A stretch of 64,000 nt of DNA from positions 744,001 through 808,000 of the forward strand of contig SOPS01000001.1 of NCBI GenBank assembly GCA_005239175.1, written 5' to 3'. The position numbers and the translations under genes are program-made. Each line of letters begins with the position of its first letter. The stretch's first letter is position 1. Below, one piece after another: positions 1 to 64,000 of the stretch. The notes under the pieces were generated by a model. The model made no database searches, was not told the DNA's origin, and saw nothing but the letters and a program-made list of their open reading frames with translations. This stretch comes from a halophilic archaeon SHRA6. Lineage in GTDB: Archaea > Halobacteriota > Halobacteria > Halobacteriales > Haloferacaceae.

Positions 1-2
1 GG

Positions 3-641
3 CTTCGCTGGGGCGGCGATCGGCTCACGACCGAGCGGCTCCGCCGAGAGATCAACGCCGAGTTGGCGGCCCACGGGGTCACAGATGCCGGAAACACGGT
101 AATCGGTGCAGGCGAGAGCGCAGCAGATCTCCATTTCACCGGCGACGTCGCGATCGATCCTGGCGAGACGGTGTTGATCGACATCTCTCCGCGGGGACCA
201 CAAGGGTACTACGGCGATCTCACACGCACCTTCGTCGTCGACGGCGACGGTGGGTGGGAACGGCGCGCGTACGTCGCAGTCGAATCCGCACTGAATATCG
301 CCTTTGGGGAGCTAGCTCCTGGAATCAACGCCGCGTCGGTGCATGCGGAGGCTGCCGCCGAGCTTGCCGCCTACGGGTTCCCGGCTGCCGAGGAGGGCGA
401 GGCGGGGTTCACTCACGGAACTGGTCACGGCGTCGGGGTGGGTCTCCACGAAGCGCCCGGGCTCACCGCCGATACGGAACTGCAACCCGGTCACGTCGTG
501 ACGATCGAACCCGGGGTGTACGATCCCGATCGTGGCGGCGTCCGTTTAGAAGATCTCGTCGTTATCACCGACGACGGCGCTGAGCGGCTTGCGACGTATC
601 CGCGGTCGATCGTCCCTGTGGCCGATCGGTTTCTTGACTGA
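3..641 (+). CDS. M24 family metallopeptidase (Xaa-Pro aminopeptidase/dipeptidase type), C-terminal part
   Basis: The gene enters from the left edge, and the reading frame is open from base 3 with no convincing start inside the window. What is visible is the pita-bread catalytic domain of an M24B peptidase, a cytosolic enzyme that removes the residue before proline. The five dinuclear-metal ligands are recognisable: an Asp in LIDISPRG, the Asp of GDLTRTF, the His of HGTGHGVGVGLHE, the Glu of TIEPGVYDP and the last Glu of GVRLEDLVV. It ends in a short DRFLD tail. The N-terminal creatinase domain must lie upstream of the window. The last 39 bases of this pattern (591-629) recur exactly at 3527-3565 in a broken copy. 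Confidence 0.9.
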   Translation, partial: LRWGGDRLTTERLRREINAELAAHGVTDAGNTVIGAGESAADLHFTGDVAIDPGETVLIDISPRGPQGYYGDLTRTFVVDGDGGWERRAYVAVESALNIAFGELAPGINAASVHAEAAAELAAYGFPAAEEGEAGFTHGTGHGVGVGLHEAPGLTADTELQPGHVVTIEPGVYDPDRGGVRLEDLVVITDDGAERLATYPRSIVPVADRFLD

Positions 642-734
642 TCGACACCGGTCATGTTTGCCCGTCGTCGGGTGGGCACACGGCTGCGACCGATCGGCTC
701 AATGATTTTATCCCTCGGTGTGGTACCAACCAGT

Positions 735-935
735 ATGGAAGACCTCAGCACTATGGAGATTGGCGACACTGTCGAGGACCCACGCGGGGACGGCCGAACG
801 TACCGAATCGTCGAAACCGAGACGAGCTCGGTTGGCAAAATCACGGGCGTAATCCTCGAGCCAATCGATGGTGACGGCGACGGCGATCGAATTCGCATTC
901 CGTCGACGGAGTGGAGCGATATCTGGACCGCGTAA
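735..935 (+). CDS. Small acidic hypothetical protein (66 aa)
   Basis: This 66-residue acidic protein begins MEDLSTMEIGDTV. The ATG at 735 is preferred over an in-frame upstream start at 654, because the upstream extension is arginine-rich and unlike a haloarchaeal protein. It has a GDTVEDP..RTYRIVE pattern, a short central repeat of Asp-Gly pairs and a C-terminal EWSDIW. The look is of a small beta-barrel, but I do not recognise a named family. It converges with the fatty-acid transporter gene 30 bases away. An AT-rich element near 703-711 could be its promoter. Confidence 0.65.
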   Translation: MEDLSTMEIGDTVEDPRGDGRTYRIVETETSSVGKITGVILEPIDGDGDGDRIRIPSTEWSDIWTA

Positions 936-967
936 AAACAGTCTGTTCGGTTGTGCTTGCGACCCGG

Positions 968-2473
968 TCAGAACCCGAGGGCCTCGTACGGCAACACGAG
1001 TAACAGCACGGTGAGGAACGGGAACAGCGCAAGCAACATCACGACGGCGTAGCCGAACATCTCGCGGGCTTTGATCCGCGTGATCGCCAGAAGCGGGATC
1101 GCCCAGAACGGATTCAACAGATTGGTGTGGGCGTCTCCAACCGCGTACGCCATTGTCGCCTGTCCGACGGGGACGTTCTGTTCGATCGCCGCATTGAGCA
1201 CGGACGGCCCGAGGACGATCCACTCACCGCCGCCGGAGGGCACAAAGAGATTTACCGCAGCGGCCGCAAGCCACGCGAATACTGGGAACGTCTCTGGCGT
1301 CGACAGATCGATCAGTATCTGTGCGATCTCGCCCGCGAGGCCCGATCCGGCCATAATTCCCTGAATGCCCGCAAAAAACGGAAACAGAAGGATAATCCCT
1401 GCGGCGGCCCCTGCGGCCTCTCCGAACTTCGCACGGTAAGCCGAAGGATTTGTCCAGACCAACAGCCCGGCCATCAGGAAACCGAAGTTGACGACGTTGA
1501 GCGCCAGCGCGCTGCGTCCTTGATCGACGAACAGCCACACGACGTATGCAACCCCCGCCAGCGCAACAAGCCCACCTAACAGCCGGCTGTTGTCGATTAT
1601 CTCCGCAGGGACCGGACGAGTCTCGGTTGCCTCCGCGCCCGGTTCCGGCTCTGGGTCGGTTGCTGGCGGCTCGTCAGGGTCGTCGGCACCCCCGTCGGCG
1701 GCGGCGTCGAACAGTTCGCTTTCAGGGATGTATTCTGTGATCCCGCGGGACCGATCGCCCGATGGCGTAATGAGATACAGGACGATCGCAGCGAAGATGA
1801 TCGAGAGAACAGTCAACGCGATGCCGTAGCCGTGAAGGATCGTTTCACTGGCCGGGACGGGGCCATCAAGCATTGCAAACGCGGTGCCTTCGCCGACGGC
1901 ATTCGCGTCCGTCAAAAGCAGCGGAGCCGATCCAGACAGCCCCCAGTGCCACGTCAGTCCAAGGCCCATGTATCCCGCAACCGCGAGGACTGGGTAATGG
2001 ACGTCAATACCGCGCTCATGTGCGGCTTTTCCCATCTCACGGGCGAAAATCGCGCCGAGAATAAGGCTGAATCCCCAGTGGATCCAGGCGATCGCCATCG
2101 AAAACACGGCAACCAAGATCACCGCCTGGCCACCGTTTTTTGGAATCGATGACAGTCGGACCAACACGTCGTTGATCCGGGGATGGTACGCCAGCGCGAA
2201 GCCGGTCATGAGAATGAGCGTCATCTGCATGGCGAACGCAAGGAAGTTCCAAAAGCCCCCGTACCACAGTTCGATCAGTGCAAACGGCCCGGCGGTACCC
2301 CCGCCTGGCTGTTCAATCACACCGATTTGTCCGAAAATCAACGCGCCGAGGTACACGAGATACGTCAGGATGATCGCGAACAAAAACGGGCTCGGTACCC
2401 AGCGTTCGACCACCGTCGCGATGCGATACCCGATCGTCTCGATTGTCGACGCCTCCGCGTCTGCTGTTGCCAT
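968..2473 (-). CDS. Short-chain fatty acid transporter, AtoE/TIGR00366 family
   Basis: The protein has 501 residues and roughly a dozen hydrophobic segments. The N-terminus (IGYRIATVVERWVPSPFLFA) and internal Gly/Trp-rich motifs such as HWGFSLILGAIFAREMG and LTWHWGLSGSAPL are typical of the AtoE-type permease family, which takes up acetoacetate and short-chain fatty acids. A cytoplasmic loop near residues 250-290 is very rich in Asp, Glu and Pro, a halophilic insertion. FVPSGGGEWIVLGP and GDAHTNLLNPFWAIP near the C-terminus are also family motifs. The ATG lies about 27 bases from a TATA element at 2496-2504, so the transcript is probably leaderless. Substrate is inferred from family only. Confidence 0.9.
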   Translation of the reverse strand: MATADAEASTIETIGYRIATVVERWVPSPFLFAIILTYLVYLGALIFGQIGVIEQPGGGTAGPFALIELWYGGFWNFLAFAMQMTLILMTGFALAYHPRINDVLVRLSSIPKNGGQAVILVAVFSMAIAWIHWGFSLILGAIFAREMGKAAHERGIDVHYPVLAVAGYMGLGLTWHWGLSGSAPLLLTDANAVGEGTAFAMLDGPVPASETILHGYGIALTVLSIIFAAIVLYLITPSGDRSRGITEYIPESELFDAAADGGADDPDEPPATDPEPEPGAEATETRPVPAEIIDNSRLLGGLVALAGVAYVVWLFVDQGRSALALNVVNFGFLMAGLLVWTNPSAYRAKFGEAAGAAAGIILLFPFFAGIQGIMAGSGLAGEIAQILIDLSTPETFPVFAWLAAAAVNLFVPSGGGEWIVLGPSVLNAAIEQNVPVGQATMAYAVGDAHTNLLNPFWAIPLLAITRIKAREMFGYAVVMLLALFPFLTVLLLVLPYEALGF

Positions 2474-2495
2474 TGACCATATATCATGGATGTCC

Positions 2496-2504
2496 AGTAT
2501 AAAT
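2496..2504 (-). promoter_or_regulatory. TATA element for the fatty-acid transporter
   Basis: Read on the minus strand this is ATTTATACT, centred about 27 bases before the ATG at 2473. That is the spacing expected of an archaeal TATA box driving a leaderless or nearly leaderless transcript. Confidence 0.55.
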
Positions 2505-2580
2505 CATTCGTCCCCGGATGCTGGCTTTGTCCCTAATAAATCAATGATTTGCTATTTGTTTGCTCATCAGATTTGGCTTC

Positions 2581-3004
2581 TCAGTAGTCGACGGTGGCTT
2601 CGGTTCGACAGAAGCCGTGGAACGATCGCTCCTCGCGCCCACCGGGCGGCGATCCGACGAACACGCCAAACATCTCTCGCTCAGGGTATATTGTCACGTC
2701 GGCTCGTTCATCGTCGAAAACAGCAGGTAGCGAAGCATGTCCTCAGAATCGTCGACGAGACGAACGCCGCCGGATTTTGCCGCCGTAAACACGGCATAGT
2801 CGCCTTCCCGAACCGAATACGACGTGCTATCGCATCGTCGCAGTCCTGTTCTAACGGGCAAATATATGACCTCTTGCTTCGCCGTATGTTAGTGGTACGG
2901 CCAAGAGTTGCCCGCGGTGGCAGTTCGTAGAGGCTGCAGCCGAGTTGTTTGCTCTCCGTGGACTCACTCAGTTGCTTACGCCGAAAGTCGGTGTTTCCCT
3001 GCAT
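2581..3004 (-). pseudogene. Cupin-domain protein, frameshifted remnant
   Basis: No single frame is open, but joining frames gives a recognisable single-domain haloarchaeal cupin. It runs from SKQLGCSLYELPPRA, through YSVREGDYAVFTAAKSGG and LVDDSEDMLRYLLFSTMNEP, to DVTIYPEREMFGVFVGSPPG and a final EATVDY stop at 2581-2583. At least two frame disruptions separate these blocks: one before AKQEVIYLP near 2890, and one just after MNEP near 2700. The metal-binding His cluster expected after LPP is lost in the first disruption. The ATG at 3004 could be the old start. It lies between two intact transporter genes with other broken genes, so it is decaying DNA rather than sequencing noise in one spot. 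Confidence 0.7.
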
Positions 3005-3371
3005 GAAAGTTGTTCACTCTATGTCAGATTCGTTGATTGGTCGCATGTCTCATACATGGCTGAATTTTACACTACATTCCGCGTTGATCGCATCCACCCG
3101 AGTTATGTGGGCCATACAGCTGCGATCGGCTCGCACACAGCGACGCACTTCAGCCACTCAGCTTCGATCAGAGCGAGTAGTCGACTCCTCACCTGCCCCA
3201 TCACCGTCGGGTCGATTACCCTCGTCACGCCGCTGGAGTCGCTCAGGCAACAACCCAACAAAAAGTCGTTTGGCGGTCGTCTGCGGATCCAACACGTACT
3301 GGGGAACAGCGACTATCGCGTTTGCGACGACGATCATCCCGACATCCATCGCCGTCTCGCCTGCCAACAGT

Positions 3372-3577
3372 ATGGTAACGCTGAAGTTTTCCATGGAAAT
3401 AGAGAAAACCTACCTCAGGACCGTTGAGCCCGGCGACGCGGTCAACATCGAACAGGCAATGCCTGCGGACGGCCGCTTTGACGGCCACGTGCTTTCGTCA
3501 TCACAACCGACGGCGCACGACGGCTCGCGACGTATCCGCGGTCGATCGTCCCTGTGGCCGATCGGACCCTCGAGTAA
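3372..3577 (+). pseudogene. Mosaic remnant: riboflavin-synthase-like fragment joined to an M24 peptidase tail
   Basis: The first part (3372-3505) reads KTYLRTVEPGDAVNIEQA followed by MPADGRFDGHVL. That is the signature of domain 1 of riboflavin synthase (Gly-Asp-x-Val-Asn-Ile-Glu, then Gly-Arg-Phe-Asp-Gly-His). Near 3505 the frame shifts, and the rest reads ITTDGARRLATYPRS then IVPVADRTLE and a stop at 3575-3577. This copies the C-terminus of the M24 peptidase at the left edge, including 39 identical bases. Neither enzyme could be made from this. A 78-codon minus-strand frame at 3158-3394 overlaps only the weak upstream part and I did not accept it. Confidence 0.65.
3527..3565 (+). repeat. 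39-bp exact direct copy of 591-629
   Basis: Both copies begin GCGACGTATCCGCGG and end GTGGCCGATCGG with no mismatch. They encode the same ATYPRSIVPVADR segment of an M24 peptidase. The copies lie 2.9 kb apart and flank the fatty-acid transporter and the cupin remnant. Confidence 0.85.
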
Positions 3578-3610
3578 TCTTGATCGACTACGGCCGTCCG
3601 TCCATCGCAA

Positions 3611-4804
3611 TCAGATGAGCGTCGACGCGAAATCGAGCCCCACGTATCCGATCAGACACGAGCCGAGCAGTGCCGAGAGCCACGCCGCGGCTGTGATTGT
3701 GATCTTCCGCACAGAGACGCCCTCCGTACCGACGACGAGGCCGCTGCCGATGACACTCGAGATGATGATATTGTTGAGTGAGATGGGAAAGCCGAGGAGA
3801 ATCCCGGTCTGGGTGATGACGAACGCGGGGACGAGTGCAGCGATGGATCGGCGGGTGCCGAGCTGAGAATACTCGTTTGCGACCGCCTGAATAATTCGGG
3901 GTGCGCCGGTCCAGCCCCCAACGAGGAGTCCGACAGCCCCCACCAGAACGACGTTTCTCGCCGTCAAAAGCGTCAATTCCCCGGCGAGGACCCCAAGTGG
4001 GCCGATCGCGAGTCCGACCTGACTCCCCCCGCTGGAGAAGGCGACAAGTCCGCCGAGCGCGATTAAAAACTGTTGGACCGCGACGTCGATTGACTGCCTC
4101 GTTTGGCGGCGGAGCACGAGGAATACGCCGAGGCCACAGACGAGGCTAGTCGTGGCCATGATGAGGTCGTAGGAGCCGACGATCGTCGGGGCAGAACCCA
4201 GCGACTGGGAGGCCATGTTGGCGATCGTCGGCCGGGTGCCGGAGGCGGCAGGGAGGACCTCAAGCGTGACGTTGGCGATTACGATGCCGACGAGCCCGCC
4301 CAACAGCGGGATCGCAAGGGTGTCGGGGACATCCTCACGCCGGAGTATCGAGGCGGTGAGATAGGCGATCGACGCGCCGGTCGGCGGAACGAGCACCCAG
4401 AAGATCGCCAGTTCGCGGTAGGTCTCGGTGGCCGGGTCGCCACCGAGTGCGAGACCGACACCGATTATGGCGCCCGTCGTCGCGAACGCGGCGGGGATCG
4501 GATAGCTGGTGGCGACCCCAATGGCGATAAATCCGGCAGCGGTGAGTAGTCCGACGGCAACGGCGAGCGGCGTCAGCGATGTGCCGAGAATGAGATCGTT
4601 CCCAACCGTCTCCGAGACGCTCCCGCCCTGCAGGATCGCCCCGGCTGCGGCGAGGACACCGACCAGGAGCGCTGCTCGCATCACCGTCAGTGCGCGGGCA
4701 CCGACCGCCGGGGCCAGCGGCGGGGACGTACTACTGGCACCGAGTGCCCACGCCAACGAGATGCTGGCGAGCAACGCGATCGTCAAAAGCGCCACCGACG
4801 ACAT
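3611..4804 (-). CDS. Inorganic phosphate transporter, PiT family
   Basis: This 397-residue membrane protein has about ten to eleven hydrophobic segments. It shows the duplicated PiT architecture: an N-terminal LGASSTSPPLAPAVGARAL in place of the classical GANDVAN signature, and a related second half ending in a Gly/Ser-rich ISSVIGSGLVVG motif. PiT proteins import phosphate (or a divalent metal-phosphate complex) in symport with Na+ or H+. A second FSSGGSQVGLAIGPL motif replaces the other GANDVAN copy, which is common in haloarchaeal members. It is followed downstream by the decayed region. A TATA element lies about 30 bases before the ATG. Confidence 0.9.
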   Translation of the reverse strand: MSSVALLTIALLASISLAWALGASSTSPPLAPAVGARALTVMRAALLVGVLAAAGAILQGGSVSETVGNDLILGTSLTPLAVAVGLLTAAGFIAIGVATSYPIPAAFATTGAIIGVGLALGGDPATETYRELAIFWVLVPPTGASIAYLTASILRREDVPDTLAIPLLGGLVGIVIANVTLEVLPAASGTRPTIANMASQSLGSAPTIVGSYDLIMATTSLVCGLGVFLVLRRQTRQSIDVAVQQFLIALGGLVAFSSGGSQVGLAIGPLGVLAGELTLLTARNVVLVGAVGLLVGGWTGAPRIIQAVANEYSQLGTRRSIAALVPAFVITQTGILLGFPISLNNIIISSVIGSGLVVGTEGVSVRKITITAAAWLSALLGSCLIGYVGLDFASTLI

Positions 4805-4827
4805 CTACTCGTAATTCTTCGTCGTAT

Positions 4828-4838
4828 TGCAATAAATG
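4828..4838 (-). promoter_or_regulatory. TATA element for the PiT phosphate transporter
   Basis: On the minus strand the sequence reads ACATTTATTGC, 24-34 bases upstream of the ATG at 4804. The spacing fits a near-leaderless archaeal promoter. Confidence 0.5.
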
Positions 4839-4893
4839 TACATTCCAGCGCCACGGGTTCAGCGGCTGACGTACGAACAGCAGTTAGCGTGGG

Positions 4894-6288
4894 CTACCGA
4901 TCGAACTCCAGTTCGACGTGCTGCGTTGAACGAAATCGGTCTTCGGGATCCCACTTCGATTTGACCTCGGCGAGTCGATCGTAGTTCTCGCCGAACGCTG
5001 CCCTGACGCGGGCTTCGTCGGTGTCCGTCTGGTTGTTAACGTACTCTCCACCGGTCCCGAACTCTCGGAGTGTCTCGTGGAGGTGCCTAGTCCAGCTAAT
5101 ACAGGACTCGTCATCAGCCTCGTCCAGCCAGTGGCCCTGGATGTGCACCGCGAACTGGGCGTCGCGATGCGGATAGGCGGTTGCGTCTCTGGAGACATCG
5201 TTGATCGCACCGCCGAGTCCGTAGATCGCGACGTTCGACTGGGGTGTCGGCGTCGGGAACGTCTCCGCAAGGAGCGTCTCGATGAAGGCCTCGTGTAACT
5301 CGTCGATATAGAACGACTCCCAGTGGTGTCGGTGGCCACTTGGTATCTCGAACGGATCGTACAACTCGGTATAATCGGTGGGATAGACCGCAGCGACGTG
5401 CGGATCGCCAAAGTCGGCGAAGGATTCCAGCGCCTCCTTGAGGTCGTCTCCCGATCCGACACCCATCACGTAGCCGGCGACAGCGGGTTGTCCGTGGAGC
5501 GATTCGGGCAGATCTGGGATCGGGGGGACCGTCATCACCGCGGCTGTTGGGAACGTTTCGTCGGGCAGGTCTGGGGCGACTTTGTTGAAGTAGTTCAGGT
5601 ACTCTGTCGCCCCATCGAACGGATACAGCACGTTCGCAACGAGGCACTCTCGGGAAGCCTCCACACAGTCAAATTCAAAGGCGGTCACGATGCCGACATT
5701 GCCACTCCCACCACGGATCGCCCAGAAGAGCTCCTCGTTTTCATTTTCGCTCGCGGTGACGACGTCCCCGGCTGCGGTGATCACTTCTGCCGACCGCAGG
5801 TTGTCACAGGCCAGCCCATTCATTCGACCGGTGACGCCCATCCCACCGCCGAGGGTGAACCCGGCAACGCCGACAGCGTCCGGGATTCCAGGCGGAATCA
5901 GGCCATGATCGAGAGCGGCCGCATTGACGAGGTCCCACGTCGCGCCACCGCCAACAGTGACGGTCTTCGAGTCTGGATCGACATCGACATCCTGGATCGG
6001 AGTTAGATCGAAGACGACGCCGTCTTCAACGATGGCGTGGCCGGTCGTCATGTGGCCGCCCGCTTTCACCGAGAATGGAATATCGTACTCCGTAACCGCC
6101 GCAAGCGCAGCGACGACATCCGCAGTATTCTCACACTGGACGACAGCGGCAGGATACCGTTCGATCGCGCCGTTCCAGATGGCGATTGCTTCGCTGTACC
6201 TCGCTTCGCTGGGAAGCAGACACCGATCGCCGAATTGGGTTTGGAGTTCCGATACGAGGTCTGCCGGTACGTTATCACGGGTTGACAT
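4894..6288 (-). CDS. FAD-linked oxidoreductase of the berberine-bridge (BBE) type
   Basis: The protein has 464 residues from the ATG at 6288. A PCMH/VAO-type FAD-binding domain occupies about residues 35-210, with SVKAGGHMTTGHA at the usual His-flavinylation region and GGGMGVTGRMNGLACDN and WAIRGGSGNVGIVTAFEF as FAD-binding loops. The C-terminal BBE segment is NYDRLAEVKSKWDPEDRF. Such enzymes oxidise sugars, alcohols or secondary metabolites with O2 or another acceptor; the substrate here is unknown. A TTG at 6303 is also in frame and sits about 27 bases from a TATA-like element, so a leaderless TTG start is possible. The gene stands alone. Confidence 0.88.
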   Translation of the reverse strand: MSTRDNVPADLVSELQTQFGDRCLLPSEARYSEAIAIWNGAIERYPAAVVQCENTADVVAALAAVTEYDIPFSVKAGGHMTTGHAIVEDGVVFDLTPIQDVDVDPDSKTVTVGGGATWDLVNAAALDHGLIPPGIPDAVGVAGFTLGGGMGVTGRMNGLACDNLRSAEVITAAGDVVTASENENEELFWAIRGGSGNVGIVTAFEFDCVEASRECLVANVLYPFDGATEYLNYFNKVAPDLPDETFPTAAVMTVPPIPDLPESLHGQPAVAGYVMGVGSGDDLKEALESFADFGDPHVAAVYPTDYTELYDPFEIPSGHRHHWESFYIDELHEAFIETLLAETFPTPTPQSNVAIYGLGGAINDVSRDATAYPHRDAQFAVHIQGHWLDEADDESCISWTRHLHETLREFGTGGEYVNNQTDTDEARVRAAFGENYDRLAEVKSKWDPEDRFRSTQHVELEFDR

Positions 6289-6303
6289 GATTTCGGCTAC
6301 CAA

Positions 6304-6626
6304 TGAGACCGACAGTATCTTAATGATTTTTTAAACATTGACCCAGTTGTATTGTTCAGACACAGAGTGCTCATCACACGATCACCCTCCATGTCCTGAG
6401 ATTACAGCAGAAACCATTGATAGGATTTGACGCAGTCTTGTGAGGTGCCAGCGAGATTACACCGACCGAAACAGATGAAAAATACGGGTGCCTCTGGCGT
6501 GACCCTGAGGCGGTTCACTCGCGACGCTGTGGGGAGAAATTGGCCTCAGGACGCACGAGGCACGATCGACCTGTTGAAATCTGCGTCGTGGCTCGATCGA
6601 GGACCCGTGTCGTGTCTCAGCCAGTA
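6304..6626. other. Intergenic, 323 bp
   Basis: The left end carries an AT-rich element at about 6325-6336 that can serve as the TATA box of the FAD oxidase on the minus strand. The rest holds no gene I can support. Around 6568-6583 the phrase ACCTGTTGAAATCTG weakly resembles the transposon-end sequence seen at 23481, 24400, 57522 and 60209. Confidence 0.5.
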
Positions 6627-6866
6627 TCAGACGTTGAGCCGAATGGTCGTGTCGGTGATGTTCGAGACGTACTGGTGGGGTAAGCCATGGCTCTGCTGAT
6701 TGACCGTGCCGTCCCAGTTCAGTTCTGAGAGCGTATCTGGATCGGCGTCCGGGCCGACTTCAACGTACAGCTCGCCGTTCCGTACGTCGTTTACCGTCCC
6801 GATTTCGACGCCACCCTGGTCGACCACCCGCTTTCCGATGTGTTGGTCGGTGTACTGCGCAACCAT
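6627..6866 (-). CDS. PRC-barrel-like small protein
   Basis: It is a 79-residue acidic protein whose N-terminal half (IGKRVVDQGGVEIGTVNDV, then GELYVEV) has the strand-turn pattern of PRC-barrel domains, small beta-barrels found in RNA-processing and membrane-associated proteins. The C-terminal half ends in HQYVSNITDTTIRLNV, seen in haloarchaeal PRC proteins. I prefer the ATG at 6866 (MVAQYTDQ) because homologous proteins usually begin just before this motif; an in-frame ATG at 6887 would add seven residues. Its partner or pathway is not evident from the neighbours. Confidence 0.75.
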   Translation of the reverse strand: MVAQYTDQHIGKRVVDQGGVEIGTVNDVRNGELYVEVGPDADPDTLSELNWDGTVNQQSHGLPHQYVSNITDTTIRLNV

Positions 6867-6949
6867 GTGACGAACGTCGCGCGCCAACGAGGAATGCGTT
6901 TGGGATGGGGTTGGTGAGGGCTGTCGCTGCGAGTCTTCGAGGTTTCAGT

Positions 6950-7101
6950 CCGGATCGCAAAGTTCGGCGACGATGGCGTATGAGTCTGGGCGCTCGATTT
7001 TGCCCCGAGCGATGTGTGCGATCGTCAGTCATTCCGGTATCGGTGAGCCTTGATTTCGGACAAGCGTTCGTGGTGGAGAACCGTCCAGTCGTTCGTCACT
7101 C
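6950..7101 (-). pseudogene. Short interrupted ORF of unknown identity
   Basis: A frame starting MSDERLDGSPPRTLV at 7101 has an in-frame TGA after 24 codons. It then continues LTIAHIARGKIERPDSYAIV to a second stop. The second segment has haloarchaeal codon use and an acidic character, suggesting a remnant of a real small gene upstream of the PRC-barrel gene. I do not recognise the family. Confidence 0.3.
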
Positions 7102-7207
7102 ATGGTAAGAACTAACATGCACGACAGATACATTTAGAACGGCGCTACAGCGAATGAAAGGTGGCGAGCGACGAGTCCATGTGGAGCGCCGTCTCCGGGG
7201 TGAAACC

Positions 7208-7642
7208 ATGTCAGAAGGAGAATACGATAGCAAGGGTCTCGTCCGTAACTACCTGCGCGCGTTCAACGAACGAGACAGAGAGACACTCTCAGAACTTCTC
7301 GCGGAGGATGTCGTCGAGCACGGGAGTCACGAAGAGCGACATAACCTCGATGAAATAATCGAGTATCTCGAAGCCCTCTTCGAGACGTTCCCGGACTACT
7401 CCGGCAGTACCGACGAGATGGTCGCAGAAGACGATTTTGTCGTCGTTCGATACACCGCTCGCGGCACGCACACGGGCGAGTATCAGGACATCAAACCGAC
7501 CAGCAAAACCGTCGAGTGGACGGGAATTGGAATGTACCGCATCGAGGACGGCAGAATCGATGAGATATGGCTCGAAGAAGACAGGGCTGGTCTCCTCGAA
7601 CAGCTCGAAGTCGCCAGTCCACCGGCGCACCTCAGGATATAA
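7208..7642 (+). CDS. SnoaL-like / ester cyclase family protein (NTF2-like fold)
   Basis: The protein has 144 residues with the cone-shaped alpha+beta pattern of SnoaL-like polyketide cyclases: helix VRNYLRAFNERDRETLSELL, strand EDVVEHG, LDEIIEYLEALFETFPDYS, and C-terminal strands ARGTHTGEYQDIKPT and GMYRIEDGRIDEIWLEED. The conserved His of ARGTHTG and the Asp/Glu of the last strands would line the cavity. Most haloarchaeal members have no known substrate, so cyclase activity is only a family label. The ATG at 7208 is chosen; an upstream in-frame start at 7154 would add an arginine-rich stretch unlike the rest. Confidence 0.82.
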   Translation: MSEGEYDSKGLVRNYLRAFNERDRETLSELLAEDVVEHGSHEERHNLDEIIEYLEALFETFPDYSGSTDEMVAEDDFVVVRYTARGTHTGEYQDIKPTSKTVEWTGIGMYRIEDGRIDEIWLEEDRAGLLEQLEVASPPAHLRI

Positions 7643-7780
7643 TCGACCCGATGCCGCCGGTGTTCGGCCTCATCCCAACACGCAGTTCACATTTTTTATA
7701 GTGTCTCACTTGGTAGGCAGAAGCAGAGGAAATTCTATTATGTTCGTTCACTTCTCGTCGTAAATTATGGATGAAAAGCT

Positions 7781-7820
7781 GCCCTCGACACTCACGATCC
7801 ACAATCTATCCACAGTGAGG
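7781..7820 (+). repeat. Dispersed 40-bp repeat, copy 1
   Basis: This segment (CTCACGATCCACAATCTATC at its centre) matches 12661-12700 at about 32 of 40 positions. Both copies lie just downstream of a plus-strand gene. No coding or terminator hairpin explains the match. Confidence 0.6.
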
Positions 7821-7861
7821 TAGAAGGATTGGCAGGATATCAAGCCGCCACAGGAGTTCAT

Positions 7862-9823
7862 TCACCGATGATCGAGATCTACGAGGCTCCCCAGCAGGGT
7901 GTCGAGACCGTTTCGGAGGTGATAGTGGAACGTCGTTTCGGAGAGATCCATCATCTCGGCAACGTCTCCGGCGGAACTCGTTCGCGGCCAGTCAAAATAC
8001 CCCGCCAGATAGCCCCGTTTGAGTGCCTCCCACTGGCGATCGGTCAGGTGTTCGTCTAGCGACTGTCGGATCTCTTTTGCATTTTTTGCTGGTCGATCGA
8101 ATTCACGCTGTGCAACCAGTACGGAGTCAGGATACGTCGCTTGAAGTCGGTTTATTAACTTTCGAATGTTAGTCGTCTGGGGCGCTTCGATACAGAACCG
8201 CCCCGTTCCATCCACAATGCGAGCAGACGTGAGAATCGCTCCGTATTCAGTGAGTTTGTTAAGTGCCCGTCCCGACAGGACGACTTCAAGCAATCCGCTA
8301 TCGTCCTCGGCTGCGATCACTCGAACGTCTGTTACGGTTGTCCTATCGCTCACAATGTCGCGAACAGCAGCCGGAGAGCCTCCCTCCACAGAAACGAAGA
8401 CACTCCAGTAGCCGGACTCTGACTCAATGAACCCAGTAATACTAATCTCACAGGCCAGTCGGTCCGAGGCCTGGACGAACACCATACGCTGATCGGTCAC
8501 CGAAAATTCGAGTTCGACGATCTTGTCGGAAAATAGCAAGCGACGATTTTTGATGGCGTTGATCGCGAACGCGACCGCAGTCCCAAGCGAGTTGAATACG
8601 TCTTGCTCTCGCCGACTAAACCCGAGCGGGCGGGAAGAAAACACTGCCAAAATGCCGTAGGTCGTCTCACCGTAAACGAGCGGCACGGCTGCTGCGGATC
8701 TGGCCTCCTGGTCGACGGCAGCCGGTCGCCAGCCTGCGAACGTCGGATCGCTGCGTAGATCCTGGCTCACAGTTATTTCACCAGTCCGAAACGCACGACG
8801 AGCCGGATCCTCGTGTGGATCTGTTCCGCCGTTCGTGAGCGTTGATTCCGCGTATGCGTTGTCGACCCCGGCACTAACACGAGGTCGGAACGGGCCGTCA
8901 CCGGTATCCGGGCTGGCAATCAACGCGAACTCATACAATTCTGAGTTCGCCAAGGAATTACAGACAGTCTGCTCGATATCCGTCTGGTTTGGCGATTGAA
9001 ACAGTTCACGAGTGATCTCGAGAATCAGTTCGTTGATGCGGTCGAGGGTCTCGAGCTCGTCGCGCTGGCGTTCGAGGCGGGCTTCCCGTTGGAGTCGTTC
9101 GCTTATGTCACGAGCGATGCCGAAGCGGAAACTCTCGCCCGTTCGAGTATCGGTAAACGTCGTTCCTTTGAACTCGTGGGGGATTCGATCGCCGTCCTTG
9201 GTGAGGATATCGAGTTCAACCCGCCGGTCCTCGATTGCATCAATCGCCTCGATCAGTCCGGGGGCATACTGGTGTTGATCTTCTGGGAGAAAATCCATTG
9301 CAGTCATTTCTCCGATCTCTTCATGGCTGTATCCGGTCGTCTCAGCAAGTGTCTGGTTCCAGTAGTACGATTGCCCGCCGTCGTGAAGTACGTACACGAT
9401 GTCGTCGATCGCGTCGAACAGGTGTTCGATGAATTCGAACCGTCTCTCGTCCTCGATTTTGGATCGACCGTTGGTTTCTGTACGTCTGGCACTACAGATG
9501 AACTGGTGGTCCCCCAGCGTGGCCAGAGACATCTCCAGCGAGATTTCGCTGGCGTCCGATCGACGTCCAATGATCTCACCCTGCCACCGCCCTTCTTTTC
9601 GACACGTCGGGATGGCTACCTGTTCGAAGTGGCGCTGGGTATCCTGGACCAGCCAGTCCTTCCATGGCGCCGCTTCCAGTTGATCTGGGCTCTCGGCCTC
9701 AAAAAGCGCCGCGTACGGTTGATTAACCGAGAGATACCGTTCGCTGTCGATCAGTGCTGTAGGTTCCATTGATGCAGCCACTACCTGTTCACCGTTCTGT
9801 CGCTCTCTCGCTGCATCAGACAT
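7862..9823 (-). CDS. PAS/GAF sensor with Bat-type HTH-10 DNA-binding domain
   Basis: This 653-residue soluble regulator is of the bacterio-opsin activator type. A degenerate PAS domain spans about residues 15-120. A second, clearer PAS follows (residues about 130-255; FIEHLFDAIDDIVYVL, with a PAC-like FRFGIARDISERLQREAR). A GAF domain follows (about 280-420; RRAFRTGEITVSQDL and AAVPLVYGETTYGILAVF), then a BAT coupling domain. The C-terminal HTH-10 is LTDRQWEALKRGYLAGYF with the recognition helix at LSETTFHYHLRNGLD. It probably switches transcription in response to a small ligand, redox or light cue; the target is unknown. There is no histidine-kinase or receiver domain, so signal and output are in one chain. 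Confidence 0.9.
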   Translation of the reverse strand: MSDAARERQNGEQVVAASMEPTALIDSERYLSVNQPYAALFEAESPDQLEAAPWKDWLVQDTQRHFEQVAIPTCRKEGRWQGEIIGRRSDASEISLEMSLATLGDHQFICSARRTETNGRSKIEDERRFEFIEHLFDAIDDIVYVLHDGGQSYYWNQTLAETTGYSHEEIGEMTAMDFLPEDQHQYAPGLIEAIDAIEDRRVELDILTKDGDRIPHEFKGTTFTDTRTGESFRFGIARDISERLQREARLERQRDELETLDRINELILEITRELFQSPNQTDIEQTVCNSLANSELYEFALIASPDTGDGPFRPRVSAGVDNAYAESTLTNGGTDPHEDPARRAFRTGEITVSQDLRSDPTFAGWRPAAVDQEARSAAAVPLVYGETTYGILAVFSSRPLGFSRREQDVFNSLGTAVAFAINAIKNRRLLFSDKIVELEFSVTDQRMVFVQASDRLACEISITGFIESESGYWSVFVSVEGGSPAAVRDIVSDRTTVTDVRVIAAEDDSGLLEVVLSGRALNKLTEYGAILTSARIVDGTGRFCIEAPQTTNIRKLINRLQATYPDSVLVAQREFDRPAKNAKEIRQSLDEHLTDRQWEALKRGYLAGYFDWPRTSSAGDVAEMMDLSETTFHYHLRNGLDTLLGSLVDLDHR

Positions 9824-9847
9824 AATCCCGATCTACGTGTCATGTTG

Positions 9848-9860
9848 GTATATTTATTTA
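9848..9860 (-). promoter_or_regulatory. TATA element for the Bat-like regulator
   Basis: The minus strand reads TAAATAAATATAC 25-37 bases before the ATG at 9823, the expected distance for a haloarchaeal promoter with a very short leader. Confidence 0.5.
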
Positions 9861-9918
9861 GGCATTTAACACAGTGAGAATGGGAGGTTCGTCCGTCACC
9901 AGGAGATCGCCTGTTCAT

Positions 9919-10160
9919 TCACTGCAACGAAGAACGTCCAGAGAAACTTGGCGTCTGAGCGATCCGTGCCTGCATGGGTGCGTGGGCATCAATGAGAGAC
10001 ACCTGTAGGGATCGAAGATAGTTCCGGAGTGTATACGCCGATCGATCCACACTCTCCTTTTCAAGAGCCCAACCACGTCCTGGAGCGCGAGCGTAAAGCT
10101 GACACTCCGCCGCGCTCCTCAGAGCAATACAAGAGTCGTGACGTTTGAGTGAAACCCATC
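9919..10160 (-). pseudogene. Unrecognised ORF remnant lacking a start codon
   Basis: About 80 codons are open on the minus strand, ending in a TGA at 9919-9921. The protein begins SLKRHDSCIALRSAAECQLY, continues WALEKESVDRSAYTLRNYL and finishes PSFSGRSSLQ. Codon use is consistent with coding, but a TAG lies just upstream and there is no ATG, GTG or TTG near the beginning. It is best read as the 3' part of a lost gene. I do not recognise the family; a mobile-element origin is possible but not shown. Confidence 0.4.
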
Positions 10161-10482
10161 CCTAGAGATAGCTCTAGGACAAAATCGAACTCGGCCGGAG
10201 TGCCAGCACAATCAGCCATTGTACGCCGAAATCAGGAGTCTATTCGGGGACTGACGGACGTTCTGTAGCGACGAGCGTCGCAAACACGGGACCCGTTCGC
10301 TCTGCACCAACAGGCGTGGACCGTTCGGTGACTAGTGTAGTCTCTAGTATACTTATTTTGGATTTCCGCCGCACTGTATTCCCGTCGTCTTCACCCATAG
10401 CATACGGGGTTGGCGGCTGGTGGAGACAGTGGCGCAGGGAACGCAGTAACAGATCGAACGGCCGAACACTCACAGAAAAGCC
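10161..10482. other. Intergenic, 322 bp
   Basis: This holds no gene I can support. A 51-codon minus-strand frame at 10240-10398 beginning MGEDDGNTVRRKSK has no family resemblance. A near-palindromic AT-rich patch at 10330-10365 (ACTAGTGTAGTCTCTAGTAT) could be an operator or promoter, but it lies too far from the cupredoxin ATG for a leaderless start. Confidence 0.4.
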
Positions 10483-11178
10483 ATGAATGACGAACACAAC
10501 TCCAACCGGCGAACAGTACTCAAGACGATCGGCGCAGGCGTTGTCGGAAGCACGATCCTGACTGGCACCGCAACCGGGCATGACGGACATGCCGGAGGAG
10601 ACGGGACGAGTGCCAAAGGAAACAACTACGGCAACGGAAACGCGATCGGGGCGTGGCTCAACGAAGAGGCGATGTTCAAGAAGTCACCCGTCTGGGACAC
10701 TGGCGTAGCTGACCGGACGGGCCAGGATGAGGTAGAGATTCTATTCGGTGGATTAACAGACGTGCTTCATCCAAACGAAGATGGAGAACTTGTCGAAGTT
10801 CCGGGGCCCTGGGGCATGGAGCCAAGAGCGGTCAAAGTTTCTCCCGGGACAGCTGTGACGTGGACGTGGTATGACGGGCCAGGCGCTATTGACGCACATC
10901 ACCTGGTTTCGTATCACGACCCACCGTACGAGGAGGAGTTCGAATTGCCCTTCGGTGAGCACGACCATACGGACGGGCACGAACATCCGGGCGGAGAGGA
11001 CGAATTCTACGTCCATGAAGACCTCGGCGACACGTTTACCTACACGTATGATGAACCTGGTACGTATCTCAATTTCTGCATCCCTCACGCAACACCCTTC
11101 TCGTTCCAGTTCCCAGAGTTGGGCGAAGTATCCAATCTATTCGGGCAGCGTGGGGCGGTCATGGTCGTCGACAAGTAA
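10483..11178 (+). CDS. Exported cupredoxin (halocyanin/plastocyanin-like), TAT signal, axial Met apparently replaced by Gln
   Basis: The protein has 231 residues. A twin-arginine signal (NRRTVLKTIGAG) is followed by a His/Gly/Asn-rich linker. The cupredoxin fold occupies the C-terminal two thirds. Likely copper ligands are a His in AIDAHHLVSYHD, the Cys of YLNFCIPH and the His two residues later. In related haloarchaeal proteins the axial ligand is the Met of an LFGMRG motif; here the motif reads LFGQRG, suggesting a stellacyanin-like Gln. A second His/Asp-rich loop (EHDHTDGHEHPGGEDE) lies between the strands. The role is probably electron transfer outside the membrane. It has no respiratory neighbours, so the partner is unknown. 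Confidence 0.85.
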   Translation: MNDEHNSNRRTVLKTIGAGVVGSTILTGTATGHDGHAGGDGTSAKGNNYGNGNAIGAWLNEEAMFKKSPVWDTGVADRTGQDEVEILFGGLTDVLHPNEDGELVEVPGPWGMEPRAVKVSPGTAVTWTWYDGPGAIDAHHLVSYHDPPYEEEFELPFGEHDHTDGHEHPGGEDEFYVHEDLGDTFTYTYDEPGTYLNFCIPHATPFSFQFPELGEVSNLFGQRGAVMVVDK

Positions 11179-11243
11179 CGCGAACGATCGGTCTCGTTTT
11201 TTATCAGTCCGCTTCAAACAACGCACGTCCCGTGAGTAAAGAT

Positions 11244-11471
11244 TCACAGGTCTTCGAGACCGCGTTCGAGAGCCCGCTCGAACACCTCGGACTCTGGAAG
11301 GCCGCGAGCCTCGGCGATTTCCCGAACCCGATCGGAGATGTCGGCGGCCATAGCGTATGAGAGCTCGGCAACGTTGGTAAATTGGTGGCCTCGACACTCG
11401 AACGCGGACGACTTACCAGTACCACATTCAATCGCGTACTGCATCGATGTGTATTCAGTTTGCTGACTCAT
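11244..11471 (-). CDS. Small hypothetical protein, possible DNA-binding or antitoxin-like
   Basis: This 75-residue protein begins MSQQTEYTSMQYAIECG and contains two cysteines near residues 16 and 26. The C-terminal half (ISDRVREIAEARGLPESEVF then ERALERGLEDL) has the helix-turn-helix spacing of ribbon-helix-helix or similar small regulators. No toxin gene adjoins it: the cupredoxin is convergent downstream and the GNAT gene is divergent upstream. The function call is only structural impression. Confidence 0.6.
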   Translation of the reverse strand: MSQQTEYTSMQYAIECGTGKSSAFECRGHQFTNVAELSYAMAADISDRVREIAEARGLPESEVFERALERGLEDL

Positions 11472-11568
11472 ACGAACAGAGAAAGATTTGTCAAGCGTTT
11501 GCCTGCCAGTCTGTGATTCACACTCAAACTACCCCAATGCTGATACAGGCCGGAGATGAGATGGAGAT

Positions 11569-12654
11569 ATGCAGATTCGTCGCGTTCGAACCGACGAAGA
11601 AGAGATACGCACGTACGTTGAGGAGTGTTGGTTTCCTTATCAGGAGGAGATCACCGATCGGGTGAGTGCGTACTCGCTGGCCGATGATCTCGATACGGCG
11701 GATATTGTTGAATTTCATCTTGAGGAATTAGACTCACCGTCGGATCGGTTGTGGGTCGCACTTGATGGCGTCGAGAGGCCAGCAGTACGTCTCTCGGAAA
11801 CCGACACAACCTTTGTTGGTTTCATCCGGACGAGTGTTCCCTCGATACCCGACCGATTCACTTGGCCGCAGCGCTTGCAAATCGGTGACCTCTGGGTACG
11901 AGAGTCCGACCGCGACATGGGGCTCGCTAGCGGCCTGATTCAGCGTGCAGTCCAGCAGGCACGTGAGGCTGGCTGTGAGGAGTTGTCTCTCAAAGTTGGT
12001 ACGGCGAACGAACAGGCAGTCTCGTACTTCGAAGCGCTTGGCTTCGAGGAGAACGGCTACAGAATGAACGTTCCACTGACAGATGTTGCACTGGAGCGTG
12101 AGGATCGTGGTGAATCACACTCGGACGTTCGGTTCCGGCGGCTCCGTAGCGAACAGGGTGCGATAGAGCGGTTCGTCGACGAGTGCTGGCTCCCGTTCTG
12201 GGAAGATATGGGTGAGGCAACCGGCCGAGAGTATCTCGATTCCGACCTGGATCGGGCGTCACTCGTCGAGGAACTGTCTGAGAGCTACAACGTTCCGGAC
12301 CGCCGGTGCTGGATAGCGCTCGATAATCCCGAAGACGAGGCCGCCCCGCTCGAAGAGATGGACGCGGAGTTCGCTGGCTGGATCAACGCCGGGCTCGAAC
12401 CGACCGAGGAGTATCTCGATCCCCCGGAGCGACTATTCATCGGGAATCTGTACGTCGCTCCCAACCACCGCGGAACTGGACTCGTCGACGAACTCGTCGA
12501 ACGGGCGATGCAGTACGCCCGCGAAGAGGGCTGTGTCGAGTTCTCCCTCGGTGTCGAGGCAACCAACGAGCGAGCGCAGGCGTACTACGAGAAACTCGGA
12601 TTCGAACGATCTGAACAGAACATGACTGTCTCTCTCGAGTCGATCGAAGTGTAA
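11569..12654 (+). CDS. Tandem-repeat GNAT N-acetyltransferase
   Basis: The protein has 361 residues made of two homologous GNAT domains (about 1-178 and 186-361). Each opens with the same pattern (RRVRTDEEEIRTYVEECWFP and RRLRSEQGAIERFVDECWLP). The acetyl-CoA pyrophosphate loops are RESDRDMGLASGL in the first and PNHRGTGLVDEL in the second; the second keeps the canonical R-G-x-G, the first is diverged. Each domain ends with a family-typical alanine/Tyr motif (EQAVSYFEALGF, ERAQAYYEKLGF). Internal duplication suggests one active and one structural copy. The acceptor is unknown. Confidence 0.87.
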   Translation: MQIRRVRTDEEEIRTYVEECWFPYQEEITDRVSAYSLADDLDTADIVEFHLEELDSPSDRLWVALDGVERPAVRLSETDTTFVGFIRTSVPSIPDRFTWPQRLQIGDLWVRESDRDMGLASGLIQRAVQQAREAGCEELSLKVGTANEQAVSYFEALGFEENGYRMNVPLTDVALEREDRGESHSDVRFRRLRSEQGAIERFVDECWLPFWEDMGEATGREYLDSDLDRASLVEELSESYNVPDRRCWIALDNPEDEAAPLEEMDAEFAGWINAGLEPTEEYLDPPERLFIGNLYVAPNHRGTGLVDELVERAMQYAREEGCVEFSLGVEATNERAQAYYEKLGFERSEQNMTVSLESIEV

Positions 12655-12660
12655 ATCGAT

Positions 12661-12700
12661 GGCCTCGGCACTCACGACTCACAATCTATCCATAGTGAAT
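12661..12700 (+). repeat. Dispersed 40-bp repeat, copy 2
   Basis: It matches 7781-7820 at about 32 of 40 bases. Its left part, TGGCCTCGGCACTCA, also recurs at 25348-25362, and 13 bases of it recur at 14659-14671. It begins 6 bases after the GNAT stop codon. Confidence 0.6.
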
Positions 12701-12934
12701 ACGATTAGCGGCTCTACCGAGTCCGCTCAGCCCGTAATTTGGGAATTCTGCATCTGCGATGGTTGGCGTCTCAGTCCGTATTTATCGTGTCTGGTCGCTA
12801 ACTTGCCAGCAGTAATGATAACCGGGCATTCGTTGACGAACTTCTAAGCTTGTTTGACTACGACACAGAGACGTTCCTGATTCACCGATCTCGACTTGTA
12901 TCAACATGCGTCTGAAGACCTCAATTGTAGGAAG

Positions 12935-12943
12935 GGTTATATG
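12935..12943 (+). promoter_or_regulatory. TATA element that fixes the lipoprotein start
   Basis: GGTTATATG is centred about 28 bases before the ATG at 12967. This favours that ATG over the in-frame ATG at 12949, which would be too close to the element. Confidence 0.5.
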
Positions 12944-12966
12944 TTCTGATGAAGCATATAAGTCGT

Positions 12967-14448
12967 ATGATTGGTAATATATATGATAAAAAACCGACGC
13001 AGATTAGCAGGCGGCAGATTCTTGCGGCAAGTGCCGGGCTTAGCACGATCGGGTTGGCAGGATGTGTCGATAGAGCGTTAGGTCGAGTCGGTCAGTCGGC
13101 TGCGGAGAACGCAGTAGCGAACAGGGACGCGTTCCCGGCAGCGTTGTTCGGGGGCGACTCCCGCCCGGACAGCACGCTGATCGAGACGGATTACACCTAC
13201 CAAGAGTTCAAGATCGTCGTCTCCGGCGAGTACCAGGAAATCGAATCGTCGATCGAACTCTACGGTGACTATATCAATTCGCTGGTGAAAGCGGAGAACC
13301 ACAACGCCTCTCGGGCGGACCGAATGGAAGAAATCCGTGAGTCTGACTCCAACGGTGAGAACCAGAAGCGGGCACAGGCGCTGTACGACTATCTCGACGG
13401 CGAGGCGACGGTCTGTGAGCGGTTCGTCGTTACCTTCCCGGACGCGCGGCTCCGGGACAGTGACAAGGCGCTCGCCAGCCAGGTGACGCCCCCACGGCTA
13501 CTGCGGTCGACGACCGGCGAGACGATTGGTCGCGCACCGCAGAACGATGACAGCAACGTCTTCCGGTGGGAATCGGCAGTGCCGCGACTCTCGGCACAGA
13601 TCAGCCACCCGTGGCCACCGCTCGGAACGACCGGGCCGTTCAATCCGAACGAGACGCTGCTCGCCGCCGGTGGAGATGGCGGGACTGACTCTCCGACCGT
13701 CAACGTTGGCCCATTGCTGGACCCAGCCCGAAACGACAACGAGTACGACGGGGTTTCGATCGCAAACGGTGCGGTCACCGGGTTCACGTGGGACGAGCTG
13801 GGGTCGTGGGGTGAGGAGACCCGTGTCGGTGCGGCCAGGGTCACGCCGATGCTCGTCGCGTCAGTGTCCGCCCAGCCCGAGGGCTGCCCGGAACCGATAC
13901 CGGCACTGCTGTTCGTCCAGCGCATCCGTCACGAGGATCAGTGTATCTACGTCGGCGGCTGGACGATCAACGACAACGCCCTGTACCAAGACTCGGTGAC
14001 GATACTGGCCGCCGAGACCACCCCCGAAGTCGTCCCGCTAGCCCTCGAAGACCCGGACGAGAACGACGACGAGGATATCCGACAGGCTATCCTGTCGGAG
14101 CTGGACACCCAAAGGTGCGATGAACGGTGCCGACTCGGCTCCGTGACTTACGACGGCGAATTAGGCGAAGACGGGAACCTGAATGAGGCGGTCGAACAGT
14201 TCCTGCCGACTGCCTACGGCGATGGGAGAAAACGCCGACTCCTCGCGATCGATGTCTGGGAGAGTGCTGGCGGTCGGGACAACCGGACATCGGTACAGGG
14301 CATGGTTGTGCCACTCAATCCGCCGATCGTCCACGTGGACTATCCGGCGTCAGCTGCCTGTCGACCCTGTGAGTCGTGGTACTGTTGGTGGGTCCCCTGT
14401 CCCACGACGAATCTGGTTCCAGCGGTCAACAATATAAGTTCCCGCTGA
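12967..14448 (+). CDS. Exported TAT lipoprotein, haloarchaeal hypothetical
   Basis: The protein has 493 residues. The N-terminus has a twin-arginine motif (ISRRQILAASAG) and a lipobox (STIGLAGC), so the mature protein is probably a lipid-anchored surface protein starting at Cys about residue 32. The rest is acidic, with no transmembrane segment and no domain I recognise. Cysteines cluster near the C-terminus (CRPCESWYCWWVPCP) and around CDERCRLG, which could form disulfides or bind metal. An upstream TATA element supports the chosen start. It stands alone between long AT-rich gaps; low gene density and flanking repeats suggest an accessory gene. Confidence 0.75.
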   Translation: MIGNIYDKKPTQISRRQILAASAGLSTIGLAGCVDRALGRVGQSAAENAVANRDAFPAALFGGDSRPDSTLIETDYTYQEFKIVVSGEYQEIESSIELYGDYINSLVKAENHNASRADRMEEIRESDSNGENQKRAQALYDYLDGEATVCERFVVTFPDARLRDSDKALASQVTPPRLLRSTTGETIGRAPQNDDSNVFRWESAVPRLSAQISHPWPPLGTTGPFNPNETLLAAGGDGGTDSPTVNVGPLLDPARNDNEYDGVSIANGAVTGFTWDELGSWGEETRVGAARVTPMLVASVSAQPEGCPEPIPALLFVQRIRHEDQCIYVGGWTINDNALYQDSVTILAAETTPEVVPLALEDPDENDDEDIRQAILSELDTQRCDERCRLGSVTYDGELGEDGNLNEAVEQFLPTAYGDGRKRRLLAIDVWESAGGRDNRTSVQGMVVPLNPPIVHVDYPASAACRPCESWYCWWVPCPTTNLVPAVNNISSR

Positions 14449-14871
14449 GTGTCGATTTATGAACAACCGTCGGTCGTCCCCTCCGGGAACAGCTCTCCGG
14501 AGCGGCTTTGAGCCAGCTCAGAAGCGGTCCTGATTTCTCAGCAATCCTGCCGCTAGACCAGTTGAGCGAATAAAGTATTATAAAGTAAATCGCCGAGGTT
14601 GTGTCTGCTATAATTTGATTTCTTAAGCCACAAAATGAATAGTGATCCGATAGTCGTCGGCCTCGGCACTCGAACCAGTAACTATTACCGACTTACGAAG
14701 ATTTGTATACTAGAATTGATTCCGACTGCAAACTCGAAGTACGGTATATTGACTTTTATGAGGAACTCTTGGACCATATTCGCAGCTATCCTCCAAAAGA
14801 CAGCTCTCGCAACTCAAATTACTCGATGAAAAACCATCGCGCCGAAATTCACCATTATATTCGGCATCAGA
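14449..14871. other. AT-rich intergenic with integrase-like debris
   Basis: The left part holds only an inverted-repeat-like GC patch after the lipoprotein stop (around 14480-14510), which may act as a terminator. From 14651 a short frame reads SALEPVTITDLRRFVY and stops. It matches the integrase remnant at 16.7 kb, with 33 of 34 bases identical between 14666-14699 and 16734-16767. A plus-strand frame at 14703-14942 (MYTRIDSDCKLEV...) runs into the antisense of a better-supported gene, so I did not accept it. Confidence 0.5.
14666..14699 (+). repeat. 34-bp direct repeat, copy 1 (copy 2 at 16734-16767)
   Basis: The two copies differ at one base. They encode ALEPVTITD(L/S)R, part of the N-terminal core-binding domain of a tyrosine recombinase. 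They bracket the IS630-interrupted membrane-protein gene. Confidence 0.75.
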
Positions 14872-15487
14872 CTAACGAATATCTGAGGAGTGCTTACCAG
14901 TTTTATATGCACTATAAGTCATACTCGCCGCAAATGCAATAAGTAGAAGCGCCATGATTTGGTCTCCCGTGAGTTCTTCAAATGAAGGTAGAGTGATAAG
15001 CGTAGATAACCAGTTGTATCCGCCCACAATTACAACTAAAGAAACAAAAAGCTCGCTGATTGCAACATAACCAGAGCTCAGTGGTGGCTCTTCTTGATTA
15101 TATTTAGAAAGTGCCTCTTTTCGTACCTTCCTTCCCCAGTCTGTAAGACGGCGATAATTGGATTCGATTGATGATGAGTATGTAAGTGCGGTCCAAATTG
15201 CTACGAATGCTGCTGCGACTGAATCAAACCATGGTAAACCAGTGTTCGGCTCTGCGAACAGGAGTGCTACTGCGAAGATGAGACCAACTAAGAGACCGGT
15301 AGCCCGAATCCCCTGTGCGAGGACATATAGAATTCGGGCAACTGTTTTACTAACCAGGAGTCTTTCTGGAGTTCTCTGAATTACTGTTGTTCTCTTTACT
15401 ATCGGCCCAGGTCTATTCGATAGAATGGCTAACCCAAGAGAGATGACAATAAGATAGGATGCAAGTGTGGTTATACTATAGTAGTAA

Positions 15488-15996
15488 TTAGAAATAATTG
15501 CTCACTTTTGGAATTGAGAGTTGGTTGAGAGCTGTATCAATGGCTGTCGTCAGCTCATCAAGTGAGTCAAAGAACCGGTTGCTCAGAGACGCTTGAAGCT
15601 GTCTCCAGCACTCTTCGACAGGATTCAGCTCCGGCGAATACGATGGTAACGTCACGAAGGTGAGGTCGTCACGGGCCGCCAGGTCCGTGACGGCCGACGC
15701 TTGGAAGTATGGCGCTCCATCTAGAACAACAATCAAATCATCTTCGAATTCTTTGCATAATGCTAAAATGAAATGTTTTGCATGATCGGCGGTGACGTAC
15801 TCGGTGAATCGGGAGAAAAAGCGATCACCGTTCTCGGTGATCGCGCCCAAAAGACATGTCCAGTCGCGTTGCCCAGAGAGTTCGACGGAAGGCCGCGTGC
15901 CGCGCGGAAACCACGCGGCACGCGGCTCAACTTGGACGGATTTCTTGGTTTGGTCGATACAGACTACGGTGGCGTCCATCTCCCGCCGCTTTTTTT
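15488..15996 (-). CDS. IS630-family transposase, catalytic part (second frame)
   Basis: This frame carries the DDE catalytic domain: first Asp in VVCIDQTKK, second Asp in LIVVLDGAPYF, and the Glu of SPELNPVEECWRQL. It also has the family motif YVTADHAKHF and ends KVSNYF ten bases inside the element end. An internal ATG exists at 15979. In full-length IS630 proteins, however, the two parts are continuous, and the frame upstream of that ATG (KKRRE) joins smoothly to the first ORF across a run of seven A. I therefore treat it as the downstream product of a -1 frameshift. Confidence 0.85.
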
Positions 15997-16503
15997 GAGC
16001 TCTTCGTGGAACGCTTCTTGCTCGTTTTTATCGGATTCGGCGGCTGAACGGCGTGGTTTCTGATAGCTAAATCCCGCTTCTTTCAGCAACCGCCGACAAC
16101 TCGGGATTGAATACTCGACGCCGTAGGTTTCTTCGAGAAACTCTTGGGCAAGCGCCGGCGTCCACGCCGGTGCGTCGATCCCGATCTCACTGGGTGGTTC
16201 GTGAACAGTTTCTTCAAATTCTTCTTGCTGTGTTTCTGAGAGTTTTCGCTTTCTCCCAGTTCGTTTATCATCAGACACGGCTTGCTCAAGCGACTCGTCA
16301 GTGTCGAGTCGCTTGAGCCAGCTGTAGATCGTCCGTCGCTGAACGTCGTACCACTCGGCTAGCTCGGTCTGGGTTACACCGTTCTTGTACGCGATAGCCG
16401 CTAAGAGTCGTTGTGTCGGCTTCTTTGCATCCACGTTGTCAAGAGCGTTTTGCAATTCCTCGACAGAGATCTCGTCGAGATGATTCACTATCTCTTGCAA
16501 CAA
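15964..16503 (-). CDS. IS630-family transposase, N-terminal DNA-binding part (first frame)
   Basis: The product has 179 residues. A first helix-turn-helix (TQRLLAAIAYKNGVTQTELA then WYDVQRRTIYSWLKRLD) and a second winged region (FLEETYGVEYSIPSCRRLL) form the paired-like DNA-binding half of IS630 transposases, which recognises the terminal inverted repeats. It ends KKSGGRWTPP in zero frame just after the A7 run. Alone it could act as an inhibitor or repressor of transposition, as is common for truncated transposases. Confidence 0.85.
   Translation of the reverse strand: MLQEIVNHLDEISVEELQNALDNVDAKKPTQRLLAAIAYKNGVTQTELAEWYDVQRRTIYSWLKRLDTDESLEQAVSDDKRTGRKRKLSETQQEEFEETVHEPPSEIGIDAPAWTPALAQEFLEETYGVEYSIPSCRRLLKEAGFSYQKPRRSAAESDKNEQEAFHEELKKSGGRWTPP
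15990..15996 (-). promoter_or_regulatory. A7 slippery site, probable -1 programmed frameshift
   Basis: On the transcribed strand the sequence is CTC-AAA-AAA-AGC. A -1 slip on the seven A residues switches from EELKKSGGRW to EELKKKRREMDATVVC. This joins the two transposase frames in register with the family. Such shifts are known in other IS630 elements. Confidence 0.65.
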
Positions 16504-16565
16504 TATCCGAGTAAAAAGTTCTAACGGTTACTATAGCCATGCCAGTAGAATTCAGAAATTCTGTC

Positions 16566-16580
16566 TAAGTAATAAGTATT
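16566..16580 (-). promoter_or_regulatory. TATA element of the interrupted membrane-protein gene
   Basis: Minus strand AATACTTATTACTTA lies 26-40 bases upstream of the ATG at 16540. It shows that the split gene once had a normal promoter and that this ATG was its start. Confidence 0.5.
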
Positions 16581-16616
16581 CTCAATACCGCTGGTGTTTG
16601 TGCGTGGTTTAAATGC

Positions 16617-16778
16617 TTAACACCGCACCTGGGTTCTGATGCGCCCTATGTTACGGAATTCCTCTCGACTGAAGGGAATCGTCCACGCTACTCAAACGAA
16701 GTAACCCGATTTGCGCGCTTTTTCGACGAACACGCACTCGAACCAGTAACTATTACCGACTCACGAAACTATTTATAG
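16617..16778 (+). pseudogene. Tyrosine recombinase (integrase) N-terminal domain remnant
   Basis: The frame reads VTEFLSTEGNRPRYSNEVTR, then FARFFDEHALEPVTITDSRN, and stops. This is the SAM-like core-binding domain of a haloarchaeal XerC/D-type integrase (helix NEVTRFARFFDEH). There is no catalytic domain anywhere nearby (no R-H-x-x-R-Y motif). A second small scrap of the same gene lies at 14651-14710. These mark the island as having arrived by site-specific integration or plasmid recombination at some time. Confidence 0.6.
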
Positions 16779-16930
16779 AAAAATTCGATTCGTACCTAAA
16801 CCGATAGACGACGAAGAGATAACACCGAGATACGCCCTATGTTGTGGAACGCTCCACGGCTGCTTGCAATCGAATTTACTTTGCAATAGAAACAAATCAC
16901 CTTGCGTGGTTCTAGAGTCGGTCGCCGATA

Positions 16931-17422
16931 TCACGTCTCAAAAGGATACCAATTGCAGAGATACGGAGGCTCTTCATTATTTTCCCCGATAGAGAATTTA
17001 ACAAATACACCAAATTTGTACTCTAACTCCTCTACATAAGCCGTGAGCTTCTCACGGTCATACTCGCCCGAACTTCCCGATTTCTTTGCTTCAATCACTA
17101 GAAGATTCTCGTAGGGTTCTCCCCGTTTGTGAACGATGACATCCGGGTAGACCGTCTTTGCATCAAGGTCCTCTGGGTCGGCACCATCTGGAATTATACT
17201 GTTGAGGTGCTCCATCGAGACAGCTTTACTCACGTCGTCCTTGCCGGCCCGATTATACTCCACATCAACATCCCATTCCTCGTCTACTTCTTCACGGAGA
17301 TAGACAGCCAGTTGATGAGTGATACTCCTCTCGTTGACGTTATACTCCAGTAGGTCGGCATCCTCTTCAGCGACTCTCTCAAGCGCATTGGAGACCACCT
17401 GTCGGACCTCTTCTTCGTTCAT
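16931..17422 (-). CDS. PD-(D/E)XK nuclease-fold protein
   Basis: The protein has 163 residues. The motifs of a restriction-endonuclease-like core are in order: a helix with conserved Glu (NVNERSITHQLAVYLRE), a strand VYPDVIVHKRG supplying the Asp, and LLVIEAKKSG supplying the E-x-K. Helix and strand EKLTAYVEELEYKFGVFVKF follow. The central region (WDVDVEYNRAGKDDV) is a specificity insert. Such single-domain proteins occur next to defence genes and often cut DNA or RNA; activity here is inferred. It is the last gene of a minus-strand run after the TIR and zinc-ribbon genes, with a 15-base gap to the latter. Confidence 0.78.
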   Translation of the reverse strand: MNEEEVRQVVSNALERVAEEDADLLEYNVNERSITHQLAVYLREEVDEEWDVDVEYNRAGKDDVSKAVSMEHLNSIIPDGADPEDLDAKTVYPDVIVHKRGEPYENLLVIEAKKSGSSGEYDREKLTAYVEELEYKFGVFVKFSIGENNEEPPYLCNWYPFET

Positions 17423-17437
17423 ATGCTGATGAATGGG

Positions 17438-17554
17438 TTATGCGTGAAAGCTTTCTTCACAATTTCGGCAGGTAGCCCACTGCCCTGCCTTCACCTTCTG
17501 TTTCTCACCGCACTCAGGGCACTCACGCCATACTGAGCGATTTCGATGGGACAT
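17438..17554 (-). CDS. Zinc-ribbon miniprotein (38 aa)
   Basis: A 38-codon frame starts at the ATG at 17554 (MSHRNRSVWRECPECGEKQK) and ends VKAGQWATCRNCEESFHA. The two knuckles CPECG and CRNC, 18 residues apart, make a classic four-cysteine zinc ribbon. It sits between the TIR gene (98 bases away) and the nuclease gene (15 bases away) on the same strand, so it is probably co-transcribed. It may bind nucleic acid or help the nuclease. Haloarchaea encode many such mini zinc proteins, mostly uncharacterised. Confidence 0.75.
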   Translation of the reverse strand: MSHRNRSVWRECPECGEKQKVKAGQWATCRNCEESFHA

Positions 17555-17652
17555 ACTCTTGCTAACACAGCCTTGGTGTAAATCTCTGCCCGTAATCCGA
17601 ATGCCGAATCTTCGAGACCACCTTCACTCTGGCTGATGCCCCTAATAGTTGT

Positions 17653-18537
17653 TCACAATGACTCGACATGTGCCGACCAAGGGATAGAATCAACGTGAGA
17701 ACTTATCTCGATTTCTGCCTCCCAGAGCGGTTCCGTCTCTTTGTCTCCGTCCTCAAAATCATAGCTGTAGCACAGTTCGATGACTTCACGGGAGTAGTCT
17801 TCGGCAATCTGTTCAGGTATTTCCAGATTCGGCTGAGAGAATTTGAAAACCACATTCTCTTCGCCCGGATGTAGGTAGTCCCCCCGACCTGTATATCCAT
17901 TATACTCATCCCCATATCGCTTCGCCCGTCTACGTCCGATTATCCTTCCATCGTCTCTGATTCGGATAACGCCTTTAATATCCTCTGCAGGGGCATCCCC
18001 TATATTGGAAAGCTTGAAATCAAAATCTCCATCGGGATAGATATGAGAATCTTCACAAGTGAGATAGGGGCGTTTTCCTGCTGGCCCTATTCTCTTATCG
18101 TCCCAACTATCGGTGATTGTCTTGTATACCTCCTCTGCGGCGGATTCTACGTCTTTAGGACCGTCCACAACGACTGCTCTAAGGTCGGATAGCGGCGCAC
18201 TAAATTCTCGAACTGCTTCAGCCTCGACATCTAACCAGACTGGAATAATAACATCGTCTTCTTCATAGACATTCCTGCTCGTGAACCCACGAAGTTCTCT
18301 TTTCGTCCACTCTTTGTCAAAGAATGAGTCAGAGAGAACAACAACACCCTTGCTAGACTTTGAGATTCCACTATCGATTGACTGTTGTAAGCTACTTCCA
18401 GGGACTATCTCCCAATCATCAAGCCAAATCTGGAGCCCCTTTTGATGAAGGGATTCAGCTAGAGGTTTCACGAAATCAGCTTTGTTCTCACTAGAATGGC
18501 AGATGAAAGCATCGTATTCGGGATTCTCGTTCGCCAT
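17653..18537 (-). CDS. TIR-domain protein with C-terminal Ig-like region
   Basis: The protein has 294 residues from the ATG at 18537 (MANENPEYDAFICHSSENK). The TIR domain fills residues about 8-150. It has YDAFICHSSENKADFV (box 1), LQIWLDDWEIVPGSSLQQSI, and KGVVVLSDSFFDKEWTKREL, whose Glu fits the catalytic residue of NAD-hydrolysing TIR proteins. The rest (about 165-294) is a beta-rich, Ig-like domain (DFKLSNIGDAPAEDIKGVI) that could sense a ligand or partner. Proteins of this kind act as abortive-infection effectors that degrade NAD+. A longer in-frame start at 18636 would add 33 residues across the promoter and was rejected. It heads a run with the zinc-ribbon and PD-(D/E)XK genes. Confidence 0.85.
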   Translation of the reverse strand: MANENPEYDAFICHSSENKADFVKPLAESLHQKGLQIWLDDWEIVPGSSLQQSIDSGISKSSKGVVVLSDSFFDKEWTKRELRGFTSRNVYEEDDVIIPVWLDVEAEAVREFSAPLSDLRAVVVDGPKDVESAAEEVYKTITDSWDDKRIGPAGKRPYLTCEDSHIYPDGDFDFKLSNIGDAPAEDIKGVIRIRDDGRIIGRRRAKRYGDEYNGYTGRGDYLHPGEENVVFKFSQPNLEIPEQIAEDYSREVIELCYSYDFEDGDKETEPLWEAEIEISSHVDSIPWSAHVESL

Positions 18538-18561
18538 CTCTACTACATCCTGTTTTCTGAC

Positions 18562-18573
18562 AAATAATAAATA
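18562..18573 (-). promoter_or_regulatory. TATA element for the TIR operon
   Basis: The minus strand reads TATTTATTATTT, 25-36 bases before the ATG at 18537. It supports that start and a leaderless transcript. The divergent DUF429 gene starts 97 bases further right. Confidence 0.55.
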
Positions 18574-18669
18574 CCCAGAACTGGCGTCTCTTAACGAGAT
18601 AGGAATGGACTTTGAACCAGCTGGTAGAGTCCTCAAGAGTTACTTTGCCTTCTACGATACTATCACCAT

Positions 18670-19425
18670 ATGAGCGAGTACGTTGGTGTCGACTGGGCAT
18701 CTAAGGGCTGGTTCGCTATCCATCTGTCTGAAACAAGTGAATCTGGAATGGGCTTCTATCCCTCGATTTTTAATCTTTGGCACCACCATAAGGATGCGGA
18801 GCGAATACTCATTGATATCCCTGTTGGGCTGTCTTCAAACAGGAAGCGAAAGTGCGATATCGAAGCCAAGGAAGTTCTCGGCACAGTAAGAGGTAATAGC
18901 GTGTTTTATACCCCCACACGCAAGGGCGTCGGAGCGCAGAACATCAAGGAGGCAAAACAAGCCCAAGAAAATCTGGACTTCAGCGTACAGAATCAAGCAT
19001 GGGCTATCGTTCCTCGAATCCAAGAAGTAGACGAGTTCTTAGAGATGTTCAGAGAAGAGATAGGCAACACAGATATCAGGGAAACTCATCCCGAGATTTG
19101 CTTTTGGGCTCTCAACGATGGAGAACCCATGACGTACGGGAAGAAGACAGAGGAAGGAATTGAAGAGCGACTCGGCTTACTCTCGAACCATCTTACTGAT
19201 GCCCGTGGTCTCTATGAGGATGCTGTGGAGACGTTCACAGAGCCCGAGTGGGCTCCAGTAATCGGGAAAAGTGGACGGGATGACATTTTGGATGCGATGG
19301 TCGCAGCACTCACCGCCAGGGAGTGCGGAGAGAATCCATCTCGGCTTCCGAAAAAGTCCGACCCGGGATACGATGATGTCCGGGGACGAGAGATGGAGAT
19401 AGTGTTTTGGCCTGATATCGACTAG
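18670..19425 (+). CDS. DUF429 family protein (RNase H-like fold)
   Basis: The protein has 251 residues. DUF429 motifs are present: MSEYVGVDWASKGW at the N-terminus (first Asp), ILIDIPVGLSSNRKRKCDIE (second Asp and the Arg-x-Cys-Asp), VFYTPTRKGV, the Gln-rich SVQNQAWAIVPRIQEVDEF, RETHPEICFWALNDG, GIEERLGLL, and a C-terminal Asp pair in GRDDILDAMVAA. The acidic residues are placed like those of RNase H-fold nucleases, but biochemical activity is not established for the family. It is divergent from the TIR gene. Its stop overlaps by four bases the stop of the next, opposite gene. Base composition is AT-richer than the core. Confidence 0.85.
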   Translation: MSEYVGVDWASKGWFAIHLSETSESGMGFYPSIFNLWHHHKDAERILIDIPVGLSSNRKRKCDIEAKEVLGTVRGNSVFYTPTRKGVGAQNIKEAKQAQENLDFSVQNQAWAIVPRIQEVDEFLEMFREEIGNTDIRETHPEICFWALNDGEPMTYGKKTEEGIEERLGLLSNHLTDARGLYEDAVETFTEPEWAPVIGKSGRDDILDAMVAALTARECGENPSRLPKKSDPGYDDVRGREMEIVFWPDID

Positions 19426-20144
19426 CTTGGGATACTCCGTTCTCGTGCGCTTTTGGGACACTCTCGTACCTGTTCGAGGTCATGCTGGTCCTCGATATTC
19501 CCGGCTAAGGTGAGTAATTCTCTTCCTCGTAGTTCAAGCCATGTCGTCCCGAGGTGACTCCGCTCCGCCTCAGTTGCAGGTATCCAATAACAGTCCCCGA
19601 TGAATTCTTTGCTCCCCTTAGACGCGAACGCGAATGCTGTCGTCTCTTCCGGTATTGAGGTCAACGCCTCCTGAGCAGCAATCAGATACTTGGTCCCCAA
19701 TGCGACGAAGATCAAGTCGTAACCTTCGGCAAAGATTTGCCGGAGGTCTTGAGGAACATTCTTTTCCCGACTGACGGCGGCTACCAACTCGTTGTTGGTC
19801 ATTTTTTCTATATCTAGTCCGAATCTCTCCGCTCGTTCCCGAACCTGCTTGATTTCGTTAAACGTGCATTCGTAGGAGGGAATATCTGTCCTAGCAGGGA
19901 GGACACCAAACCCGGCAGAAATGATACACCAATCAACATTGGCGAACTCCGAAAGCTGTTGTACGGCTGATTCGATATGCTCGTGCTCGCGTCCTGTGTA
20001 CATCTCAGCCGCCGATGTCACAGCATCTGGATACTCCCTCAGTAACTCAGCCTGCTCCCTCGAATCTATCTCTTCGGGACCGATTACGGCGTCAAATCTC
20101 TTCGTTCCGGAACAAGGTGAGATAACGAGTACATCCAATCCCAT
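19422..20144 (-). CDS. YaaA/DUF6884-like protein
   Basis: This 240-residue soluble protein has the signature of the DUF6884/YaaA-like fold: VISPCSGTKRF at the N-terminus, a helix AAEMYTGREHEHIESAVQQL, then CIISAGFGVLPARTDIPSYE. Related domains occur beside 7-deazaguanine DNA-modification and other nucleic-acid processing genes, but the reaction here is unknown. The C-terminal half (LIFVALGTKYLIAAQEAL, FAFASKGSKEF) is beta-alpha. It converges with DUF429 (four-base overlap of stops) and diverges from the GIY-YIG-like gene. Confidence 0.65.
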   Translation of the reverse strand: MGLDVLVISPCSGTKRFDAVIGPEEIDSREQAELLREYPDAVTSAAEMYTGREHEHIESAVQQLSEFANVDWCIISAGFGVLPARTDIPSYECTFNEIKQVRERAERFGLDIEKMTNNELVAAVSREKNVPQDLRQIFAEGYDLIFVALGTKYLIAAQEALTSIPEETTAFAFASKGSKEFIGDCYWIPATEAERSHLGTTWLELRGRELLTLAGNIEDQHDLEQVRECPKSARERSIPS

Positions 20145-20210
20145 TGTCTATTCTTGTTCTGAATGATTACTCAGAGAATCAAACTCTTTGTGTGCGTACC
20201 GGTGTAGCAT

Positions 20211-20936
20211 ATGCGAAGAACAACGATGACACGACGCGAGGATATCGATCGACTCTACAGACTCTTTGAAGACTTAGAACAGACTGTCGGCGGGAAACAG
20301 AAGCTCAAGGACTGCACTGGCTACATGGATTGGCCCAACCGTGGCGTCTACATTTTCTTTGCTTCGGACGAATACCGAGAGTCTGGCGACCAGCTTCGAG
20401 TAACTCGTATCGGGACCCATGCAGTCTCTAGGGCAAGCGGTACCTCCCTCTGGGATCGACTCAGAACACACCGCGGAGCACAACGCGGAACCTACGAAAG
20501 CGGCGGGAACCATCGAGGCTCTGTCTTCCGGAAACGAGTTGGCGAGGCATTTGTCGAACGCGACGACCGACATGATGAGTATCCGTATTGGGGCGAGGGA
20601 TCGAGTGCAAAGCGCGAACGTCGACTCGATGAACTTGAGATGAAGCGGCGAGTAAGCGACTATCTCCGGGACCTGCCGTTCCTCTGGCTGAACGTCGACG
20701 ACGAACCAAGCGCCGAGAGCCAACGAGCCTACATTGAACAAAACACGATTGCACTCCTCAGTAACTACCAGCGAGGTGCCGTTGATATCCGCTCAGATGA
20801 TTGGCTCGGAAAACACAGCCGAACTAAGAAAATCTGCGAATCCGGTTTATGGAATGTGAATCACGTCGATGAAGACTACAATCCCGAATTCCTTGATGGT
20901 TTGAGTGAGGCTATCGAGAATACGGAACCTGTGTAG
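20211..20936 (+). CDS. GIY-YIG-like nuclease domain protein
   Basis: The protein has 241 residues. The first motif is RGVYIFFASDEYRES, followed by LRVTRIGTHAVS and SLWDRLRTHRG, then GNHRGSVFRKRVGEAF. A C-terminal helix contains AYIEQNTIALLSNY. This order (GIY-like strand, conserved Arg/His, late Glu-Asn) matches a divergent GIY-YIG endonuclease family common in restriction neighbourhoods. A start at 20226 (MTRRED) is equally plausible. The GmrSD-like gene follows in the same direction after 59 bases, but with its own TATA-like element, so the pair may be functionally linked rather than strictly co-transcribed. Confidence 0.7.
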   Translation: MRRTTMTRREDIDRLYRLFEDLEQTVGGKQKLKDCTGYMDWPNRGVYIFFASDEYRESGDQLRVTRIGTHAVSRASGTSLWDRLRTHRGAQRGTYESGGNHRGSVFRKRVGEAFVERDDRHDEYPYWGEGSSAKRERRLDELEMKRRVSDYLRDLPFLWLNVDDEPSAESQRAYIEQNTIALLSNYQRGAVDIRSDDWLGKHSRTKKICESGLWNVNHVDEDYNPEFLDGLSEAIENTEPV

Positions 20937-20995
20937 CCGAATCGATACTCTTCAACGGGAGTATTTTAGTATCTGGTCACACCAGTGTCGTGACA

Positions 20996-22837
20996 ATGAG
21001 TTTCCAATCTAAAACTATCGCCAATGCTCTTCAGGAACTCAATACGGCGACCTTTGTCCCGGCGATTCAACGAGAATTTGTCTGGACCGATGAACAGATC
21101 ATCCAACTCTTCGATTCCATCCTACGAGACTACCCAATCGGGTCACTCCTCTTTTGGCGCGTTCGCGGTGACCTCGCACAAGAGCAAATCAAGTATAAAT
21201 TCGTTCAGCACTACGTTACTGACCCTGTCCATCCAGAGAATCTAGGTAACGTCCACCACCGTAATCCTCAGGTCGAAGACTACGAGGATGTCCCCAACGG
21301 AATTCAGTTAGTCCTTGATGGTCAACAGCGCCTTACCGCGCTCTATATCGGACTAAAGGGTACACTGACCACAAAGCAGAAACATCGCCACAGGACGAAT
21401 CCGAACGCGTGGGACCGAAAACAGCTCTATCTCAATGTTCTCTCCGACCCCAACAAGGTTAGCGACGACGACCTCAAGATGCGCTATGAGTTCGAATTTA
21501 AAACTGACCCCGAGATGTCCGAGGACGAATACTGGTACCGGGCTAAGGACATCCTCGAACTTAACGAATACGACGGTATCCACGACATTACTGAAGAGAT
21601 TGATGCTGAGCTTTCCGAGCAAGATATCGACCATCCTTCGCAGTGGAAGTTCATCAATAAGAATCTCACCTCCCTCTATCGCGCTGTTCACGAACGCAGT
21701 CTCATTAACTACGACGAGAAAGAAGAGGACGACTTGGGGAAGGTCCTCGATATGTTCATTCGGACAAACCGCGGAGGGACTCAGCTCAGTACCTCAGAAG
21801 TGCTGCTCTCCATCGCAACTGCTCAATGGGCAAATGGGAATGATGTAGATGCCATCAATGCTCGAGAAGAAATCACAGAGTTCATTGACGACCTCAATCG
21901 GCGTCGACAGGATGCCGGATTTAGCTTCGATATCGACTTTGCGCTTCGGAATCTCCTAATGTGTTCCGACTTGCCAACCTCTGAATCGGTTCGCCATTTC
22001 AATCAGTCGAACCTCCAGAAGATGAAGCAGACTTGGACAGACGACGGTAAGATGCAGCAGGCGGTACGAAATGCCGTCGATCTCGTCGTTGATTTCGGTC
22101 TGGACTCTCGGAGTCTCACAAGTCGGAACGCGCTCGTTCCGATTGCGTATTTCTTCTATGTCAACAACAACCCGGACCTCGAATGGAATAGCGGCCACGA
22201 GGAGATCTCGGCTAGAGAGGAGGTCCACCAGTGGCTCTGTACGTCGATTCTTAATGGGACATTCTCTGTTGGTCGAGGAGCCATCGAACGAGCACGGTCG
22301 CTGATGCAGACTGCACCTGCTATGACGTTCCCCGGGGATGAGATTCACCGCGAACTCCGAAGCGATGGTCGAGTCTCTAGGTTCGACCGTGACTTACTGG
22401 AACTGCAACTCGATGGCCTTGAGTACGGGAGTCGAAAGACCTTCTCGTTCCTCTCACTACTCTACCACCCTGGACCAGCTCGAAGCAACACTCGCCACGA
22501 TGTCGACCATATCTTCCCGCAGGACCAGTTCGATACGGAAACGCTAGTTCGGGATTACGGGCTAGACCCTGTTGAGGCGGAACGATATGCGGAACTCAAG
22601 GACCGAGTCGGTAATCTCCAGTTGCTTAATGAGAATGAGAATCGCTCGAAAGGCGGCCAGTCATTCCTCGATTGGCTCGAATCTCAGGATGATTCTTACT
22701 TTGAGAAGCACCATATCCCGCAAGACGAGGGCCTCTACAGGTTAGAGAAATTCCCCGAGTTCATTGAAAAGCGCGAAGAACTAATCATCGAAGACCTACT
22801 TGATAAATTCGGTCCCAAGGAGAGCCAGGACGCGTAA
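20996..22837 (+). CDS. GmrSD-type modification-dependent nuclease (DUF262 + DUF1524)
   Basis: The protein has 613 residues. The N-terminal DUF262 (ParB/sulfiredoxin-like NTPase) shows FVPAIQREFVWTDEQI, YPIGSLLFW and VLDGQQRLTALYIGL (the D-G-Q-Q-R motif), and a FIRTNRGGTQLSTSEVLLSI block. The C-terminal DUF1524 His-Me nuclease shows DVDHIFPQDQF and RVGNLQLLNENENRSK. Fused GmrSD enzymes restrict phage DNA carrying modified bases, and relatives serve in phosphorothioate-linked defence. All key motifs are present, so it is likely active. A GTG at 20990 is two codons upstream. A TATA-like TATTTTAGTA lies near 20962-20971. Confidence 0.9.
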   Translation: MSFQSKTIANALQELNTATFVPAIQREFVWTDEQIIQLFDSILRDYPIGSLLFWRVRGDLAQEQIKYKFVQHYVTDPVHPENLGNVHHRNPQVEDYEDVPNGIQLVLDGQQRLTALYIGLKGTLTTKQKHRHRTNPNAWDRKQLYLNVLSDPNKVSDDDLKMRYEFEFKTDPEMSEDEYWYRAKDILELNEYDGIHDITEEIDAELSEQDIDHPSQWKFINKNLTSLYRAVHERSLINYDEKEEDDLGKVLDMFIRTNRGGTQLSTSEVLLSIATAQWANGNDVDAINAREEITEFIDDLNRRRQDAGFSFDIDFALRNLLMCSDLPTSESVRHFNQSNLQKMKQTWTDDGKMQQAVRNAVDLVVDFGLDSRSLTSRNALVPIAYFFYVNNNPDLEWNSGHEEISAREEVHQWLCTSILNGTFSVGRGAIERARSLMQTAPAMTFPGDEIHRELRSDGRVSRFDRDLLELQLDGLEYGSRKTFSFLSLLYHPGPARSNTRHDVDHIFPQDQFDTETLVRDYGLDPVEAERYAELKDRVGNLQLLNENENRSKGGQSFLDWLESQDDSYFEKHHIPQDEGLYRLEKFPEFIEKREELIIEDLLDKFGPKESQDA

Positions 22838-22896
22838 TCTCGACCGAGCAGTATCATTAATACCTTGACAGCCATCCGAATAGATGGCGATTTTCG

Positions 22897-23100
22897 ATGA
22901 CTGATGCACCATTAGCACCGCGCCGACCGATGGACGACAACAAGGGATTAGGCGAGGGAATGACCAGTGTCGACATCTACTGTCACCGCCAGCACAAAGG
23001 CCAATGGCAACAAGAAGCCGGCGAACAAGGCCTAAGCCTGAGTCGCTATCTGGTTGAACTCATTCAAGAAGCTCGTTGGCAACGTCTTAACGACAATTGA
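22897..23100 (+). CDS. Small ribbon-helix-helix-like protein (67 aa)
   Basis: It begins MTDAPLAPRRPMDDNKG. A strand-like SVDIYCHRQHKGQW precedes helix QQEAGEQGLSLSRYLVELIQ, a CopG-like strand-helix-helix arrangement. It follows the GmrSD-like gene by 59 bases in the same direction and could be its regulator, or an orphan antitoxin. No toxin lies next to it. Confidence 0.6.
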   Translation: MTDAPLAPRRPMDDNKGLGEGMTSVDIYCHRQHKGQWQQEAGEQGLSLSRYLVELIQEARWQRLNDN

Positions 23101-23125
23101 GAGAGTAGTACAGTGATCCGGCGTT

Positions 23126-23500
23126 TCAAACTGATAGAGATGCTTCTCGCCCCGTAGCGGTTGGAGGAGTGAGGGCCGCGTTCTTCAGTCGGATGCTGAT
23201 ATACGTGATGAGCGCTAGGATAACCGGAAGCGCCACGCCGGTCGTTGCAAAGACGGTGCTGAGAAGTCCGGAAATGATGATTTCCTTGCTCATTTGTCGA
23301 AGGATATTGAGGACGGTACTCTCCAAACCGCCGTTATGGCCCCCATCAGGACTTGAACCTGCAATACCAGGATTCCCGTCTATTGTCCCCGACGCACCGT
23401 GCTTAGCCAAACATTCGTTTTGTCCAAAATAAATCTGTCCCACTTCACAACAAAATGTCTGAGCGGGATTATGCGAGATGGGCTCTGTTGAAATCCTCAA
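23126..23500 (-). CDS. Uncertain small membrane protein
   Basis: A minus-strand frame ends ...TGREASLSV and contains one clear hydrophobic segment (LSTVFATTGVALPVILALIT) after a Gly/Pro-rich region (GIAGSSPDGGHNGG). Its only upstream start lies within the terminal repeat of the element at 23481, so its true 5' end may have been cut by that insertion. MSKEIIISG in the middle of the frame is an alternative start that would leave a 55-residue single-span peptide. No family recognised. Confidence 0.3.
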   Translation of the reverse strand: MRISTEPISHNPAQTFCCEVGQIYFGQNECLAKHGASGTIDGNPGIAGSSPDGGHNGGLESTVLNILRQMSKEIIISGLLSTVFATTGVALPVILALITYISIRLKNAALTPPTATGREASLSV

Positions 23501-24400
23501 TACCTGACAGAAAGCACGTGCTGAACTTAGGGGATGTAGTCAGCACGGGGACTGCGTTATTTTCACAAAATGAATCCTGAATTAGCCGGTAGAATAAGCC
23601 TGCGTATCGGTTATGGAAGTCCCATGGTTCACTACAGCTTGGGATATCTTTCATACGTATTATATCTGCCCAAGACTTATTTAGTGGGTCCACATACTCA
23701 TGAGGGAGGTATCAAGATCACCGATGTCCAAAGACGAAAAACAGAAACGAAAACGAATAACGACCACTGTCAGTCCAAAAACCAAGATGGACCTCAAAGA
23801 GGGAGAAGGGCCGATGGGCGTACAGATCGATAGACTGGTTAAAGACGAGTCTGAGATGGATTTCCACATCATCAATACAAATGCGCAACATCTCGATGAC
23901 GACGGTACGGAAATCTACCAAGCAGGGAAAGTCGTAACATATGGCTCCGAGAAATTCGAAAAGAAGCTGAAAAACATCAATCCAGGTGATGGAATTTTCT
24001 CTTATGTTAGCAAGGGAGAGGTAAATTATTCAGGAGGATTCAAAGCGTTCGGCATTGCTCGCGCACCATACGACGGGGTTCCAACTGAAGGCAATGCAAG
24101 GATTTACCCGAATGACAGTCACGAATATGAGTATCACGTCCCCGTTACTTGGCTAGCAGTCCTTCTGAACAATCGGACAGTTACAGTTTCCGAGAAACGC
24201 CGATTTGTCGGTGAACAACCCACGGACACGAAAATAAAGGCCCGTGATCAAGACCTTCGTCAGGGGTGCCGGCTACTTGCTGAGGTTATGCTCGGGAGAT
24301 CCGGCTATCCACTATCCTGGTAGCCACCTGTAAAATGGATTCTCTGTATTGACCACAACCGAGTCATAATATATCACTTATTGAGGATTTCAACAGAGCC
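23481..24400. mobile_element. 920-bp element with 22-bp perfect terminal inverted repeats and no transposase
   Basis: The left end 23481-23502 begins GGCTCTGTTGAAATCCTCAA. The right end 24379-24400 is its exact reverse complement over 22 bases. Sequences of this form terminate several haloarchaeal IS and MITE families, and related ends occur in this window at 57522, 60209 and 63673. The only gene inside is the EVE/PUA-like gene; no transposase is present. The bases flanking the ends do not show a clear target duplication, so it may be old or formed by recombination between two single ends. Confidence 0.6.
23724..24323 (+). CDS. EVE/PUA-like domain protein carried inside the inverted-repeat element
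   Basis: The protein has 199 residues from the ATG at 23724. The basic N-terminus (MSKDEKQKRKRITTTVSPKT) precedes an EVE-like beta-barrel. It includes INPGDGIFSYVSKGEVNYSG, GFKAFGIARAPYDGVPTEG and YEYHVPVTWLAVLL, where the conserved W closes the pocket. EVE and related PUA-like domains bind modified bases and often act as the reader of modification-dependent restriction enzymes. There is no attached nuclease here, so it may be a stand-alone reader or antirestriction protein. Its position between perfect inverted repeats makes it transposon cargo. A longer in-frame start at 23700 is less likely. Confidence 0.6.
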   Translation: MSKDEKQKRKRITTTVSPKTKMDLKEGEGPMGVQIDRLVKDESEMDFHIINTNAQHLDDDGTEIYQAGKVVTYGSEKFEKKLKNINPGDGIFSYVSKGEVNYSGGFKAFGIARAPYDGVPTEGNARIYPNDSHEYEYHVPVTWLAVLLNNRTVTVSEKRRFVGEQPTDTKIKARDQDLRQGCRLLAEVMLGRSGYPLSW

Positions 24401-25197
24401 TGAACCAGCTAAATGAAATCCGCAGCCGGGTGGAAGAGACAAAGTTAGCAAAACAAAGAGCAGACAATATCGCAGAGATGCTTCCAAGAGTAATTATCTC
24501 CAAATATATCCCGGAAGATGGGGGTTCTAATGATTGGAAAAAGGTAACTGCAGATGATGTCTGTGAGTATATTCAGAGAGGAAAACAAACGGAGTATTCA
24601 GAAGATGGTGAAGTCAACATCATCAATCAGCGATGTATCTATTGGGATGGTTTACTTCTCTCAAATTCTCGAACACTCTCAGAAAACCAACGGCCGAAAT
24701 GGCAAGATTACCGATATCTTCAGGCTGGCGACGTAGTTCTTAACTCTACTGGAGTTGGTACTGTTGGTAGAGCCCAAATTTTCCCTGGAAATGACGAGCC
24801 GTATGTTGTAGATGGTCACGTTACGGTAATGAGACCATCTAAACAAATCCGGCCAGAGTTTCTTTGGTACTTCTTATGGTCGGAGGGAGGGCAGAAGCAA
24901 ATAGATGCCACCGGTAGTACTGGCCAAATTGAATTACGTAAGAAAGATGTACTCAACTTAGATGTTCCTCTTCCTCCACTTGACGAACAAGACGAGATAA
25001 TCAAGAAGCTTGAATCATATCAGCGGCAGATAAATAACATCCAATCTGCTTGTGATGAGAGGCACGAAGTAGTTGACAAACTGTCACGCTCTATCTTAAA
25101 CAAGGCATTCAAGGGACAAATGACTCATTCTACTTATAATAAATCCTTGGAGAAGAAACCGGAGCAGAGGAAACTAGAACAGTTCAAGTCGTCCTAA
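24400..25197 (+). pseudogene. hsdS: Type I restriction specificity subunit HsdS, C-terminal half only
   Basis: The frame opens inside the transposon end and runs to 25197, and the first usable start is the GTG at 24430. It contains a central conserved helix (NEIRSRVEETKLAKQRADNI), one complete target-recognition domain (VTADDVCEYIQRGKQTEYSE, then YRYLQAGDVVLNSTGVGTVG and LWYFLWSEGGQKQI), and the C-terminal conserved helix (VPLPPLDEQDEIIKKLESYQ). Normal HsdS has two recognition domains, about 400 residues; the first half is missing exactly at the element boundary. No hsdM or hsdR is in the window. A half-HsdS can work as a dimer, but loss by insertion is simpler. Very AT-rich. Confidence 0.8.
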
Positions 25198-25480
25198 ATT
25201 CCTGGGTTTTTGTGAGATAGCCAGGAGTCCTTACAATATCTAGCAATCGGAGGTGCCATAGACCAGCCACGGCACTCACGTTGTGCGCCGCTGCCTACTA
25301 CCTATTGTTCTACGAGGGATAGAAGAAATGAAGGGTCGATAATAGTTTGGCCTCGGCACTCATAGGGATCGTCACCACGGGCTGCCACACCCGATCGGAT
25401 CGGTGTGCGTCGTCATCGGCCGATCGATATTTCTAACCGAAGCCAAAAGATCGTATCGTCTCGATCGCCCTACCCCTGAG
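25198..25480. other. Intergenic at the right edge of the island
   Basis: Composition changes here from AT-rich to the CGATCG-rich core. A 15-base motif TGGCCTCGGCACTCA at 25348-25362 repeats the one at 12660-12674. No gene is supported. Confidence 0.5.
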
Positions 25481-25696
25481 TCACCCGTCCTGCGGATCGA
25501 CCATCGCCTGATTATTCCGATCGACCAGATTCGCAAGTCTTCGCGTACAGCCGGTATCAAACATCGCCGGGGCGCGATCGCACGCGGATCGCTCCGGAGC
25601 CTCGATTGTCTCTGGGTCGGGGCCAATCGCTCGTGGGGTCGCAATGCTGTCTGGAGTCTGTGCAACGCCGGTGGTCGCTGTCGAGTGTGTGTGCAT
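25481..25696 (-). CDS. Possible small protein of 71 aa
   Basis: The frame begins MHTHSTATTGVAQTPDSIAT and ends NNQAMVDPQDG. Codon use and acidity are compatible with a haloarchaeal gene, but there is no recognisable domain, and the opposite strand is also open. Upstream of it, 25697-25875 contains an AT-rich patch that could serve this gene or nothing. Confidence 0.3.
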   Translation of the reverse strand: MHTHSTATTGVAQTPDSIATPRAIGPDPETIEAPERSACDRAPAMFDTGCTRRLANLVDRNNQAMVDPQDG

Positions 25697-25875
25697 GTTG
25701 GTCGGTGAAACGGTTAGCAGTCGGTGCAGCCTGCGAAAAGGATCGTTACCGTCCTACACCTACGACCAACATTTGTATTTCCACCAATAACCCGATACTA
25801 CATAAACTTTCATTATAGATTAAAGCTTGCCGATCGGCGGGTGGTCGATCGGGGAGCCAGTTCACTGCGGCCGCC

Positions 25876-27066
25876 TCAATCGTCGATCCGTTCGCGTGCG
25901 GCGGCGACGAGCATCGGAAGGAAAACGGTCGCATCACCGGTGATCGTCGCGTTCCGCGCGTCCTTGCGGAGTTTCCCCCACGATCGCGCCTCATCGAGCG
26001 ACGCCCCCGAGAGCCCGCCCGTGGAAGCAGGATCCATCGTGATCTGGACCGCATAGTCGTACGCCCCTGGCGTGACGAGCATCGTCTGCAGCGTGAAGTT
26101 CTTCGGGACGCCCCCGCCGACGAGCAGACAGCCGGCCCGATCGGCGTAGTAGGCGGTGTCGGTGAGCGCGGTCATGTCAGAGAGCGCATCGAGCGTAAGC
26201 CCAGAGGTTTGCGAGTACATCCACGCCTGCAAGCCCAGAATGGAGTCCTGCACAGCCGGACAGTAGATCGGCACGTCCGATTCGTACGCCGCCGCGGCGA
26301 TTCCGGGATCCTCCGCGATGTCGTCGCGCTCGTTGGCCTCGGCGTTCGCTCGACCCAGTTGCGCACACAGCTCCTCGATCCCGACAGAATCCTCTTCGGC
26401 CAGCGGCGGAAACACTGACTCCCGAAGATGGCCCTCGAAGAGGGTGAAGTGTTCCTGTGGGAGGTAGACGTTGTAGATCCGATCGACCTCCTCGTCGCGC
26501 AGCGATTCGTCGAACTCCCGTTCGTCCATGTCGGGATGGTGATGTCTGCCGTGGTGGTGTTTACCGCCGATCGCCTCGATCGAGTCGTGGGTGAGGTTCG
26601 CGCCGGTCGTCACGAGCACGTCGACGTAGCCGTCGCGGATGAGTTCGGAGACGACCCGCCGCATCCCTGTGGGAACCATCGCACCCGCCAGCGACATGAA
26701 CACCGTACAGTCGTCGTCTGCGAGCATCTCCGCGTAGATATCGGCAGCCTCGTGAACGCTTTGTGCGCCGATCCCGGCGTTGCCGTACTCCGCGACGAGG
26801 TCCCCGACCGTCATCCCGCCGCTGACGCGGGTGTGTCCGATCGGATCGTGATCGAACTCCGATCGCTCCGGCGGTTTATACCCGCCCGTGTCGTGGTCGT
26901 TGTGATCGCCGTGGGCATCGTGATCCCCGTGGTCGTCGTGAGCATCGGGTTCTTCGCGCCCGTCATGAGTATCGTGGTCGTTGCGATCGCCGTTGGCATC
27001 GTGATCTTCGTGATCGCCGTGGCCCCCGGCTTCGTCTGGCGAGCCGTGGTCCTCCTCGTCAGTCAT
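25876..27066 (-). CDS. dhs: Deoxyhypusine synthase with a His/Asp-rich N-terminal extension
   Basis: The protein has 396 residues from the ATG at 27066. It transfers the aminobutyl group to the conserved lysine of archaeal IF5A, in the cytosol with NAD+. The Rossmann-like core has VFMSLAGAMVPTGMRRVVSE, VDVLVTTGANLTHDSIEAIG, GLTLDALSDMTALTDTAYYA and the catalytic-lysine motif LVGGGVPKNF. Before the core lies an unusual stretch at residues about 10-70 of alternating Asp, His, Gly and Asn (repeats like HGDHEDHDANGD), probably metal-binding or a halophilic linker. A second HHHGRHHHPD cluster is internal. The longer in-frame upstream region was rejected as non-coding Ser/Thr/Pro sequence overlapping the SAMP gene region. 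Confidence 0.9.
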   Translation of the reverse strand: MTDEEDHGSPDEAGGHGDHEDHDANGDRNDHDTHDGREEPDAHDDHGDHDAHGDHNDHDTGGYKPPERSEFDHDPIGHTRVSGGMTVGDLVAEYGNAGIGAQSVHEAADIYAEMLADDDCTVFMSLAGAMVPTGMRRVVSELIRDGYVDVLVTTGANLTHDSIEAIGGKHHHGRHHHPDMDEREFDESLRDEEVDRIYNVYLPQEHFTLFEGHLRESVFPPLAEEDSVGIEELCAQLGRANAEANERDDIAEDPGIAAAAYESDVPIYCPAVQDSILGLQAWMYSQTSGLTLDALSDMTALTDTAYYADRAGCLLVGGGVPKNFTLQTMLVTPGAYDYAVQITMDPASTGGLSGASLDEARSWGKLRKDARNATITGDATVFLPMLVAAARERIDD

Positions 27067-27130
27067 GGCTTCGTCTCCGGCGGCGATCGGTTTGAAGCGC
27101 ACGGATCGCACTCGGAAAATCCCACAGCCG

Positions 27131-27406
27131 TCATCCGCCGCTGACGGGCGGGAATAGCGCCAGTTCGGTGTCGTCGTCGATCGGGGTGTCGAGCCCATCG
27201 AGTGCGGTGACGGCGGTTCCGTCGACGAGGAGATTGATGTGGTCGGCAACCTCGCCGTCATTGTTCAATACCTCTGCAGAGAGGTCGGGATACGCATCCA
27301 ACAGTGTGTCGAGGGCGTCGCCGACCGTTTCGTCCGTGTCGCGATCGAGTTCGATCGTCCGATCCCCGGCGGCTTCCGCCAAAGTCGCAAAGAGCTTCCA
27401 GTGCAT
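27131..27406 (-). CDS. samp1: Small archaeal modifier protein SAMP1 (MoaD/ThiS family)
   Basis: The protein has 91 residues with the beta-grasp fold of ubiquitin-like sulfur carriers. It begins MHWKLFATLAEAAGDRTIEL, has DHINLLVDG in the middle, and ends ELALFPPVSGG with the C-terminal Gly-Gly that is activated by an E1 (UbaA). SAMP1 of Haloferax volcanii has the same start and PPVSGG tail. It conjugates to lysines of target proteins and donates sulfur for molybdopterin. It lies 64 bases upstream of the deoxyhypusine synthase on the same strand. Confidence 0.93.
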   Translation of the reverse strand: MHWKLFATLAEAAGDRTIELDRDTDETVGDALDTLLDAYPDLSAEVLNNDGEVADHINLLVDGTAVTALDGLDTPIDDDTELALFPPVSGG

Positions 27407-27465
27407 ATTCCAGAGAAGCCATCCCCACCGTATGAGCGTTGTGCCGGCGGCGAACGAGACGACAG

Positions 27466-28746
27466 CTACGATGGTCCCGAATCAGTTGATGTGGGAGTGT
27501 TCGCACTCGTACTCTCGCCGGTAGATTCTGCGGTAGAATCTCCATCGCCAGCGGAGCCGTCATCTGTAGAGCGATCGTCCTCTTTCGGGGAGTGTGCACG
27601 CTCTTCGAGCCGGCGCAGCACGTCTGGGCGACCGAGCGCGTACACCGTGTCGCCGTCGGCAAAGCGCCGATCGCGATCGGGAATTGGAACGGTAGTCCCG
27701 TCGACCGACCGGATCGCGACCACGATCACACCCGCCTCTCGGACCAACCCGCCTGAAAGTTCGCTGCCGGGGTCCACGTCGATCGCCGCCATCGTCTCGT
27801 CAACACCGCGAAGCAGTGTCGCAAACTCCCGATCCGGCTGCGGTTCTTCGGGTAACGTGACTACCCGATAGCGCTCGGTGGGATCAATCCGATCGGCATC
27901 GGCCGCATCAATCGCGACGGTGACCACGTCAGATGCGACCCCACGGAGCTCCCCAGAGACGAGCCGCTTCGGCTGCTCGCCGGAGCTCCAGATCTGTATC
28001 AAATCACCCGGTGAGGCGTTATTCGGTGGGTCTGCAGACAGTGCAACCGCGACAGTTCCCGGTGCAAGCGTTGGACCGACGCCAGCCATCCGCGAACCGA
28101 CCGCGAGGTACTCAACCTCCCCCTCCTCGGTCAGATCCACGTCGACGTAACCGATCGCGTAGTCTTCTTTGATCCGCGATATGAGTCGTTCCCGAAGCAC
28201 GCCAACGGTGAGCCGCCGCGGGAAGACGAGCTGTTTGCCTGCCATCTCCGTTTTTGTTTCTTCAGAGACTGGATCGTAGCTCACCATGTCTTCAATTTCA
28301 TCGGGAAGCGTTACTGTGGTGGCGCGGCCGGCCGATCGCACGACAGTTCCCATGTCTCCTTCGAACTGTCTGAGTGCCGGCATCGACAGCACGTTCGTCG
28401 CGACCGCATCTCCGGCCCGCCTGCCAACCGGAGCCGCAAGGCTTGCGACACCCAACACGACCACGTTGAAAAGCACCGTCTCGATCTGAAAGAGATCGGT
28501 GCCGCCACTGCTGACGATTGCACCGAGAGAGGCGGTGTTGATGTACAACGCGACCACGGCGACGCCGATCAACACCGCGATCCCCTCTGGAACTTCCTCT
28601 GCGAAGTACCACCGGTACACGAGCGCGATCGCGGCCGCACCGAGAAGCGACAGCAACGCGAACGTGACGAGCGTGACAATGGCTACGAGCGGATCCCCGA
28701 AGGTGACACCCGTTTGGCCCACACCGCGGGCGAACGGATTAATCAC
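27466..28746 (-). CDS. Membrane protein with TrkA-C (RCK_C) domains, second of a pair
   Basis: The protein has 426 residues from a GTG at 28746 that overlaps the stop of the upstream gene (GTGA). Three or four hydrophobic segments lie in the first 140 residues (LVAIVTLVTFALLSLLGAAA, GIAVLIGVAVVALYI). Long soluble regions with a TrkA-C fold follow (VNPF..., then LSGGLVREAGVIVVAIRSVD and FADGDTVYALGRPDVLRRLE). RCK_C domains bind ligands that gate potassium transport. The C-terminus is Ser/Thr/Asp-rich. Translational coupling with 28743-29969 and divergence from the K+ channel suggest a joint role in K+ homeostasis. Confidence 0.8.
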   Translation of the reverse strand: MINPFARGVGQTGVTFGDPLVAIVTLVTFALLSLLGAAAIALVYRWYFAEEVPEGIAVLIGVAVVALYINTASLGAIVSSGGTDLFQIETVLFNVVVLGVASLAAPVGRRAGDAVATNVLSMPALRQFEGDMGTVVRSAGRATTVTLPDEIEDMVSYDPVSEETKTEMAGKQLVFPRRLTVGVLRERLISRIKEDYAIGYVDVDLTEEGEVEYLAVGSRMAGVGPTLAPGTVAVALSADPPNNASPGDLIQIWSSGEQPKRLVSGELRGVASDVVTVAIDAADADRIDPTERYRVVTLPEEPQPDREFATLLRGVDETMAAIDVDPGSELSGGLVREAGVIVVAIRSVDGTTVPIPDRDRRFADGDTVYALGRPDVLRRLEERAHSPKEDDRSTDDGSAGDGDSTAESTGESTSANTPTSTDSGPS

Positions 28747-29969
28747 GCTGCGGCCTCCGTGAACGTCTTGATCGCGGCAGGCGCGCCAATCACGTACAGT
28801 TCGTCGCCCGCCGACAGCGGCTGGGATCCCCGTGGAGCGACCACCCATCGCTCGTGTTTGACTGCGAGGATTGCCACATCGTAGGCCTCCCGGACATCAA
28901 CCGCACCGATCGTATGGCCGTCGAGCGGCCCGCCAGCGTCGACAGTGACCCGCTTGAACCGAACGCCCGCTCGCTTGAGCAGTGTCGTCAGTTCGATCTC
29001 ATGGTGTGTCCCACGAGAAAGGACGACGATCGTTCCACGATCGACCCCGAGCAGCCGTTTGGCCTCTTTGGGTGTGACCGCAACCGTCACGCGGCCCTCC
29101 CCACCGGTGGTGACTGCCGCAGCCGGAGCCGCTTGCACCTCTTCGGAGCCCCCGTCAGTTACGACCGGCTTCGAATCCGACGTCGGCTGGTCCTCTTTCG
29201 ATTTCGCTCCCGTTTTGGCGGCGATCAACACGCCTTCGACGGTTACGTCCTGGGCGACAATGCGGACCTGTTCGCCGCGGGCTAATCCGGTGGGAACGAG
29301 CGCCGGGATCGAGACTGCGCGTTTTCCCGCTGGGACGCGCTTCGAGATTGTCCCGGTCGGCGGGGCCGCAGAAACCACCGCCTCCGCGTTAGCGTTCAAC
29401 TCCACGGAGACGGCCGCGAGGTCGAGTTTGGATCGAAGCCGATCGGTGAATCGGGTCTCGAGTTCCTCGACGGGAAGGTCTGCGGGGAATCGCCACTCTC
29501 CTTCGCGGATTGCAGCCCGATCGGTCGCCGATAGCGGCGGGTATCCTTCGAGGTCGCCGATCTCGCCAATGACCGTGATTTTGACCTCGTTTCGACCACC
29601 CACGAGTTCGATCACGTCGGTGTTGAGTGTCCGGTCTCGGAGTTTTCGAAACGAGACCCGTCGGGGCACGCTCGCCCCGAGTTTGTCGCCCTGTGCGTGT
29701 GCGTACAGTGCGAGCATCAACACGACGAGAATGGCCGTCACGATTGCCGTTGCGTTCTCCGAAGAGCGGATCGTCGGGTCGTTGAGTGCCATCAGTCCAC
29801 CGTTGACGCCGGCGATCGCCAGCGCCAACACGACGACACCTAACCCGGGGATCGTCACCCCCGTGAAGTATTTGAATACGAACCCGAGCACCCCGGCGAT
29901 TACGGCCGGGATGATTCCGGTAATGATCCCTAAATAGATCCCCAGAAGGATTTCGAACGGAAGCGCCAT
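28743..29969 (-). CDS. Membrane protein with TrkA-C (RCK_C) domain, first of a pair
   Basis: The protein has 408 residues from the ATG at 29969; an ATG at 29990 would add seven residues. Three hydrophobic segments occupy the first 95 residues (LLGIYLGIITGIIPAVIAGV, GLGVVVLALAIAGVNGGLMA, AIVTAILVVLMLALYA). Soluble domains follow, including a C-terminal TrkA-C module (VDVREAYDVAILAVKHERWV then PLSAGDELYVIGAPAAIKTF). There is no pore motif, so it is not itself a channel. The gene overlaps the next by four bases and diverges from the K+ channel gene, making a three-gene potassium module. Confidence 0.8.
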   Translation of the reverse strand: MALPFEILLGIYLGIITGIIPAVIAGVLGFVFKYFTGVTIPGLGVVVLALAIAGVNGGLMALNDPTIRSSENATAIVTAILVVLMLALYAHAQGDKLGASVPRRVSFRKLRDRTLNTDVIELVGGRNEVKITVIGEIGDLEGYPPLSATDRAAIREGEWRFPADLPVEELETRFTDRLRSKLDLAAVSVELNANAEAVVSAAPPTGTISKRVPAGKRAVSIPALVPTGLARGEQVRIVAQDVTVEGVLIAAKTGAKSKEDQPTSDSKPVVTDGGSEEVQAAPAAAVTTGGEGRVTVAVTPKEAKRLLGVDRGTIVVLSRGTHHEIELTTLLKRAGVRFKRVTVDAGGPLDGHTIGAVDVREAYDVAILAVKHERWVVAPRGSQPLSAGDELYVIGAPAAIKTFTEAAA

Positions 29970-30070
29970 ATCCACCCAGATAGTCGCCATTTATAAAAGT
30001 CATCGGCCCTCTGGCTGTGGGCAACCTGACCTACCGCACGCCGATTGGTATCCTCGCTGGACTACGGGCT

Positions 30071-30082
30071 ATTTATTTATAC
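30071..30082 (+). promoter_or_regulatory. TATA element for the potassium channel gene
   Basis: ATTTATTTATAC is centred about 26 bases before the ATG at 30102. It rules against the upstream in-frame start at 30045, which precedes the element. Confidence 0.6.
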
Positions 30083-30101
30083 TGAAAAAAGAGGGCAGGT
30101 A

Positions 30102-31250
30102 ATGGCGTGGAGTCGCGAGCTCATAACCGTCCGGGCGTCGATCCTGCTGACCTTCGCCGTGGCCGCGCTCTCGATCGTCGTCGGGTTGGTCCACATCTCG
30201 ACCGGCGGTGTCGATAGCGCATACGCCCAGATCGTCCCGCCGGCGATCCGCCGAACGGTTGGGTTCACCGGGACCCTGACTGGCTTCACCATTCTCGCAG
30301 GTGCGTGGGCGCTGCGGAACCGCTACCGGATCGGCTGGTATGTGACCGTGGTGTTGCTGCCGATCACGGCCGCACAGGGGTTGTTGCAGGTTTCGCCGTT
30401 TTCAGTGCCCCTCGTCGTCCTGTCGGTCGTGTCGATCCCCGCGCTTGTCTACAACCGGAGCCGGTTCGATCGGGCGTTCTCACCCTCGATGACCCAGATG
30501 GCCGCCAGCCTCTCGCTCGTCACCGCGGTCGCGTACGGCACGCTGGGATCGTATGCGCTGCGCGAGGAGTTCAACAACCTCAACACGATCACCGACGCGT
30601 TCTACTACACGATCGTCACCGCAAGCACGGTCGGCTACGGCGACATCACTCCCGAATCTGAACTCGGTCTGTTGTTCGGGATCTCGGTGCTCGTGTTGAA
30701 CGTTTCCGCCTTCGCGGTCGCACTCGGTGTCCTCTTGACTCCGGCGATCGAAGCACAACTCTCCAAAGCCCTCGGGCGCATGACAGAATCACAGTTCAAC
30801 CTCCTCGACGACCACATTCTCATCCTCGGCGATGGGGATCTGACCGAACCGATCATCGAACACATTGACAACGGGACCGATTTTGCGATCGTCACGACGA
30901 ACGAAACACGAGCGCGCCGGTATGCCGATCACGACTATTCAGTGCTTACGGCCGATCCAAGTGACGAAGAGCCGCTCGTTCGTGTCGGAATTAAGGACGC
31001 CCGCGCCGCGATCGTCGCGACCGAAAACGACGCCCAGGACGCGCTGGCGATCCTCACAGCCCGACAGCTCAATCCCGACCTTACGATCCTCGCGGCGGCC
31101 ACGCAACGAGAGAACGTCGCCAAGCTCCGCCGGGCCGGCGCGGATCGAGTCATCAGTCCGGCAATGATCGGCGGGCGGCTGCTGGCGGCTTCGGCGATCG
31201 GCGGCCGCGACGCCGAAGATGCCTCCCAGCAGCTACTCGGCGAGGATTGA
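30102..31250 (+). CDS. Potassium channel with cytoplasmic RCK (TrkA-N) domain
   Basis: The protein has 382 residues. Hydrophobic segments in the first 150 residues precede the pore: helix TDAFYYTIVTASTVGYGDIT with the TVGYGD selectivity filter, then an inner helix LLFGISVLVLNVSAFAVALG. The C-terminal RCK_N domain has HILILGDGDLTEPIIEH in the position of the nucleotide-binding loop, followed by an acidic GIKDARAAIVATENDAQDAL. Haloarchaea keep molar K+ inside, so regulated K+ efflux or uptake is central. The glycine pattern of the nucleotide loop is intact (G-D-G-D). It is divergent from two TrkA-C membrane proteins that may share its control. Confidence 0.9.
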   Translation: MAWSRELITVRASILLTFAVAALSIVVGLVHISTGGVDSAYAQIVPPAIRRTVGFTGTLTGFTILAGAWALRNRYRIGWYVTVVLLPITAAQGLLQVSPFSVPLVVLSVVSIPALVYNRSRFDRAFSPSMTQMAASLSLVTAVAYGTLGSYALREEFNNLNTITDAFYYTIVTASTVGYGDITPESELGLLFGISVLVLNVSAFAVALGVLLTPAIEAQLSKALGRMTESQFNLLDDHILILGDGDLTEPIIEHIDNGTDFAIVTTNETRARRYADHDYSVLTADPSDEEPLVRVGIKDARAAIVATENDAQDALAILTARQLNPDLTILAAATQRENVAKLRRAGADRVISPAMIGGRLLAASAIGGRDAEDASQQLLGED

Positions 31251-31283
31251 TCCCCAGAGACTGCCAACCAGACGTCGGTCCTA

Positions 31284-32009
31284 CTACAGTGTCGCAGCCG
31301 CCGAGAGCGTGATCGCAATCGCCCGCTCGACGTTGTTTTTCGCCTTCTCGGGGAGTTCCTCGTCGCTGTCAGCTCCTTTTTGCGTTCCCTCAACGAGGTT
31401 GCCGTCGACCGTACAGATCGCGCCGGCGCGCATCCCCTTGCGGCGGGCGATCGAGAAGACCGCCGCGGCCTCCATCTCGATCGCGAGCAGATTCGCGGCC
31501 TCCCAGTCGCGAACGTACTCGTCAGACTCGTTGTAGAAGGCGTCGTCGGAGACAATCGGGCCGACGTGGACGTCCTCATCGTTCGCCTCGGCGGCGTCGA
31601 CGAGCGCGGTCAACACGCCATAGTCGGGAACCGCCGGGTAGGTCGCAGACTCGTAGCGCTTCGACGTGCCCTCTTCTTTCGCCGCGCCGGTCGCGACGAC
31701 CATATCGCCGATCTCGATCCCAGCCTGCAGAGCACCGGTTGTGCCACAGCGGATTACCGTTTCGACGCCGGCGGCATTGAGCTCCTCAACGGCGATCGCG
31801 GCAGACGGACAGCCAATCCCTGTCGAGCAGATCGTGAGCTCACGGCCCTCGTAGGTCGCGTTGACGAGTTTGTACTCGCGGTTTTCCGCGATCGTCTCGG
31901 CGTTCGTACACTGGGCGGCAATGCGATCGACGCGGCCCGGATCGCCAGGAATGATCGCGATGTCGTGGACGTCGCCTTCCTCGATGAGCAGATGCGGCTG
32001 TTTTGCCAT
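31284..32009 (-). CDS. udp: Uridine phosphorylase / nucleoside phosphorylase
   Basis: This 241-residue cytosolic enzyme belongs to the PNP/UDP family, which cleaves uridine (or another nucleoside) with phosphate. Characteristic motifs are AIIPGDPGRVDRIA (phosphate loop), ICSTGIGCPSAAIAVEEL, VIRCGTTGALQ (conserved Arg and Gly), and LLAIEMEAAAVFSIAR with the ribose-binding Glu-Met-Glu. GAICTVDGNLVEG near the end is also typical of uridine phosphorylases. The gene is convergent with the K+ channel gene. The length is typical for the family. Confidence 0.9.
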   Translation of the reverse strand: MAKQPHLLIEEGDVHDIAIIPGDPGRVDRIAAQCTNAETIAENREYKLVNATYEGRELTICSTGIGCPSAAIAVEELNAAGVETVIRCGTTGALQAGIEIGDMVVATGAAKEEGTSKRYESATYPAVPDYGVLTALVDAAEANDEDVHVGPIVSDDAFYNESDEYVRDWEAANLLAIEMEAAAVFSIARRKGMRAGAICTVDGNLVEGTQKGADSDEELPEKAKNNVERAIAITLSAAATL

Positions 32010-32076
32010 GTGCAGTCACTCGTGCGTCCGCGAGAAAAACGGTCCGATCGCGGGTCTCCACGCCGGCGGCGTTCTG

Positions 32077-32562
32077 TCACGCGACGACAGTGGTCGCAAG
32101 CACCGGAACCGCGACAGTCATTGTCACGCCAAAAATGAGAGACGAGCGGAGCCACTGTCCACGAACCGCCGTCGACTGTTCCTCATAGATCTGTCCGCCC
32201 GCGTGTGGGAGGACAATGTGTGCAAAGAGGAGGTAGATGAATCCAACGACGATCGCCGTCGCGACGACGTGAGCAGCCACCTCGACGCCGGACAGCGACA
32301 GCGAAACCGCAGCGGGAATCGTCCGACCGAGCCCGGTTACGAGCACGCCATACAGTGCCCCGGCGAGGACGCCGGCGACGTGGTGGGCAATCACGGCGTC
32401 GCGAAACGGAACGGACTCGGGCGATCGACGGGTGGCGACCGCTGCGGCTACGTACGCGGGCGTAAAGCCGTCGTCCCATGCCCGCATCGGCCAGTTCATT
32501 GCAATCGCTGCAAGGAGCCCAGCGGCCGAGCCGATCGCAACTAAAAACAACAGCTCGTTCAT
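32077..32562 (-). CDS. Four-span membrane protein, hypothetical
   Basis: The protein has 161 residues with four hydrophobic segments: LLFLVAIGSAAGLLAAIAM, VIAHHVAGVLAGALYGVLV, VAAHVVATAIVVGFIYLLFA and the C-terminal SLIFGVTMTVAVPVLATTVV. Histidines in the second and third spans (AHHVAG, HIVLPHAGG) are notable and could bind metal or heme, but I do not recognise a family. It lies between the uridine phosphorylase and DUF63 genes on the same strand, with gaps of 67 and 122 bases. Confidence 0.7.
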   Translation of the reverse strand: MNELLFLVAIGSAAGLLAAIAMNWPMRAWDDGFTPAYVAAAVATRRSPESVPFRDAVIAHHVAGVLAGALYGVLVTGLGRTIPAAVSLSLSGVEVAAHVVATAIVVGFIYLLFAHIVLPHAGGQIYEEQSTAVRGQWLRSSLIFGVTMTVAVPVLATTVVA

Positions 32563-32647
32563 TCGCTATCTCTTCGGGTGTTGTCTCCCAGCGCCATAAA
32601 CGTTCGTCGGACGCGATCGACGGTGGCGATGGAGGTGTACGCCGATC

Positions 32648-32697
32648 GTCGCCACAGGGCTACGCGCCGCCCGTCGCCACAGGGCTACGCACCGCCC
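32648..32697. repeat. 25-bp tandem duplication covering the DUF63 stop codon
   Basis: The unit GTCGCCACAGGGCTACGCRC plus CGCCC occurs twice in direct contact, differing at one base. The downstream copy includes the stop codon of the DUF63 gene, so the event copied the gene's last codons past its end. Confidence 0.8.
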
Positions 32698-33533
32698 GTC
32701 GCAATGAACAACAGCACGTTGTGAATCCCCGGGCCAAGACCCACCGCAGCAATAAAGCCCAGCAGCAGTCGTCCCTCCGTCGGTTCGGTCTCGACGTACT
32801 CCGCAAACAGGACGACGATCGCTCCCGCGAGCGCCAGTTTGACGAGGATGAAAAGCCACCCGGTGCCGAGGATCGCTTCGGTTGGCAGTGATTCTGCGAT
32901 CGACAAAATCGCCTGCGACAGCGGCGTTCGCTCCCCAAAGCCGAGGATGTCGACGCCGACCGCCGTCGTGGCGGCGTCAAGTGCGTGTCCAAAGAGCACA
33001 AATATCCCGACCGAGCCAGTCACCGCCGCAGCCTCCGGGCGTTGGCGATCGAGGATCGTCCACGCGATCGCAGTGAGCGCGATCGACACGAGTACCCCGG
33101 CGAGCGGCCACACGACCGCCAGCGTTCCGCGCGCGGCGCCGTTCGCGAGGATTACCCCAGTCAACGCGAGCGCGATGATTCCACCCAGTACAGTGAGTGC
33201 GAGCGGAACCCGCTCTTGAGGGCCGATCTGGTCGATCGTGAGCCACGCCGCAGCGGCGATCGCACCTGTTGTGAGATACACCGCAGGGGTGCCACCGAGC
33301 GGTTCGATCGCCGGCGGGAGCGCACCCAACACGAACAGCACGTGGCCGGCCGCGCCGACCGCGATCCACGGGCCAAACGCGAGGATGTGTGCGGCGGTAA
33401 CCGGCGGGCGACGGCGGATGAGAGCGAACCCGACCGCAGCGATCGCGGCCGTGAGCACGAGCAGATACGGAAGCGGCGGTAACGCAAAGCCCGCAGGGAG
33501 GAATGGGACCTGTCCGAGAACCGGCTGAGACAT
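32685..33533 (-). CDS. DUF63 family membrane protein
   Basis: The protein has 282 residues from the ATG at 33533 (MSQPVLGQVPFLPAGFALPP). It has seven or eight hydrophobic segments, with DUF63 landmarks FGPWIAVGAAGHVL, FGHALDAATTAVGVDILGFG and a final LGPGIHNVLLFIATGG. The family is restricted to archaea and uncharacterised; the conserved polar residues within the membrane (His, Asp) suggest transport or an intramembrane enzyme. An upstream in-frame start at 33599 was rejected because it would overlap the aldo/keto reductase gene and lacks family support. Confidence 0.85.
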   Translation of the reverse strand: MSQPVLGQVPFLPAGFALPPLPYLLVLTAAIAAVGFALIRRRPPVTAAHILAFGPWIAVGAAGHVLFVLGALPPAIEPLGGTPAVYLTTGAIAAAAWLTIDQIGPQERVPLALTVLGGIIALALTGVILANGAARGTLAVVWPLAGVLVSIALTAIAWTILDRQRPEAAAVTGSVGIFVLFGHALDAATTAVGVDILGFGERTPLSQAILSIAESLPTEAILGTGWLFILVKLALAGAIVVLFAEYVETEPTEGRLLLGFIAAVGLGPGIHNVLLFIATGGA

Positions 33534-33582
33534 GTCTCGACAGCCGACGCGATGGGGTGAAAGCGTTACGAAGGGGACCGAG

Positions 33583-34551
33583 CTATTTTGCACCCGCAAT
33601 CCGCTCGAACTGCTCGGCCGACAGCGTCACCGCTGCGGCTGAAAGATCCTCTTCGAGTTGCTCGACCGTTCGCGCGCCGACGATCGGCGCGGTGACCTGC
33701 GGATGCGCACACAGCCAGGCAAGGCTGACCTGTGCGGGCGTTGCGTCGACCTCGCTTGCGACGGATTCGACAGCCTCTAAGGCGTCGAAGTTCGCCTCGG
33801 TGAGGTACGACGTGGCGAATCGCTCGTCAGTTGCGCCCCGGGAGCCCGCTGGCGGCTCGGCGTCGCGGCTGTATTTTCCCGTCAAGAAGCCGCCGGCAAG
33901 CGGCGACCACGGGACCACGCCGATGTCGTAGTGATCGCACATCTCGAGGTAGTTGCCCTCGATTTCGCGGTTGACCGCGTTGTACCGTGGTTGGGTAATC
34001 GTAAACGGCTCGTAGCCGCGGCGATCGGCGAGTTCGTTCGCCAGCGTCACCTTCCAGGCGTTCGGCTCGAATGTGGAGGCCCCGAGATAGTTGACCTTCC
34101 CGTCGCGGACAAAGCCGTCGAGGGTCCGCATGAACTCCTCGACCGGCGTGTCGTCGTCCCAGCGGTGGATATAGAGCACGTCGAGGTAGTCGGTCCCGAG
34201 CCGATCAAGGATTCGATCGATTGTGTCTCGGAGGTGTTTCCGGCCGAGTCCGCGGCCGTTCGGATCCTCGCGCGTTGGCCAGAAGACTTTCGAGGCGAGC
34301 ACGAACGACTCGCGGTCGCGATCGGCCAGCCAGCTACCGATGTATGACTCCGCGCGGCCGTCGCCGTACATGTCGGCCGTGTCGATAAACTGCCCACCGG
34401 CGGCCGCGTAGGTGTCCAAGAGCTCGTGGGCTCGCGGCTCGTCGATCTCGATCGCTCCGGCGTCGTTCTCGCGGCCGAATCGCCACGTCCCGAAGGCGAT
34501 CTCAGAGACCGCTGTCCCGGTTCGTCCCAACGAAACCGTATCCAGCGACAT
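33583..34551 (-). CDS. Aldo/keto reductase
   Basis: The protein has 322 residues and a TIM barrel with the NADPH-dependent catalytic tetrad: Asp and Tyr in FIDTADMYGDGRAE, Lys in SFVLASKVFW, and His in LYIHRWDDDTP. The C-terminal cofactor motif is APIVGARTVEQLEEDLSA. The FGTWRFGREND start and the loop pattern place it with the Tas/YghZ-like group. The physiological carbonyl substrate is unknown. It is co-directional with, and 49 bases upstream of, the DUF63 gene. Confidence 0.9.
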   Translation of the reverse strand: MSLDTVSLGRTGTAVSEIAFGTWRFGRENDAGAIEIDEPRAHELLDTYAAAGGQFIDTADMYGDGRAESYIGSWLADRDRESFVLASKVFWPTREDPNGRGLGRKHLRDTIDRILDRLGTDYLDVLYIHRWDDDTPVEEFMRTLDGFVRDGKVNYLGASTFEPNAWKVTLANELADRRGYEPFTITQPRYNAVNREIEGNYLEMCDHYDIGVVPWSPLAGGFLTGKYSRDAEPPAGSRGATDERFATSYLTEANFDALEAVESVASEVDATPAQVSLAWLCAHPQVTAPIVGARTVEQLEEDLSAAAVTLSAEQFERIAGAK

Positions 34552-34623
34552 ACCGGCCGTTCGACCGCGACGTCATAAATCCGTCCGGTCCGAACTCGGG
34601 CGTCGCTGGTGAGGCGACGATCG

Positions 34624-34703
34624 ACGGTAGCCTTACGGACGATCACCGGTAGCCTTACCGACGATCACCGGTAGCCGCACAGACGATCGCCGGCAACTCT
34701 CGT
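34624..34703. repeat. 22-bp intergenic tandem repeat, 3.5 copies
   Basis: Units starting GACGATCACCGGTAGCC at 34638, 34660 and 34682 follow a partial copy at 34624. The third full unit is more diverged. It lies between divergent genes (aldo/keto reductase and an EamA exporter), where it could bind a regulator or simply reflect slippage. Confidence 0.7.
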
Positions 34704-34748
34704 GGGCGATCGCGTCACTTACCACCGCAGCGAGGAAACTGCCGGCCA

Positions 34749-35633
34749 ATGGATTTCCAACGGACCGGGGCGCTTTTTGTCCTCATTGCCTCGGCAGGAT
34801 TTGGGACGCTTGCAATATTCGGCAAACTCGCCGCAGAGGCGGGGTTGAACACGACGACACTGCTCGCGTTTCGGTTCGCGATCGGCTCGGCACTGCTTTG
34901 GATCGGCCTGCGCCTTCGCGGGCCGATCCAGCTGCCGCCCGCTCGTGAGTTCCGCGTCGCACTCGCACTCGGCGCGCTGTACGCGGTCTTTTCGGCGCTG
35001 TATTTCTGGGGGCTGTTGTACGTCCCCGCGGGGGTCGCCGGAATCACGTTTTACACCTTCCCGGTGTTCGTCTACGCGCTGTCGGTGACCGTACTCGACG
35101 AGCAGCTCTCGCGGTACAAGCTGGCGGCGCTCGCGTGTGCAATCGCCGGCGTCGCGTTGATGATCGGCGCGGACACCGCGTCGATCGACGTTATCGGCGT
35201 CCTGTTGATTCTTTTGGCTGCCTTTGGCTATGCGACGTACATCACCGGCAACCGCGCAGCGGTCGCGAACACCCCGCCCGACATGCTCGCGGCGATCGCA
35301 CTCGTCGTCACCGCCGGCCTGTTCGTCGTCGGTGGCAGCGTGACCGGCCGGCTGTCGGTGCCGAGTGGTCCCGATCAGTGGGCGATCGTCGTCGGCATCG
35401 CCGTGATCGGGACCGCAATGCCGCTTTTGTTGTACGTCACTGGCCTCCAGCGGATCGAGGCCAGCCGTGCGGCGATCGTGAGCACCTCCGAGCCGGTCGT
35501 CACAGTCCTGCTCGGAATCCTCGTTCTCAACGAACTGCTCACACTCTCGGTCATTCTCGGCGGCGGACTCGTCCTCGTCGGGGTGTTGCTCGCACAGACT
35601 GATGTGACCGGGAAGGTGCGCACTCCACAGTGA
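34749..35633 (+). CDS. EamA family (drug/metabolite transporter superfamily) exporter
   Basis: The protein has 294 residues and ten predicted hydrophobic helices from an internal duplication of a five-helix unit (first half FVLIASAGFGTLAIFGKLAA, second half DMLAAIALVVTAGLFVVGGS). ALYFWGLLYVPAGVAGITFY and RIEASRAAIVSTSEPVVTVL are the two conserved EamA end motifs. These carriers usually export amino acids or metabolites; direction and substrate cannot be read from sequence. Confidence 0.9.
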   Translation: MDFQRTGALFVLIASAGFGTLAIFGKLAAEAGLNTTTLLAFRFAIGSALLWIGLRLRGPIQLPPAREFRVALALGALYAVFSALYFWGLLYVPAGVAGITFYTFPVFVYALSVTVLDEQLSRYKLAALACAIAGVALMIGADTASIDVIGVLLILLAAFGYATYITGNRAAVANTPPDMLAAIALVVTAGLFVVGGSVTGRLSVPSGPDQWAIVVGIAVIGTAMPLLLYVTGLQRIEASRAAIVSTSEPVVTVLLGILVLNELLTLSVILGGGLVLVGVLLAQTDVTGKVRTPQ

Positions 35634-35731
35634 GTCGTGGGTGGTGTTCTCACAGTGAATTGAAAGTGGCCCACGCATAGTGATTCGTACAGAAGACAAG
35701 CTATTCGTGAATATCGACCGTACACCGGTGC

Positions 35732-36010
35732 ATGGCAGATCTGAACCCGATCGCGAAGCGAATTCACAACATCACTCCCGATCCCGTCCGTGTCACGCTC
35801 GACGATGGCACCGAGGCGACGTTTCAGTTCTCCTGGACGGAGTTCTTCCAGCAGGAGTTCCAGGCCGAAGGAACGAGAGACGGGGACGATGCCGACTACC
35901 GACTCGTGTCGAGCGAAGACAACGAGACGATTCTCGTCGGTCGGCAACGAACGGGCGAGGACGGCTGGGAGATGATCGGTGCGATCGAATCCGTGACCCG
36001 CGCGGAGTGA
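35732..36010 (+). CDS. Conserved haloarchaeal hypothetical protein (92 aa)
   Basis: This acidic protein begins MADLNPIAKRIHNITPDPVR. The middle reads TLDDGTEATFQFSWTEFFQQ and the end is WEMIGAIESVTRAE. Strand-rich composition without cysteines suggests a small beta-barrel. It converges with the second EamA gene with six bases between the stops. No known family. Confidence 0.75.
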   Translation: MADLNPIAKRIHNITPDPVRVTLDDGTEATFQFSWTEFFQQEFQAEGTRDGDDADYRLVSSEDNETILVGRQRTGEDGWEMIGAIESVTRAE

Positions 36011-36016
36011 CCGCGA

Positions 36017-36946
36017 TCAATCTGCTGCCGGCGTCTGTCGGTACCGCCGCAGCTCCGCGCGGATTGCCTCGCGTTTGATCAACACGAACCCCGAGAAGAT
36101 CAACACAAAGCCGACGACTGTTGTCGCGGTGAGTCCTTCACTGAGGATGAGCCAGCCGGCGATCGCCGCAAACACGGGCGCGACATAGGAAACGAGGTTG
36201 ATCTCGATCGGCCCGAGTCGGTCTAACAGGTCGAAGTAGATCAGAAAGCCGATCGCGCTGGCGGCGATCGAGAGGTACCCCAGCGCGAGGATGGCGTCTG
36301 TCGTCCAGGCGATCGACGCGACCGATTCACCGCGGACTCCGGCGATCACGTGCATCAACACGCCGCCGAGGAGCATCGACCACGCCTCCATAGGCTCAAT
36401 TCGAAGGTCGGCGTCGATCCGGCGAGTGAGCACACTGCCGAGCGCAAACGCGATCGCAGCCACAAGCACGAACAGCTTCGCGATTGCTCCCTCGCCGAGA
36501 AGGTTGTTTGGATCTGGATTTGCGAGGACGACTGCGCCGGCGAACGCCAGCACCAATCCAACAATTCCGACAAGCGTGAGCCGCTCGCTTGGCAACAACA
36601 GCCGCGAGAACGCAGTCGTGAGTACCGGGCTGAGGCTGACGATCGTGGCGGCGATCGCGCTCGTCACGAGCGGGTCCGTCTGGCCGATGAAGAGAAACGA
36701 GTGATACCCCGCGATGAGGAACGTCCCGCCAACGGCGACGAGCGCCCACTGGCCCCGAGACCGCGGGATCGGATCATCAACGACCCAGACGGCGTACGCG
36801 AGCATCAACACGCCAGCAATGTCGTAGCGGATCGCGGCGAACAGGACTGGCGGGAAGAACTCGAGTCCGAGGTTGATCGCCATGAAGGCCGAGCCCCAGA
36901 TCGCCGCGAGGAGTAAAAACAGCGAGAGGTTTCGATACGTGGACAC
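36017..36946 (-). CDS. EamA family exporter, second copy
   Basis: The protein has 309 residues and ten hydrophobic segments with two EamA repeats: FLLLAAIWGSAFMAINLGLE in the first half and LALGYLSIAASAIGFLIYFD in the second. LGPIEINLVSYVAPVFAAIA is the conserved terminal motif of repeat two. The C-terminus is basic (KREAIRAELRRYR). It differs in sequence from the EamA protein at 34749, so it is a separate subfamily member and not a recent duplicate. Substrate unknown. Confidence 0.88.
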   Translation of the reverse strand: MSTYRNLSLFLLLAAIWGSAFMAINLGLEFFPPVLFAAIRYDIAGVLMLAYAVWVVDDPIPRSRGQWALVAVGGTFLIAGYHSFLFIGQTDPLVTSAIAATIVSLSPVLTTAFSRLLLPSERLTLVGIVGLVLAFAGAVVLANPDPNNLLGEGAIAKLFVLVAAIAFALGSVLTRRIDADLRIEPMEAWSMLLGGVLMHVIAGVRGESVASIAWTTDAILALGYLSIAASAIGFLIYFDLLDRLGPIEINLVSYVAPVFAAIAGWLILSEGLTATTVVGFVLIFSGFVLIKREAIRAELRRYRQTPAAD

Positions 36947-37087
36947 ATCCGATCTCTTGGCGGTAGCGAATAGAAGCTTACGAAGCCGGGTGAGGTCGCC
37001 GATTCGTCACCCCAATTGGCATAATCAGGCAAAAAAGTGCACGCTCGCTGCGTTAGGTTCAAGACGTTCGGTTGTATTTTGTGCTCT

Positions 37088-38737
37088 ATGGCACCGAATA
37101 ACACCGATGCGATGAACCGACGAACGCTTCTTACCTACGCTGGGAGCGCAGCTGCCGCGGTGACCGTGGCCGGCTGTACCGGTGACGGAAACGGTGGTAA
37201 CGGCAACGGCGGCAACGGCAACGGTGGGAACGGAAATGGCGGTAACGGCGACGACGGCAACGGAAACGGTGACGACGGAAACGGCAATGGCGACGACGAG
37301 CCCTTCGAGGTCGGCGTGACGATGGGCCAGATGGACTCGGGATTGGACCCACAGGATCACGCCGAGACGAACACCGAGATCATCGTCGGACAGGTCTACG
37401 AGGGCCTGCTCGATCGTGACAAGGTCGGCGGGATCATCGAGGGCCTTGCAACCGACTGGGAGCGCGGCGACGGCAACTCGGTCGTGTTCACCCTTCGCGA
37501 GACGAACTTCCACAACGGCGATCCGCTGACCGCCGAGGACGTGAAGTTCAGCATCGAGCGAATCGTCTTCGAGGATGTCAGTATCGCAAGCCCACAGTCG
37601 AACGATCTGGGCAGTGTCGAGGAGGTCGAAGCCGGCGACGGCGAGGTAACGGTGACCTTCTCAGGGTTCAACCCGATCGCCTTCCAGCTGTTTGCGACAA
37701 ACGGCGAGATCATGCAGCAGTCGTGGGTCGAAGAGAACAGCCGAGACTACATCAACCAAAACACGAACGGTACCGGGCCGTTCCAGGTGACTGAGTACGA
37801 CTCAGGTAACGAAGTTATCTACGAGCCCTACAGCGACTACTGGGACGGCGAGCCCGAGGTCGACGAACTCACCATGACGTCTTCGAGTGAGTCCAGCACT
37901 CGGGTCAACCGCCTCTTGGCCGAGGAGACCGATATCGTGACCAACGTCCCGCCAAACGAGGTCTCACGTGTCGAAGAGTCCGACGTTGCCACGATCAACT
38001 CCGTGCCGAGCGCGCGGATCATCTTCTTGCAGATGCGCTACGACGTCGAGCCGTTCTCGAGCCAGCAGTTCAGACAGGCGATGAACTACGCGGTCGACGT
38101 CGAGAGCATTGTCGAGAACGTGCTCAACGGCTTTGGGGAGATTACCAGTCAACCAACCCTCCCCGAGCACGTCGGCTACAATCCGGACCTCGATCCGTAT
38201 CCCTACGATCCAGACGAGGCAGAGCGGTTGGTCGAAGAATCCGGCCACGCCGGTGTCGAAATCACCCTCGAAACGCCGATCGGCCGATACCTTCGGGACG
38301 TCGAGATTGCCCAGGCGGCAGCCAACCAGATCGACCAGCTCTCGAACGTCTCCTGTGAGCTCGAACAGCGGGAGTTCTCGTCGCTCGTCCAAGACATCAC
38401 GACCGGTGACATCGAAGACAAGCCGCACTTCAACCTCCTCGGGTGGGGTAACGGCGAGTTCGACGGCAGCCAGACGATCGTCCCACTCATGACGACAGGT
38501 GGTGCGCTCACTATCCTCGAAAACGAGGAACTCGATCAGTTGATGACTGACGCCGAGAACGCAACTGACTCCGACGAACGAGTCGAGATTCTCCAGGAAG
38601 CCAACGAGTTGGCACACGAATTAGCGCCGTGGGTGTTCCTCCACCAGCAGTTCAGTGTCTACGGCGTCTCCAACGAGATTGAGTGGGAGCCGCGGTCCGA
38701 CGAGTTTATCGACCCCGACACGGCTACGAGACAGTAA
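37088..38737 (+). CDS. dppA: Peptide ABC transporter, solute-binding lipoprotein (SBP_bac_5)
   Basis: The protein has 549 residues from the ATG at 37088. A twin-arginine signal (NRRTLLTYAGSAAAA) with lipobox VTVAGC is followed by a long linker of Asn-Gly and Asp repeats (NGNGGNGNGG..., residues about 35-75), a common haloarchaeal tether. The binding domain shows the family-5 pattern: QVYEGLLDRDKVGG, LTAEDVKFSIERIVFE, NGTGPFQVTEYD, and RQAMNYAVDVESIVENVLNG. It delivers peptides or sugars outside the cell to the permeases that follow. The downstream gap is 30 bases, with later genes overlapping, so this is the first gene of the operon. Confidence 0.92.
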   Translation: MAPNNTDAMNRRTLLTYAGSAAAAVTVAGCTGDGNGGNGNGGNGNGGNGNGGNGDDGNGNGDDGNGNGDDEPFEVGVTMGQMDSGLDPQDHAETNTEIIVGQVYEGLLDRDKVGGIIEGLATDWERGDGNSVVFTLRETNFHNGDPLTAEDVKFSIERIVFEDVSIASPQSNDLGSVEEVEAGDGEVTVTFSGFNPIAFQLFATNGEIMQQSWVEENSRDYINQNTNGTGPFQVTEYDSGNEVIYEPYSDYWDGEPEVDELTMTSSSESSTRVNRLLAEETDIVTNVPPNEVSRVEESDVATINSVPSARIIFLQMRYDVEPFSSQQFRQAMNYAVDVESIVENVLNGFGEITSQPTLPEHVGYNPDLDPYPYDPDEAERLVEESGHAGVEITLETPIGRYLRDVEIAQAAANQIDQLSNVSCELEQREFSSLVQDITTGDIEDKPHFNLLGWGNGEFDGSQTIVPLMTTGGALTILENEELDQLMTDAENATDSDERVEILQEANELAHELAPWVFLHQQFSVYGVSNEIEWEPRSDEFIDPDTATRQ

Positions 38738-38767
38738 CGCGATACGGGTATCCGGTCGCCACTATAC

Positions 38768-39760
38768 ATGTCATTTGGGAGATTCGTATTCACACGGAGC
38801 CTGCAGGGTCTCGGGGTAATCTGGGGCGTGATTACCGTCGTGTTTGCCCTCCGGTTCGTTACGCCGGGAGATCCGATCAACGCGGTCGCGCCGCTTGATG
38901 CCACCCAGGAGACGCGGCGGGCAATCGCCGCCGAGCTCGGGCTCGATCAGCCGCTGTACATTCAGTACGGACAGTACCTGTTCGATCTCATGGTTGGCGA
39001 TATGGGCTTTTCGTACATTCGCGGACAGGAAGTCACGGGGCTCGTGTTCGCGCGGGTGCCGGCGACCGTCGAGCTCGCAGTGACGGCGACCATCGTCGCA
39101 ATTGCGTTGTCGATTCCGCTCGGGGTCATCAGCGCGACACGGCGAAACGAGCCCGTCGACTACGGCGCGACGCTGTTTTCGCTTGCGGGAATCAGTACGC
39201 CGAACTTCTGGCTCGGCATAATGATGATCCTCATTCTGGCCGTTGAGTTCGGAATCTTCCACACGAGCGGACGAGGGACGGACTTCGGCGATGTCGTCAT
39301 CTCGGTTGTCGGTCCCGAACCGTTCATTTCGACGCTTGCATCCTGGCTGAAGTACATCACGCTGCCGTCGATCGCGCTTGGCACGTACTTTATGGCCCTC
39401 ATTACCCGGCTGACGCGATCGGGGATGTTGGACGAACTCGGGAAAGCATACGTCACCGCGAGCCGCGCGAAAGGGATCCCAGAGACCCTCGTTCGGTATA
39501 AACACGTCCTTCGGAACACACTCATCCCCGTCATCACGGTTCTCGGCCTCCAGCTTGGGACCCTGATCGGCGGAGCAGTGATTACCGAAGCCGTGTTTTC
39601 GTGGCCCGGACTCGGGACGCTCGTCATCCAGAGCATCAATCTCCGCGATTGGCCCGTGCTACAGGGCAGCCTCATCGTGATCGGCACCAGCTTCGTCTTG
39701 GTAAATATCCTCGTTGATACGGTGTACGCGTATCTCGACCCCCAGGTTGTGTACGACTAA
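38768..39760 (+). CDS. dppB: Peptide ABC transporter permease, DppB type
   Basis: The protein has 330 residues and six hydrophobic helices. The N-terminal FVFTRSLQGLGVIWGVITVV and IYIQYGQYLFDLMVGDMGFSY are typical of the first permease. The ATPase-contact EAA loop is YVTASRAKGIPETLVRYKHV, followed by the conserved LRNTLIPVITVLGLQLGTLI and VITEAVFSWPGLGTLV. It pairs with DppC to form the membrane channel. Its stop overlaps the DppC start by one base. Confidence 0.93.
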   Translation: MSFGRFVFTRSLQGLGVIWGVITVVFALRFVTPGDPINAVAPLDATQETRRAIAAELGLDQPLYIQYGQYLFDLMVGDMGFSYIRGQEVTGLVFARVPATVELAVTATIVAIALSIPLGVISATRRNEPVDYGATLFSLAGISTPNFWLGIMMILILAVEFGIFHTSGRGTDFGDVVISVVGPEPFISTLASWLKYITLPSIALGTYFMALITRLTRSGMLDELGKAYVTASRAKGIPETLVRYKHVLRNTLIPVITVLGLQLGTLIGGAVITEAVFSWPGLGTLVIQSINLRDWPVLQGSLIVIGTSFVLVNILVDTVYAYLDPQVVYD

Positions 39761-40779
39761 TGGTTTCAGCACGTGTTATCCGGAATCTCAAATCGGAGTT
39801 CAAAACCAGTGCGCTCGCAAAGATCGGCCTTGCGCTCGTCGTCGGGATCATCCTCGTCGCGACGTTTGCGCCGTTTATTGCGCCGCACAATCCGACCGAA
39901 CAGCGCCTCCCACAGAGCGAATTACCACCGATCGGCTTCACCGACACGAACGAGAAAACAAGTTCGGAGATGGTCGACGGTGAGATCCAGACCGTCACCG
40001 AAACGGAGGTGATCCGCGCAGACAGCGACTTCGTCCTCGGAACCGACGGTCTCGGCCGGGATATGCTGTCGCGGATCATCTACGGCGCACGGACCTCGCT
40101 CGCTGTCGGCGTCCTCGGAACGCTGTTCGCGGCGGTGATCGGCGTCCCGGTTGGGATGTACGCCGGCTATCACCGCGGACGGATCGACGATACGCTGATG
40201 CGGATCGCCGACGTCAGCCTTGCGTTCCCTTCGCTCGTGCTCGCAGTAGCGCTTATCGGACTGTGGGGACGCGCAGCGGTTCGCGTCCCAGACCCGTTCG
40301 TTGTAACTGGATTGGTGTCGGGAATGCCGGAGTACTTTGTGTTACCCATCACAGTAGTGATCGTCGTCGGGCTCGTCAACTGGGTGTGGTTCGCCCGCGT
40401 CGCCCGCGGGGAGGCGATGTCGCTTCGCAGCCAAGAGTACGTCAAGGCTGCACGAGCGCTCGGCGCGAGCGACAACCGGATTATTCTGAGCCACGTCCTC
40501 CCGAACGCGATCACCCCGATCATCGTGCTTGGAACCGTCCAGGTCGCGGCGATCATCCTCCTCGAAAGCGCGCTGTCGTTCCTCGGGTTTTCCGGGACAA
40601 CCCTCTCGTGGGGCTTCGACATCTCGCAGGGACGTGACTACATCTCCTCTGGACAGTGGTGGATCGCCTCGATCCCCGGGCTTGCAATCATGCTCTCGGT
40701 GATCGGCATCAATCTCCTCGGCGACTGGCTCAGAGACGCCCTCGATCCAGGCATCCAAGGTGAAGGAGGTGCCGCATGA
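39760..40779 (+). CDS. dppC: Peptide ABC transporter permease, DppC type
   Basis: The protein has 339 residues and six helices. FKTSALAKIGLALVVGIILV is the first span. An extracytoplasmic loop of about 55 residues (residues 45-95) follows. FVLGTDGLGRDMLSRIIYGA is the DppC hallmark, and the EAA loop is YVKAARALGASDNRIILSHV. It overlaps DppB by one base and DppD by four (ATGA), so translation is coupled. Confidence 0.93.
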   Translation: MVSARVIRNLKSEFKTSALAKIGLALVVGIILVATFAPFIAPHNPTEQRLPQSELPPIGFTDTNEKTSSEMVDGEIQTVTETEVIRADSDFVLGTDGLGRDMLSRIIYGARTSLAVGVLGTLFAAVIGVPVGMYAGYHRGRIDDTLMRIADVSLAFPSLVLAVALIGLWGRAAVRVPDPFVVTGLVSGMPEYFVLPITVVIVVGLVNWVWFARVARGEAMSLRSQEYVKAARALGASDNRIILSHVLPNAITPIIVLGTVQVAAIILLESALSFLGFSGTTLSWGFDISQGRDYISSGQWWIASIPGLAIMLSVIGINLLGDWLRDALDPGIQGEGGAA

Positions 40780-41978
40780 GCTACGAACAGACGAGCCGGC
40801 CCGCAGCCGATTCTGTCCTCAGCGTCGAGGGGCTCTCGACGCGGTTTTTCACCGAGGAAGGCCAGATCAACGCGGTCGAGTCCGTCTCGTTCGACCTCCG
40901 CGAGGATGAGATTCTCGGGATCGTCGGCGAGTCCGGCTCCGGGAAGTCGGTTACCGCACTGTCGCTTGTCGATCTCGTTGGGTCTCCCGGACGGATCACT
41001 GCTGGATCAGTGTGGTACCGCAACCCCGATCTCGCCGAGGAGTTTCGTGGAAACGACTCGGTCGAAGTTTCGGGCGATCACGTCGATCTCCGGACCCTTC
41101 CGCCACGGGTTCGACGATCGCTCCGTGGCCCCTCCTTTAGCATGATCTTCCAGGACCCGATGAGCAGTTTCAATCCCTCAATCACCGTCGGCGAGCAGAT
41201 CGCCGAAGCGGTTGAGGTTCAACGCCGTGCGCGGGCGAACCCGCGATCGACCCGCTCGCGCACACAGGGATACGGTCTGTCGAACTACCTGCTCGACGGA
41301 ATCGTCCCCGGTCGGAGCTACACGAGCAAAGCGAGTACCGAGCGCGCTGTCGAGTTGCTCGAGCAGGTTGGGATTCCCGATCCCGAAGAGCGCGTCGACG
41401 AGTATCCAAACCAGTTCTCTGGGGGCATGTTACAGCGCGCGATGATCGCGCAGGCGCTGGCGGGCGAACCCGACGTATTGATCGCCGACGAACCGACGAC
41501 CGCGCTCGACGTGACGATTCAGGCACAGATCCTGAACCTCTTACGCGACATTCAGCGCGATCGAGGGATGAGCATCGTGTTGATCACCCACGACCTGGCA
41601 GTCGTCGCCGAGATGTGCGATCGGGTCTGTGTGATGTACGCCGGTGAGGTCGTCGAGCGGGGGCCGCTGGAGGCGGTGTTCGGCGATCCCGTCCACCCGT
41701 ACACCCAGGGATTGTTGGGTTCAATTCCGGAGCCGGATGCGGCCAAGTCGCGGCTCGAACCAATCGCCGGCAACGTGCCCGGGTTGCTCGATTCGGAGAT
41801 GGGCGATCGGTGTTACTTCGCCGATCGCTGTCCAAAGGCGATGCAGTCGTGTCTGGAAAAGCCAGCCGACGTTCCAACGTCGGCCGACGGCGAGCACACC
41901 GCCAAGTGCGTGCTTGCAGAACGGCCGTACGATCCGGACGAGGCGCTCCCAGACGAGTACTTCGGAGGTAACGAATGA
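40776..41978 (+). CDS. dppD: Peptide ABC transporter ATPase, DppD type
   Basis: The protein has 400 residues. Walker A is [12 protein letters not shown], the signature LSGGQ-like motif is [17 protein letters not shown], Walker B is [15 protein letters not shown], and the H-loop is VLITHDL. The C-terminal oligopeptide domain contains the [14 protein letters not shown] cysteine pattern that often binds an Fe-S cluster in this family. An insertion of about 40 residues ([20 protein letters not shown] region) lies between Walker A and the signature. It powers import with DppF. Confidence 0.93.
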
Positions 41979-43024
41979 GCGAACCGCTGTTGCGCGTCGA
42001 CGGGCTCAAAAAGTACTACGACGACGGCTCGTCGATCGTCGATCGGATCCTCGGCGCGGAGACCCAAAGTGTCAAAGCCGTCGATGGGGTCTCCTTCGAG
42101 ATCGAGCAGGGAGAGACACTCGGGCTCGTCGGCGAGTCCGGCTGTGGAAAGTCGACGACCGGCGAAACCGTGCTGCGGCTGCGGGAGGCGACCGCCGGTG
42201 AGATCGTCTTCGACGGCGACAACCTCCTCTCGATGGGGCCGGATGATCTGACGGAGTTTCGCACTCGTGCACAGATCGTCTTTCAGGATCCGTTTTCGAG
42301 TCTCGATCCGCGGATGACCGCCGGCGACATCATCACCGAGGGGCTGCGGATCCACGACCTCGAAACCAAACAAGAACGCCGGAACACCGCCCTCGAACTG
42401 CTCGAACAGGTCGGGCTCTCGGCCGATCAGATCGATCGATACCCCCACGAGTTCTCCGGCGGCCAGCGCCAGCGGATCGGGATCGCGCGGGCGCTAGCAG
42501 TCGATCCAGAGTTCGTGGTTCTCGACGAGCCAGTGAGCGCCCTCGACGTCAGCGTCCAGGCGCAGATTCTCAATCTGCTCGACGATCTGCAGGCGGAGTT
42601 CGGTCTCACGTACCTCTTTATTGCACACAATCTCGGGGTAGTTCGACATATCTGCGATCGGGTCGCGGTGATGTACCTCGGCGAGATCGTCGAGATTGGG
42701 CCCGTCGACGAAATCTTCGAAAATCCCGCACACCCCTACACCGAGGCGCTCTTAGAGAGCGTCCCGAAGTTGGATGCCGACGGGAGCGAACGCCAGATGC
42801 GAACGCTCGAAGGCGACGTCCCGTCGCCGCGGAACCCGCCAGCCGGCTGTCGGTTCCACACCCGCTGTCCGCACGCTCGTGAAGCGTGCCGTACGGAAGC
42901 ACCCCCGACCTACCAGGCCACAGAGACCCAGCAGGCCGCGTGCTTCCGGGTCGACAGCGACCACGAGTACTGGGAGAGCGAGCCGATCGAAGTCGAGCCA
43001 GCAATGGAGCCTGACAGCCAGTAG
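41975..43024 (+). CDS. dppF: Peptide ABC transporter ATPase, DppF type
   Basis: The protein has 349 residues. Walker A is GESGCGKSTTGETV, the signature is HEFSGGQRQRIGIARAL, Walker B is FVVLDEPVSALDVS, and the H-loop is FIAHNLGV. The C-terminal motif is CRFHTRCPHAREAC, also a four-cysteine pattern. It overlaps DppD by four bases and ends the five-gene operon; the next gene is convergent. Together DppDF hydrolyse ATP for import of peptides bound by DppA. Confidence 0.93.
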   Translation: MSEPLLRVDGLKKYYDDGSSIVDRILGAETQSVKAVDGVSFEIEQGETLGLVGESGCGKSTTGETVLRLREATAGEIVFDGDNLLSMGPDDLTEFRTRAQIVFQDPFSSLDPRMTAGDIITEGLRIHDLETKQERRNTALELLEQVGLSADQIDRYPHEFSGGQRQRIGIARALAVDPEFVVLDEPVSALDVSVQAQILNLLDDLQAEFGLTYLFIAHNLGVVRHICDRVAVMYLGEIVEIGPVDEIFENPAHPYTEALLESVPKLDADGSERQMRTLEGDVPSPRNPPAGCRFHTRCPHAREACRTEAPPTYQATETQQAACFRVDSDHEYWESEPIEVEPAMEPDSQ

Positions 43025-43082
43025 CGAAACAACAGGCGACAATTTCGACCGGGTTAAAAACAAAAAACGATCGTCGATTCGA

Positions 43083-45332
43083 CTACGCGTCCTGTGCGTC
43101 GACGACAGCCACGCCGGCGAGGTTGACAATGTCTTTGACCTCGTCGCCGCGCTGGAGGACGTGCACCGGCTTGTTCATCCCGACGAGCATCGGCCCGATC
43201 GCCTCCGCGCCGGCGAGCCGCTGTAACAGCTTGTAGCCAATGTTACCGGACTCGAGGTTCGGGAAGACGAGCACGTTTGCGGGCTCGGACAGCTCCGAGA
43301 AGTCGTAGGTTCCGGTCAAGATCTCCTCGACAACGGCGGTGTCGGCCTGCATTTCTCCGTCGACGGGGAAGTCAACAGTTGGGTCGTCGTGGAGCATCGC
43401 AACCGCATCCCGGGGCTTTGCGGTCCCAGCGTTCAGGACGCTGCCGAAGTTCGAGTACGACAGCATCGCTGCCCGCGGTTCGACGTTGAAGCGGCGGGCC
43501 AGATCGGCGGTGTGTTTTGTGATCTCCGCGAGCATCTCGGCGTCGGGGTTTTGATTGACCGTCGCGTCCGCACAGAAGATCACGCGGTTGTCGATCGTCA
43601 ACATGTACACCCCAGCGGCGTAGTTCGCGTCTTCGGCGGTACCGATGACCTGCAGTGGCGGGCGCAGCGCCGACGGGTAGTGGTGGGTCAACCCCGTCAG
43701 CATGGCATCGGCGTCGCCGACTTCGACCATAACGCTGCCGAGGTAGTTCGTGTCGTTTTCGACCAGTTCGGCCGCCTCGCTGCGGGTGATTCCCTTTCGT
43801 TTCCTGATCTCGTAGAGCCGATCGGCGTAGTGGGTGAGGTCGACCCGATCGGGGTCGACAATTTCGGGCTCGAACGAGAGCCCTAGATTTCTCGCGGTCG
43901 CGTCGATTTCCTCGGCGTCGCCCAAGAGGATCGGCTCGGCGATCGCTTGCTCTTGGAGCTGGTAGGCCGCCCGAATCATCTTCTCGTCGGTCCCCTCTGC
44001 GAGGGCGATCCGTTTTGGATCGCTCTTGGCTTTGTTCAACACGACACGCATCAACTCACGAGACTTCCCGAGGCGAGCCTCGAGACGCTCTGCGTACGCC
44101 TCACGGTTGATATCCTTACGCGCGACACCGCTGTCGCAGGCTGCCTCCGCAACCGCAGGGGCGACCTCAAACAGCACCCGCGGATCGAGCGGCTTCGGGA
44201 TCACGTAGTCGGGGCCGTACTGCAACGGCTGATCGCCGTATGCTTTGACCACCGCATCGGGAACGTCCTTGCGCGCCAGTTTAGCGAGCGCCTCGGCGGC
44301 GGCACGTTTCATTTCCTCGTTGATGTCGCGGGCTCGCACATCGAGTGCGCCCCGGAAGATGAACGGGAATCCCAGGACGTTGTTGACCATGTTCGGGTAG
44401 TCCGATCGGCCGGTCGCCATGATCACGTCGTCCTCGCGGGCAGCTTTCGCGTCCTCGTAGGTGATCTCGGGATCGGGGTTCGCCATCGCAAAGATGATCG
44501 GATTGTCGTTCATCGAGCGGACCATCTCCTGAGAGACGATTCCGCCAACTGAAAGCCCAACAAACACGTCCGCGCCAGCCATCGCGTCTGCGAGGTCACC
44601 GTCGGGACAGTCCTGCGCGAACTCGCGTTTGTATTTGTTCACCTCCTCGGCACGATCGGTCGTGATGATCCCCGAGGAGTCACACATCGTGATATTCTCG
44701 GGATCTGCACCGAGTGAGACGTAAAAGCGGGCGGTTGCGATCGCACTCGCACCGGCTCCAGAGAAGACAATTTCGAGGTCAGAGAGGTCCTTGTCGGTCA
44801 GATCAACGGCGTTGATGAGCGCCGCCCCCGAGATGATCGCGGTGCCGTGTTGGTCGTCGTGAAACACCGGAATCTCCATCTCCTCGCGGAGCTGCGATTC
44901 GATCTCGAAACACTCGGGCGCTTTGATGTCCTCGAGGTTGATTCCCCCGAAGGTCGGTTCCATGGCTCGAATTGCGGCCACGAGTTCGTCAACCGTCTCG
45001 AGATCTAATTCGATGTCGAAAACGTCGATGTCGGCGAAACGCTTGAACAGGACGCCTTTGCCTTCCATGACGGGTTTTGATGCCTGTGCGCCGATGTTCC
45101 CCAGTCCGAGGACGGCAGAGCCGTTCGAGACAACCCCGACGAGGTTGCCCTTTGCGGTGTAGTTGTACGCCTGTTCCTCGTCGTCGGCGATGTCGAGACA
45201 CGGCGCAGCCACCCCTGGTGAGTACGCTAGGCTCAGGTCCCGTTGGGTGTTCGTCGGCTTTGTCGTTGCAATCTCGATCTTGCCCGGCGGATCCTCGCGG
45301 TGATACTCGCGGGCGTCGTCATCCAGCCCCAT
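43083..45332 (-). CDS. maeB: NADP-dependent malic enzyme with C-terminal phosphotransacetylase domain
   Basis: The protein has 749 residues from the ATG at 45332 ([13 protein letters not shown]). The N-terminal malic enzyme domain (about 1-420) has [56 protein letters not shown] (metal-binding Asp-Asp) and [20 protein letters not shown] (NAD(P) loop). The C-terminal PTA domain (about 425-749) has [20 protein letters not shown], a shorter [10 protein letters not shown] and [20 protein letters not shown], but in hybrid MaeB enzymes it is usually regulatory (acetyl-CoA sensing), not catalytic. It converts malate to pyruvate and CO2, feeding gluconeogenesis or NADPH. An upstream start at 45359 adds nine residues and is less likely. 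Confidence 0.92.
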
Positions 45333-45378
45333 AGCCCTGTGCTTCGGGGGCACCGCCAAAAAGCTATCTTATCTGTCG

Positions 45379-46416
45379 TTATTGTCTTTCGACGATCGAC
45401 GACAGCAGATCGTACTCCGGGGCCAACGATCGCAGGACGGAAAGTTCGTACGTCGTGACATACGTCACCACAAGCAGGCGGATCGGCACGACAATCGCGA
45501 CGAACACAATCACGCCAAGGAGACCGATCGTTCCAAGACCAGCGAGGATCACGGTCGAAGCGACCGCTGCGTCGATCCCGCCGGCGAGCCCGAACACCAC
45601 AACCAACGCGAGAAGTCCGACGATCGCCGCGACTATGCCAAAGAGGACGAACAGCACGATCGATTGTGCCAACCCGATTCCCAACAATAACAGAAAGTGA
45701 ACGGCGATGTACACCCCGAACTGTTTCCACTCGTCTGCAAGAACTGGCGCGATCGATCGCCAGCCTGCGAGGACGCCCCCATTTGACCGGATCATTACGG
45801 GAACGACGAACTCATCGGTGAACCGAAGCACAAACACGACGATCAGTCCCCCAACGATACCGTAGAGCCCGAGGACGATCGCGCCGATCGGGGCGAGCAC
45901 TCCAAGCGAACCGGGATCGATCGCGTTGTAATAGAACGCCAGCGCAACGGCGACGAACGGGAGTGCGAACAGCCCCGAGACGAGGAGTTTGAAGCCGACG
46001 AGTCGAATCGCCTGTCCAAGGCGACGTTTTGCCGGCGCGAGCAGCGTGACATCGTTACGGTCGATCGACTCATAGAAGACGAACCGGGCGGTCTCGGAGA
46101 CGATTGTCCATACGAGGCCGACGGCGAGAACGGCCGCACCGATGAGGACAATTGTCGTCGGATCAGTCGGAATCGCCGCCGAGATCTCACGCAGCGCTGC
46201 GTCGATCGCCGGCGGTGCATCGCCCCCGTCCGCGGGAGCGTTCGTGCCGACACTGCCGACGTTACTCGAAACGCCGGTCGTATTCGTGCCACCGATCGAT
46301 CCGAACAGGAGGACTAACAGCCCGAGTTTGAGCCATACCACGGGGTGAAACGGGAACAGAAACCGCCGCGTCGCGGTCGCAGCGGTGTCCACGCTTTCGA
46401 CTGCGTACCAGGACAT
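45379..46416 (-). CDS. Six-span membrane protein, haloarchaeal (DUF7544-like)
   Basis: The protein has 345 residues from the ATG at 46416 (MSWYAVESVDTAATATRRFL). It has about six hydrophobic segments: LKLGLLVLLFGSIGG, IVLIGAAVLAVGLVWTIV, LVSGLFALPFVAVALAFYYN, IGAIVLGLYGIVGGLIVVFV, LLLGIGLAQSIVLFVLFGIV and TVILAGLGTIGLLGVIVFVA. FTDEFVVPVMIRSNGG and LAGWRSIAPVLADEWKQFGV are typical of an archaeal membrane family that I believe is DUF7544; its function is unknown. It is upstream of the malic enzyme gene on the same strand. Confidence 0.75.
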   Translation of the reverse strand: MSWYAVESVDTAATATRRFLFPFHPVVWLKLGLLVLLFGSIGGTNTTGVSSNVGSVGTNAPADGGDAPPAIDAALREISAAIPTDPTTIVLIGAAVLAVGLVWTIVSETARFVFYESIDRNDVTLLAPAKRRLGQAIRLVGFKLLVSGLFALPFVAVALAFYYNAIDPGSLGVLAPIGAIVLGLYGIVGGLIVVFVLRFTDEFVVPVMIRSNGGVLAGWRSIAPVLADEWKQFGVYIAVHFLLLLGIGLAQSIVLFVLFGIVAAIVGLLALVVVFGLAGGIDAAVASTVILAGLGTIGLLGVIVFVAIVVPIRLLVVTYVTTYELSVLRSLAPEYDLLSSIVERQ

Positions 46417-46495
46417 ATGTATGCCGACGCAATATCGGCTCAAATAACTTGGTCGTCTGGTTCCGAGTGAGGAACAGCCCACAAGGTGTAGGTTC

Positions 46496-46580
46496 TGATC
46501 GGGAATCAACCCTTAGAGCGCGAGTGTCGATCGAAAATCAGCCCCCAGCGCGAGTGTCGATCGAGAATCAACCCCCAGCG
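46496..46580. repeat. 30-bp intergenic tandem repeat, about 2.7 copies
   Basis: CGCGAGTGTCGATCGA-AATCA-CCCCCAG units begin at 46519 and 46549, after a partial, more diverged copy at about 46496. They lie between the starts and ends of two minus-strand genes, and could be part of the downstream end of the M24-like gene or a binding site. No ORF explains them. Confidence 0.7.
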
Positions 46581-46602
46581 TGGATTCCACTGGAAAAAGA
46601 GC

Positions 46603-47805
46603 TTACAGCCGGCGGATCGCAGGTCGTTCGATTGTCGTTTCCTCGTCGACCGACGTGACCTCGATCGTCGGCCACGAGTCGGTTATCGTCAGGGGGTCGA
46701 TCGAGTCCTCGGTTACGAGTACGGTGCCCTCGCTCTTTGCGCCCTGAACTGTCGGGTTCCACGCGTATGCCATCGGCGCGTGAACTGGCGCAGCAAGCGA
46801 CGGGGTTGCGATCCATTCGCGGCCATCGAAGCCGGCCGCGCCACCCTGGTGGTGGTGTTTCCACTCCTCGGAGTAACCAACCACATCGTAGGCGTCCTGG
46901 ATTGCCCCGAAGACATCGGCAGCGGTCCCATCGGCGGCTGCGGCCCGTTGTGTGGCCGCGAGCGCGGTCGTCTCGACGCGTGCGGCAGCTTCGTGGCGAT
47001 CGGCGAGCCACGCGGGTTCGTCGAAGGCAACGGTTCGCGTGAGGCTCGTGTACAGCCCGCCGCGTTCAGCGGTCACGGACACGAGCGCGTAGTCACCGAG
47101 TGCAGCGGTCGTCGGTGTATAGTGGCGGTACGACTGGGCGCGTTCAGCCCCACCAACCAACACGACAGGCGCGTTGATCCCCTGAGAGGCGAGTGCGATC
47201 TGCAGCCCCGAGGCGACCTCGTGTTCGGTATCCGCAGGTTGGAGTTCCGCACAGATTGTCTCGACAGCGGTGGCCACTTCGAGGCCGAGGTCCTCGTAGG
47301 CGTCGATATCTGCCGCAGTCAGGGGCTGTCTGAGTGCCGCCGCGTCGAGCCGATCGAACCCCTCGGCGTCGATCGACACGTCCGCTGCGGCGGGCGTCGG
47401 CGATCGATCGACGATTGCCTCCTCGATCGAAGCGCCGTACCACTGATGGGTTTCGACATCGAACGCCGAGGGTACCTCCTCGTCGACAAGCCGTGTCGCC
47501 TCGATGTTGTTAGTGAGCATGATGAGCCCGTCCTCGCGGGTGTACCCCGCGGCGGCGACTCCGATCGGGCTGTCGCGATTGACGACATTGCTGCCGCCGG
47601 TGAGCCACGCAAATCCGTTTGGCCGCGCGAACCAGATCCCCTGCAAGCCCTCCTCTGCGCAGGCTGCCTCGAGACGGTCGCGTCGCGATTGGAGCCGCTG
47701 ATCGAGATCCGGGGGCGTCGGCTCCTCGGAAGCCGCCGAGTCGTCGGTAACGCCCATTCCAGCAGGCGCATTTGGGTTCGCGTTCGCGTCCGCGTTCTCG
47801 TTCAT
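46603..47805 (-). CDS. M24 peptidase-like protein that has lost the metal ligands
   Basis: The protein has 400 residues from the ATG at 47805. An Asn/Asp/Pro-rich start (NADANANPNAPAG) is followed by a creatinase N-terminal domain (about 40-165; GIWFARPNGFAWLTGGSNVV) and a pita-bread C-terminal domain. Where active M24 enzymes have Asp-x-Gly and S-D-x-T-R-T, this protein has VTAERGGLYTSLTRT, so the second metal Asp is Ser. The histidine region reads HHHQGGAAGFDGREW. The closing part AYAWNPTVQGAKSEGTVLV is that of a known M24 subgroup rather than an E-P-G motif. It may be a non-hydrolytic or differently metal-dependent enzyme. Divergent from ctaA. Confidence 0.85.
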   Translation of the reverse strand: MNENADANANPNAPAGMGVTDDSAASEEPTPPDLDQRLQSRRDRLEAACAEEGLQGIWFARPNGFAWLTGGSNVVNRDSPIGVAAAGYTREDGLIMLTNNIEATRLVDEEVPSAFDVETHQWYGASIEEAIVDRSPTPAAADVSIDAEGFDRLDAAALRQPLTAADIDAYEDLGLEVATAVETICAELQPADTEHEVASGLQIALASQGINAPVVLVGGAERAQSYRHYTPTTAALGDYALVSVTAERGGLYTSLTRTVAFDEPAWLADRHEAAARVETTALAATQRAAAADGTAADVFGAIQDAYDVVGYSEEWKHHHQGGAAGFDGREWIATPSLAAPVHAPMAYAWNPTVQGAKSEGTVLVTEDSIDPLTITDSWPTIEVTSVDEETTIERPAIRRL

Positions 47806-47901
47806 AATTGGGTGTGGAGATGGGCCCTTGAAACCGAACCGGTTTCTCGTCGATCGGCCCCAGAAGACAATCATAAGTACGACCAATCCCGAGATACGGT
47901 A

Positions 47902-48777
47902 ATGTCGCTTCGTCCCGACTGGCTCACCTTCGGCCGGTTCGCGGCCGCGACGACGGGGTTGACCCTCTCGCTCATCACCCTCGGCGTCTACACCGCCGCA
48001 ACTGGATCGGGGCTGGCCTGTAACGCAGAGTGGCCGTTGTGTTCCGGACAGCTCATCCCAGCGTTGACCATTAACCCGGACTTCATTGAGTGGTTCCACC
48101 GCTTTGTCGCAATGATCACCGGCTTTTTGATCCTCGGAACTGCCCTCTGGGCCTGGATCGGCGGGCAGAGTAAGCGGACACGGCTCGCCTCCACGCTCGC
48201 AGTTGTCCTGTTGCCGTTGCAGATCAGTATTGGCGCGGTGACGGTGACGATCGGCGGACTCGTCCCTGGCGGCTACTCCGTGCCGACGCACGCTGCGCAC
48301 TTGCTGGTCGCGCTGTCAATCTTCTCGCTGTTGACGCTGACGACGCTCTGGGCCTACGACGGCCGGTTGTCACGACCGCGGGGCGATCGGTTGCGAGCGG
48401 CGTTCGGCGTCGGAGCGATCGGGCTCGCGGTGAGCACGCTGTTTAGCCGTGCGGTGCCGATCATCGTCTACGATGCCGGCGCACAAGCGTGGTTCGTCGT
48501 CGGGAGTCTCCTCGCCTTCAGCAGCCTTCTTGCAGCGCTCGTCTGGGCGTGGTCGGCTGGTGATGCGGTTCGAATCGCCGCAGCGATCGCGCTTGTGAGT
48601 CTGTTTGTGACGATGCTGTTGGGCCGCGACATCGTTCTCTACAGCTCGACCGCCCGAGTGGTCAACCTTGGCCTGCTCGTCCTCACGTGGGGTGGGCTGG
48701 CCGCTGGATACGTCCTGTTGCGCCGATCGACACCCGGTTCGCGGTCCGGTCCGGTTTCGGAGTCCGATCCGCTGTAG
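47902..48777 (+). CDS. ctaA: Heme A synthase (CtaA/COX15)
   Basis: The protein has 291 residues and eight hydrophobic helices. It has GVYTAATGSGLACNAEWPLC (with the loop cysteines), EWFHRFVAMITGFLILG (heme-ligand His), VPTHAAHLLVALSIFSLL (second His) and the glycine-rich GGLVPGGYSV. It oxidises the C8 methyl of heme O to formyl for heme A, so the organism uses an aa3-type or related terminal oxidase. The start at 47902 has a TATA-like CATAAGTA about 27 bases upstream. Heme O synthase and oxidase subunits are not in the window. Confidence 0.9.
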   Translation: MSLRPDWLTFGRFAAATTGLTLSLITLGVYTAATGSGLACNAEWPLCSGQLIPALTINPDFIEWFHRFVAMITGFLILGTALWAWIGGQSKRTRLASTLAVVLLPLQISIGAVTVTIGGLVPGGYSVPTHAAHLLVALSIFSLLTLTTLWAYDGRLSRPRGDRLRAAFGVGAIGLAVSTLFSRAVPIIVYDAGAQAWFVVGSLLAFSSLLAALVWAWSAGDAVRIAAAIALVSLFVTMLLGRDIVLYSSTARVVNLGLLVLTWGGLAAGYVLLRRSTPGSRSGPVSESDPL

Positions 48778-48856
48778 GTGAAGTGAATACCACAACTGAA
48801 TTGGGCTGTAGATTCAAAGCTTTGTTATACTCCTGCTCACTTCGTTACAGACGACT

Positions 48857-49678
48857 ATGCAACGACGTCAGTATGTGAAAGGCGCAGGAATCGCCCTTGC
48901 TGCGCTCAGCACTGCCGGCTGTCTCGGCGGCGACGATGGAAACGGTAACGGTGACGACGAGACCGAGACGATCGTCATCGGCTCTGATATCCCGTACCGT
49001 CCGTTCGAGTACTACACCGAAGACGACGAACTCGTCGGCTTCGATGTCGAGATTGCCGAAGCGGTCTTTGCCGGCGAGCTCGGCTACGAGTACGAATTTC
49101 AGGAAACGGCCTTCGATGGCATTATTCAGTCGCTCAACAACGGCAACTTCCGCGTGATCATGAGCGCGATGACGATCACCGAAGACCGTGCTGAGCAGGT
49201 TGACTTCTCTGATCCGTACTTCACGGCGTATCAGACGGTGGTCGTTCCCGTCGACAGCGATGTCGAGAGCCAAGAGGACCTCCGCGGTCAAACCGTCGGC
49301 GTCCAGCGTGGGACGACGGGTGCCGGCGCGGCCGACGAACTGCAAGAAGAGTTCGACGGTGATCTCGAGATCGATCGCTACGACCAGATCCCAGACGCGT
49401 TCCAGGCGCTTCTCAACGGGCAGGTCGACGCAGTCATCAACGACAACACCGTCAGCGCCGAGTTCGTCGACGAGAACGGAGACAGTGTCCGCTTCGTCGA
49501 GGGCGAAGGTGTCGCGGAGGGTGAAAACGCGCCGGACTACCTCACGCTGACTGTCGAGGAGTACGGAATCGCGTTCAGACAGGACGATGACCTTGTTGAG
49601 GATGTCAACGACGCGCTCGCGGCGATCCGCGACAGCGGCGAGTACGACGACATCTACGACGAATACTTCGTCGGCTAA
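48857..49678 (+). CDS. Amino-acid ABC transporter, substrate-binding lipoprotein (SBP_bac_3)
   Basis: The protein has 273 residues. A twin-arginine lipoprotein signal QRRQYVKGAGIALAALSTAG then Cys-22 is followed by a short Asp/Gly/Asn tether (GGDDGNGNGDD). The family-3 domain has IVIGSDIPYRPFEYY, LVGFDVEIAEAVFA, RVIMSAMTITEDRAEQVDFS, and YLTLTVEEYGIAFRQDDDL. The Arg of SAMTITEDRAEQVDFS fits the alpha-carboxylate clamp, so polar amino acids are likely substrates. It is upstream of the permease and ATPase genes at 49706 and 50539. Confidence 0.9.
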   Translation: MQRRQYVKGAGIALAALSTAGCLGGDDGNGNGDDETETIVIGSDIPYRPFEYYTEDDELVGFDVEIAEAVFAGELGYEYEFQETAFDGIIQSLNNGNFRVIMSAMTITEDRAEQVDFSDPYFTAYQTVVVPVDSDVESQEDLRGQTVGVQRGTTGAGAADELQEEFDGDLEIDRYDQIPDAFQALLNGQVDAVINDNTVSAEFVDENGDSVRFVEGEGVAEGENAPDYLTLTVEEYGIAFRQDDDLVEDVNDALAAIRDSGEYDDIYDEYFVG

Positions 49679-49705
49679 GCGTCAAACGGTTAACGCCCAT
49701 CCATT

Positions 49706-50542
49706 ATGTCCGACGCATACACAGACGGCGCTGCGGCCGACGGGTCGACAACAGACCGGTGGTTTAACGACCAGACGCTGAAACGGGCAGGCGCAGCGAT
49801 CGCCGGAGCGTTCACGCTCGCGGTCGGCGTGCTCTTGTACTACATCGTCGACTTTGCGGATCCGAACCTCTTCGTTCGGATTATCCCGCGATTCCTCGAG
49901 GCGTTCGTGCTCGTGCTCGGGATCGTTGCGGGCGGGAGCGTCCTTTCGATCCCGCTTGGGATCTTCGTCGGACTTGGACGCGTCTCGAAGACGCGCTTTA
50001 CCAACGCAATCTCGACGGGATACGTCGAGTTCTTCCGCGGCACGCCGCTTTTGTTCCAGCTGATCGTGATCTACTACGGCATCCCGGCGCTTTGGATCCA
50101 GAACTTCGGGGACTTCCCGATCAGCAACTGGGCGATCCCGGCGGCGATTATTGGGCTCATGTTGAACCACGGCGCGTACGTCGGCGAGGCGATCCGCGGG
50201 GGGATCGGTGCGGTGCCGGAGGGACAAATGGAGGCCGCCCGATCGCTTGGAATGTCCTACGTGCAGGCGATGCGGGAGGTCATCTTGCCGCAGGCGTGGC
50301 GCAACGCGCTGGCGGCGATCGGCAACGATCAGGTGATCCTCGTCAAGGATACGTCGCTGTTGACGGTCATTGCTGTCCCTGAACTCATTAGTGAGTTTCG
50401 CCAGGTCAACAGCGCGACGTTCGATCCGTGGACGCCAATCATCCTCGTGGCGATCTTATACCTCTGTATCACGATCCCGCTCGGCAAGTTCGTGCGCTAC
50501 CTCGAGGCTCGCTCCGACTGGGGCGGAGGTGATCGGCGATGA
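49706..50542 (+). CDS. Amino-acid ABC transporter permease (HisM/GlnP family)
   Basis: The protein has 278 residues and five hydrophobic segments. FVLVLGIVAGGSVLSIPLGI and VEFFRGTPLLFQLIVIYYGI are canonical for the HisMQ family. The EAA coupling loop is AARSLGMSYVQAMREVILPQ. NDQVILVKDTSLLTVIAVPE follows, and a basic C-terminus. It overlaps the ATPase gene by four bases (ATGA). The N-terminal 30 residues are acidic and cytoplasmic. Confidence 0.92.
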   Translation: MSDAYTDGAAADGSTTDRWFNDQTLKRAGAAIAGAFTLAVGVLLYYIVDFADPNLFVRIIPRFLEAFVLVLGIVAGGSVLSIPLGIFVGLGRVSKTRFTNAISTGYVEFFRGTPLLFQLIVIYYGIPALWIQNFGDFPISNWAIPAAIIGLMLNHGAYVGEAIRGGIGAVPEGQMEAARSLGMSYVQAMREVILPQAWRNALAAIGNDQVILVKDTSLLTVIAVPELISEFRQVNSATFDPWTPIILVAILYLCITIPLGKFVRYLEARSDWGGGDRR

Positions 50543-51276
50543 GCGCCCACTCGCTGCTGGAGTTCGACAATATCGACAAGTACTACGGAGACACCCACGT
50601 GCTCAAGGAGGTCAGTCTTGAGGTCGACGAGCAGGACGTCTGTGTGGTGATCGGCCCGAGCGGATCGGGCAAATCGACGCTGCTTCGCTGTGCAAACCGC
50701 TTAGAGGAGATCCAGGCCGGCGAGATCCGCCTCGACGGGACCGCGCTGACGCATCCCGAGGCGGACATCAACATGCTCAGACAGCGGATCGGAATGGTGT
50801 TTCAGAGCTTCAATCTCTTTCCGCACAAGACTGCGATCGAAAACGTCACGCTCGCGCCGCAGAAAGTCAAAGGAATCGACGATGAGATTGCCTACGAAGA
50901 GGGAATGTCGATCCTCGAAGACGTCGGAATGAGCGGCCACGCGGACGCCTACCCAAACCAGCTGTCTGGCGGCCAACAACAGCGGATTGCGATCGCTCGC
51001 GCGCTCGCGATGGACCCACGCGTCATGCTGTTCGACGAGGTCACAAGCGCGCTCGACCCTGAACTGGTCGGAGAGGTGCTGGAGGTGATGCGCGCTCTGG
51101 CCGAGGAAGGCATGACAATGATGGTCGTCACCCACGAGATGGGCTTTGCCCGCGAGGTGGGCGACAAAATCGTCCTTATGGCCGACGGGAAGGTCGTCGA
51201 AACTGGCGAGCCGAAGGCGTTCTTCGAGAATCCCCAGACCGATCGCGCCCAGCAGTTTCTCTCGCGGATGTTGTGA
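50539..51276 (+). CDS. Amino-acid ABC transporter ATPase (GlnQ family)
   Basis: The protein has 245 residues. Walker A is GPSGSGKSTLLRCA, the Q-loop region is VFQSFNLFPHKTAIENV, the signature is NQLSGGQQQRIAIARALAMD, Walker B is MLFDEVTSALDPELV, and the H-loop is VVTHEM. The length and motifs are standard for the single-domain polar-amino-acid importer ATPase. It is the last gene of the three-gene operon; the next gene is convergent. Confidence 0.93.
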   Translation: MSAHSLLEFDNIDKYYGDTHVLKEVSLEVDEQDVCVVIGPSGSGKSTLLRCANRLEEIQAGEIRLDGTALTHPEADINMLRQRIGMVFQSFNLFPHKTAIENVTLAPQKVKGIDDEIAYEEGMSILEDVGMSGHADAYPNQLSGGQQQRIAIARALAMDPRVMLFDEVTSALDPELVGEVLEVMRALAEEGMTMMVVTHEMGFAREVGDKIVLMADGKVVETGEPKAFFENPQTDRAQQFLSRML

Positions 51277-51300
51277 CCGACTGGGGCCGGATCCAACGCC

Positions 51301-52377
51301 TCAGCCGAAATCCGTCACGACCTCAATCCCGTCGATCGCGTATTCGTCCATCGCCTTCAATCGATCAGAGACATCTGCTAAGGCGACTTCCTGGGTAATG
51401 AGCGCCCCTGGATCGATATGGCCAGCCTCAAGCAGCCCAAACAGTTCGCCGTAGCGGGTCGGCGGCATGCCACGCGATCCGAGGAAGTCAATCTCCCAGC
51501 GGGTCATCCAGTCGGTCGGCAGCGACACCTCGCCTCGTTCATCGTCGGTTGTGAGCCCAAGCTGGATGTGGGTTCCGCCGTGGCGAAGGCATCGCACGGA
51601 GTTGCGACACGTTTCGGCAATGCCGAGTGCGTCAACGGAGACATCTGCCCCGGCTGTGCCCGATCCGTCGTCAGTGATCGCAGCGATCGCCTCGATCGGA
51701 TCTTCGCGTTCGGCGTGGACTCGCTCGATCGCTCCGAGTTGGCGAGCACGGTTGAGCGCAGTGTCTTGAACGTCGACAGCGATCGGTCGCGCGCCGAGCG
51801 TCGCGGCAAGTTGGATCGCCGAGAGGCCAACGCCGCCACAACCGTGGACTGCGACCCAGTCACCGGCGCCGACAGCCGCGCGGTGTTCGAGCGCGTGAAA
51901 GGCGGTCATGTACCGACAGCCGATCGCCGCAACCTCTCGAAACGAGACGCCCCCGGGGATTGCCATCGCGTTGTAGTCCGCGTGCGGGAGGTGGACGCGC
52001 TCGGCGAACGCACCGGGGGCATCGGGCTCGAAGCCGATCGCGTAGCCGTCCGCGCAGATGTTTCCGCGGCCGTTTCGACAGCGCGGACAAGTGCCGTCGC
52101 CGACGCTGAAGGGGACAGCAATTCGATCGCCGACAGCGACCGTCTCGACTCGATCGCCGACCTCGATCACGCGGCCGGCAGGCTCGTGGCCGAGAATCTG
52201 TCCAAGCGGGACGCGATCGTCGGCCCACTCACCGTGGCCCTTCCAGGCGTGCCAGTCGCTGCGACAGATCCCGCAGGCGTCGACAGCAACAACAGCGCCG
52301 TGGGGAGCTGGTGTCGGGTCAGGGACCGATCGAATCGATAACGGCTCGCCGTAGCCAGTCAACAACGCTGCGCGCAT
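51301..52377 (-). CDS. Zinc-dependent alcohol dehydrogenase (MDR family)
   Basis: The protein has 358 residues from the ATG at 52377. The catalytic zinc Cys is in VDACGICRSDWHAW, and the zinc-ligand His and Glu of LGHEPAGRV follow. A structural zinc loop is shortened to CPRCRNGRGNICADG. The Rossmann fold has VHGCGGVGLSAIQLAATLGA, and a DVSVDALGIAETC segment precedes the C-terminal part. It oxidises an alcohol with NAD(P)+; the substrate is not clear. A longer start at 52422 would add a His-rich stretch and is rejected. Confidence 0.9.
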   Translation of the reverse strand: MRAALLTGYGEPLSIRSVPDPTPAPHGAVVAVDACGICRSDWHAWKGHGEWADDRVPLGQILGHEPAGRVIEVGDRVETVAVGDRIAVPFSVGDGTCPRCRNGRGNICADGYAIGFEPDAPGAFAERVHLPHADYNAMAIPGGVSFREVAAIGCRYMTAFHALEHRAAVGAGDWVAVHGCGGVGLSAIQLAATLGARPIAVDVQDTALNRARQLGAIERVHAEREDPIEAIAAITDDGSGTAGADVSVDALGIAETCRNSVRCLRHGGTHIQLGLTTDDERGEVSLPTDWMTRWEIDFLGSRGMPPTRYGELFGLLEAGHIDPGALITQEVALADVSDRLKAMDEYAIDGIEVVTDFG

Positions 52378-52578
52378 AGGTGGGGCATGACGGGCTGTGG
52401 TAAAACGTGTGTGGGTGCGCACCCAGTGCTAGCGATCGAGCGAAGCGATTACAAGAACATCAGATAAGAAACATTTACATGGTTGAGTGAGAAGCACAAA
52501 TACGAAATAACCGTGTCAATCACTGCTACGGGGGACGTTCCGGAAACCACTACCAACCGGCGTTGCCCAATTTGAACG

Positions 52579-54054
52579 ATGTCAGCCGAATTGAGTAGCT
52601 CCTTTCCGGGCGTCATTTACTGGTGTCTGACCGACTCGTCGTGGACGATGCTCGAGATCGAAGGCGGCTGCGAAGAGCTCACCGGGTACGACCGTTCGAT
52701 GCTCAAACACGGCGAGGTAACCTTTGGAACCGATTTGATCCACCCCGACGATCGCGATCGCCTGCAGCGAGACGTCGATAGAGCACTTGCCGAGGGAGAG
52801 GCCTTCGAGGTTCAATACCGGATCGAGACCGCCGATGGCGAGACCAAGTGGGTCCACGAGTCTGGCCACGGCATCTCGGATGCCGGCGTGGAATCGCTGC
52901 CCGATCACGTCGATTCGATCGAGGACGCCGACGAGGCATTCCCCGTCATTGAGGGCTATATTCGTGAGATCCCCACCGAGTCGCCGCTGGGGGCCGAGCG
53001 CGATCGCAAGGCGCAGTTGCTCGATGCACTATTTGACTCGATCCCAATTCACCTCTTTGTCAAGGACGACAAGGGGCGACACCTCTACGTCAGCGAAGCC
53101 CACACAACCGACTACGACGACACGTTGATCGGGAAAACGGATCTGGAGCTTGACGGTGTTGACGAGTCACATCGGCGATCGTCCTACGAGGACGACATGC
53201 ACGTCATCGAAACCGGCGAGCCGATCCTCGCCAAAGAGGAGTACATCGAGGCCTACGACAAGTGGAACCTCACTTCGAAGGTACCCTGGCGGGATGAAAC
53301 AGGCGAGACGATCGGGCTCATCGGGATCGCACAGGATATCACCGAACGGAAAAAGCGCGAACAGGAGATCCAACGCCAGAACGAACGCCTCGAACAGTTC
53401 GCCCGTGTGGTCTCTCACGACCTCCGAAACCCGTTGAACGTCGCTGAGGGACGAATCGAGCTCGCACTCGCGGAGGCCGACGAGGACGATCCGAACCTGA
53501 CGGCCGCACAGGCTGGGCTCGATCGGATGGAGCAACTGCTCGATAATCTGCTCGCGCTGGCCAGACAGGGCCAACCGATCGACGATACCGAAGCAGTATC
53601 GATCGACGACATCGCCCGTCGGGCGTGGTCCACGGTCCCTACCGAGGACGCGACGCTCACCATCGTCGACCCGATCGGTGAAATCCACTGTGAGGAGAGT
53701 CGCGTGCAGCAGCTGTTCGAGAACCTCTTTCGCAACAGCGTGGAACACGGTTCCACGGGCAGCCGGGCTTCGGCCGGCGACGCGATCGAACACGACAGCG
53801 TCGACGACGAGCCGATCGAGATCACGGTCGGCCCGCTCGAGGACGGGTTTTTTGTTTCAGATACGGGCACCGGGATTCCCGAGTCGGTCCGCGAAGACGT
53901 GCTCGAACCCGGCTATACGACCGCCGATGATGGCACCGGGTTCGGACTGTCGATCGTCAACGAAATCGCCGACGCCCACGGCTGGGAGCTGGCGATCACC
54001 GACAGCGAGACGGGTGGCGCACGGTTTGTGTTCCGCGGCGTCAACAGGGCCTAA
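52579..54054 (+). CDS. PAS-domain sensor histidine kinase
   Basis: This 491-residue cytoplasmic kinase has two PAS domains: about 10-105 (GVIYWCLTDSSWTMLEIEGG, ELTGYDRSMLKHGEV) and about 145-260 (LFDSIPIHLFVKDDKGRHLY, IGLIGIAQDITERKKREQ). The HisKA helix contains FARVVSHDLRNPL with the phospho-accepting His near residue 280. The HATPase shows NLFRNSVEHG (N-box), SDTGTGIPESVRE (G1) and DDGTGFGLSIVNEIADAHGW (G2). No membrane span and no receiver domain are present, so the response partner lies elsewhere. It stands alone. Confidence 0.92.
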   Translation: MSAELSSSFPGVIYWCLTDSSWTMLEIEGGCEELTGYDRSMLKHGEVTFGTDLIHPDDRDRLQRDVDRALAEGEAFEVQYRIETADGETKWVHESGHGISDAGVESLPDHVDSIEDADEAFPVIEGYIREIPTESPLGAERDRKAQLLDALFDSIPIHLFVKDDKGRHLYVSEAHTTDYDDTLIGKTDLELDGVDESHRRSSYEDDMHVIETGEPILAKEEYIEAYDKWNLTSKVPWRDETGETIGLIGIAQDITERKKREQEIQRQNERLEQFARVVSHDLRNPLNVAEGRIELALAEADEDDPNLTAAQAGLDRMEQLLDNLLALARQGQPIDDTEAVSIDDIARRAWSTVPTEDATLTIVDPIGEIHCEESRVQQLFENLFRNSVEHGSTGSRASAGDAIEHDSVDDEPIEITVGPLEDGFFVSDTGTGIPESVREDVLEPGYTTADDGTGFGLSIVNEIADAHGWELAITDSETGGARFVFRGVNRA

Positions 54055-54150
54055 ACCGTCTTTGGTTGCGCTTTCAGGTCCTGTGCGAGGGGATTCACAT
54101 AGAGAGATATCATATTGCCAACGGCGGTGAGAGGGATATCACCGATCGCG

Positions 54151-55674
54151 TTACATAAAGTCTGAGAGCCCTGCCTGGCCGTCGTCGGTATCAGCGGATC
54201 CGTCTTCCTCGTCAGTGGACTCATCGTTCAGCAGTTCGTCTGTTTCGGCGTCCGCAGTGGCTGGATCGCCGGCAGCGTCGATCAAATCGGATTCGCCCGG
54301 TGATGCGTCGTCAGTGTCGGCAGTCTCGTCGGTGTCGGCAGTCTCGTCGGCCCGCGGCGCGAACGCGTCGTCGCTGTGGGCTGTCATCGCCTCCTCGCGG
54401 AGTTCCTGGGCATCCTCGACGATCGAAGCGACCTTGTTGGTCGTCTTGCCGCTGCCGGTGACGAAGGCGACGCCCTCCTCGTCGAGGTCGTAGGCAGCCG
54501 CCATCGCAACGGTCAGCTCTCGAGGCTTGCAGTGGTAGGTCATCGCCGAGAGGTACGGGAGAATTTCGCGGCGGGCGATCGCCATGCTGACGCCGCTGCG
54601 TTCGGCGATCTGCTGGCAGAGTTGCTCGCGCGTCGAGTCAGATGAGCCCCAAAACTGCGGCCGGCGATAGCGGGTCCAACCGCCCTTCGGCTCATCGCGG
54701 GCCGCAGCGACACCCGCCGCAAGGTTGTCGGTCGCGTACCGCCAGTAGCTGTAGTTTTGACTCGCACGGACCCGCCCAAGCCAGCGATCGGCGTTCGCAA
54801 GCGAGTCGTACGCGGAGATTGCCTCTCTGGTGGTGTACACCGACAGAAGATTGTGTTCGATCCAGGCAGTCAGGTCGTCGGGCGTCTCGTCGACCGCGTA
54901 CGCAGACTGCAGCGCCGCCTCGGCGGATTGCTCTTTGAGCACCGCGTCGAGGAACGGAAACAGGTCCATCGATCGGTCGCGATCGCTCGTGACGACATCC
55001 TCGAGTGTCACCCGCGCTTTGTCCTCTGCGACCGCCTGGAGGTCTTTGACAGCGCCGCGGAGGTCGCCGCTGTTGGCCTCGGCGATGCGATCGAGCGCAT
55101 CGGTGTCGAACTCGATGCCCTCGCGGCGACAGATGTCGCGCAACACGGGGACGATCGATCGCTTCGAGACGTCGCGGAACTCGATCTCACGGCAGGCGTT
55201 TCTGAGCCCGCGGCTCATGTCGTAGAACTCGTTGGCGATGAGGACGATCGGCTGGCCCGAGGATTTGACGAGCCGGGTGATCGCCGAGGCGCCGCCGCGA
55301 TCGTAGTTGCCGTGGATGTTGTCGGCCTCGTCGAGGATGACGAGCTGTCGGCCCCCACTCGTGTCGCCCCCGGCGTCGCCGCTGGCAACGCTGCCGGCAA
55401 GCGTGGCGTTTTGTGCAGCTCGCCCGGCGAAGCGCTCGATCACGTCGGCGGTCCGCTGATCGGAGGCATTCAGTTCGACGGTCTCCCAGCCCATGTCGGC
55501 AGCCAGCGCGTGGGCGGCGGAGGTCTTGCCGATTCCGGGGCTGCCGTGGAGGATCGCCGCCTCGCGATGGTCGTCCCAACTGGTTGCCCACTCTCTGAGC
55601 GCGTCGCGGGCCTTGTCGTTGCCGCGCAACTCAGAGAGTGACTGTGGACGGTACGTTTCGGTCCAGTCGGCCAT
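54151..55674 (-). CDS. rfcL: Replication factor C large subunit
   Basis: The protein has 507 residues from the ATG at 55674 (MADWTETYRPQSLSELRGND). It loads the PCNA clamp on primed DNA together with RfcS. Walker A is GSPGIGKTSAAHALA, Walker B is LVILDEADNIHG, and the sensor region is PIVLIANEFYDMSRGLRNAC. The RFC collar region runs about 250-400. A long acidic, Thr/Asp-repeat tail (ETADTDETADTDDASPG) is characteristic of haloarchaeal RfcL. The C-terminus GQAGLSDFM resembles a PIP-box for PCNA binding. A longer in-frame upstream start at 55755 lacks family support. Confidence 0.94.
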   Translation of the reverse strand: MADWTETYRPQSLSELRGNDKARDALREWATSWDDHREAAILHGSPGIGKTSAAHALAADMGWETVELNASDQRTADVIERFAGRAAQNATLAGSVASGDAGGDTSGGRQLVILDEADNIHGNYDRGGASAITRLVKSSGQPIVLIANEFYDMSRGLRNACREIEFRDVSKRSIVPVLRDICRREGIEFDTDALDRIAEANSGDLRGAVKDLQAVAEDKARVTLEDVVTSDRDRSMDLFPFLDAVLKEQSAEAALQSAYAVDETPDDLTAWIEHNLLSVYTTREAISAYDSLANADRWLGRVRASQNYSYWRYATDNLAAGVAAARDEPKGGWTRYRRPQFWGSSDSTREQLCQQIAERSGVSMAIARREILPYLSAMTYHCKPRELTVAMAAAYDLDEEGVAFVTGSGKTTNKVASIVEDAQELREEAMTAHSDDAFAPRADETADTDETADTDDASPGESDLIDAAGDPATADAETDELLNDESTDEEDGSADTDDGQAGLSDFM

Positions 55675-55891
55675 TACCGAAGACAGGTGTGTGCGCCGTA
55701 TAGTGGTTGCGGAGCGCCAGTCGCAGTCAGAACCGTCCAGTTCGATCGAGATCACAAATCACGGATACACTGCGGAACGGTCGAAGAAGGCAAGACATGT
55801 TCCCGGATCGTGCAGGTTCGGGTTAATGTGGACATTACCAGAAGGTAAGAATTGAATATAGAATTACACATCCAACCGATAATAGATAGAC
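55675..55891. other. Intergenic between rfcL and the flavin-reductase-like gene
   Basis: AT-rich DNA near 55850-55890 probably holds the promoter of the following gene (TATTACA-like region at about 55857-55866 is 26-35 bases upstream). I see no further gene. Confidence 0.4.
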
Positions 55892-56380
55892 ATGACCACT
55901 ACAGTACTCACAGACGACGAGATGGCCGATTTCCTCAAGCCCGGTGGGACCGGCGTGATCTCGATTTCCCGGGGGGACGAGGACCCGCCGTATTCGATTC
56001 CAGTTTCGTACGGATTCGATCCCGAAGCCAATCGGTTTTGCTTTCGACTCGCCCGAACCGACACCGAGAAAAATCGGCTTGGTCGGTCACACCGGCCGAT
56101 TACGTTCGTCACGTACGGGCGGGTGTCCGGGCGGTACCACAGCGTGATCGCCACGGGAACGCTCACGGAAATTGTTGAACAGTCGATCGATTCAGACGTG
56201 CTGGATTCAATGCAGCGGGTGATGATTCCCGTCGTCGATATCTTTGAGGCACATCCCCGAGAGATGTCCTTCGAGTTCTACCGGCTCGATCCGGAGACGA
56301 TGACTGGAATCGCTGAACCAGTCCGTGATGAACCAGTCCGTGATGAACCAGTCCGTGATGAACCAGTCCGTGATGATTGA
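55892..56380 (+). CDS. Pyridoxamine 5'-phosphate oxidase-fold protein (FMN/F420-binding type)
   Basis: The protein has 162 residues. The split-barrel flavin-binding fold shows ADFLKPGGTGVISISRGDED, PVSYGFDPEANRFCFRLART, THR-like FVTYGRVSGRYHSVIATGTL and an ending FEFYRLDPETMTGIAEP. Members reduce or bind FMN or F420; specificity is unknown. The last residues are a striking tandem repeat, Glu-Pro-Val-Arg-Asp four times, from a 15-bp DNA repeat. The repeat lies beyond the fold, so it is likely a variable tail. Confidence 0.85.
   Translation: MTTTVLTDDEMADFLKPGGTGVISISRGDEDPPYSIPVSYGFDPEANRFCFRLARTDTEKNRLGRSHRPITFVTYGRVSGRYHSVIATGTLTEIVEQSIDSDVLDSMQRVMIPVVDIFEAHPREMSFEFYRLDPETMTGIAEPVRDEPVRDEPVRDEPVRDD
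56315..56374 (+). repeat. 15-bp tandem repeat, 4 copies, inside a coding tail
   Basis: GAACCAGTCCGTGAT is repeated exactly four times. Each unit is five codons (EPVRD) so the frame is preserved whatever the copy number. Stop follows immediately. Confidence 0.85.
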
Positions 56381-56742
56381 GACGTGATTGGGGCGTCTCC
56401 CTGAGTCAGCCACGCGGTCCGATCGATCAGTATCCCGCTACGCGATATTTTTGGGTGGTACATCAAACGGTGAGCTGTGATTGCAAATGGTGAGCTGTGA
56501 GGTCAAACGGGGAGCTATGAGTCCATCGATCGACCGAGGCGTGGATAGTGCCAGTTACCCATAAAGACACCAGTTCGACCCACATGAGTACAGCCGTCCG
56601 TAACTGACAAAAATGTGGTGAAAGGCGCAGAACGGATAGTGAGTGCCGTTTGCGGGTAGAGAGCAAAATGCCACTCGGTAGCATAGTGCATTCTAATGGG
56701 AAGTGTTATCTCTTAGCAAGACGTTACAGGGCTTCGAGCACT
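56381..56742. other. Intergenic, 362 bp, with tandem repeat
   Basis: Three 20-bp units (see 56461-56520) lie in the left part. The right part, from about 56590, is AT-rich and probably contains the promoter of the exported protein at 56743. No gene is supported. Confidence 0.5.
56461..56520. repeat. 20-bp tandem repeat, 3 copies
   Basis: Units CATCAAACGGTGAGCTGTGA, TTGCAAATGGTGAGCTGTGA and GGTCAAACGGGGAGCTATGA differ at a few bases each. They sit just downstream of the flavin-fold gene. Confidence 0.75.
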
Positions 56743-57345
56743 ATGACTCACAACGCATCGGTAGACGAGAGTATCGCGATCGGGCGCCGCACAGCCTTGA
56801 AGACAGTTGGCCTCGGATTGGCTGGCACAGCTCTTCTCACCGGCCCCGTCGGAGCCGTGAGCGCGAGGAGTGACGCATTCACCCACGAGCTTGCACAAAC
56901 CCGGGCAGCGACCCGAAAGTACCGGAACGTGGCTACCGCCCGAGAAGACGGATACGGCACCATGGTATCTCCGTACGTCCCGAACATGGGATTCCATTTC
57001 GTCAATCTGGCCCTCGTCGCTGCTGACGCAGATGCCGCTGTGGACCTTTCGAAGCCACCAATTCTCGTTTACTACACCACCGGTGACTACAACCCAGCAC
57101 CGGGCGACATGCATGACCCTGCACACGACGACGATCTTCGGCTCGGGGCCGTTGAATTCGCCCACTTCGAGACTGGTGTCGCCGGCAATCTGTTCTCCGA
57201 CGAGTCCGCCAGCCGGACGCTCAAAGTGTCGGAAGCGGACGGTTGGGGACCGATCCCCGGCACACCGCTCATGGCATTGCACGTCTGGGTGCACCGCGGA
57301 AACCCCGCTGGCGTGTTCAACCCGACGAATCCGACGATCGACTGA
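56743..57345 (+). CDS. Exported TAT protein, conserved hypothetical
   Basis: The protein has 200 residues from the ATG at 56743 (MTHNASVDESIAIGRRTALK). A twin-arginine signal (GRRTALKTVGLGLAGTALL) has a probable cleavage after VSA. The mature part has no cysteines. Conserved blocks are YGTMVSPYVPNMGFHFVNLA, PPILVYYTTGDYNPAPG and a C-terminal LHVWVHRGNPAGVFNPTNPT; histidine-rich patterns suggest metal contacts but no family name comes to mind. A start at 56650 is in frame but precedes the signal by 31 residues. Confidence 0.72.
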   Translation: MTHNASVDESIAIGRRTALKTVGLGLAGTALLTGPVGAVSARSDAFTHELAQTRAATRKYRNVATAREDGYGTMVSPYVPNMGFHFVNLALVAADADAAVDLSKPPILVYYTTGDYNPAPGDMHDPAHDDDLRLGAVEFAHFETGVAGNLFSDESASRTLKVSEADGWGPIPGTPLMALHVWVHRGNPAGVFNPTNPTID

Positions 57346-57655
57346 CGAACTGTCAACAATCGTTCCGAGAGTCTGCTGAATTTCCGCTGTGCAGATTTTT
57401 CGTTTTGAAGTCGATCTCCTACAAGGCCGCTCGATTGGTGGAGTAGCGTTGTACGAGATTGCGATCGTCGATCCACTGAGGTAAATTGATTTTACGTATT
57501 CCTGCCACTGTTTTAGATTATGGCCTTGTTGAAACCCTCAATCAGTGATACATTTCAGCAGTTGTGCGGAATACAGAGCGCGAATCTGTCATGCCTCGTT
57601 CAGTGAGAAGCGGCGATACAGAGTGGTCGATACAATCTGTGGAGAGTATGGCCAC
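57346..57655. other. Intergenic with a transposon-like end
   Basis: A GGCCTTGTTGAAACCCTC end sequence lies at 57522, pointing right. Just after it, at about 57564-57595, is a motif (GTGCGGAATACAGAGCGC) of the subterminal type also found near 58338 and 60134. No gene is supported. Confidence 0.5.
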
Positions 57656-58174
57656 TCAGTCGTCAAGATATGGTTTCTCGACATGTGGATCGCCCCCAAT
57701 AAGCGTCGTCAGCCACCGAGTGACGGTATCGAACAACGCAACGAGTGGGCCCAGAGCGCGTTCGACGTACGAGATTGGGCGGGCGACTCGGAGACTCCAA
57801 GACTCTGCATGGCCGAGCCCGTAGGATTTCGGCACGATTTCTCCGAAGACGAGGATTAGAACGCTGACGCTGAGTGTTGCTATTACGACGGCGAATCCAG
57901 GAGGAACGAACCGTGCAACCAAAAGTGTGATAATACTGGTGATGGCGATGTTAACGAGGTTGTTCCCGACCAGCAGCGTGACGAGGAGTCGATGTGGGTT
58001 CGCACGGAGTTGTTGGAGCGTCCGACTATTTTGTGTATCATCTTCGGAAGCAGCCTCCACCCAATCATCCGGGAGCGAAAAGATCGCTGACTCACTGCTA
58101 GAAAAGAATGCACTCAATGACAATAGAGTCACAACTGCAATAAGGGACGATAACAAGAACAAGTGTGTACTCAT
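57656..58174 (-). CDS. CNNM/DUF21 transmembrane domain protein, C-terminally truncated
   Basis: The protein has 172 residues from the ATG at 58174 (MSTHLFLLSSLIAVVTLLSL). It contains three hydrophobic segments and CNNM motifs: LSAFFSSSESAIFSLP (the Ser/Glu ion-site motif), LLVGNNLVNIAITSIITLLV and LVFGEIVPKSYGLGHAESW. Full CNNM/CorC proteins have two CBS domains and a CorC_HlyC domain after this, for about 430 residues; here the protein stops at ...VEKPYLDD. About 120 bases beyond the stop is a transposon-like end, so the 3' part was probably lost by insertion. CNNM proteins move Mg2+ (or Na+) across the membrane; a DUF21-only product could still insert in it. Confidence 0.75.
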   Translation of the reverse strand: MSTHLFLLSSLIAVVTLLSLSAFFSSSESAIFSLPDDWVEAASEDDTQNSRTLQQLRANPHRLLVTLLVGNNLVNIAITSIITLLVARFVPPGFAVVIATLSVSVLILVFGEIVPKSYGLGHAESWSLRVARPISYVERALGPLVALFDTVTRWLTTLIGGDPHVEKPYLDD

Positions 58175-58623
58175 ATCTGTCTTATCCGAACCTAGGTGTA
58201 TGAATACCGGTGGGTAATTCGCAGGCGTAGAGAGCGGGTGGTCCAACTTGTTCAATCTGCAACGAGAACCGCAACCGTGCTGAATACAACTTCTGTATTC
58301 AGCAGCCGCTTCCTACCATCTACTGGATAGGATGAGTGACGCCTGCGAGATACAAGGCGCATATCTCGCACGGAATCACCTCCAGATTCGACCAGCGCGA
58401 ATTGTTCGATACAGGGGATCTACCCAGCCGTGCAGATGACAATCTAGCCAAGGTTTGTCAGGAACGACGTGCGAGATACAGAGACTGCAGTCGACACCCA
58501 AACAAGGAGACAGAGTTCAAGAGAGACGCCAGAGATAGCCCTATATCGACGACTGCTGGATCTCTGCAGCCGATTCGGTGAGTCCACCTGCGGGCTTTTG
58601 GACGGCGAGCGTGTAATCCAACT
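58175..58623. other. Intergenic, 449 bp, with palindrome and repeat debris
   Basis: A perfect inverted repeat is at 58279-58303. A segment at 58338-58371 (CGCCTGCGAGATACAAGGCG, then CATATCTCGC) resembles 60134-60167. No gene is supported. Confidence 0.5.
58279..58303. repeat. Perfect 10-bp inverted repeat with 5-bp loop
   Basis: GCTGAATACA-ACTTC-TGTATTCAGC forms a strong hairpin. The arm TGTATTCAGCA recurs at 63626-63636, part of the transposon-like end region near the right edge, which suggests it derives from the same element family. Confidence 0.75.
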
Positions 58624-59928
58624 ATGCGTCTTATTTACGTCTCTGTGCCGGAGCGAGACCAGCCTGACGTCTTCGCGTATCTTGAAAGCGAGGAAATCGA
58701 CTACCTCGTGCTGCCGGCGGACAGCGAAACTGATACGGTGGTCATCCAGATTCCCCTTCCGACACCGGCGGTCGAGACGGTCCTGGAGGACCTGAAGGCG
58801 GCCGGACTCGAGAGCGAGTACACAGTGGTCACCAGCGCGGAAACAGTTGAAACGCCGAACTTTGAGGACATCGAGGACCGGTACACCGACGAGGGCAAGG
58901 ACATCGCTCCTGCCGAACTCCGGAGTCGTGCGCTAGAGATGGACCAGCGGACGGTGATCTACTACATCACGACACTGCTCAGCGTGGTCGTCGCTGCGTC
59001 CGGTCTTCTTCTCGATGCGCCGGCCGTAGTGGTGGGGTCGATGGTCATTGCCCCGCAGGTCGGCTCCGCCCTCAAGGCCAGCGTCGGGACAGTGTTCGAT
59101 GACCGTGAGATGATCGTCGACGGGCTGCGGTCCCAGGTTCTCGGACTTTTGTTGGCCATCGCCGGCGCCGCGGTGTTCGGCTTGGCCATCCAGTGGCTCG
59201 GCGTCGGGCCGACACGACTACCGTCGTTGGCCCTCGAGCAGATTCAGCTGCGCGTCTCGCCCGGCATCCTGTCGGTCATCGTCGCGATCGCCGCGGGGTT
59301 CGCCGCTGCGTTCTCGCTCGCCACGGCGGTTCCGACAGCGCTGGTCGGGGTGATGATCGCGGCGGCGCTCATCCCAGCTGCCGCGGCGGTCGGCATTGGC
59401 ATCGCCTGGGGCGTGCCGACAGTCGCCGTCGGGGCGGCCGTCCTCCTCACCGTTAACATGGCGGCGATCAATATGACAGGTATCGCAGGACTTTGGGGGC
59501 TGGGATACCGCCCGGAGGATGACACCAGCCAAGATACGGAACGCTCTCGAGGGGTAGGCCTACTTCGACCGGCGGTAGCTGCGCTTATCATCATTTCACT
59601 GTTGCTCGCTGGTTCCGGATACCTCACAGTCCAACACGTGGCGTTCGAGCGGACGGCGACCGATTCGGTCGAGGAGGTCTTGTCACAACCCGAATACGAT
59701 GATCTCGGCCTCGTCGCGGTCAAGGGCCAATTCAGCCAGACCGCGGTTCTCGACGAGCCTCGGAAGGTGACTGTTGTCGTTAAGCGGCCGGCGGATACGG
59801 AGTACCCTGATCTTGCACAATCGTTACAGGGACAGTTGACGGCCCGGATGGACCACCCGATAGTCGTCGAGGTGGAGTTCCGAGACGCTACAATCGCTCG
59901 TCCGGACAGGGCAGAGACCTTCAGTTAG
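58624..59928 (+). CDS. DUF389 / TIGR00341 family membrane protein
   Basis: The protein has 434 residues. The N-terminal soluble domain (about 1-105; RLIYVSVPERDQPDVFAYLE, ADSETDTVVIQIPL) is followed by the DUF389 membrane region with six hydrophobic helices. Motifs include VVAASGLLLDAPAVVVGSMV, MVIAPQVGSALKASVG and VGVMIAAALIPAAAAVGIGI. A C-terminal soluble domain (about 345-434) follows. Family function is unknown; a transport role is inferred. The start at 58624 (MRLIYVSVPE) is close to the usual position. It is bounded by transposon-like ends. Confidence 0.87.
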   Translation: MRLIYVSVPERDQPDVFAYLESEEIDYLVLPADSETDTVVIQIPLPTPAVETVLEDLKAAGLESEYTVVTSAETVETPNFEDIEDRYTDEGKDIAPAELRSRALEMDQRTVIYYITTLLSVVVAASGLLLDAPAVVVGSMVIAPQVGSALKASVGTVFDDREMIVDGLRSQVLGLLLAIAGAAVFGLAIQWLGVGPTRLPSLALEQIQLRVSPGILSVIVAIAAGFAAAFSLATAVPTALVGVMIAAALIPAAAAVGIGIAWGVPTVAVGAAVLLTVNMAAINMTGIAGLWGLGYRPEDDTSQDTERSRGVGLLRPAVAALIIISLLLAGSGYLTVQHVAFERTATDSVEEVLSQPEYDDLGLVAVKGQFSQTAVLDEPRKVTVVVKRPADTEYPDLAQSLQGQLTARMDHPIVVEVEFRDATIARPDRAETFS

Positions 59929-60320
59929 CGACCATGACGAAGTGGCCTAAACGGCCCCACCAGACTGGGTCGCCACAACGTGACGCCAAAAGGCATAGGA
60001 ACTGAGATCGCCTCGGTACTAAATCCAACCGCCAGCTCGCACGCGAATTTCGAGAGTATCTAACCAAATCAAGAACACCATCAGTACGCGCGTTGTCCGT
60101 ATCGGCCGATGACGACGTCATCATGTGGATCAGTCTCTCCTGCAAGATACAGGACGCGTATTCAGCACGGTCGATGTGATCCATCGCCTATACAAGTTTC
60201 AACAGGGCCCATAGCCGAGTATTTTCACCATTGTTCCGGGTAACTCTCACAAGCCACAGCACAGATGGTTATGGCGGGGCTACAACACACTTGAGTTACC
60301 TGAAAGCCAACCACACCGAT
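59929..60320. other. Intergenic, 392 bp, with transposon-like right end
   Basis: The end sequence runs GTTTCAACAGGGCC at 60196-60209. Just inside it, at 60134-60167, is the motif CTCCTGCAAGATACAGGACG. The rest, 60210-60320, is AT-balanced and could contain the promoter of the next gene. No gene supported. Confidence 0.5.
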
Positions 60321-60863
60321 ATGCAGACCATCCGTGCGGCTCTTCAACCCGGTGTCCCTTATCGCGTGAGACAGCGACTCGGTCCCTTGATCACTCGGCT
60401 TGGGCGAACTTTCGGACAGCCCGAGTACCGCCTTCGTGATACCGAATACGTCGGCACTGTCCAGCAACCGCTGGACGAGTTCACAGAAACACTCCAAGAA
60501 CACGGGTTCGAGTGGGATCCACTGGCGTGGTACCACCAGCCGCCAGTCGGGTCCGAGCCAGACGGTAGCTGGGTGTATCGACAGACCCCTCTGGCCGACA
60601 GACAACTCCACGCGATCCTTATTGCCCACTCGCCGGAGTATATCGACGTGTTCGCCCACGAGGAGTACAACTGGCTACGACACCCGATCAAACACCTCCG
60701 GCAGGTCGGTATCGAGCGGAAAGCCGGGAGTAGCGAAATGCGGCGCTGGATCGAGCGTCAAGGCATAGAAGTCGATGCCAACTCGCGTCGCCGGCGACGG
60801 GTCACACACGCACTAAAAGACCTCTGGAGGTATCTCGGATCTATTCCTGAAAGATTTCGATGA
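60321..60863 (+). CDS. Haloarchaeal hypothetical protein (180 aa)
   Basis: The protein starts MQTIRAALQPGVPYRVRQRL at 60321; an in-frame start at 60231 would extend it by 30 residues without family support. It is rich in Arg and Trp for a haloarchaeal protein. Visible blocks are VQQPLDEFTETLQEHGFEWD, then SWVYRQTPLADRQLHAILIA, and a basic C-terminus (DANSRRRRRVTHALKDLWRY). The Arg-rich C-terminus and Trp suggest nucleic-acid binding or membrane association, but I recognise no family. Confidence 0.6.
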   Translation: MQTIRAALQPGVPYRVRQRLGPLITRLGRTFGQPEYRLRDTEYVGTVQQPLDEFTETLQEHGFEWDPLAWYHQPPVGSEPDGSWVYRQTPLADRQLHAILIAHSPEYIDVFAHEEYNWLRHPIKHLRQVGIERKAGSSEMRRWIERQGIEVDANSRRRRRVTHALKDLWRYLGSIPERFR

Positions 60864-60905
60864 GACTCGGTTCGAGACTGGGAGCCTCCAGCGGACCACG
60901 TCCGT

Positions 60906-61952
60906 TCAGGAGGTCGTCGTGTCTGATCCGAGGAGAATTGGGAAGATATCCCGGAAAAAGTGGATGGAAAATACCAGTACGAGAGGAGCGAAAAATATCC
61001 CGTACCAGCCGAATGTCACCGCACCGAGAACGTACGTCAGGAGCATCAGGCCCATATTGATTTCACCCTTCGAGACGTACGACCGGATGAGGATATCGGG
61101 AACCATATCAACGACGACTAACGTTACGAGGAAGAAAACAACCGGGAACCAGAGCGGTCCCACGCCAGTTGAGACGCTTTGCCAGACGAGGTAGGCGGTG
61201 TAAGGGAAGTAGACGAGTTTCATACCGATAGCCGGTATGAGTGTGGCCACACCAGTCAGGAGTCCCAGGAGGATCGGGAATTGGACACCCGTCCCGGCCG
61301 GAGCGACGAGATCCAGGCCGTAGAAGACACCGACGGCGAGGAGGCCAGACGCCCCGATCGTGATGAGATTCCCCGTATAGATCGTTTCCAGATCGTCGTC
61401 CACCTCTTCCATGAAGGTCACGGCAGCGGGCTGGTTCTCGAAGCTTCGACGGAACCAGCGTGAAATCTTGTGATCGTCGCGCAAGAGGTAGAATGCGAGC
61501 GTGAAGATGACAAAGAGACGCAATAGCCAAGTCATAACTGCAGCGGCGATGCCCCTCACCCCGGAGACGTTGTTGCGGAGAATGCCGAGGATGCCTTGTT
61601 CATTAATTCCCGGTACGAGATCGATGTAGGGTTCTAACACCGTCCTGAGCTGTTCGAGATCTGTGACCACAAACAGCCGGTCAACCTCGCGAATCCCAAT
61701 GAATGCGGCATACGCTAAGATGAGGAGAATCGGCAGACCGACAGTCAGGAGAGTAATCATCGCACTGAGGCTCCGACGGTCGGTCCATGGGCTCGCCCAC
61801 CGGTAGATCGATCGTGTTGCATAGTAGAGAAAAATGCCGACCACGATGGCACCGACGAACGAGTAGAGGACGAACGCGACCAACACTGTGATCACGACAC
61901 CGACAATAATCCAGGTGATTGAGTCGCGACGGCCCGTCAGAGAGGATACCAT
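60906..61952 (-). CDS. AI-2E family transporter
   Basis: The protein has 348 residues from the ATG at 61952. It has eight or so hydrophobic segments. The paired N-terminal helices (SITWIIVGVVITVLVAFVLY, IVVGIFLYYATRSIYRWASP) and the C-terminal core (VPDILIRSYVSKGEINMGLM then GPLWFPVVFFLVTLVVVDMV) match the AI-2E exporter family. The conserved soluble stretch between them includes FRRSFENQPAAVTFMEEVDD. The start is uncertain: an in-frame TTG lies at 61961. Despite the name, substrate may be another small molecule or cation. Confidence 0.88.
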   Translation of the reverse strand: MVSSLTGRRDSITWIIVGVVITVLVAFVLYSFVGAIVVGIFLYYATRSIYRWASPWTDRRSLSAMITLLTVGLPILLILAYAAFIGIREVDRLFVVTDLEQLRTVLEPYIDLVPGINEQGILGILRNNVSGVRGIAAAVMTWLLRLFVIFTLAFYLLRDDHKISRWFRRSFENQPAAVTFMEEVDDDLETIYTGNLITIGASGLLAVGVFYGLDLVAPAGTGVQFPILLGLLTGVATLIPAIGMKLVYFPYTAYLVWQSVSTGVGPLWFPVVFFLVTLVVVDMVPDILIRSYVSKGEINMGLMLLTYVLGAVTFGWYGIFFAPLVLVFSIHFFRDIFPILLGSDTTTS

Positions 61953-62261
61953 ACGATTCAATTATCCCCCAAGAGGGTACCTGCCACTGGCGTCAGGGAC
62001 TTTCTCCACTCTCTGCCGTTGTCGAATACTACCTGCGCAGACTGGATTTGGGCCAGCGATCGGTGCAGACATCGTGTCTCGACCTCCACTCGGACCTCGC
62101 GATACCGGCACTGACCGGTCGGTGAAGGAGCGACCGACGGAGAGCGATCATCACCGGATTGATTAGAATCCAAGTCGGAAACCCCACGGGTACCATGGAG
62201 TGTTGTTAGTTCTGTGCTGGCTGGCGTCTCCTCGTCGTTCGTGATACCCACGAGAATGGGG
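61953..62261. other. Intergenic, 309 bp
   Basis: No gene or repeat stands out. The AT-rich patch around 61955-61975 just upstream of the AI-2E transporter could be its promoter. Confidence 0.4.
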
Positions 62262-62759
62262 CTATACATAGTTGGCCGTACCCTTCACTACGTAGTAGTC
62301 GATCTGGAATTCCTGCTCGCCAAAGGTTACAGCCCACTGCCACGTCTCGTTAGTAGCGAGGCGCTCGTGGCCGGTCTCTTCGCTTGCCGAGTCCAGCAGT
62401 TCGTCCTCGGCCTCGTTGCTATCGTGGAGGGTCACCTCGACGACAACGTTCTGGAACGGGCGGTCCCCAGCGTTCGTCGCGTCGCCCGCCACGACGAGCC
62501 CTTTCTCGCCCGCCCGCTGGAACGTGAACCCGTCGATGACGAGTTCATCGGACTCCTGTGGTGTGACTGTTCCGTTCGGATCTTCGTAGGGGCCGGGGTT
62601 CTCTGGAGCATTGCGTACCAGCGTTACCGAGACGTCCGCGTCGTCATCGTTGGCTACGTCAGTCGTCTCGTCTGTGGCCCTCTGGGGTGCGTTACAGCCT
62701 GCGAGGCTGGCAGTTGTCGCTCCAATCCCGATCGTCTGAACGAATTGTCTTCGTTTCAT
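62262..62759 (-). CDS. Exported TAT lipoprotein with FxLYD-like domain
   Basis: The protein has 165 residues. A twin-arginine lipoprotein signal is present (MKRRQFVQTIGIGATTASLA then Gly-Cys), with the lipid-anchored Cys-22 followed by an Asp/Asn-rich tether. The rest is a beta-sandwich of FxLYD/DUF3426-like type, seen in KGLVVAGDATNAGDRPFQNV, VEVTLHDSNEAE and TWQWAVTFGEQEFQIDYYVV. Such domains are surface adhesion or binding modules of unknown ligand. Confidence 0.75.
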   Translation of the reverse strand: MKRRQFVQTIGIGATTASLAGCNAPQRATDETTDVANDDDADVSVTLVRNAPENPGPYEDPNGTVTPQESDELVIDGFTFQRAGEKGLVVAGDATNAGDRPFQNVVVEVTLHDSNEAEDELLDSASEETGHERLATNETWQWAVTFGEQEFQIDYYVVKGTANYV

Positions 62760-62863
62760 TATATTTTACTGATACTGGCTGCGTACTGAGCGCGGTGCTC
62801 CCCGGACGGAAAGTGACTGATGAGCAACCGTCGGAACGGCCCGTTACGCAGTCTTGACATCGA

Positions 62864-63442
62864 TCACTGGATCTTTGCTTTCGGGAGTCTCGTTCGAATG
62901 TGCCGCCTAGTAGGCGTTTTTATACCGCTGGTTTGTCCGTAGAGAAGGTAGCCAAAACCCCCAACAGATAGTAACACAAAAATGAAAAAAGCGGGCAGTT
63001 GGGGGAAGCCCGTCACAGCTTGAATGGGCCCACTTCTGATTCCGACTGTAGCGTTGTATGTCGCGTGGATTATCGCAGCGATGATGAGTCCGTTGACGAT
63101 GATCGGATCGCGGTTCCCTGGGTTGAATTTTGCTAACCCGAGGTAGTAGCCCACAAACGACGAATAGATGACATGCCCGGACCCGGCTAACGCGCGGGTC
63201 GCAGTGAGATCACCGCCGATACCGATCGAGGGCACCCTCAGAAGACTGGCACCACCGACGGCGAGGAAGAGTAATAGTGCAAGCAGGACCACGAGAAGCT
63301 GGCCGGTACGAACCGCCACTCGATAGACCGCGACCGAGGCGCTATTGAGGAGAGACCGCCGTTCCCACGATGAGACCCCATAGAAATCCCGCTCGTCGTC
63401 CGCAGCTTCGACAGGACCCGTATCGTCGTCTATGTCTTGCAT
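62864..63442 (-). CDS. PrsW-family-like membrane protein missing the EExxK part
   Basis: The protein has 192 residues with about four hydrophobic segments. The C-terminal half contains two of the three catalytic blocks of PrsW intramembrane proteases: GSGHVIYSSFVGYYLGLAKF and ALIIAA-like IIAAIIHATYNATVG (His then Asn). The first block, an EExxK helix, is absent; instead residues 1-45 are a hydrophilic acidic start. Normal PrsW proteins have it about 60-90 residues before the first His. Thus the gene is either N-terminally truncated with a new start or the function was lost. The call is based on the second half only. Confidence 0.6.
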   Translation of the reverse strand: MQDIDDDTGPVEAADDERDFYGVSSWERRSLLNSASVAVYRVAVRTGQLLVVLLALLLFLAVGGASLLRVPSIGIGGDLTATRALAGSGHVIYSSFVGYYLGLAKFNPGNRDPIIVNGLIIAAIIHATYNATVGIRSGPIQAVTGFPQLPAFFIFVLLSVGGFGYLLYGQTSGIKTPTRRHIRTRLPKAKIQ

Positions 63443-64000
63443 GCTGTTTCTGTCAGGGGGAAGTTCGCCCCTCCAGCATAGCCCGGAGCGAACGTATCAA
63501 TCGACGCTTGATTGCCCGGTAGCTGGGTCTACTCTCTGGATGTACGTTAAACAACAGTGTCTCTCAGTTAATCATTGTGAGGCCTAGAGTGACAGGATGA
63601 GGTCGTCGTGGCGAACTCATCCTCTGTATTCAGCAGTCGATACCTATCAGTCTCAGAGGATTTCAACAGAGCCATCGTTCACAATCTGGAGAGAAGCCTC
63701 GCCATTGCATACGAAGGGGGCGAATGTCTGTGATTCCGAGAGAAACGGACTGCTGAATATAGAGTGTGTATGCAGCAGAGCAGAATACTGGTAAAGGGAA
63801 CTGTAGCTAATAGACTGGATCATCTCTGCGCGAAGAACACACCAGTTTCGTCACATACGACCTCGACCTGCTCGACGGCACAACAGGCCGAAAGGAAACG
63901 AAACACTGCAAATAGCCGAATATCACGCTGCCGGAGGCGGATAGACAGCCCAACGTGGAGTGGTCAGTTCACCTGTCCCGACAGCTCTGCCCCCGCTTTG
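63443..64000. other. Right-edge intergenic with transposon-like end
   Basis: The sequence GAGGATTTCAACAGAGCC at 63656-63673 is the same right-hand end as at 24383-24400. Around 63617-63636 is the subterminal CTCTGTATTCAGCA motif. From about 63830 to the end a plus-strand frame has possible coding character (TSFVTYDLDLLDGTTG) but is broken by a stop. No gene is supported. Confidence 0.4.
63656..63673 (+). repeat. 18-bp transposon-like end, same as at 24383-24400
   Basis: An exact match to the right end of the 23481-24400 element over 18 bases. Its left partner, if any, is beyond the window or lost. Confidence 0.65.

Follow-up and report, generated by a model that had tools for sequence, protein, structure and literature searches.

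How does a single gene come to lie between two matching transposon ends when no transposase is found between them? This question is raised by a 920-bp unit (23481-24400) in the window, a stretch of 64,000 nucleotides of contig SOPS01000001.1 from the halophilic archaeon SHRA6, whose genome comprises 3.36 Mb in five contigs. The arms of the unit are 27 nt each and 93% complementary, their outer 22 nt pairing perfectly, and they enclose one plausible gene (Table 1): the 22-bp perfect inverted repeat around a single gene, described in the original prediction, is borne out. The lack of a transposase also stands, as none was recognisable with Pfam and NCBIfam models in any of the ORFs inside the unit. 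We propose, with a probability of about 0.78, that the unit represents an IS5-type mobile insertion cassette (mic), in which a passenger gene lies between transposon ends and a transposase is lacking.

Table 1. Features of the cassette locus in SHRA6 (columns: feature; position in the window; strand; basis or remark).
Left inverted-repeat arm	23481..23507	+	Outer 22 nt match right arm perfectly
Right inverted-repeat arm	24374..24400	-	Pairs with left arm
Left end module, class B (cluster 2), about 127 bp	23481..23607	+	Separate BLAST matches (query 1-127); clustering
Right end module, class A (cluster 3), about 57 bp	24344..24400	-	Separate BLAST matches (query 864-920); clustering
Cargo gene, 207 aa: N-terminal ribbon-helix-helix-like part and EVE/YTH-like domain	23700..24323	+	ORF; alignments; model and Foldseek; CcdA and AAA/EVE fusions of relatives
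hsdS remnant, second recognition half only	24403..25197	+	Pfam Methylase_S; full-length relatives compared

The 17-bp tip of the ends, GGCTCTGTTGAAATCCT, occurs 41 times in SHRA6 at up to two mismatches, and its reversed pattern, the control, not once; this census combines pattern searches with extracted stretches, and outside those stretches it counts only ends with up to two mismatches. Fifteen pairs of tips converge at distances of up to 2.2 kb, where the mean expectation from random placement is 0.25 and none of 5000 trials gave more than 3. They enclose 344-2038 bp, and an 8-bp target duplication (at least 7 of 8 bases) accompanies 9 of the 15, compared with 0 of 210 mismatched flank pairs. 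The check named in the original prediction, for further copies of the 920-bp unit with target duplications, found no second copy of the whole unit in the SHRA6 genome; the worry that the two ends might never occur together elsewhere is dispelled by the 14 other pairs, nine of which have target duplications.

What these pairs enclose is diverse. A candidate gene is present in 14 of the 15 units, the remaining one (344 bp) being without a gene. The contents include a GNAT-like protein, a 91-aa ORF, the window's EVE-like gene, UspA, a DUF7387-HicA pair, YihY/BrkB, an LLM-class oxidoreductase, an alpha/beta hydrolase, unknown-function proteins of 281, 395, 269 and 248 aa, an HNH protein with a phosphoesterase, and an aldo-keto-reductase-like with a methyltransferase-like protein, several of these names being weak or below-cut-off model matches. 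A protein search for transposases gave no match, remnants included, inside any of the 15 SHRA6 units. Since the EVE gene is only one among many cargoes, the cassette family is not specific to defence. The suggestion of a non-autonomous element that moves a defence or counter-defence reader is therefore upheld for the inverted-repeat ends, the EVE-like cargo and the missing transposase, but not for a dedication of the family to defence. SHRA6 also contains orphan ends, which have no partner tip. One of these is a perfect tip in right orientation at position 63673 of the window, whose partner tip was not found; inside it, the sequence is almost the same as in the GNAT cassette at C1:80896, and a 192-aa ORF rich in hydrophobic residues (62865-63443) adjoins it.

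The 23 bases inside the tip cluster into three classes, and the 15 units pair A with B in eight cases (the window's included), A with D in three and two cluster-2 ends in four. Genes in the eight A/B units run towards either end, so the contents were not loaded in one fixed orientation. Both end modules of the window unit were found again by BLAST at further sites in SHRA6 and in other genomes; a match to some part of the 920-bp unit occurs in 198 of the 392 genomes from the class, and nearly all the matches listed among them cover an end module only. Plasmids and phages yielded no whole-unit copy, haloarchaeal plasmids giving only end modules.

In relatives, the same tips as those of the SHRA6 units flank a 273-aa IS5-family transposase in many genomes (NF033579, 218 bits for a cut-off of 140, and a Pfam DDE_Tnp_1 match). 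In most autonomous copies, 52 bp separate its start codon from one of the tips, and many copies have perfect 8-bp duplications. In several of them (L117, L195 and L200) the end far from the transposase start resembles class D; inside the tip, the ends of the autonomous copies examined differ from classes A and B. Transposases about 66-70% identical have tips mostly like GGCCTTGTTGAAACCC and those about 40-47% identical have tips like GGCTCTGGTGAATCGC, so that tip and transposase clade vary together. The full-length IS with the same ends that was predicted to act in trans thus exists in relatives but was not found in SHRA6, where a protein search detected no cognate transposase; the IS5 relatives present there are all distant, the closest having 42% identity and tips GGCTCTGTAGTTTCG. 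An autonomous partner within SHRA6 was rejected on this ground, this copy being the sole distant IS5 element there with recognisable ends. Short of the arrival of a partner, or of one having escaped detection, the cassettes are therefore stranded in SHRA6.

Movement of a cassette can be traced in other genomes. At L195, an IS with the same tips is interrupted by a cassette of 1353 bp, which has B/A-type ends, contains a 307-aa gene but no transposase, and is flanked on both sides by ATTCGAAC; at L117, in a different genome, the same IS lacks the cassette and has a single ATTCGAAC, and the flanks are 98.8-99.2% identical to those of L195. By sequence comparison, this pair of filled and empty sites demonstrates movement of a cassette with these end classes, other than the window's, as one unit and with an 8-bp duplication, by whichever transposase. 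More transposase-less units with perfect duplications occur at L102, L115, L116 and L164 (a viral-collection record). A further locus, L109, was considered as a MITE end moving jointly with an IS end and dropped: its inner flanks are mutual reverse complements, which indicates an intramolecular rearrangement. Two larger arrangements were also observed. In genome G113, a 3540-bp unit (L106, 214-3753) has similar ends and is flanked on either side by the 8 bp GAAAATCC; its three genes are of unknown function and gave no PADLOC match. In the Halobacterium salinarum plasmid pKBTZ03_58 (L166, 820-3800), two perfect tips, with the target duplication absent, enclose a relative of the SHRA6 YihY cassette gene and an inorganic phosphate transporter gene.

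The window copy has a more complicated history. Its target duplication is absent, 2 of 8 flanking bases agreeing (GCGAGATG and TGAACCAG), and its own movement as a unit is therefore presumed. Some 210 N-terminal codons of the adjoining hsdS are missing, and the break coincides with the right tip of the unit. The copy appears to have arrived by transposition into hsdS; given that it has no target duplication and adjoins an hsdS without its first half, a later deletion or recombination would have removed the left target flank together with that first half. The nearest relative of the unit is found in G066, a genome of another genus, with 86% identity in protein and 88% in DNA over query positions 171-920, and a Ka/Ks of 0.31 between the two copies indicates purifying selection on the cargo gene. 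In G066, too, the gene lies between two ends, both decayed, but their order is opposite to that in the window, with class A on the left and class B on the right; with the end classes swapped around the same gene, the unit as such is not conserved, which implies either two separate loadings of the gene or an exchange of the ends. The EVE-like gene region of G066 occurs in two copies (L070 1-18530, L071 1471-20000), the copies lying 36,470 bp apart and being 100% identical over at least 18.5 kb, either through a recent large duplication or as an assembly artefact. No such ends were found within about 3 kb of the cargo relatives in Natrarchaeobius (75%), Halorientalis (61%) and Natronorubrum (40%). 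The gene does occur without the ends in other haloarchaea, at other loci; what the original prediction had counted against itself was such an occurrence at the same locus.

The surroundings of the unit have features of their own. Upstream of the cassette, a defence-like neighbourhood (17653-22837) contains two genes of note: one is TIR-like, with PADLOC matches of ThsB type and to PDC-S66, and the other is of GmrSD type, matched by Pfam GmrSD_N/C and by PADLOC HEC-05. The sequence GGTATTGCAGGTTCAAGTCCTGATGGGGGCCA (23338-23370, minus strand) resembles the T-arm and 3' end of a tRNA and may be what is left of an integration site; tRNA gene prediction found none in the window, and the sequence is single-copy in SHRA6 at up to two mismatches over 20 bases. 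Two adjacent ORFs on the minus strand (15488-16503) resemble, as judged by eye, a split IS630-type transposase.

The cargo protein itself has no significant match in Pfam, NCBIfam or the PDB sequences, and the Pfam EVE model does not match it up to E = 1. Searches with the single protein found no homologues in the genome collection and viral contigs, an alignment query being needed. An AlphaFold model from five sequences has a mean pLDDT of 58.5, rising to 70-76 in parts of the core, and is thus of medium confidence. Its top Foldseek matches are 1wmm, 2hd9, 2p5d, 2eve and Mmi1 YTH (E 2.7e-4 to 2e-3, TM-score 0.4-0.6); in terms of proteins, the EVE-type PH1033, MJECL36 and 2eve come first and YTH domains and THYN1 next, so that the medium-confidence model is like the EVE/YTH fold of the PUA superfamily. 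The EVE/PUA-like assignment thus draws on structures ranked first by Foldseek but has no counterpart among Pfam, NCBIfam or PDB-sequence matches. Among relatives, the cargo domain is fused to McrB-like AAA_5 proteins with a GPPGTGKT motif (L138, L146), a cargo-type domain shares one polypeptide with a Pfam EVE domain (L149), and Pfam CcdA matches the N-terminus above cut-off in two proteins. Going by fold and fusions only, the cargo is probably a DNA-binding regulator or a sensor reading modified bases, and the candidate modified-DNA readers would thereby gain a protein that is both CcdA-like and EVE-like.

Could the 920 bp never have moved as a unit, two independent solo ends (MITE remnants) having come to surround a resident gene by chance? 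The window copy has neither a target duplication nor a second copy elsewhere, the ends around the same gene in G066 are class-swapped and SHRA6 has orphan ends, all as such an origin would have it. We nevertheless consider it unlikely: convergent pairing is far above chance (15 pairs against 0.25), the hsdS break falls at the right tip, and the closest gene relatives outside G066 sit in other contexts without ends. Alternatively, the unit might be a decayed transporter IS, a relic in which a transposase once lay beside the passenger gene and was lost by internal deletion, rather than a cassette mobilised in trans. Autonomous copies with extra genes are known, for example L107 (two further genes and a perfect duplication) and L114, and SHRA6 retains no cognate transposase. 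However, a protein search detects a transposase remnant in none of the 14 gene-holding units, their contents vary from unit to unit and take either orientation relative to the ends, and the L195/L117 pair presents a transposase-less unit that is present or absent with an intact duplication; decay of this kind is thus an improbable account as well.

The family of the ends might also have been misjudged. Both the tip sequence and the 8-bp duplication are traits that we take to resemble those of the IS6 and IS1595 families, yet the IS6 transposases of SHRA6 sit between other ends, IS1595 is absent from this genome and, in many genomes, the transposase found with these tips belongs to the IS5 family. 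Both families were rejected as the source of the ends, and an IS6- or IS1595-type element now seems highly implausible.

Returning to the mic of IS5 type, we infer that such cassettes are mobilised in trans. An IS sharing these tips would, whenever the cell harbours one, supply an IS5-family transposase; this enzyme would recognise the 17-bp tip and a subterminal motif and move the unit, transposition making the 8-bp target duplication. The same transposase would act on A- and B-class ends alike, and insertion of the window copy into hsdS would have been followed by the deletion or recombination on its left. On a larger scale, and much more tentatively, Halobacteria might keep a wide, integrase-free cassette economy, in which IS5-type ends take up arbitrary genes in either orientation and transposases come and go, shuffling the units between chromosomes, plasmids and proviruses. 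If this were true, gene content would be traded one or a few genes per step, the cargo kinds being stress, toxin-antitoxin, transport, redox and defence-like. Should the pattern hold, IS annotation based on transposases misses a route of single-gene exchange among haloarchaea, and the pair of filled and empty sites provides a direct way to test that route.

In a literature search with most subscription journals outside its range, we found neither a description of gene-carrying IS5-type cassettes in haloarchaea nor an account of many-cargo cassettes in archaea, and the papers quoting the tip sequence belonged to unrelated fields and shared a 12-base part of it; the haloarchaeal gene-carrying IS5-type cassettes are thus provisionally regarded as new. 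One account reports EVE proteins near type I restriction genes in archaea (PMC7641849). The cargo resembles the proteins described there in its EVE-like fold, the McrB-like AAA fusions of its relatives and a type I restriction gene nearby, but differs in falling below Pfam EVE detection and in lying between transposon ends; its CcdA-like N-terminus finds no mention in the accessible part of that source. The MITEs of Haloquadratum have inverted ends related to IS, target duplications and no transposase; most of them are non-coding and shorter than about 520 bp, and an ORF is present in one type, which is ISH2-like (PMC3119063), whereas the SHRA6 units are mostly longer and have recognisable genes. 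With haloarchaeal IS5-family elements the SHRA6 units share the 17-bp tips and the 8-bp duplication; the window unit differs from them in having no transposase and, inside the tips, in its sequence, as far as the autonomous copies examined are concerned. The closest parallel is the mic, defined by a passenger gene that lies, unaccompanied by a transposase, between the two inverted repeats of an IS, target duplication being usual and not obligatory, as exemplified by MIC231 of Bacillus cereus and the qnrD mic of Proteeae (PMC3913671). The mics that we found described are bacterial and mostly single cases, several with antibiotic-resistance genes. IS inverted repeats at both ends, a passenger gene and no transposase are common to mics and the window unit; the usual target duplication is missing at the window copy but present at 9 of the 15 SHRA6 pairs. 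Mics of the MIC231 type have IS231 (IS4 family) ends and are found in bacteria, whereas here the tips are those of the IS5 family and the hosts are Halobacteria, and, unlike mics, the SHRA6 units bring many different cargoes together in one genome.
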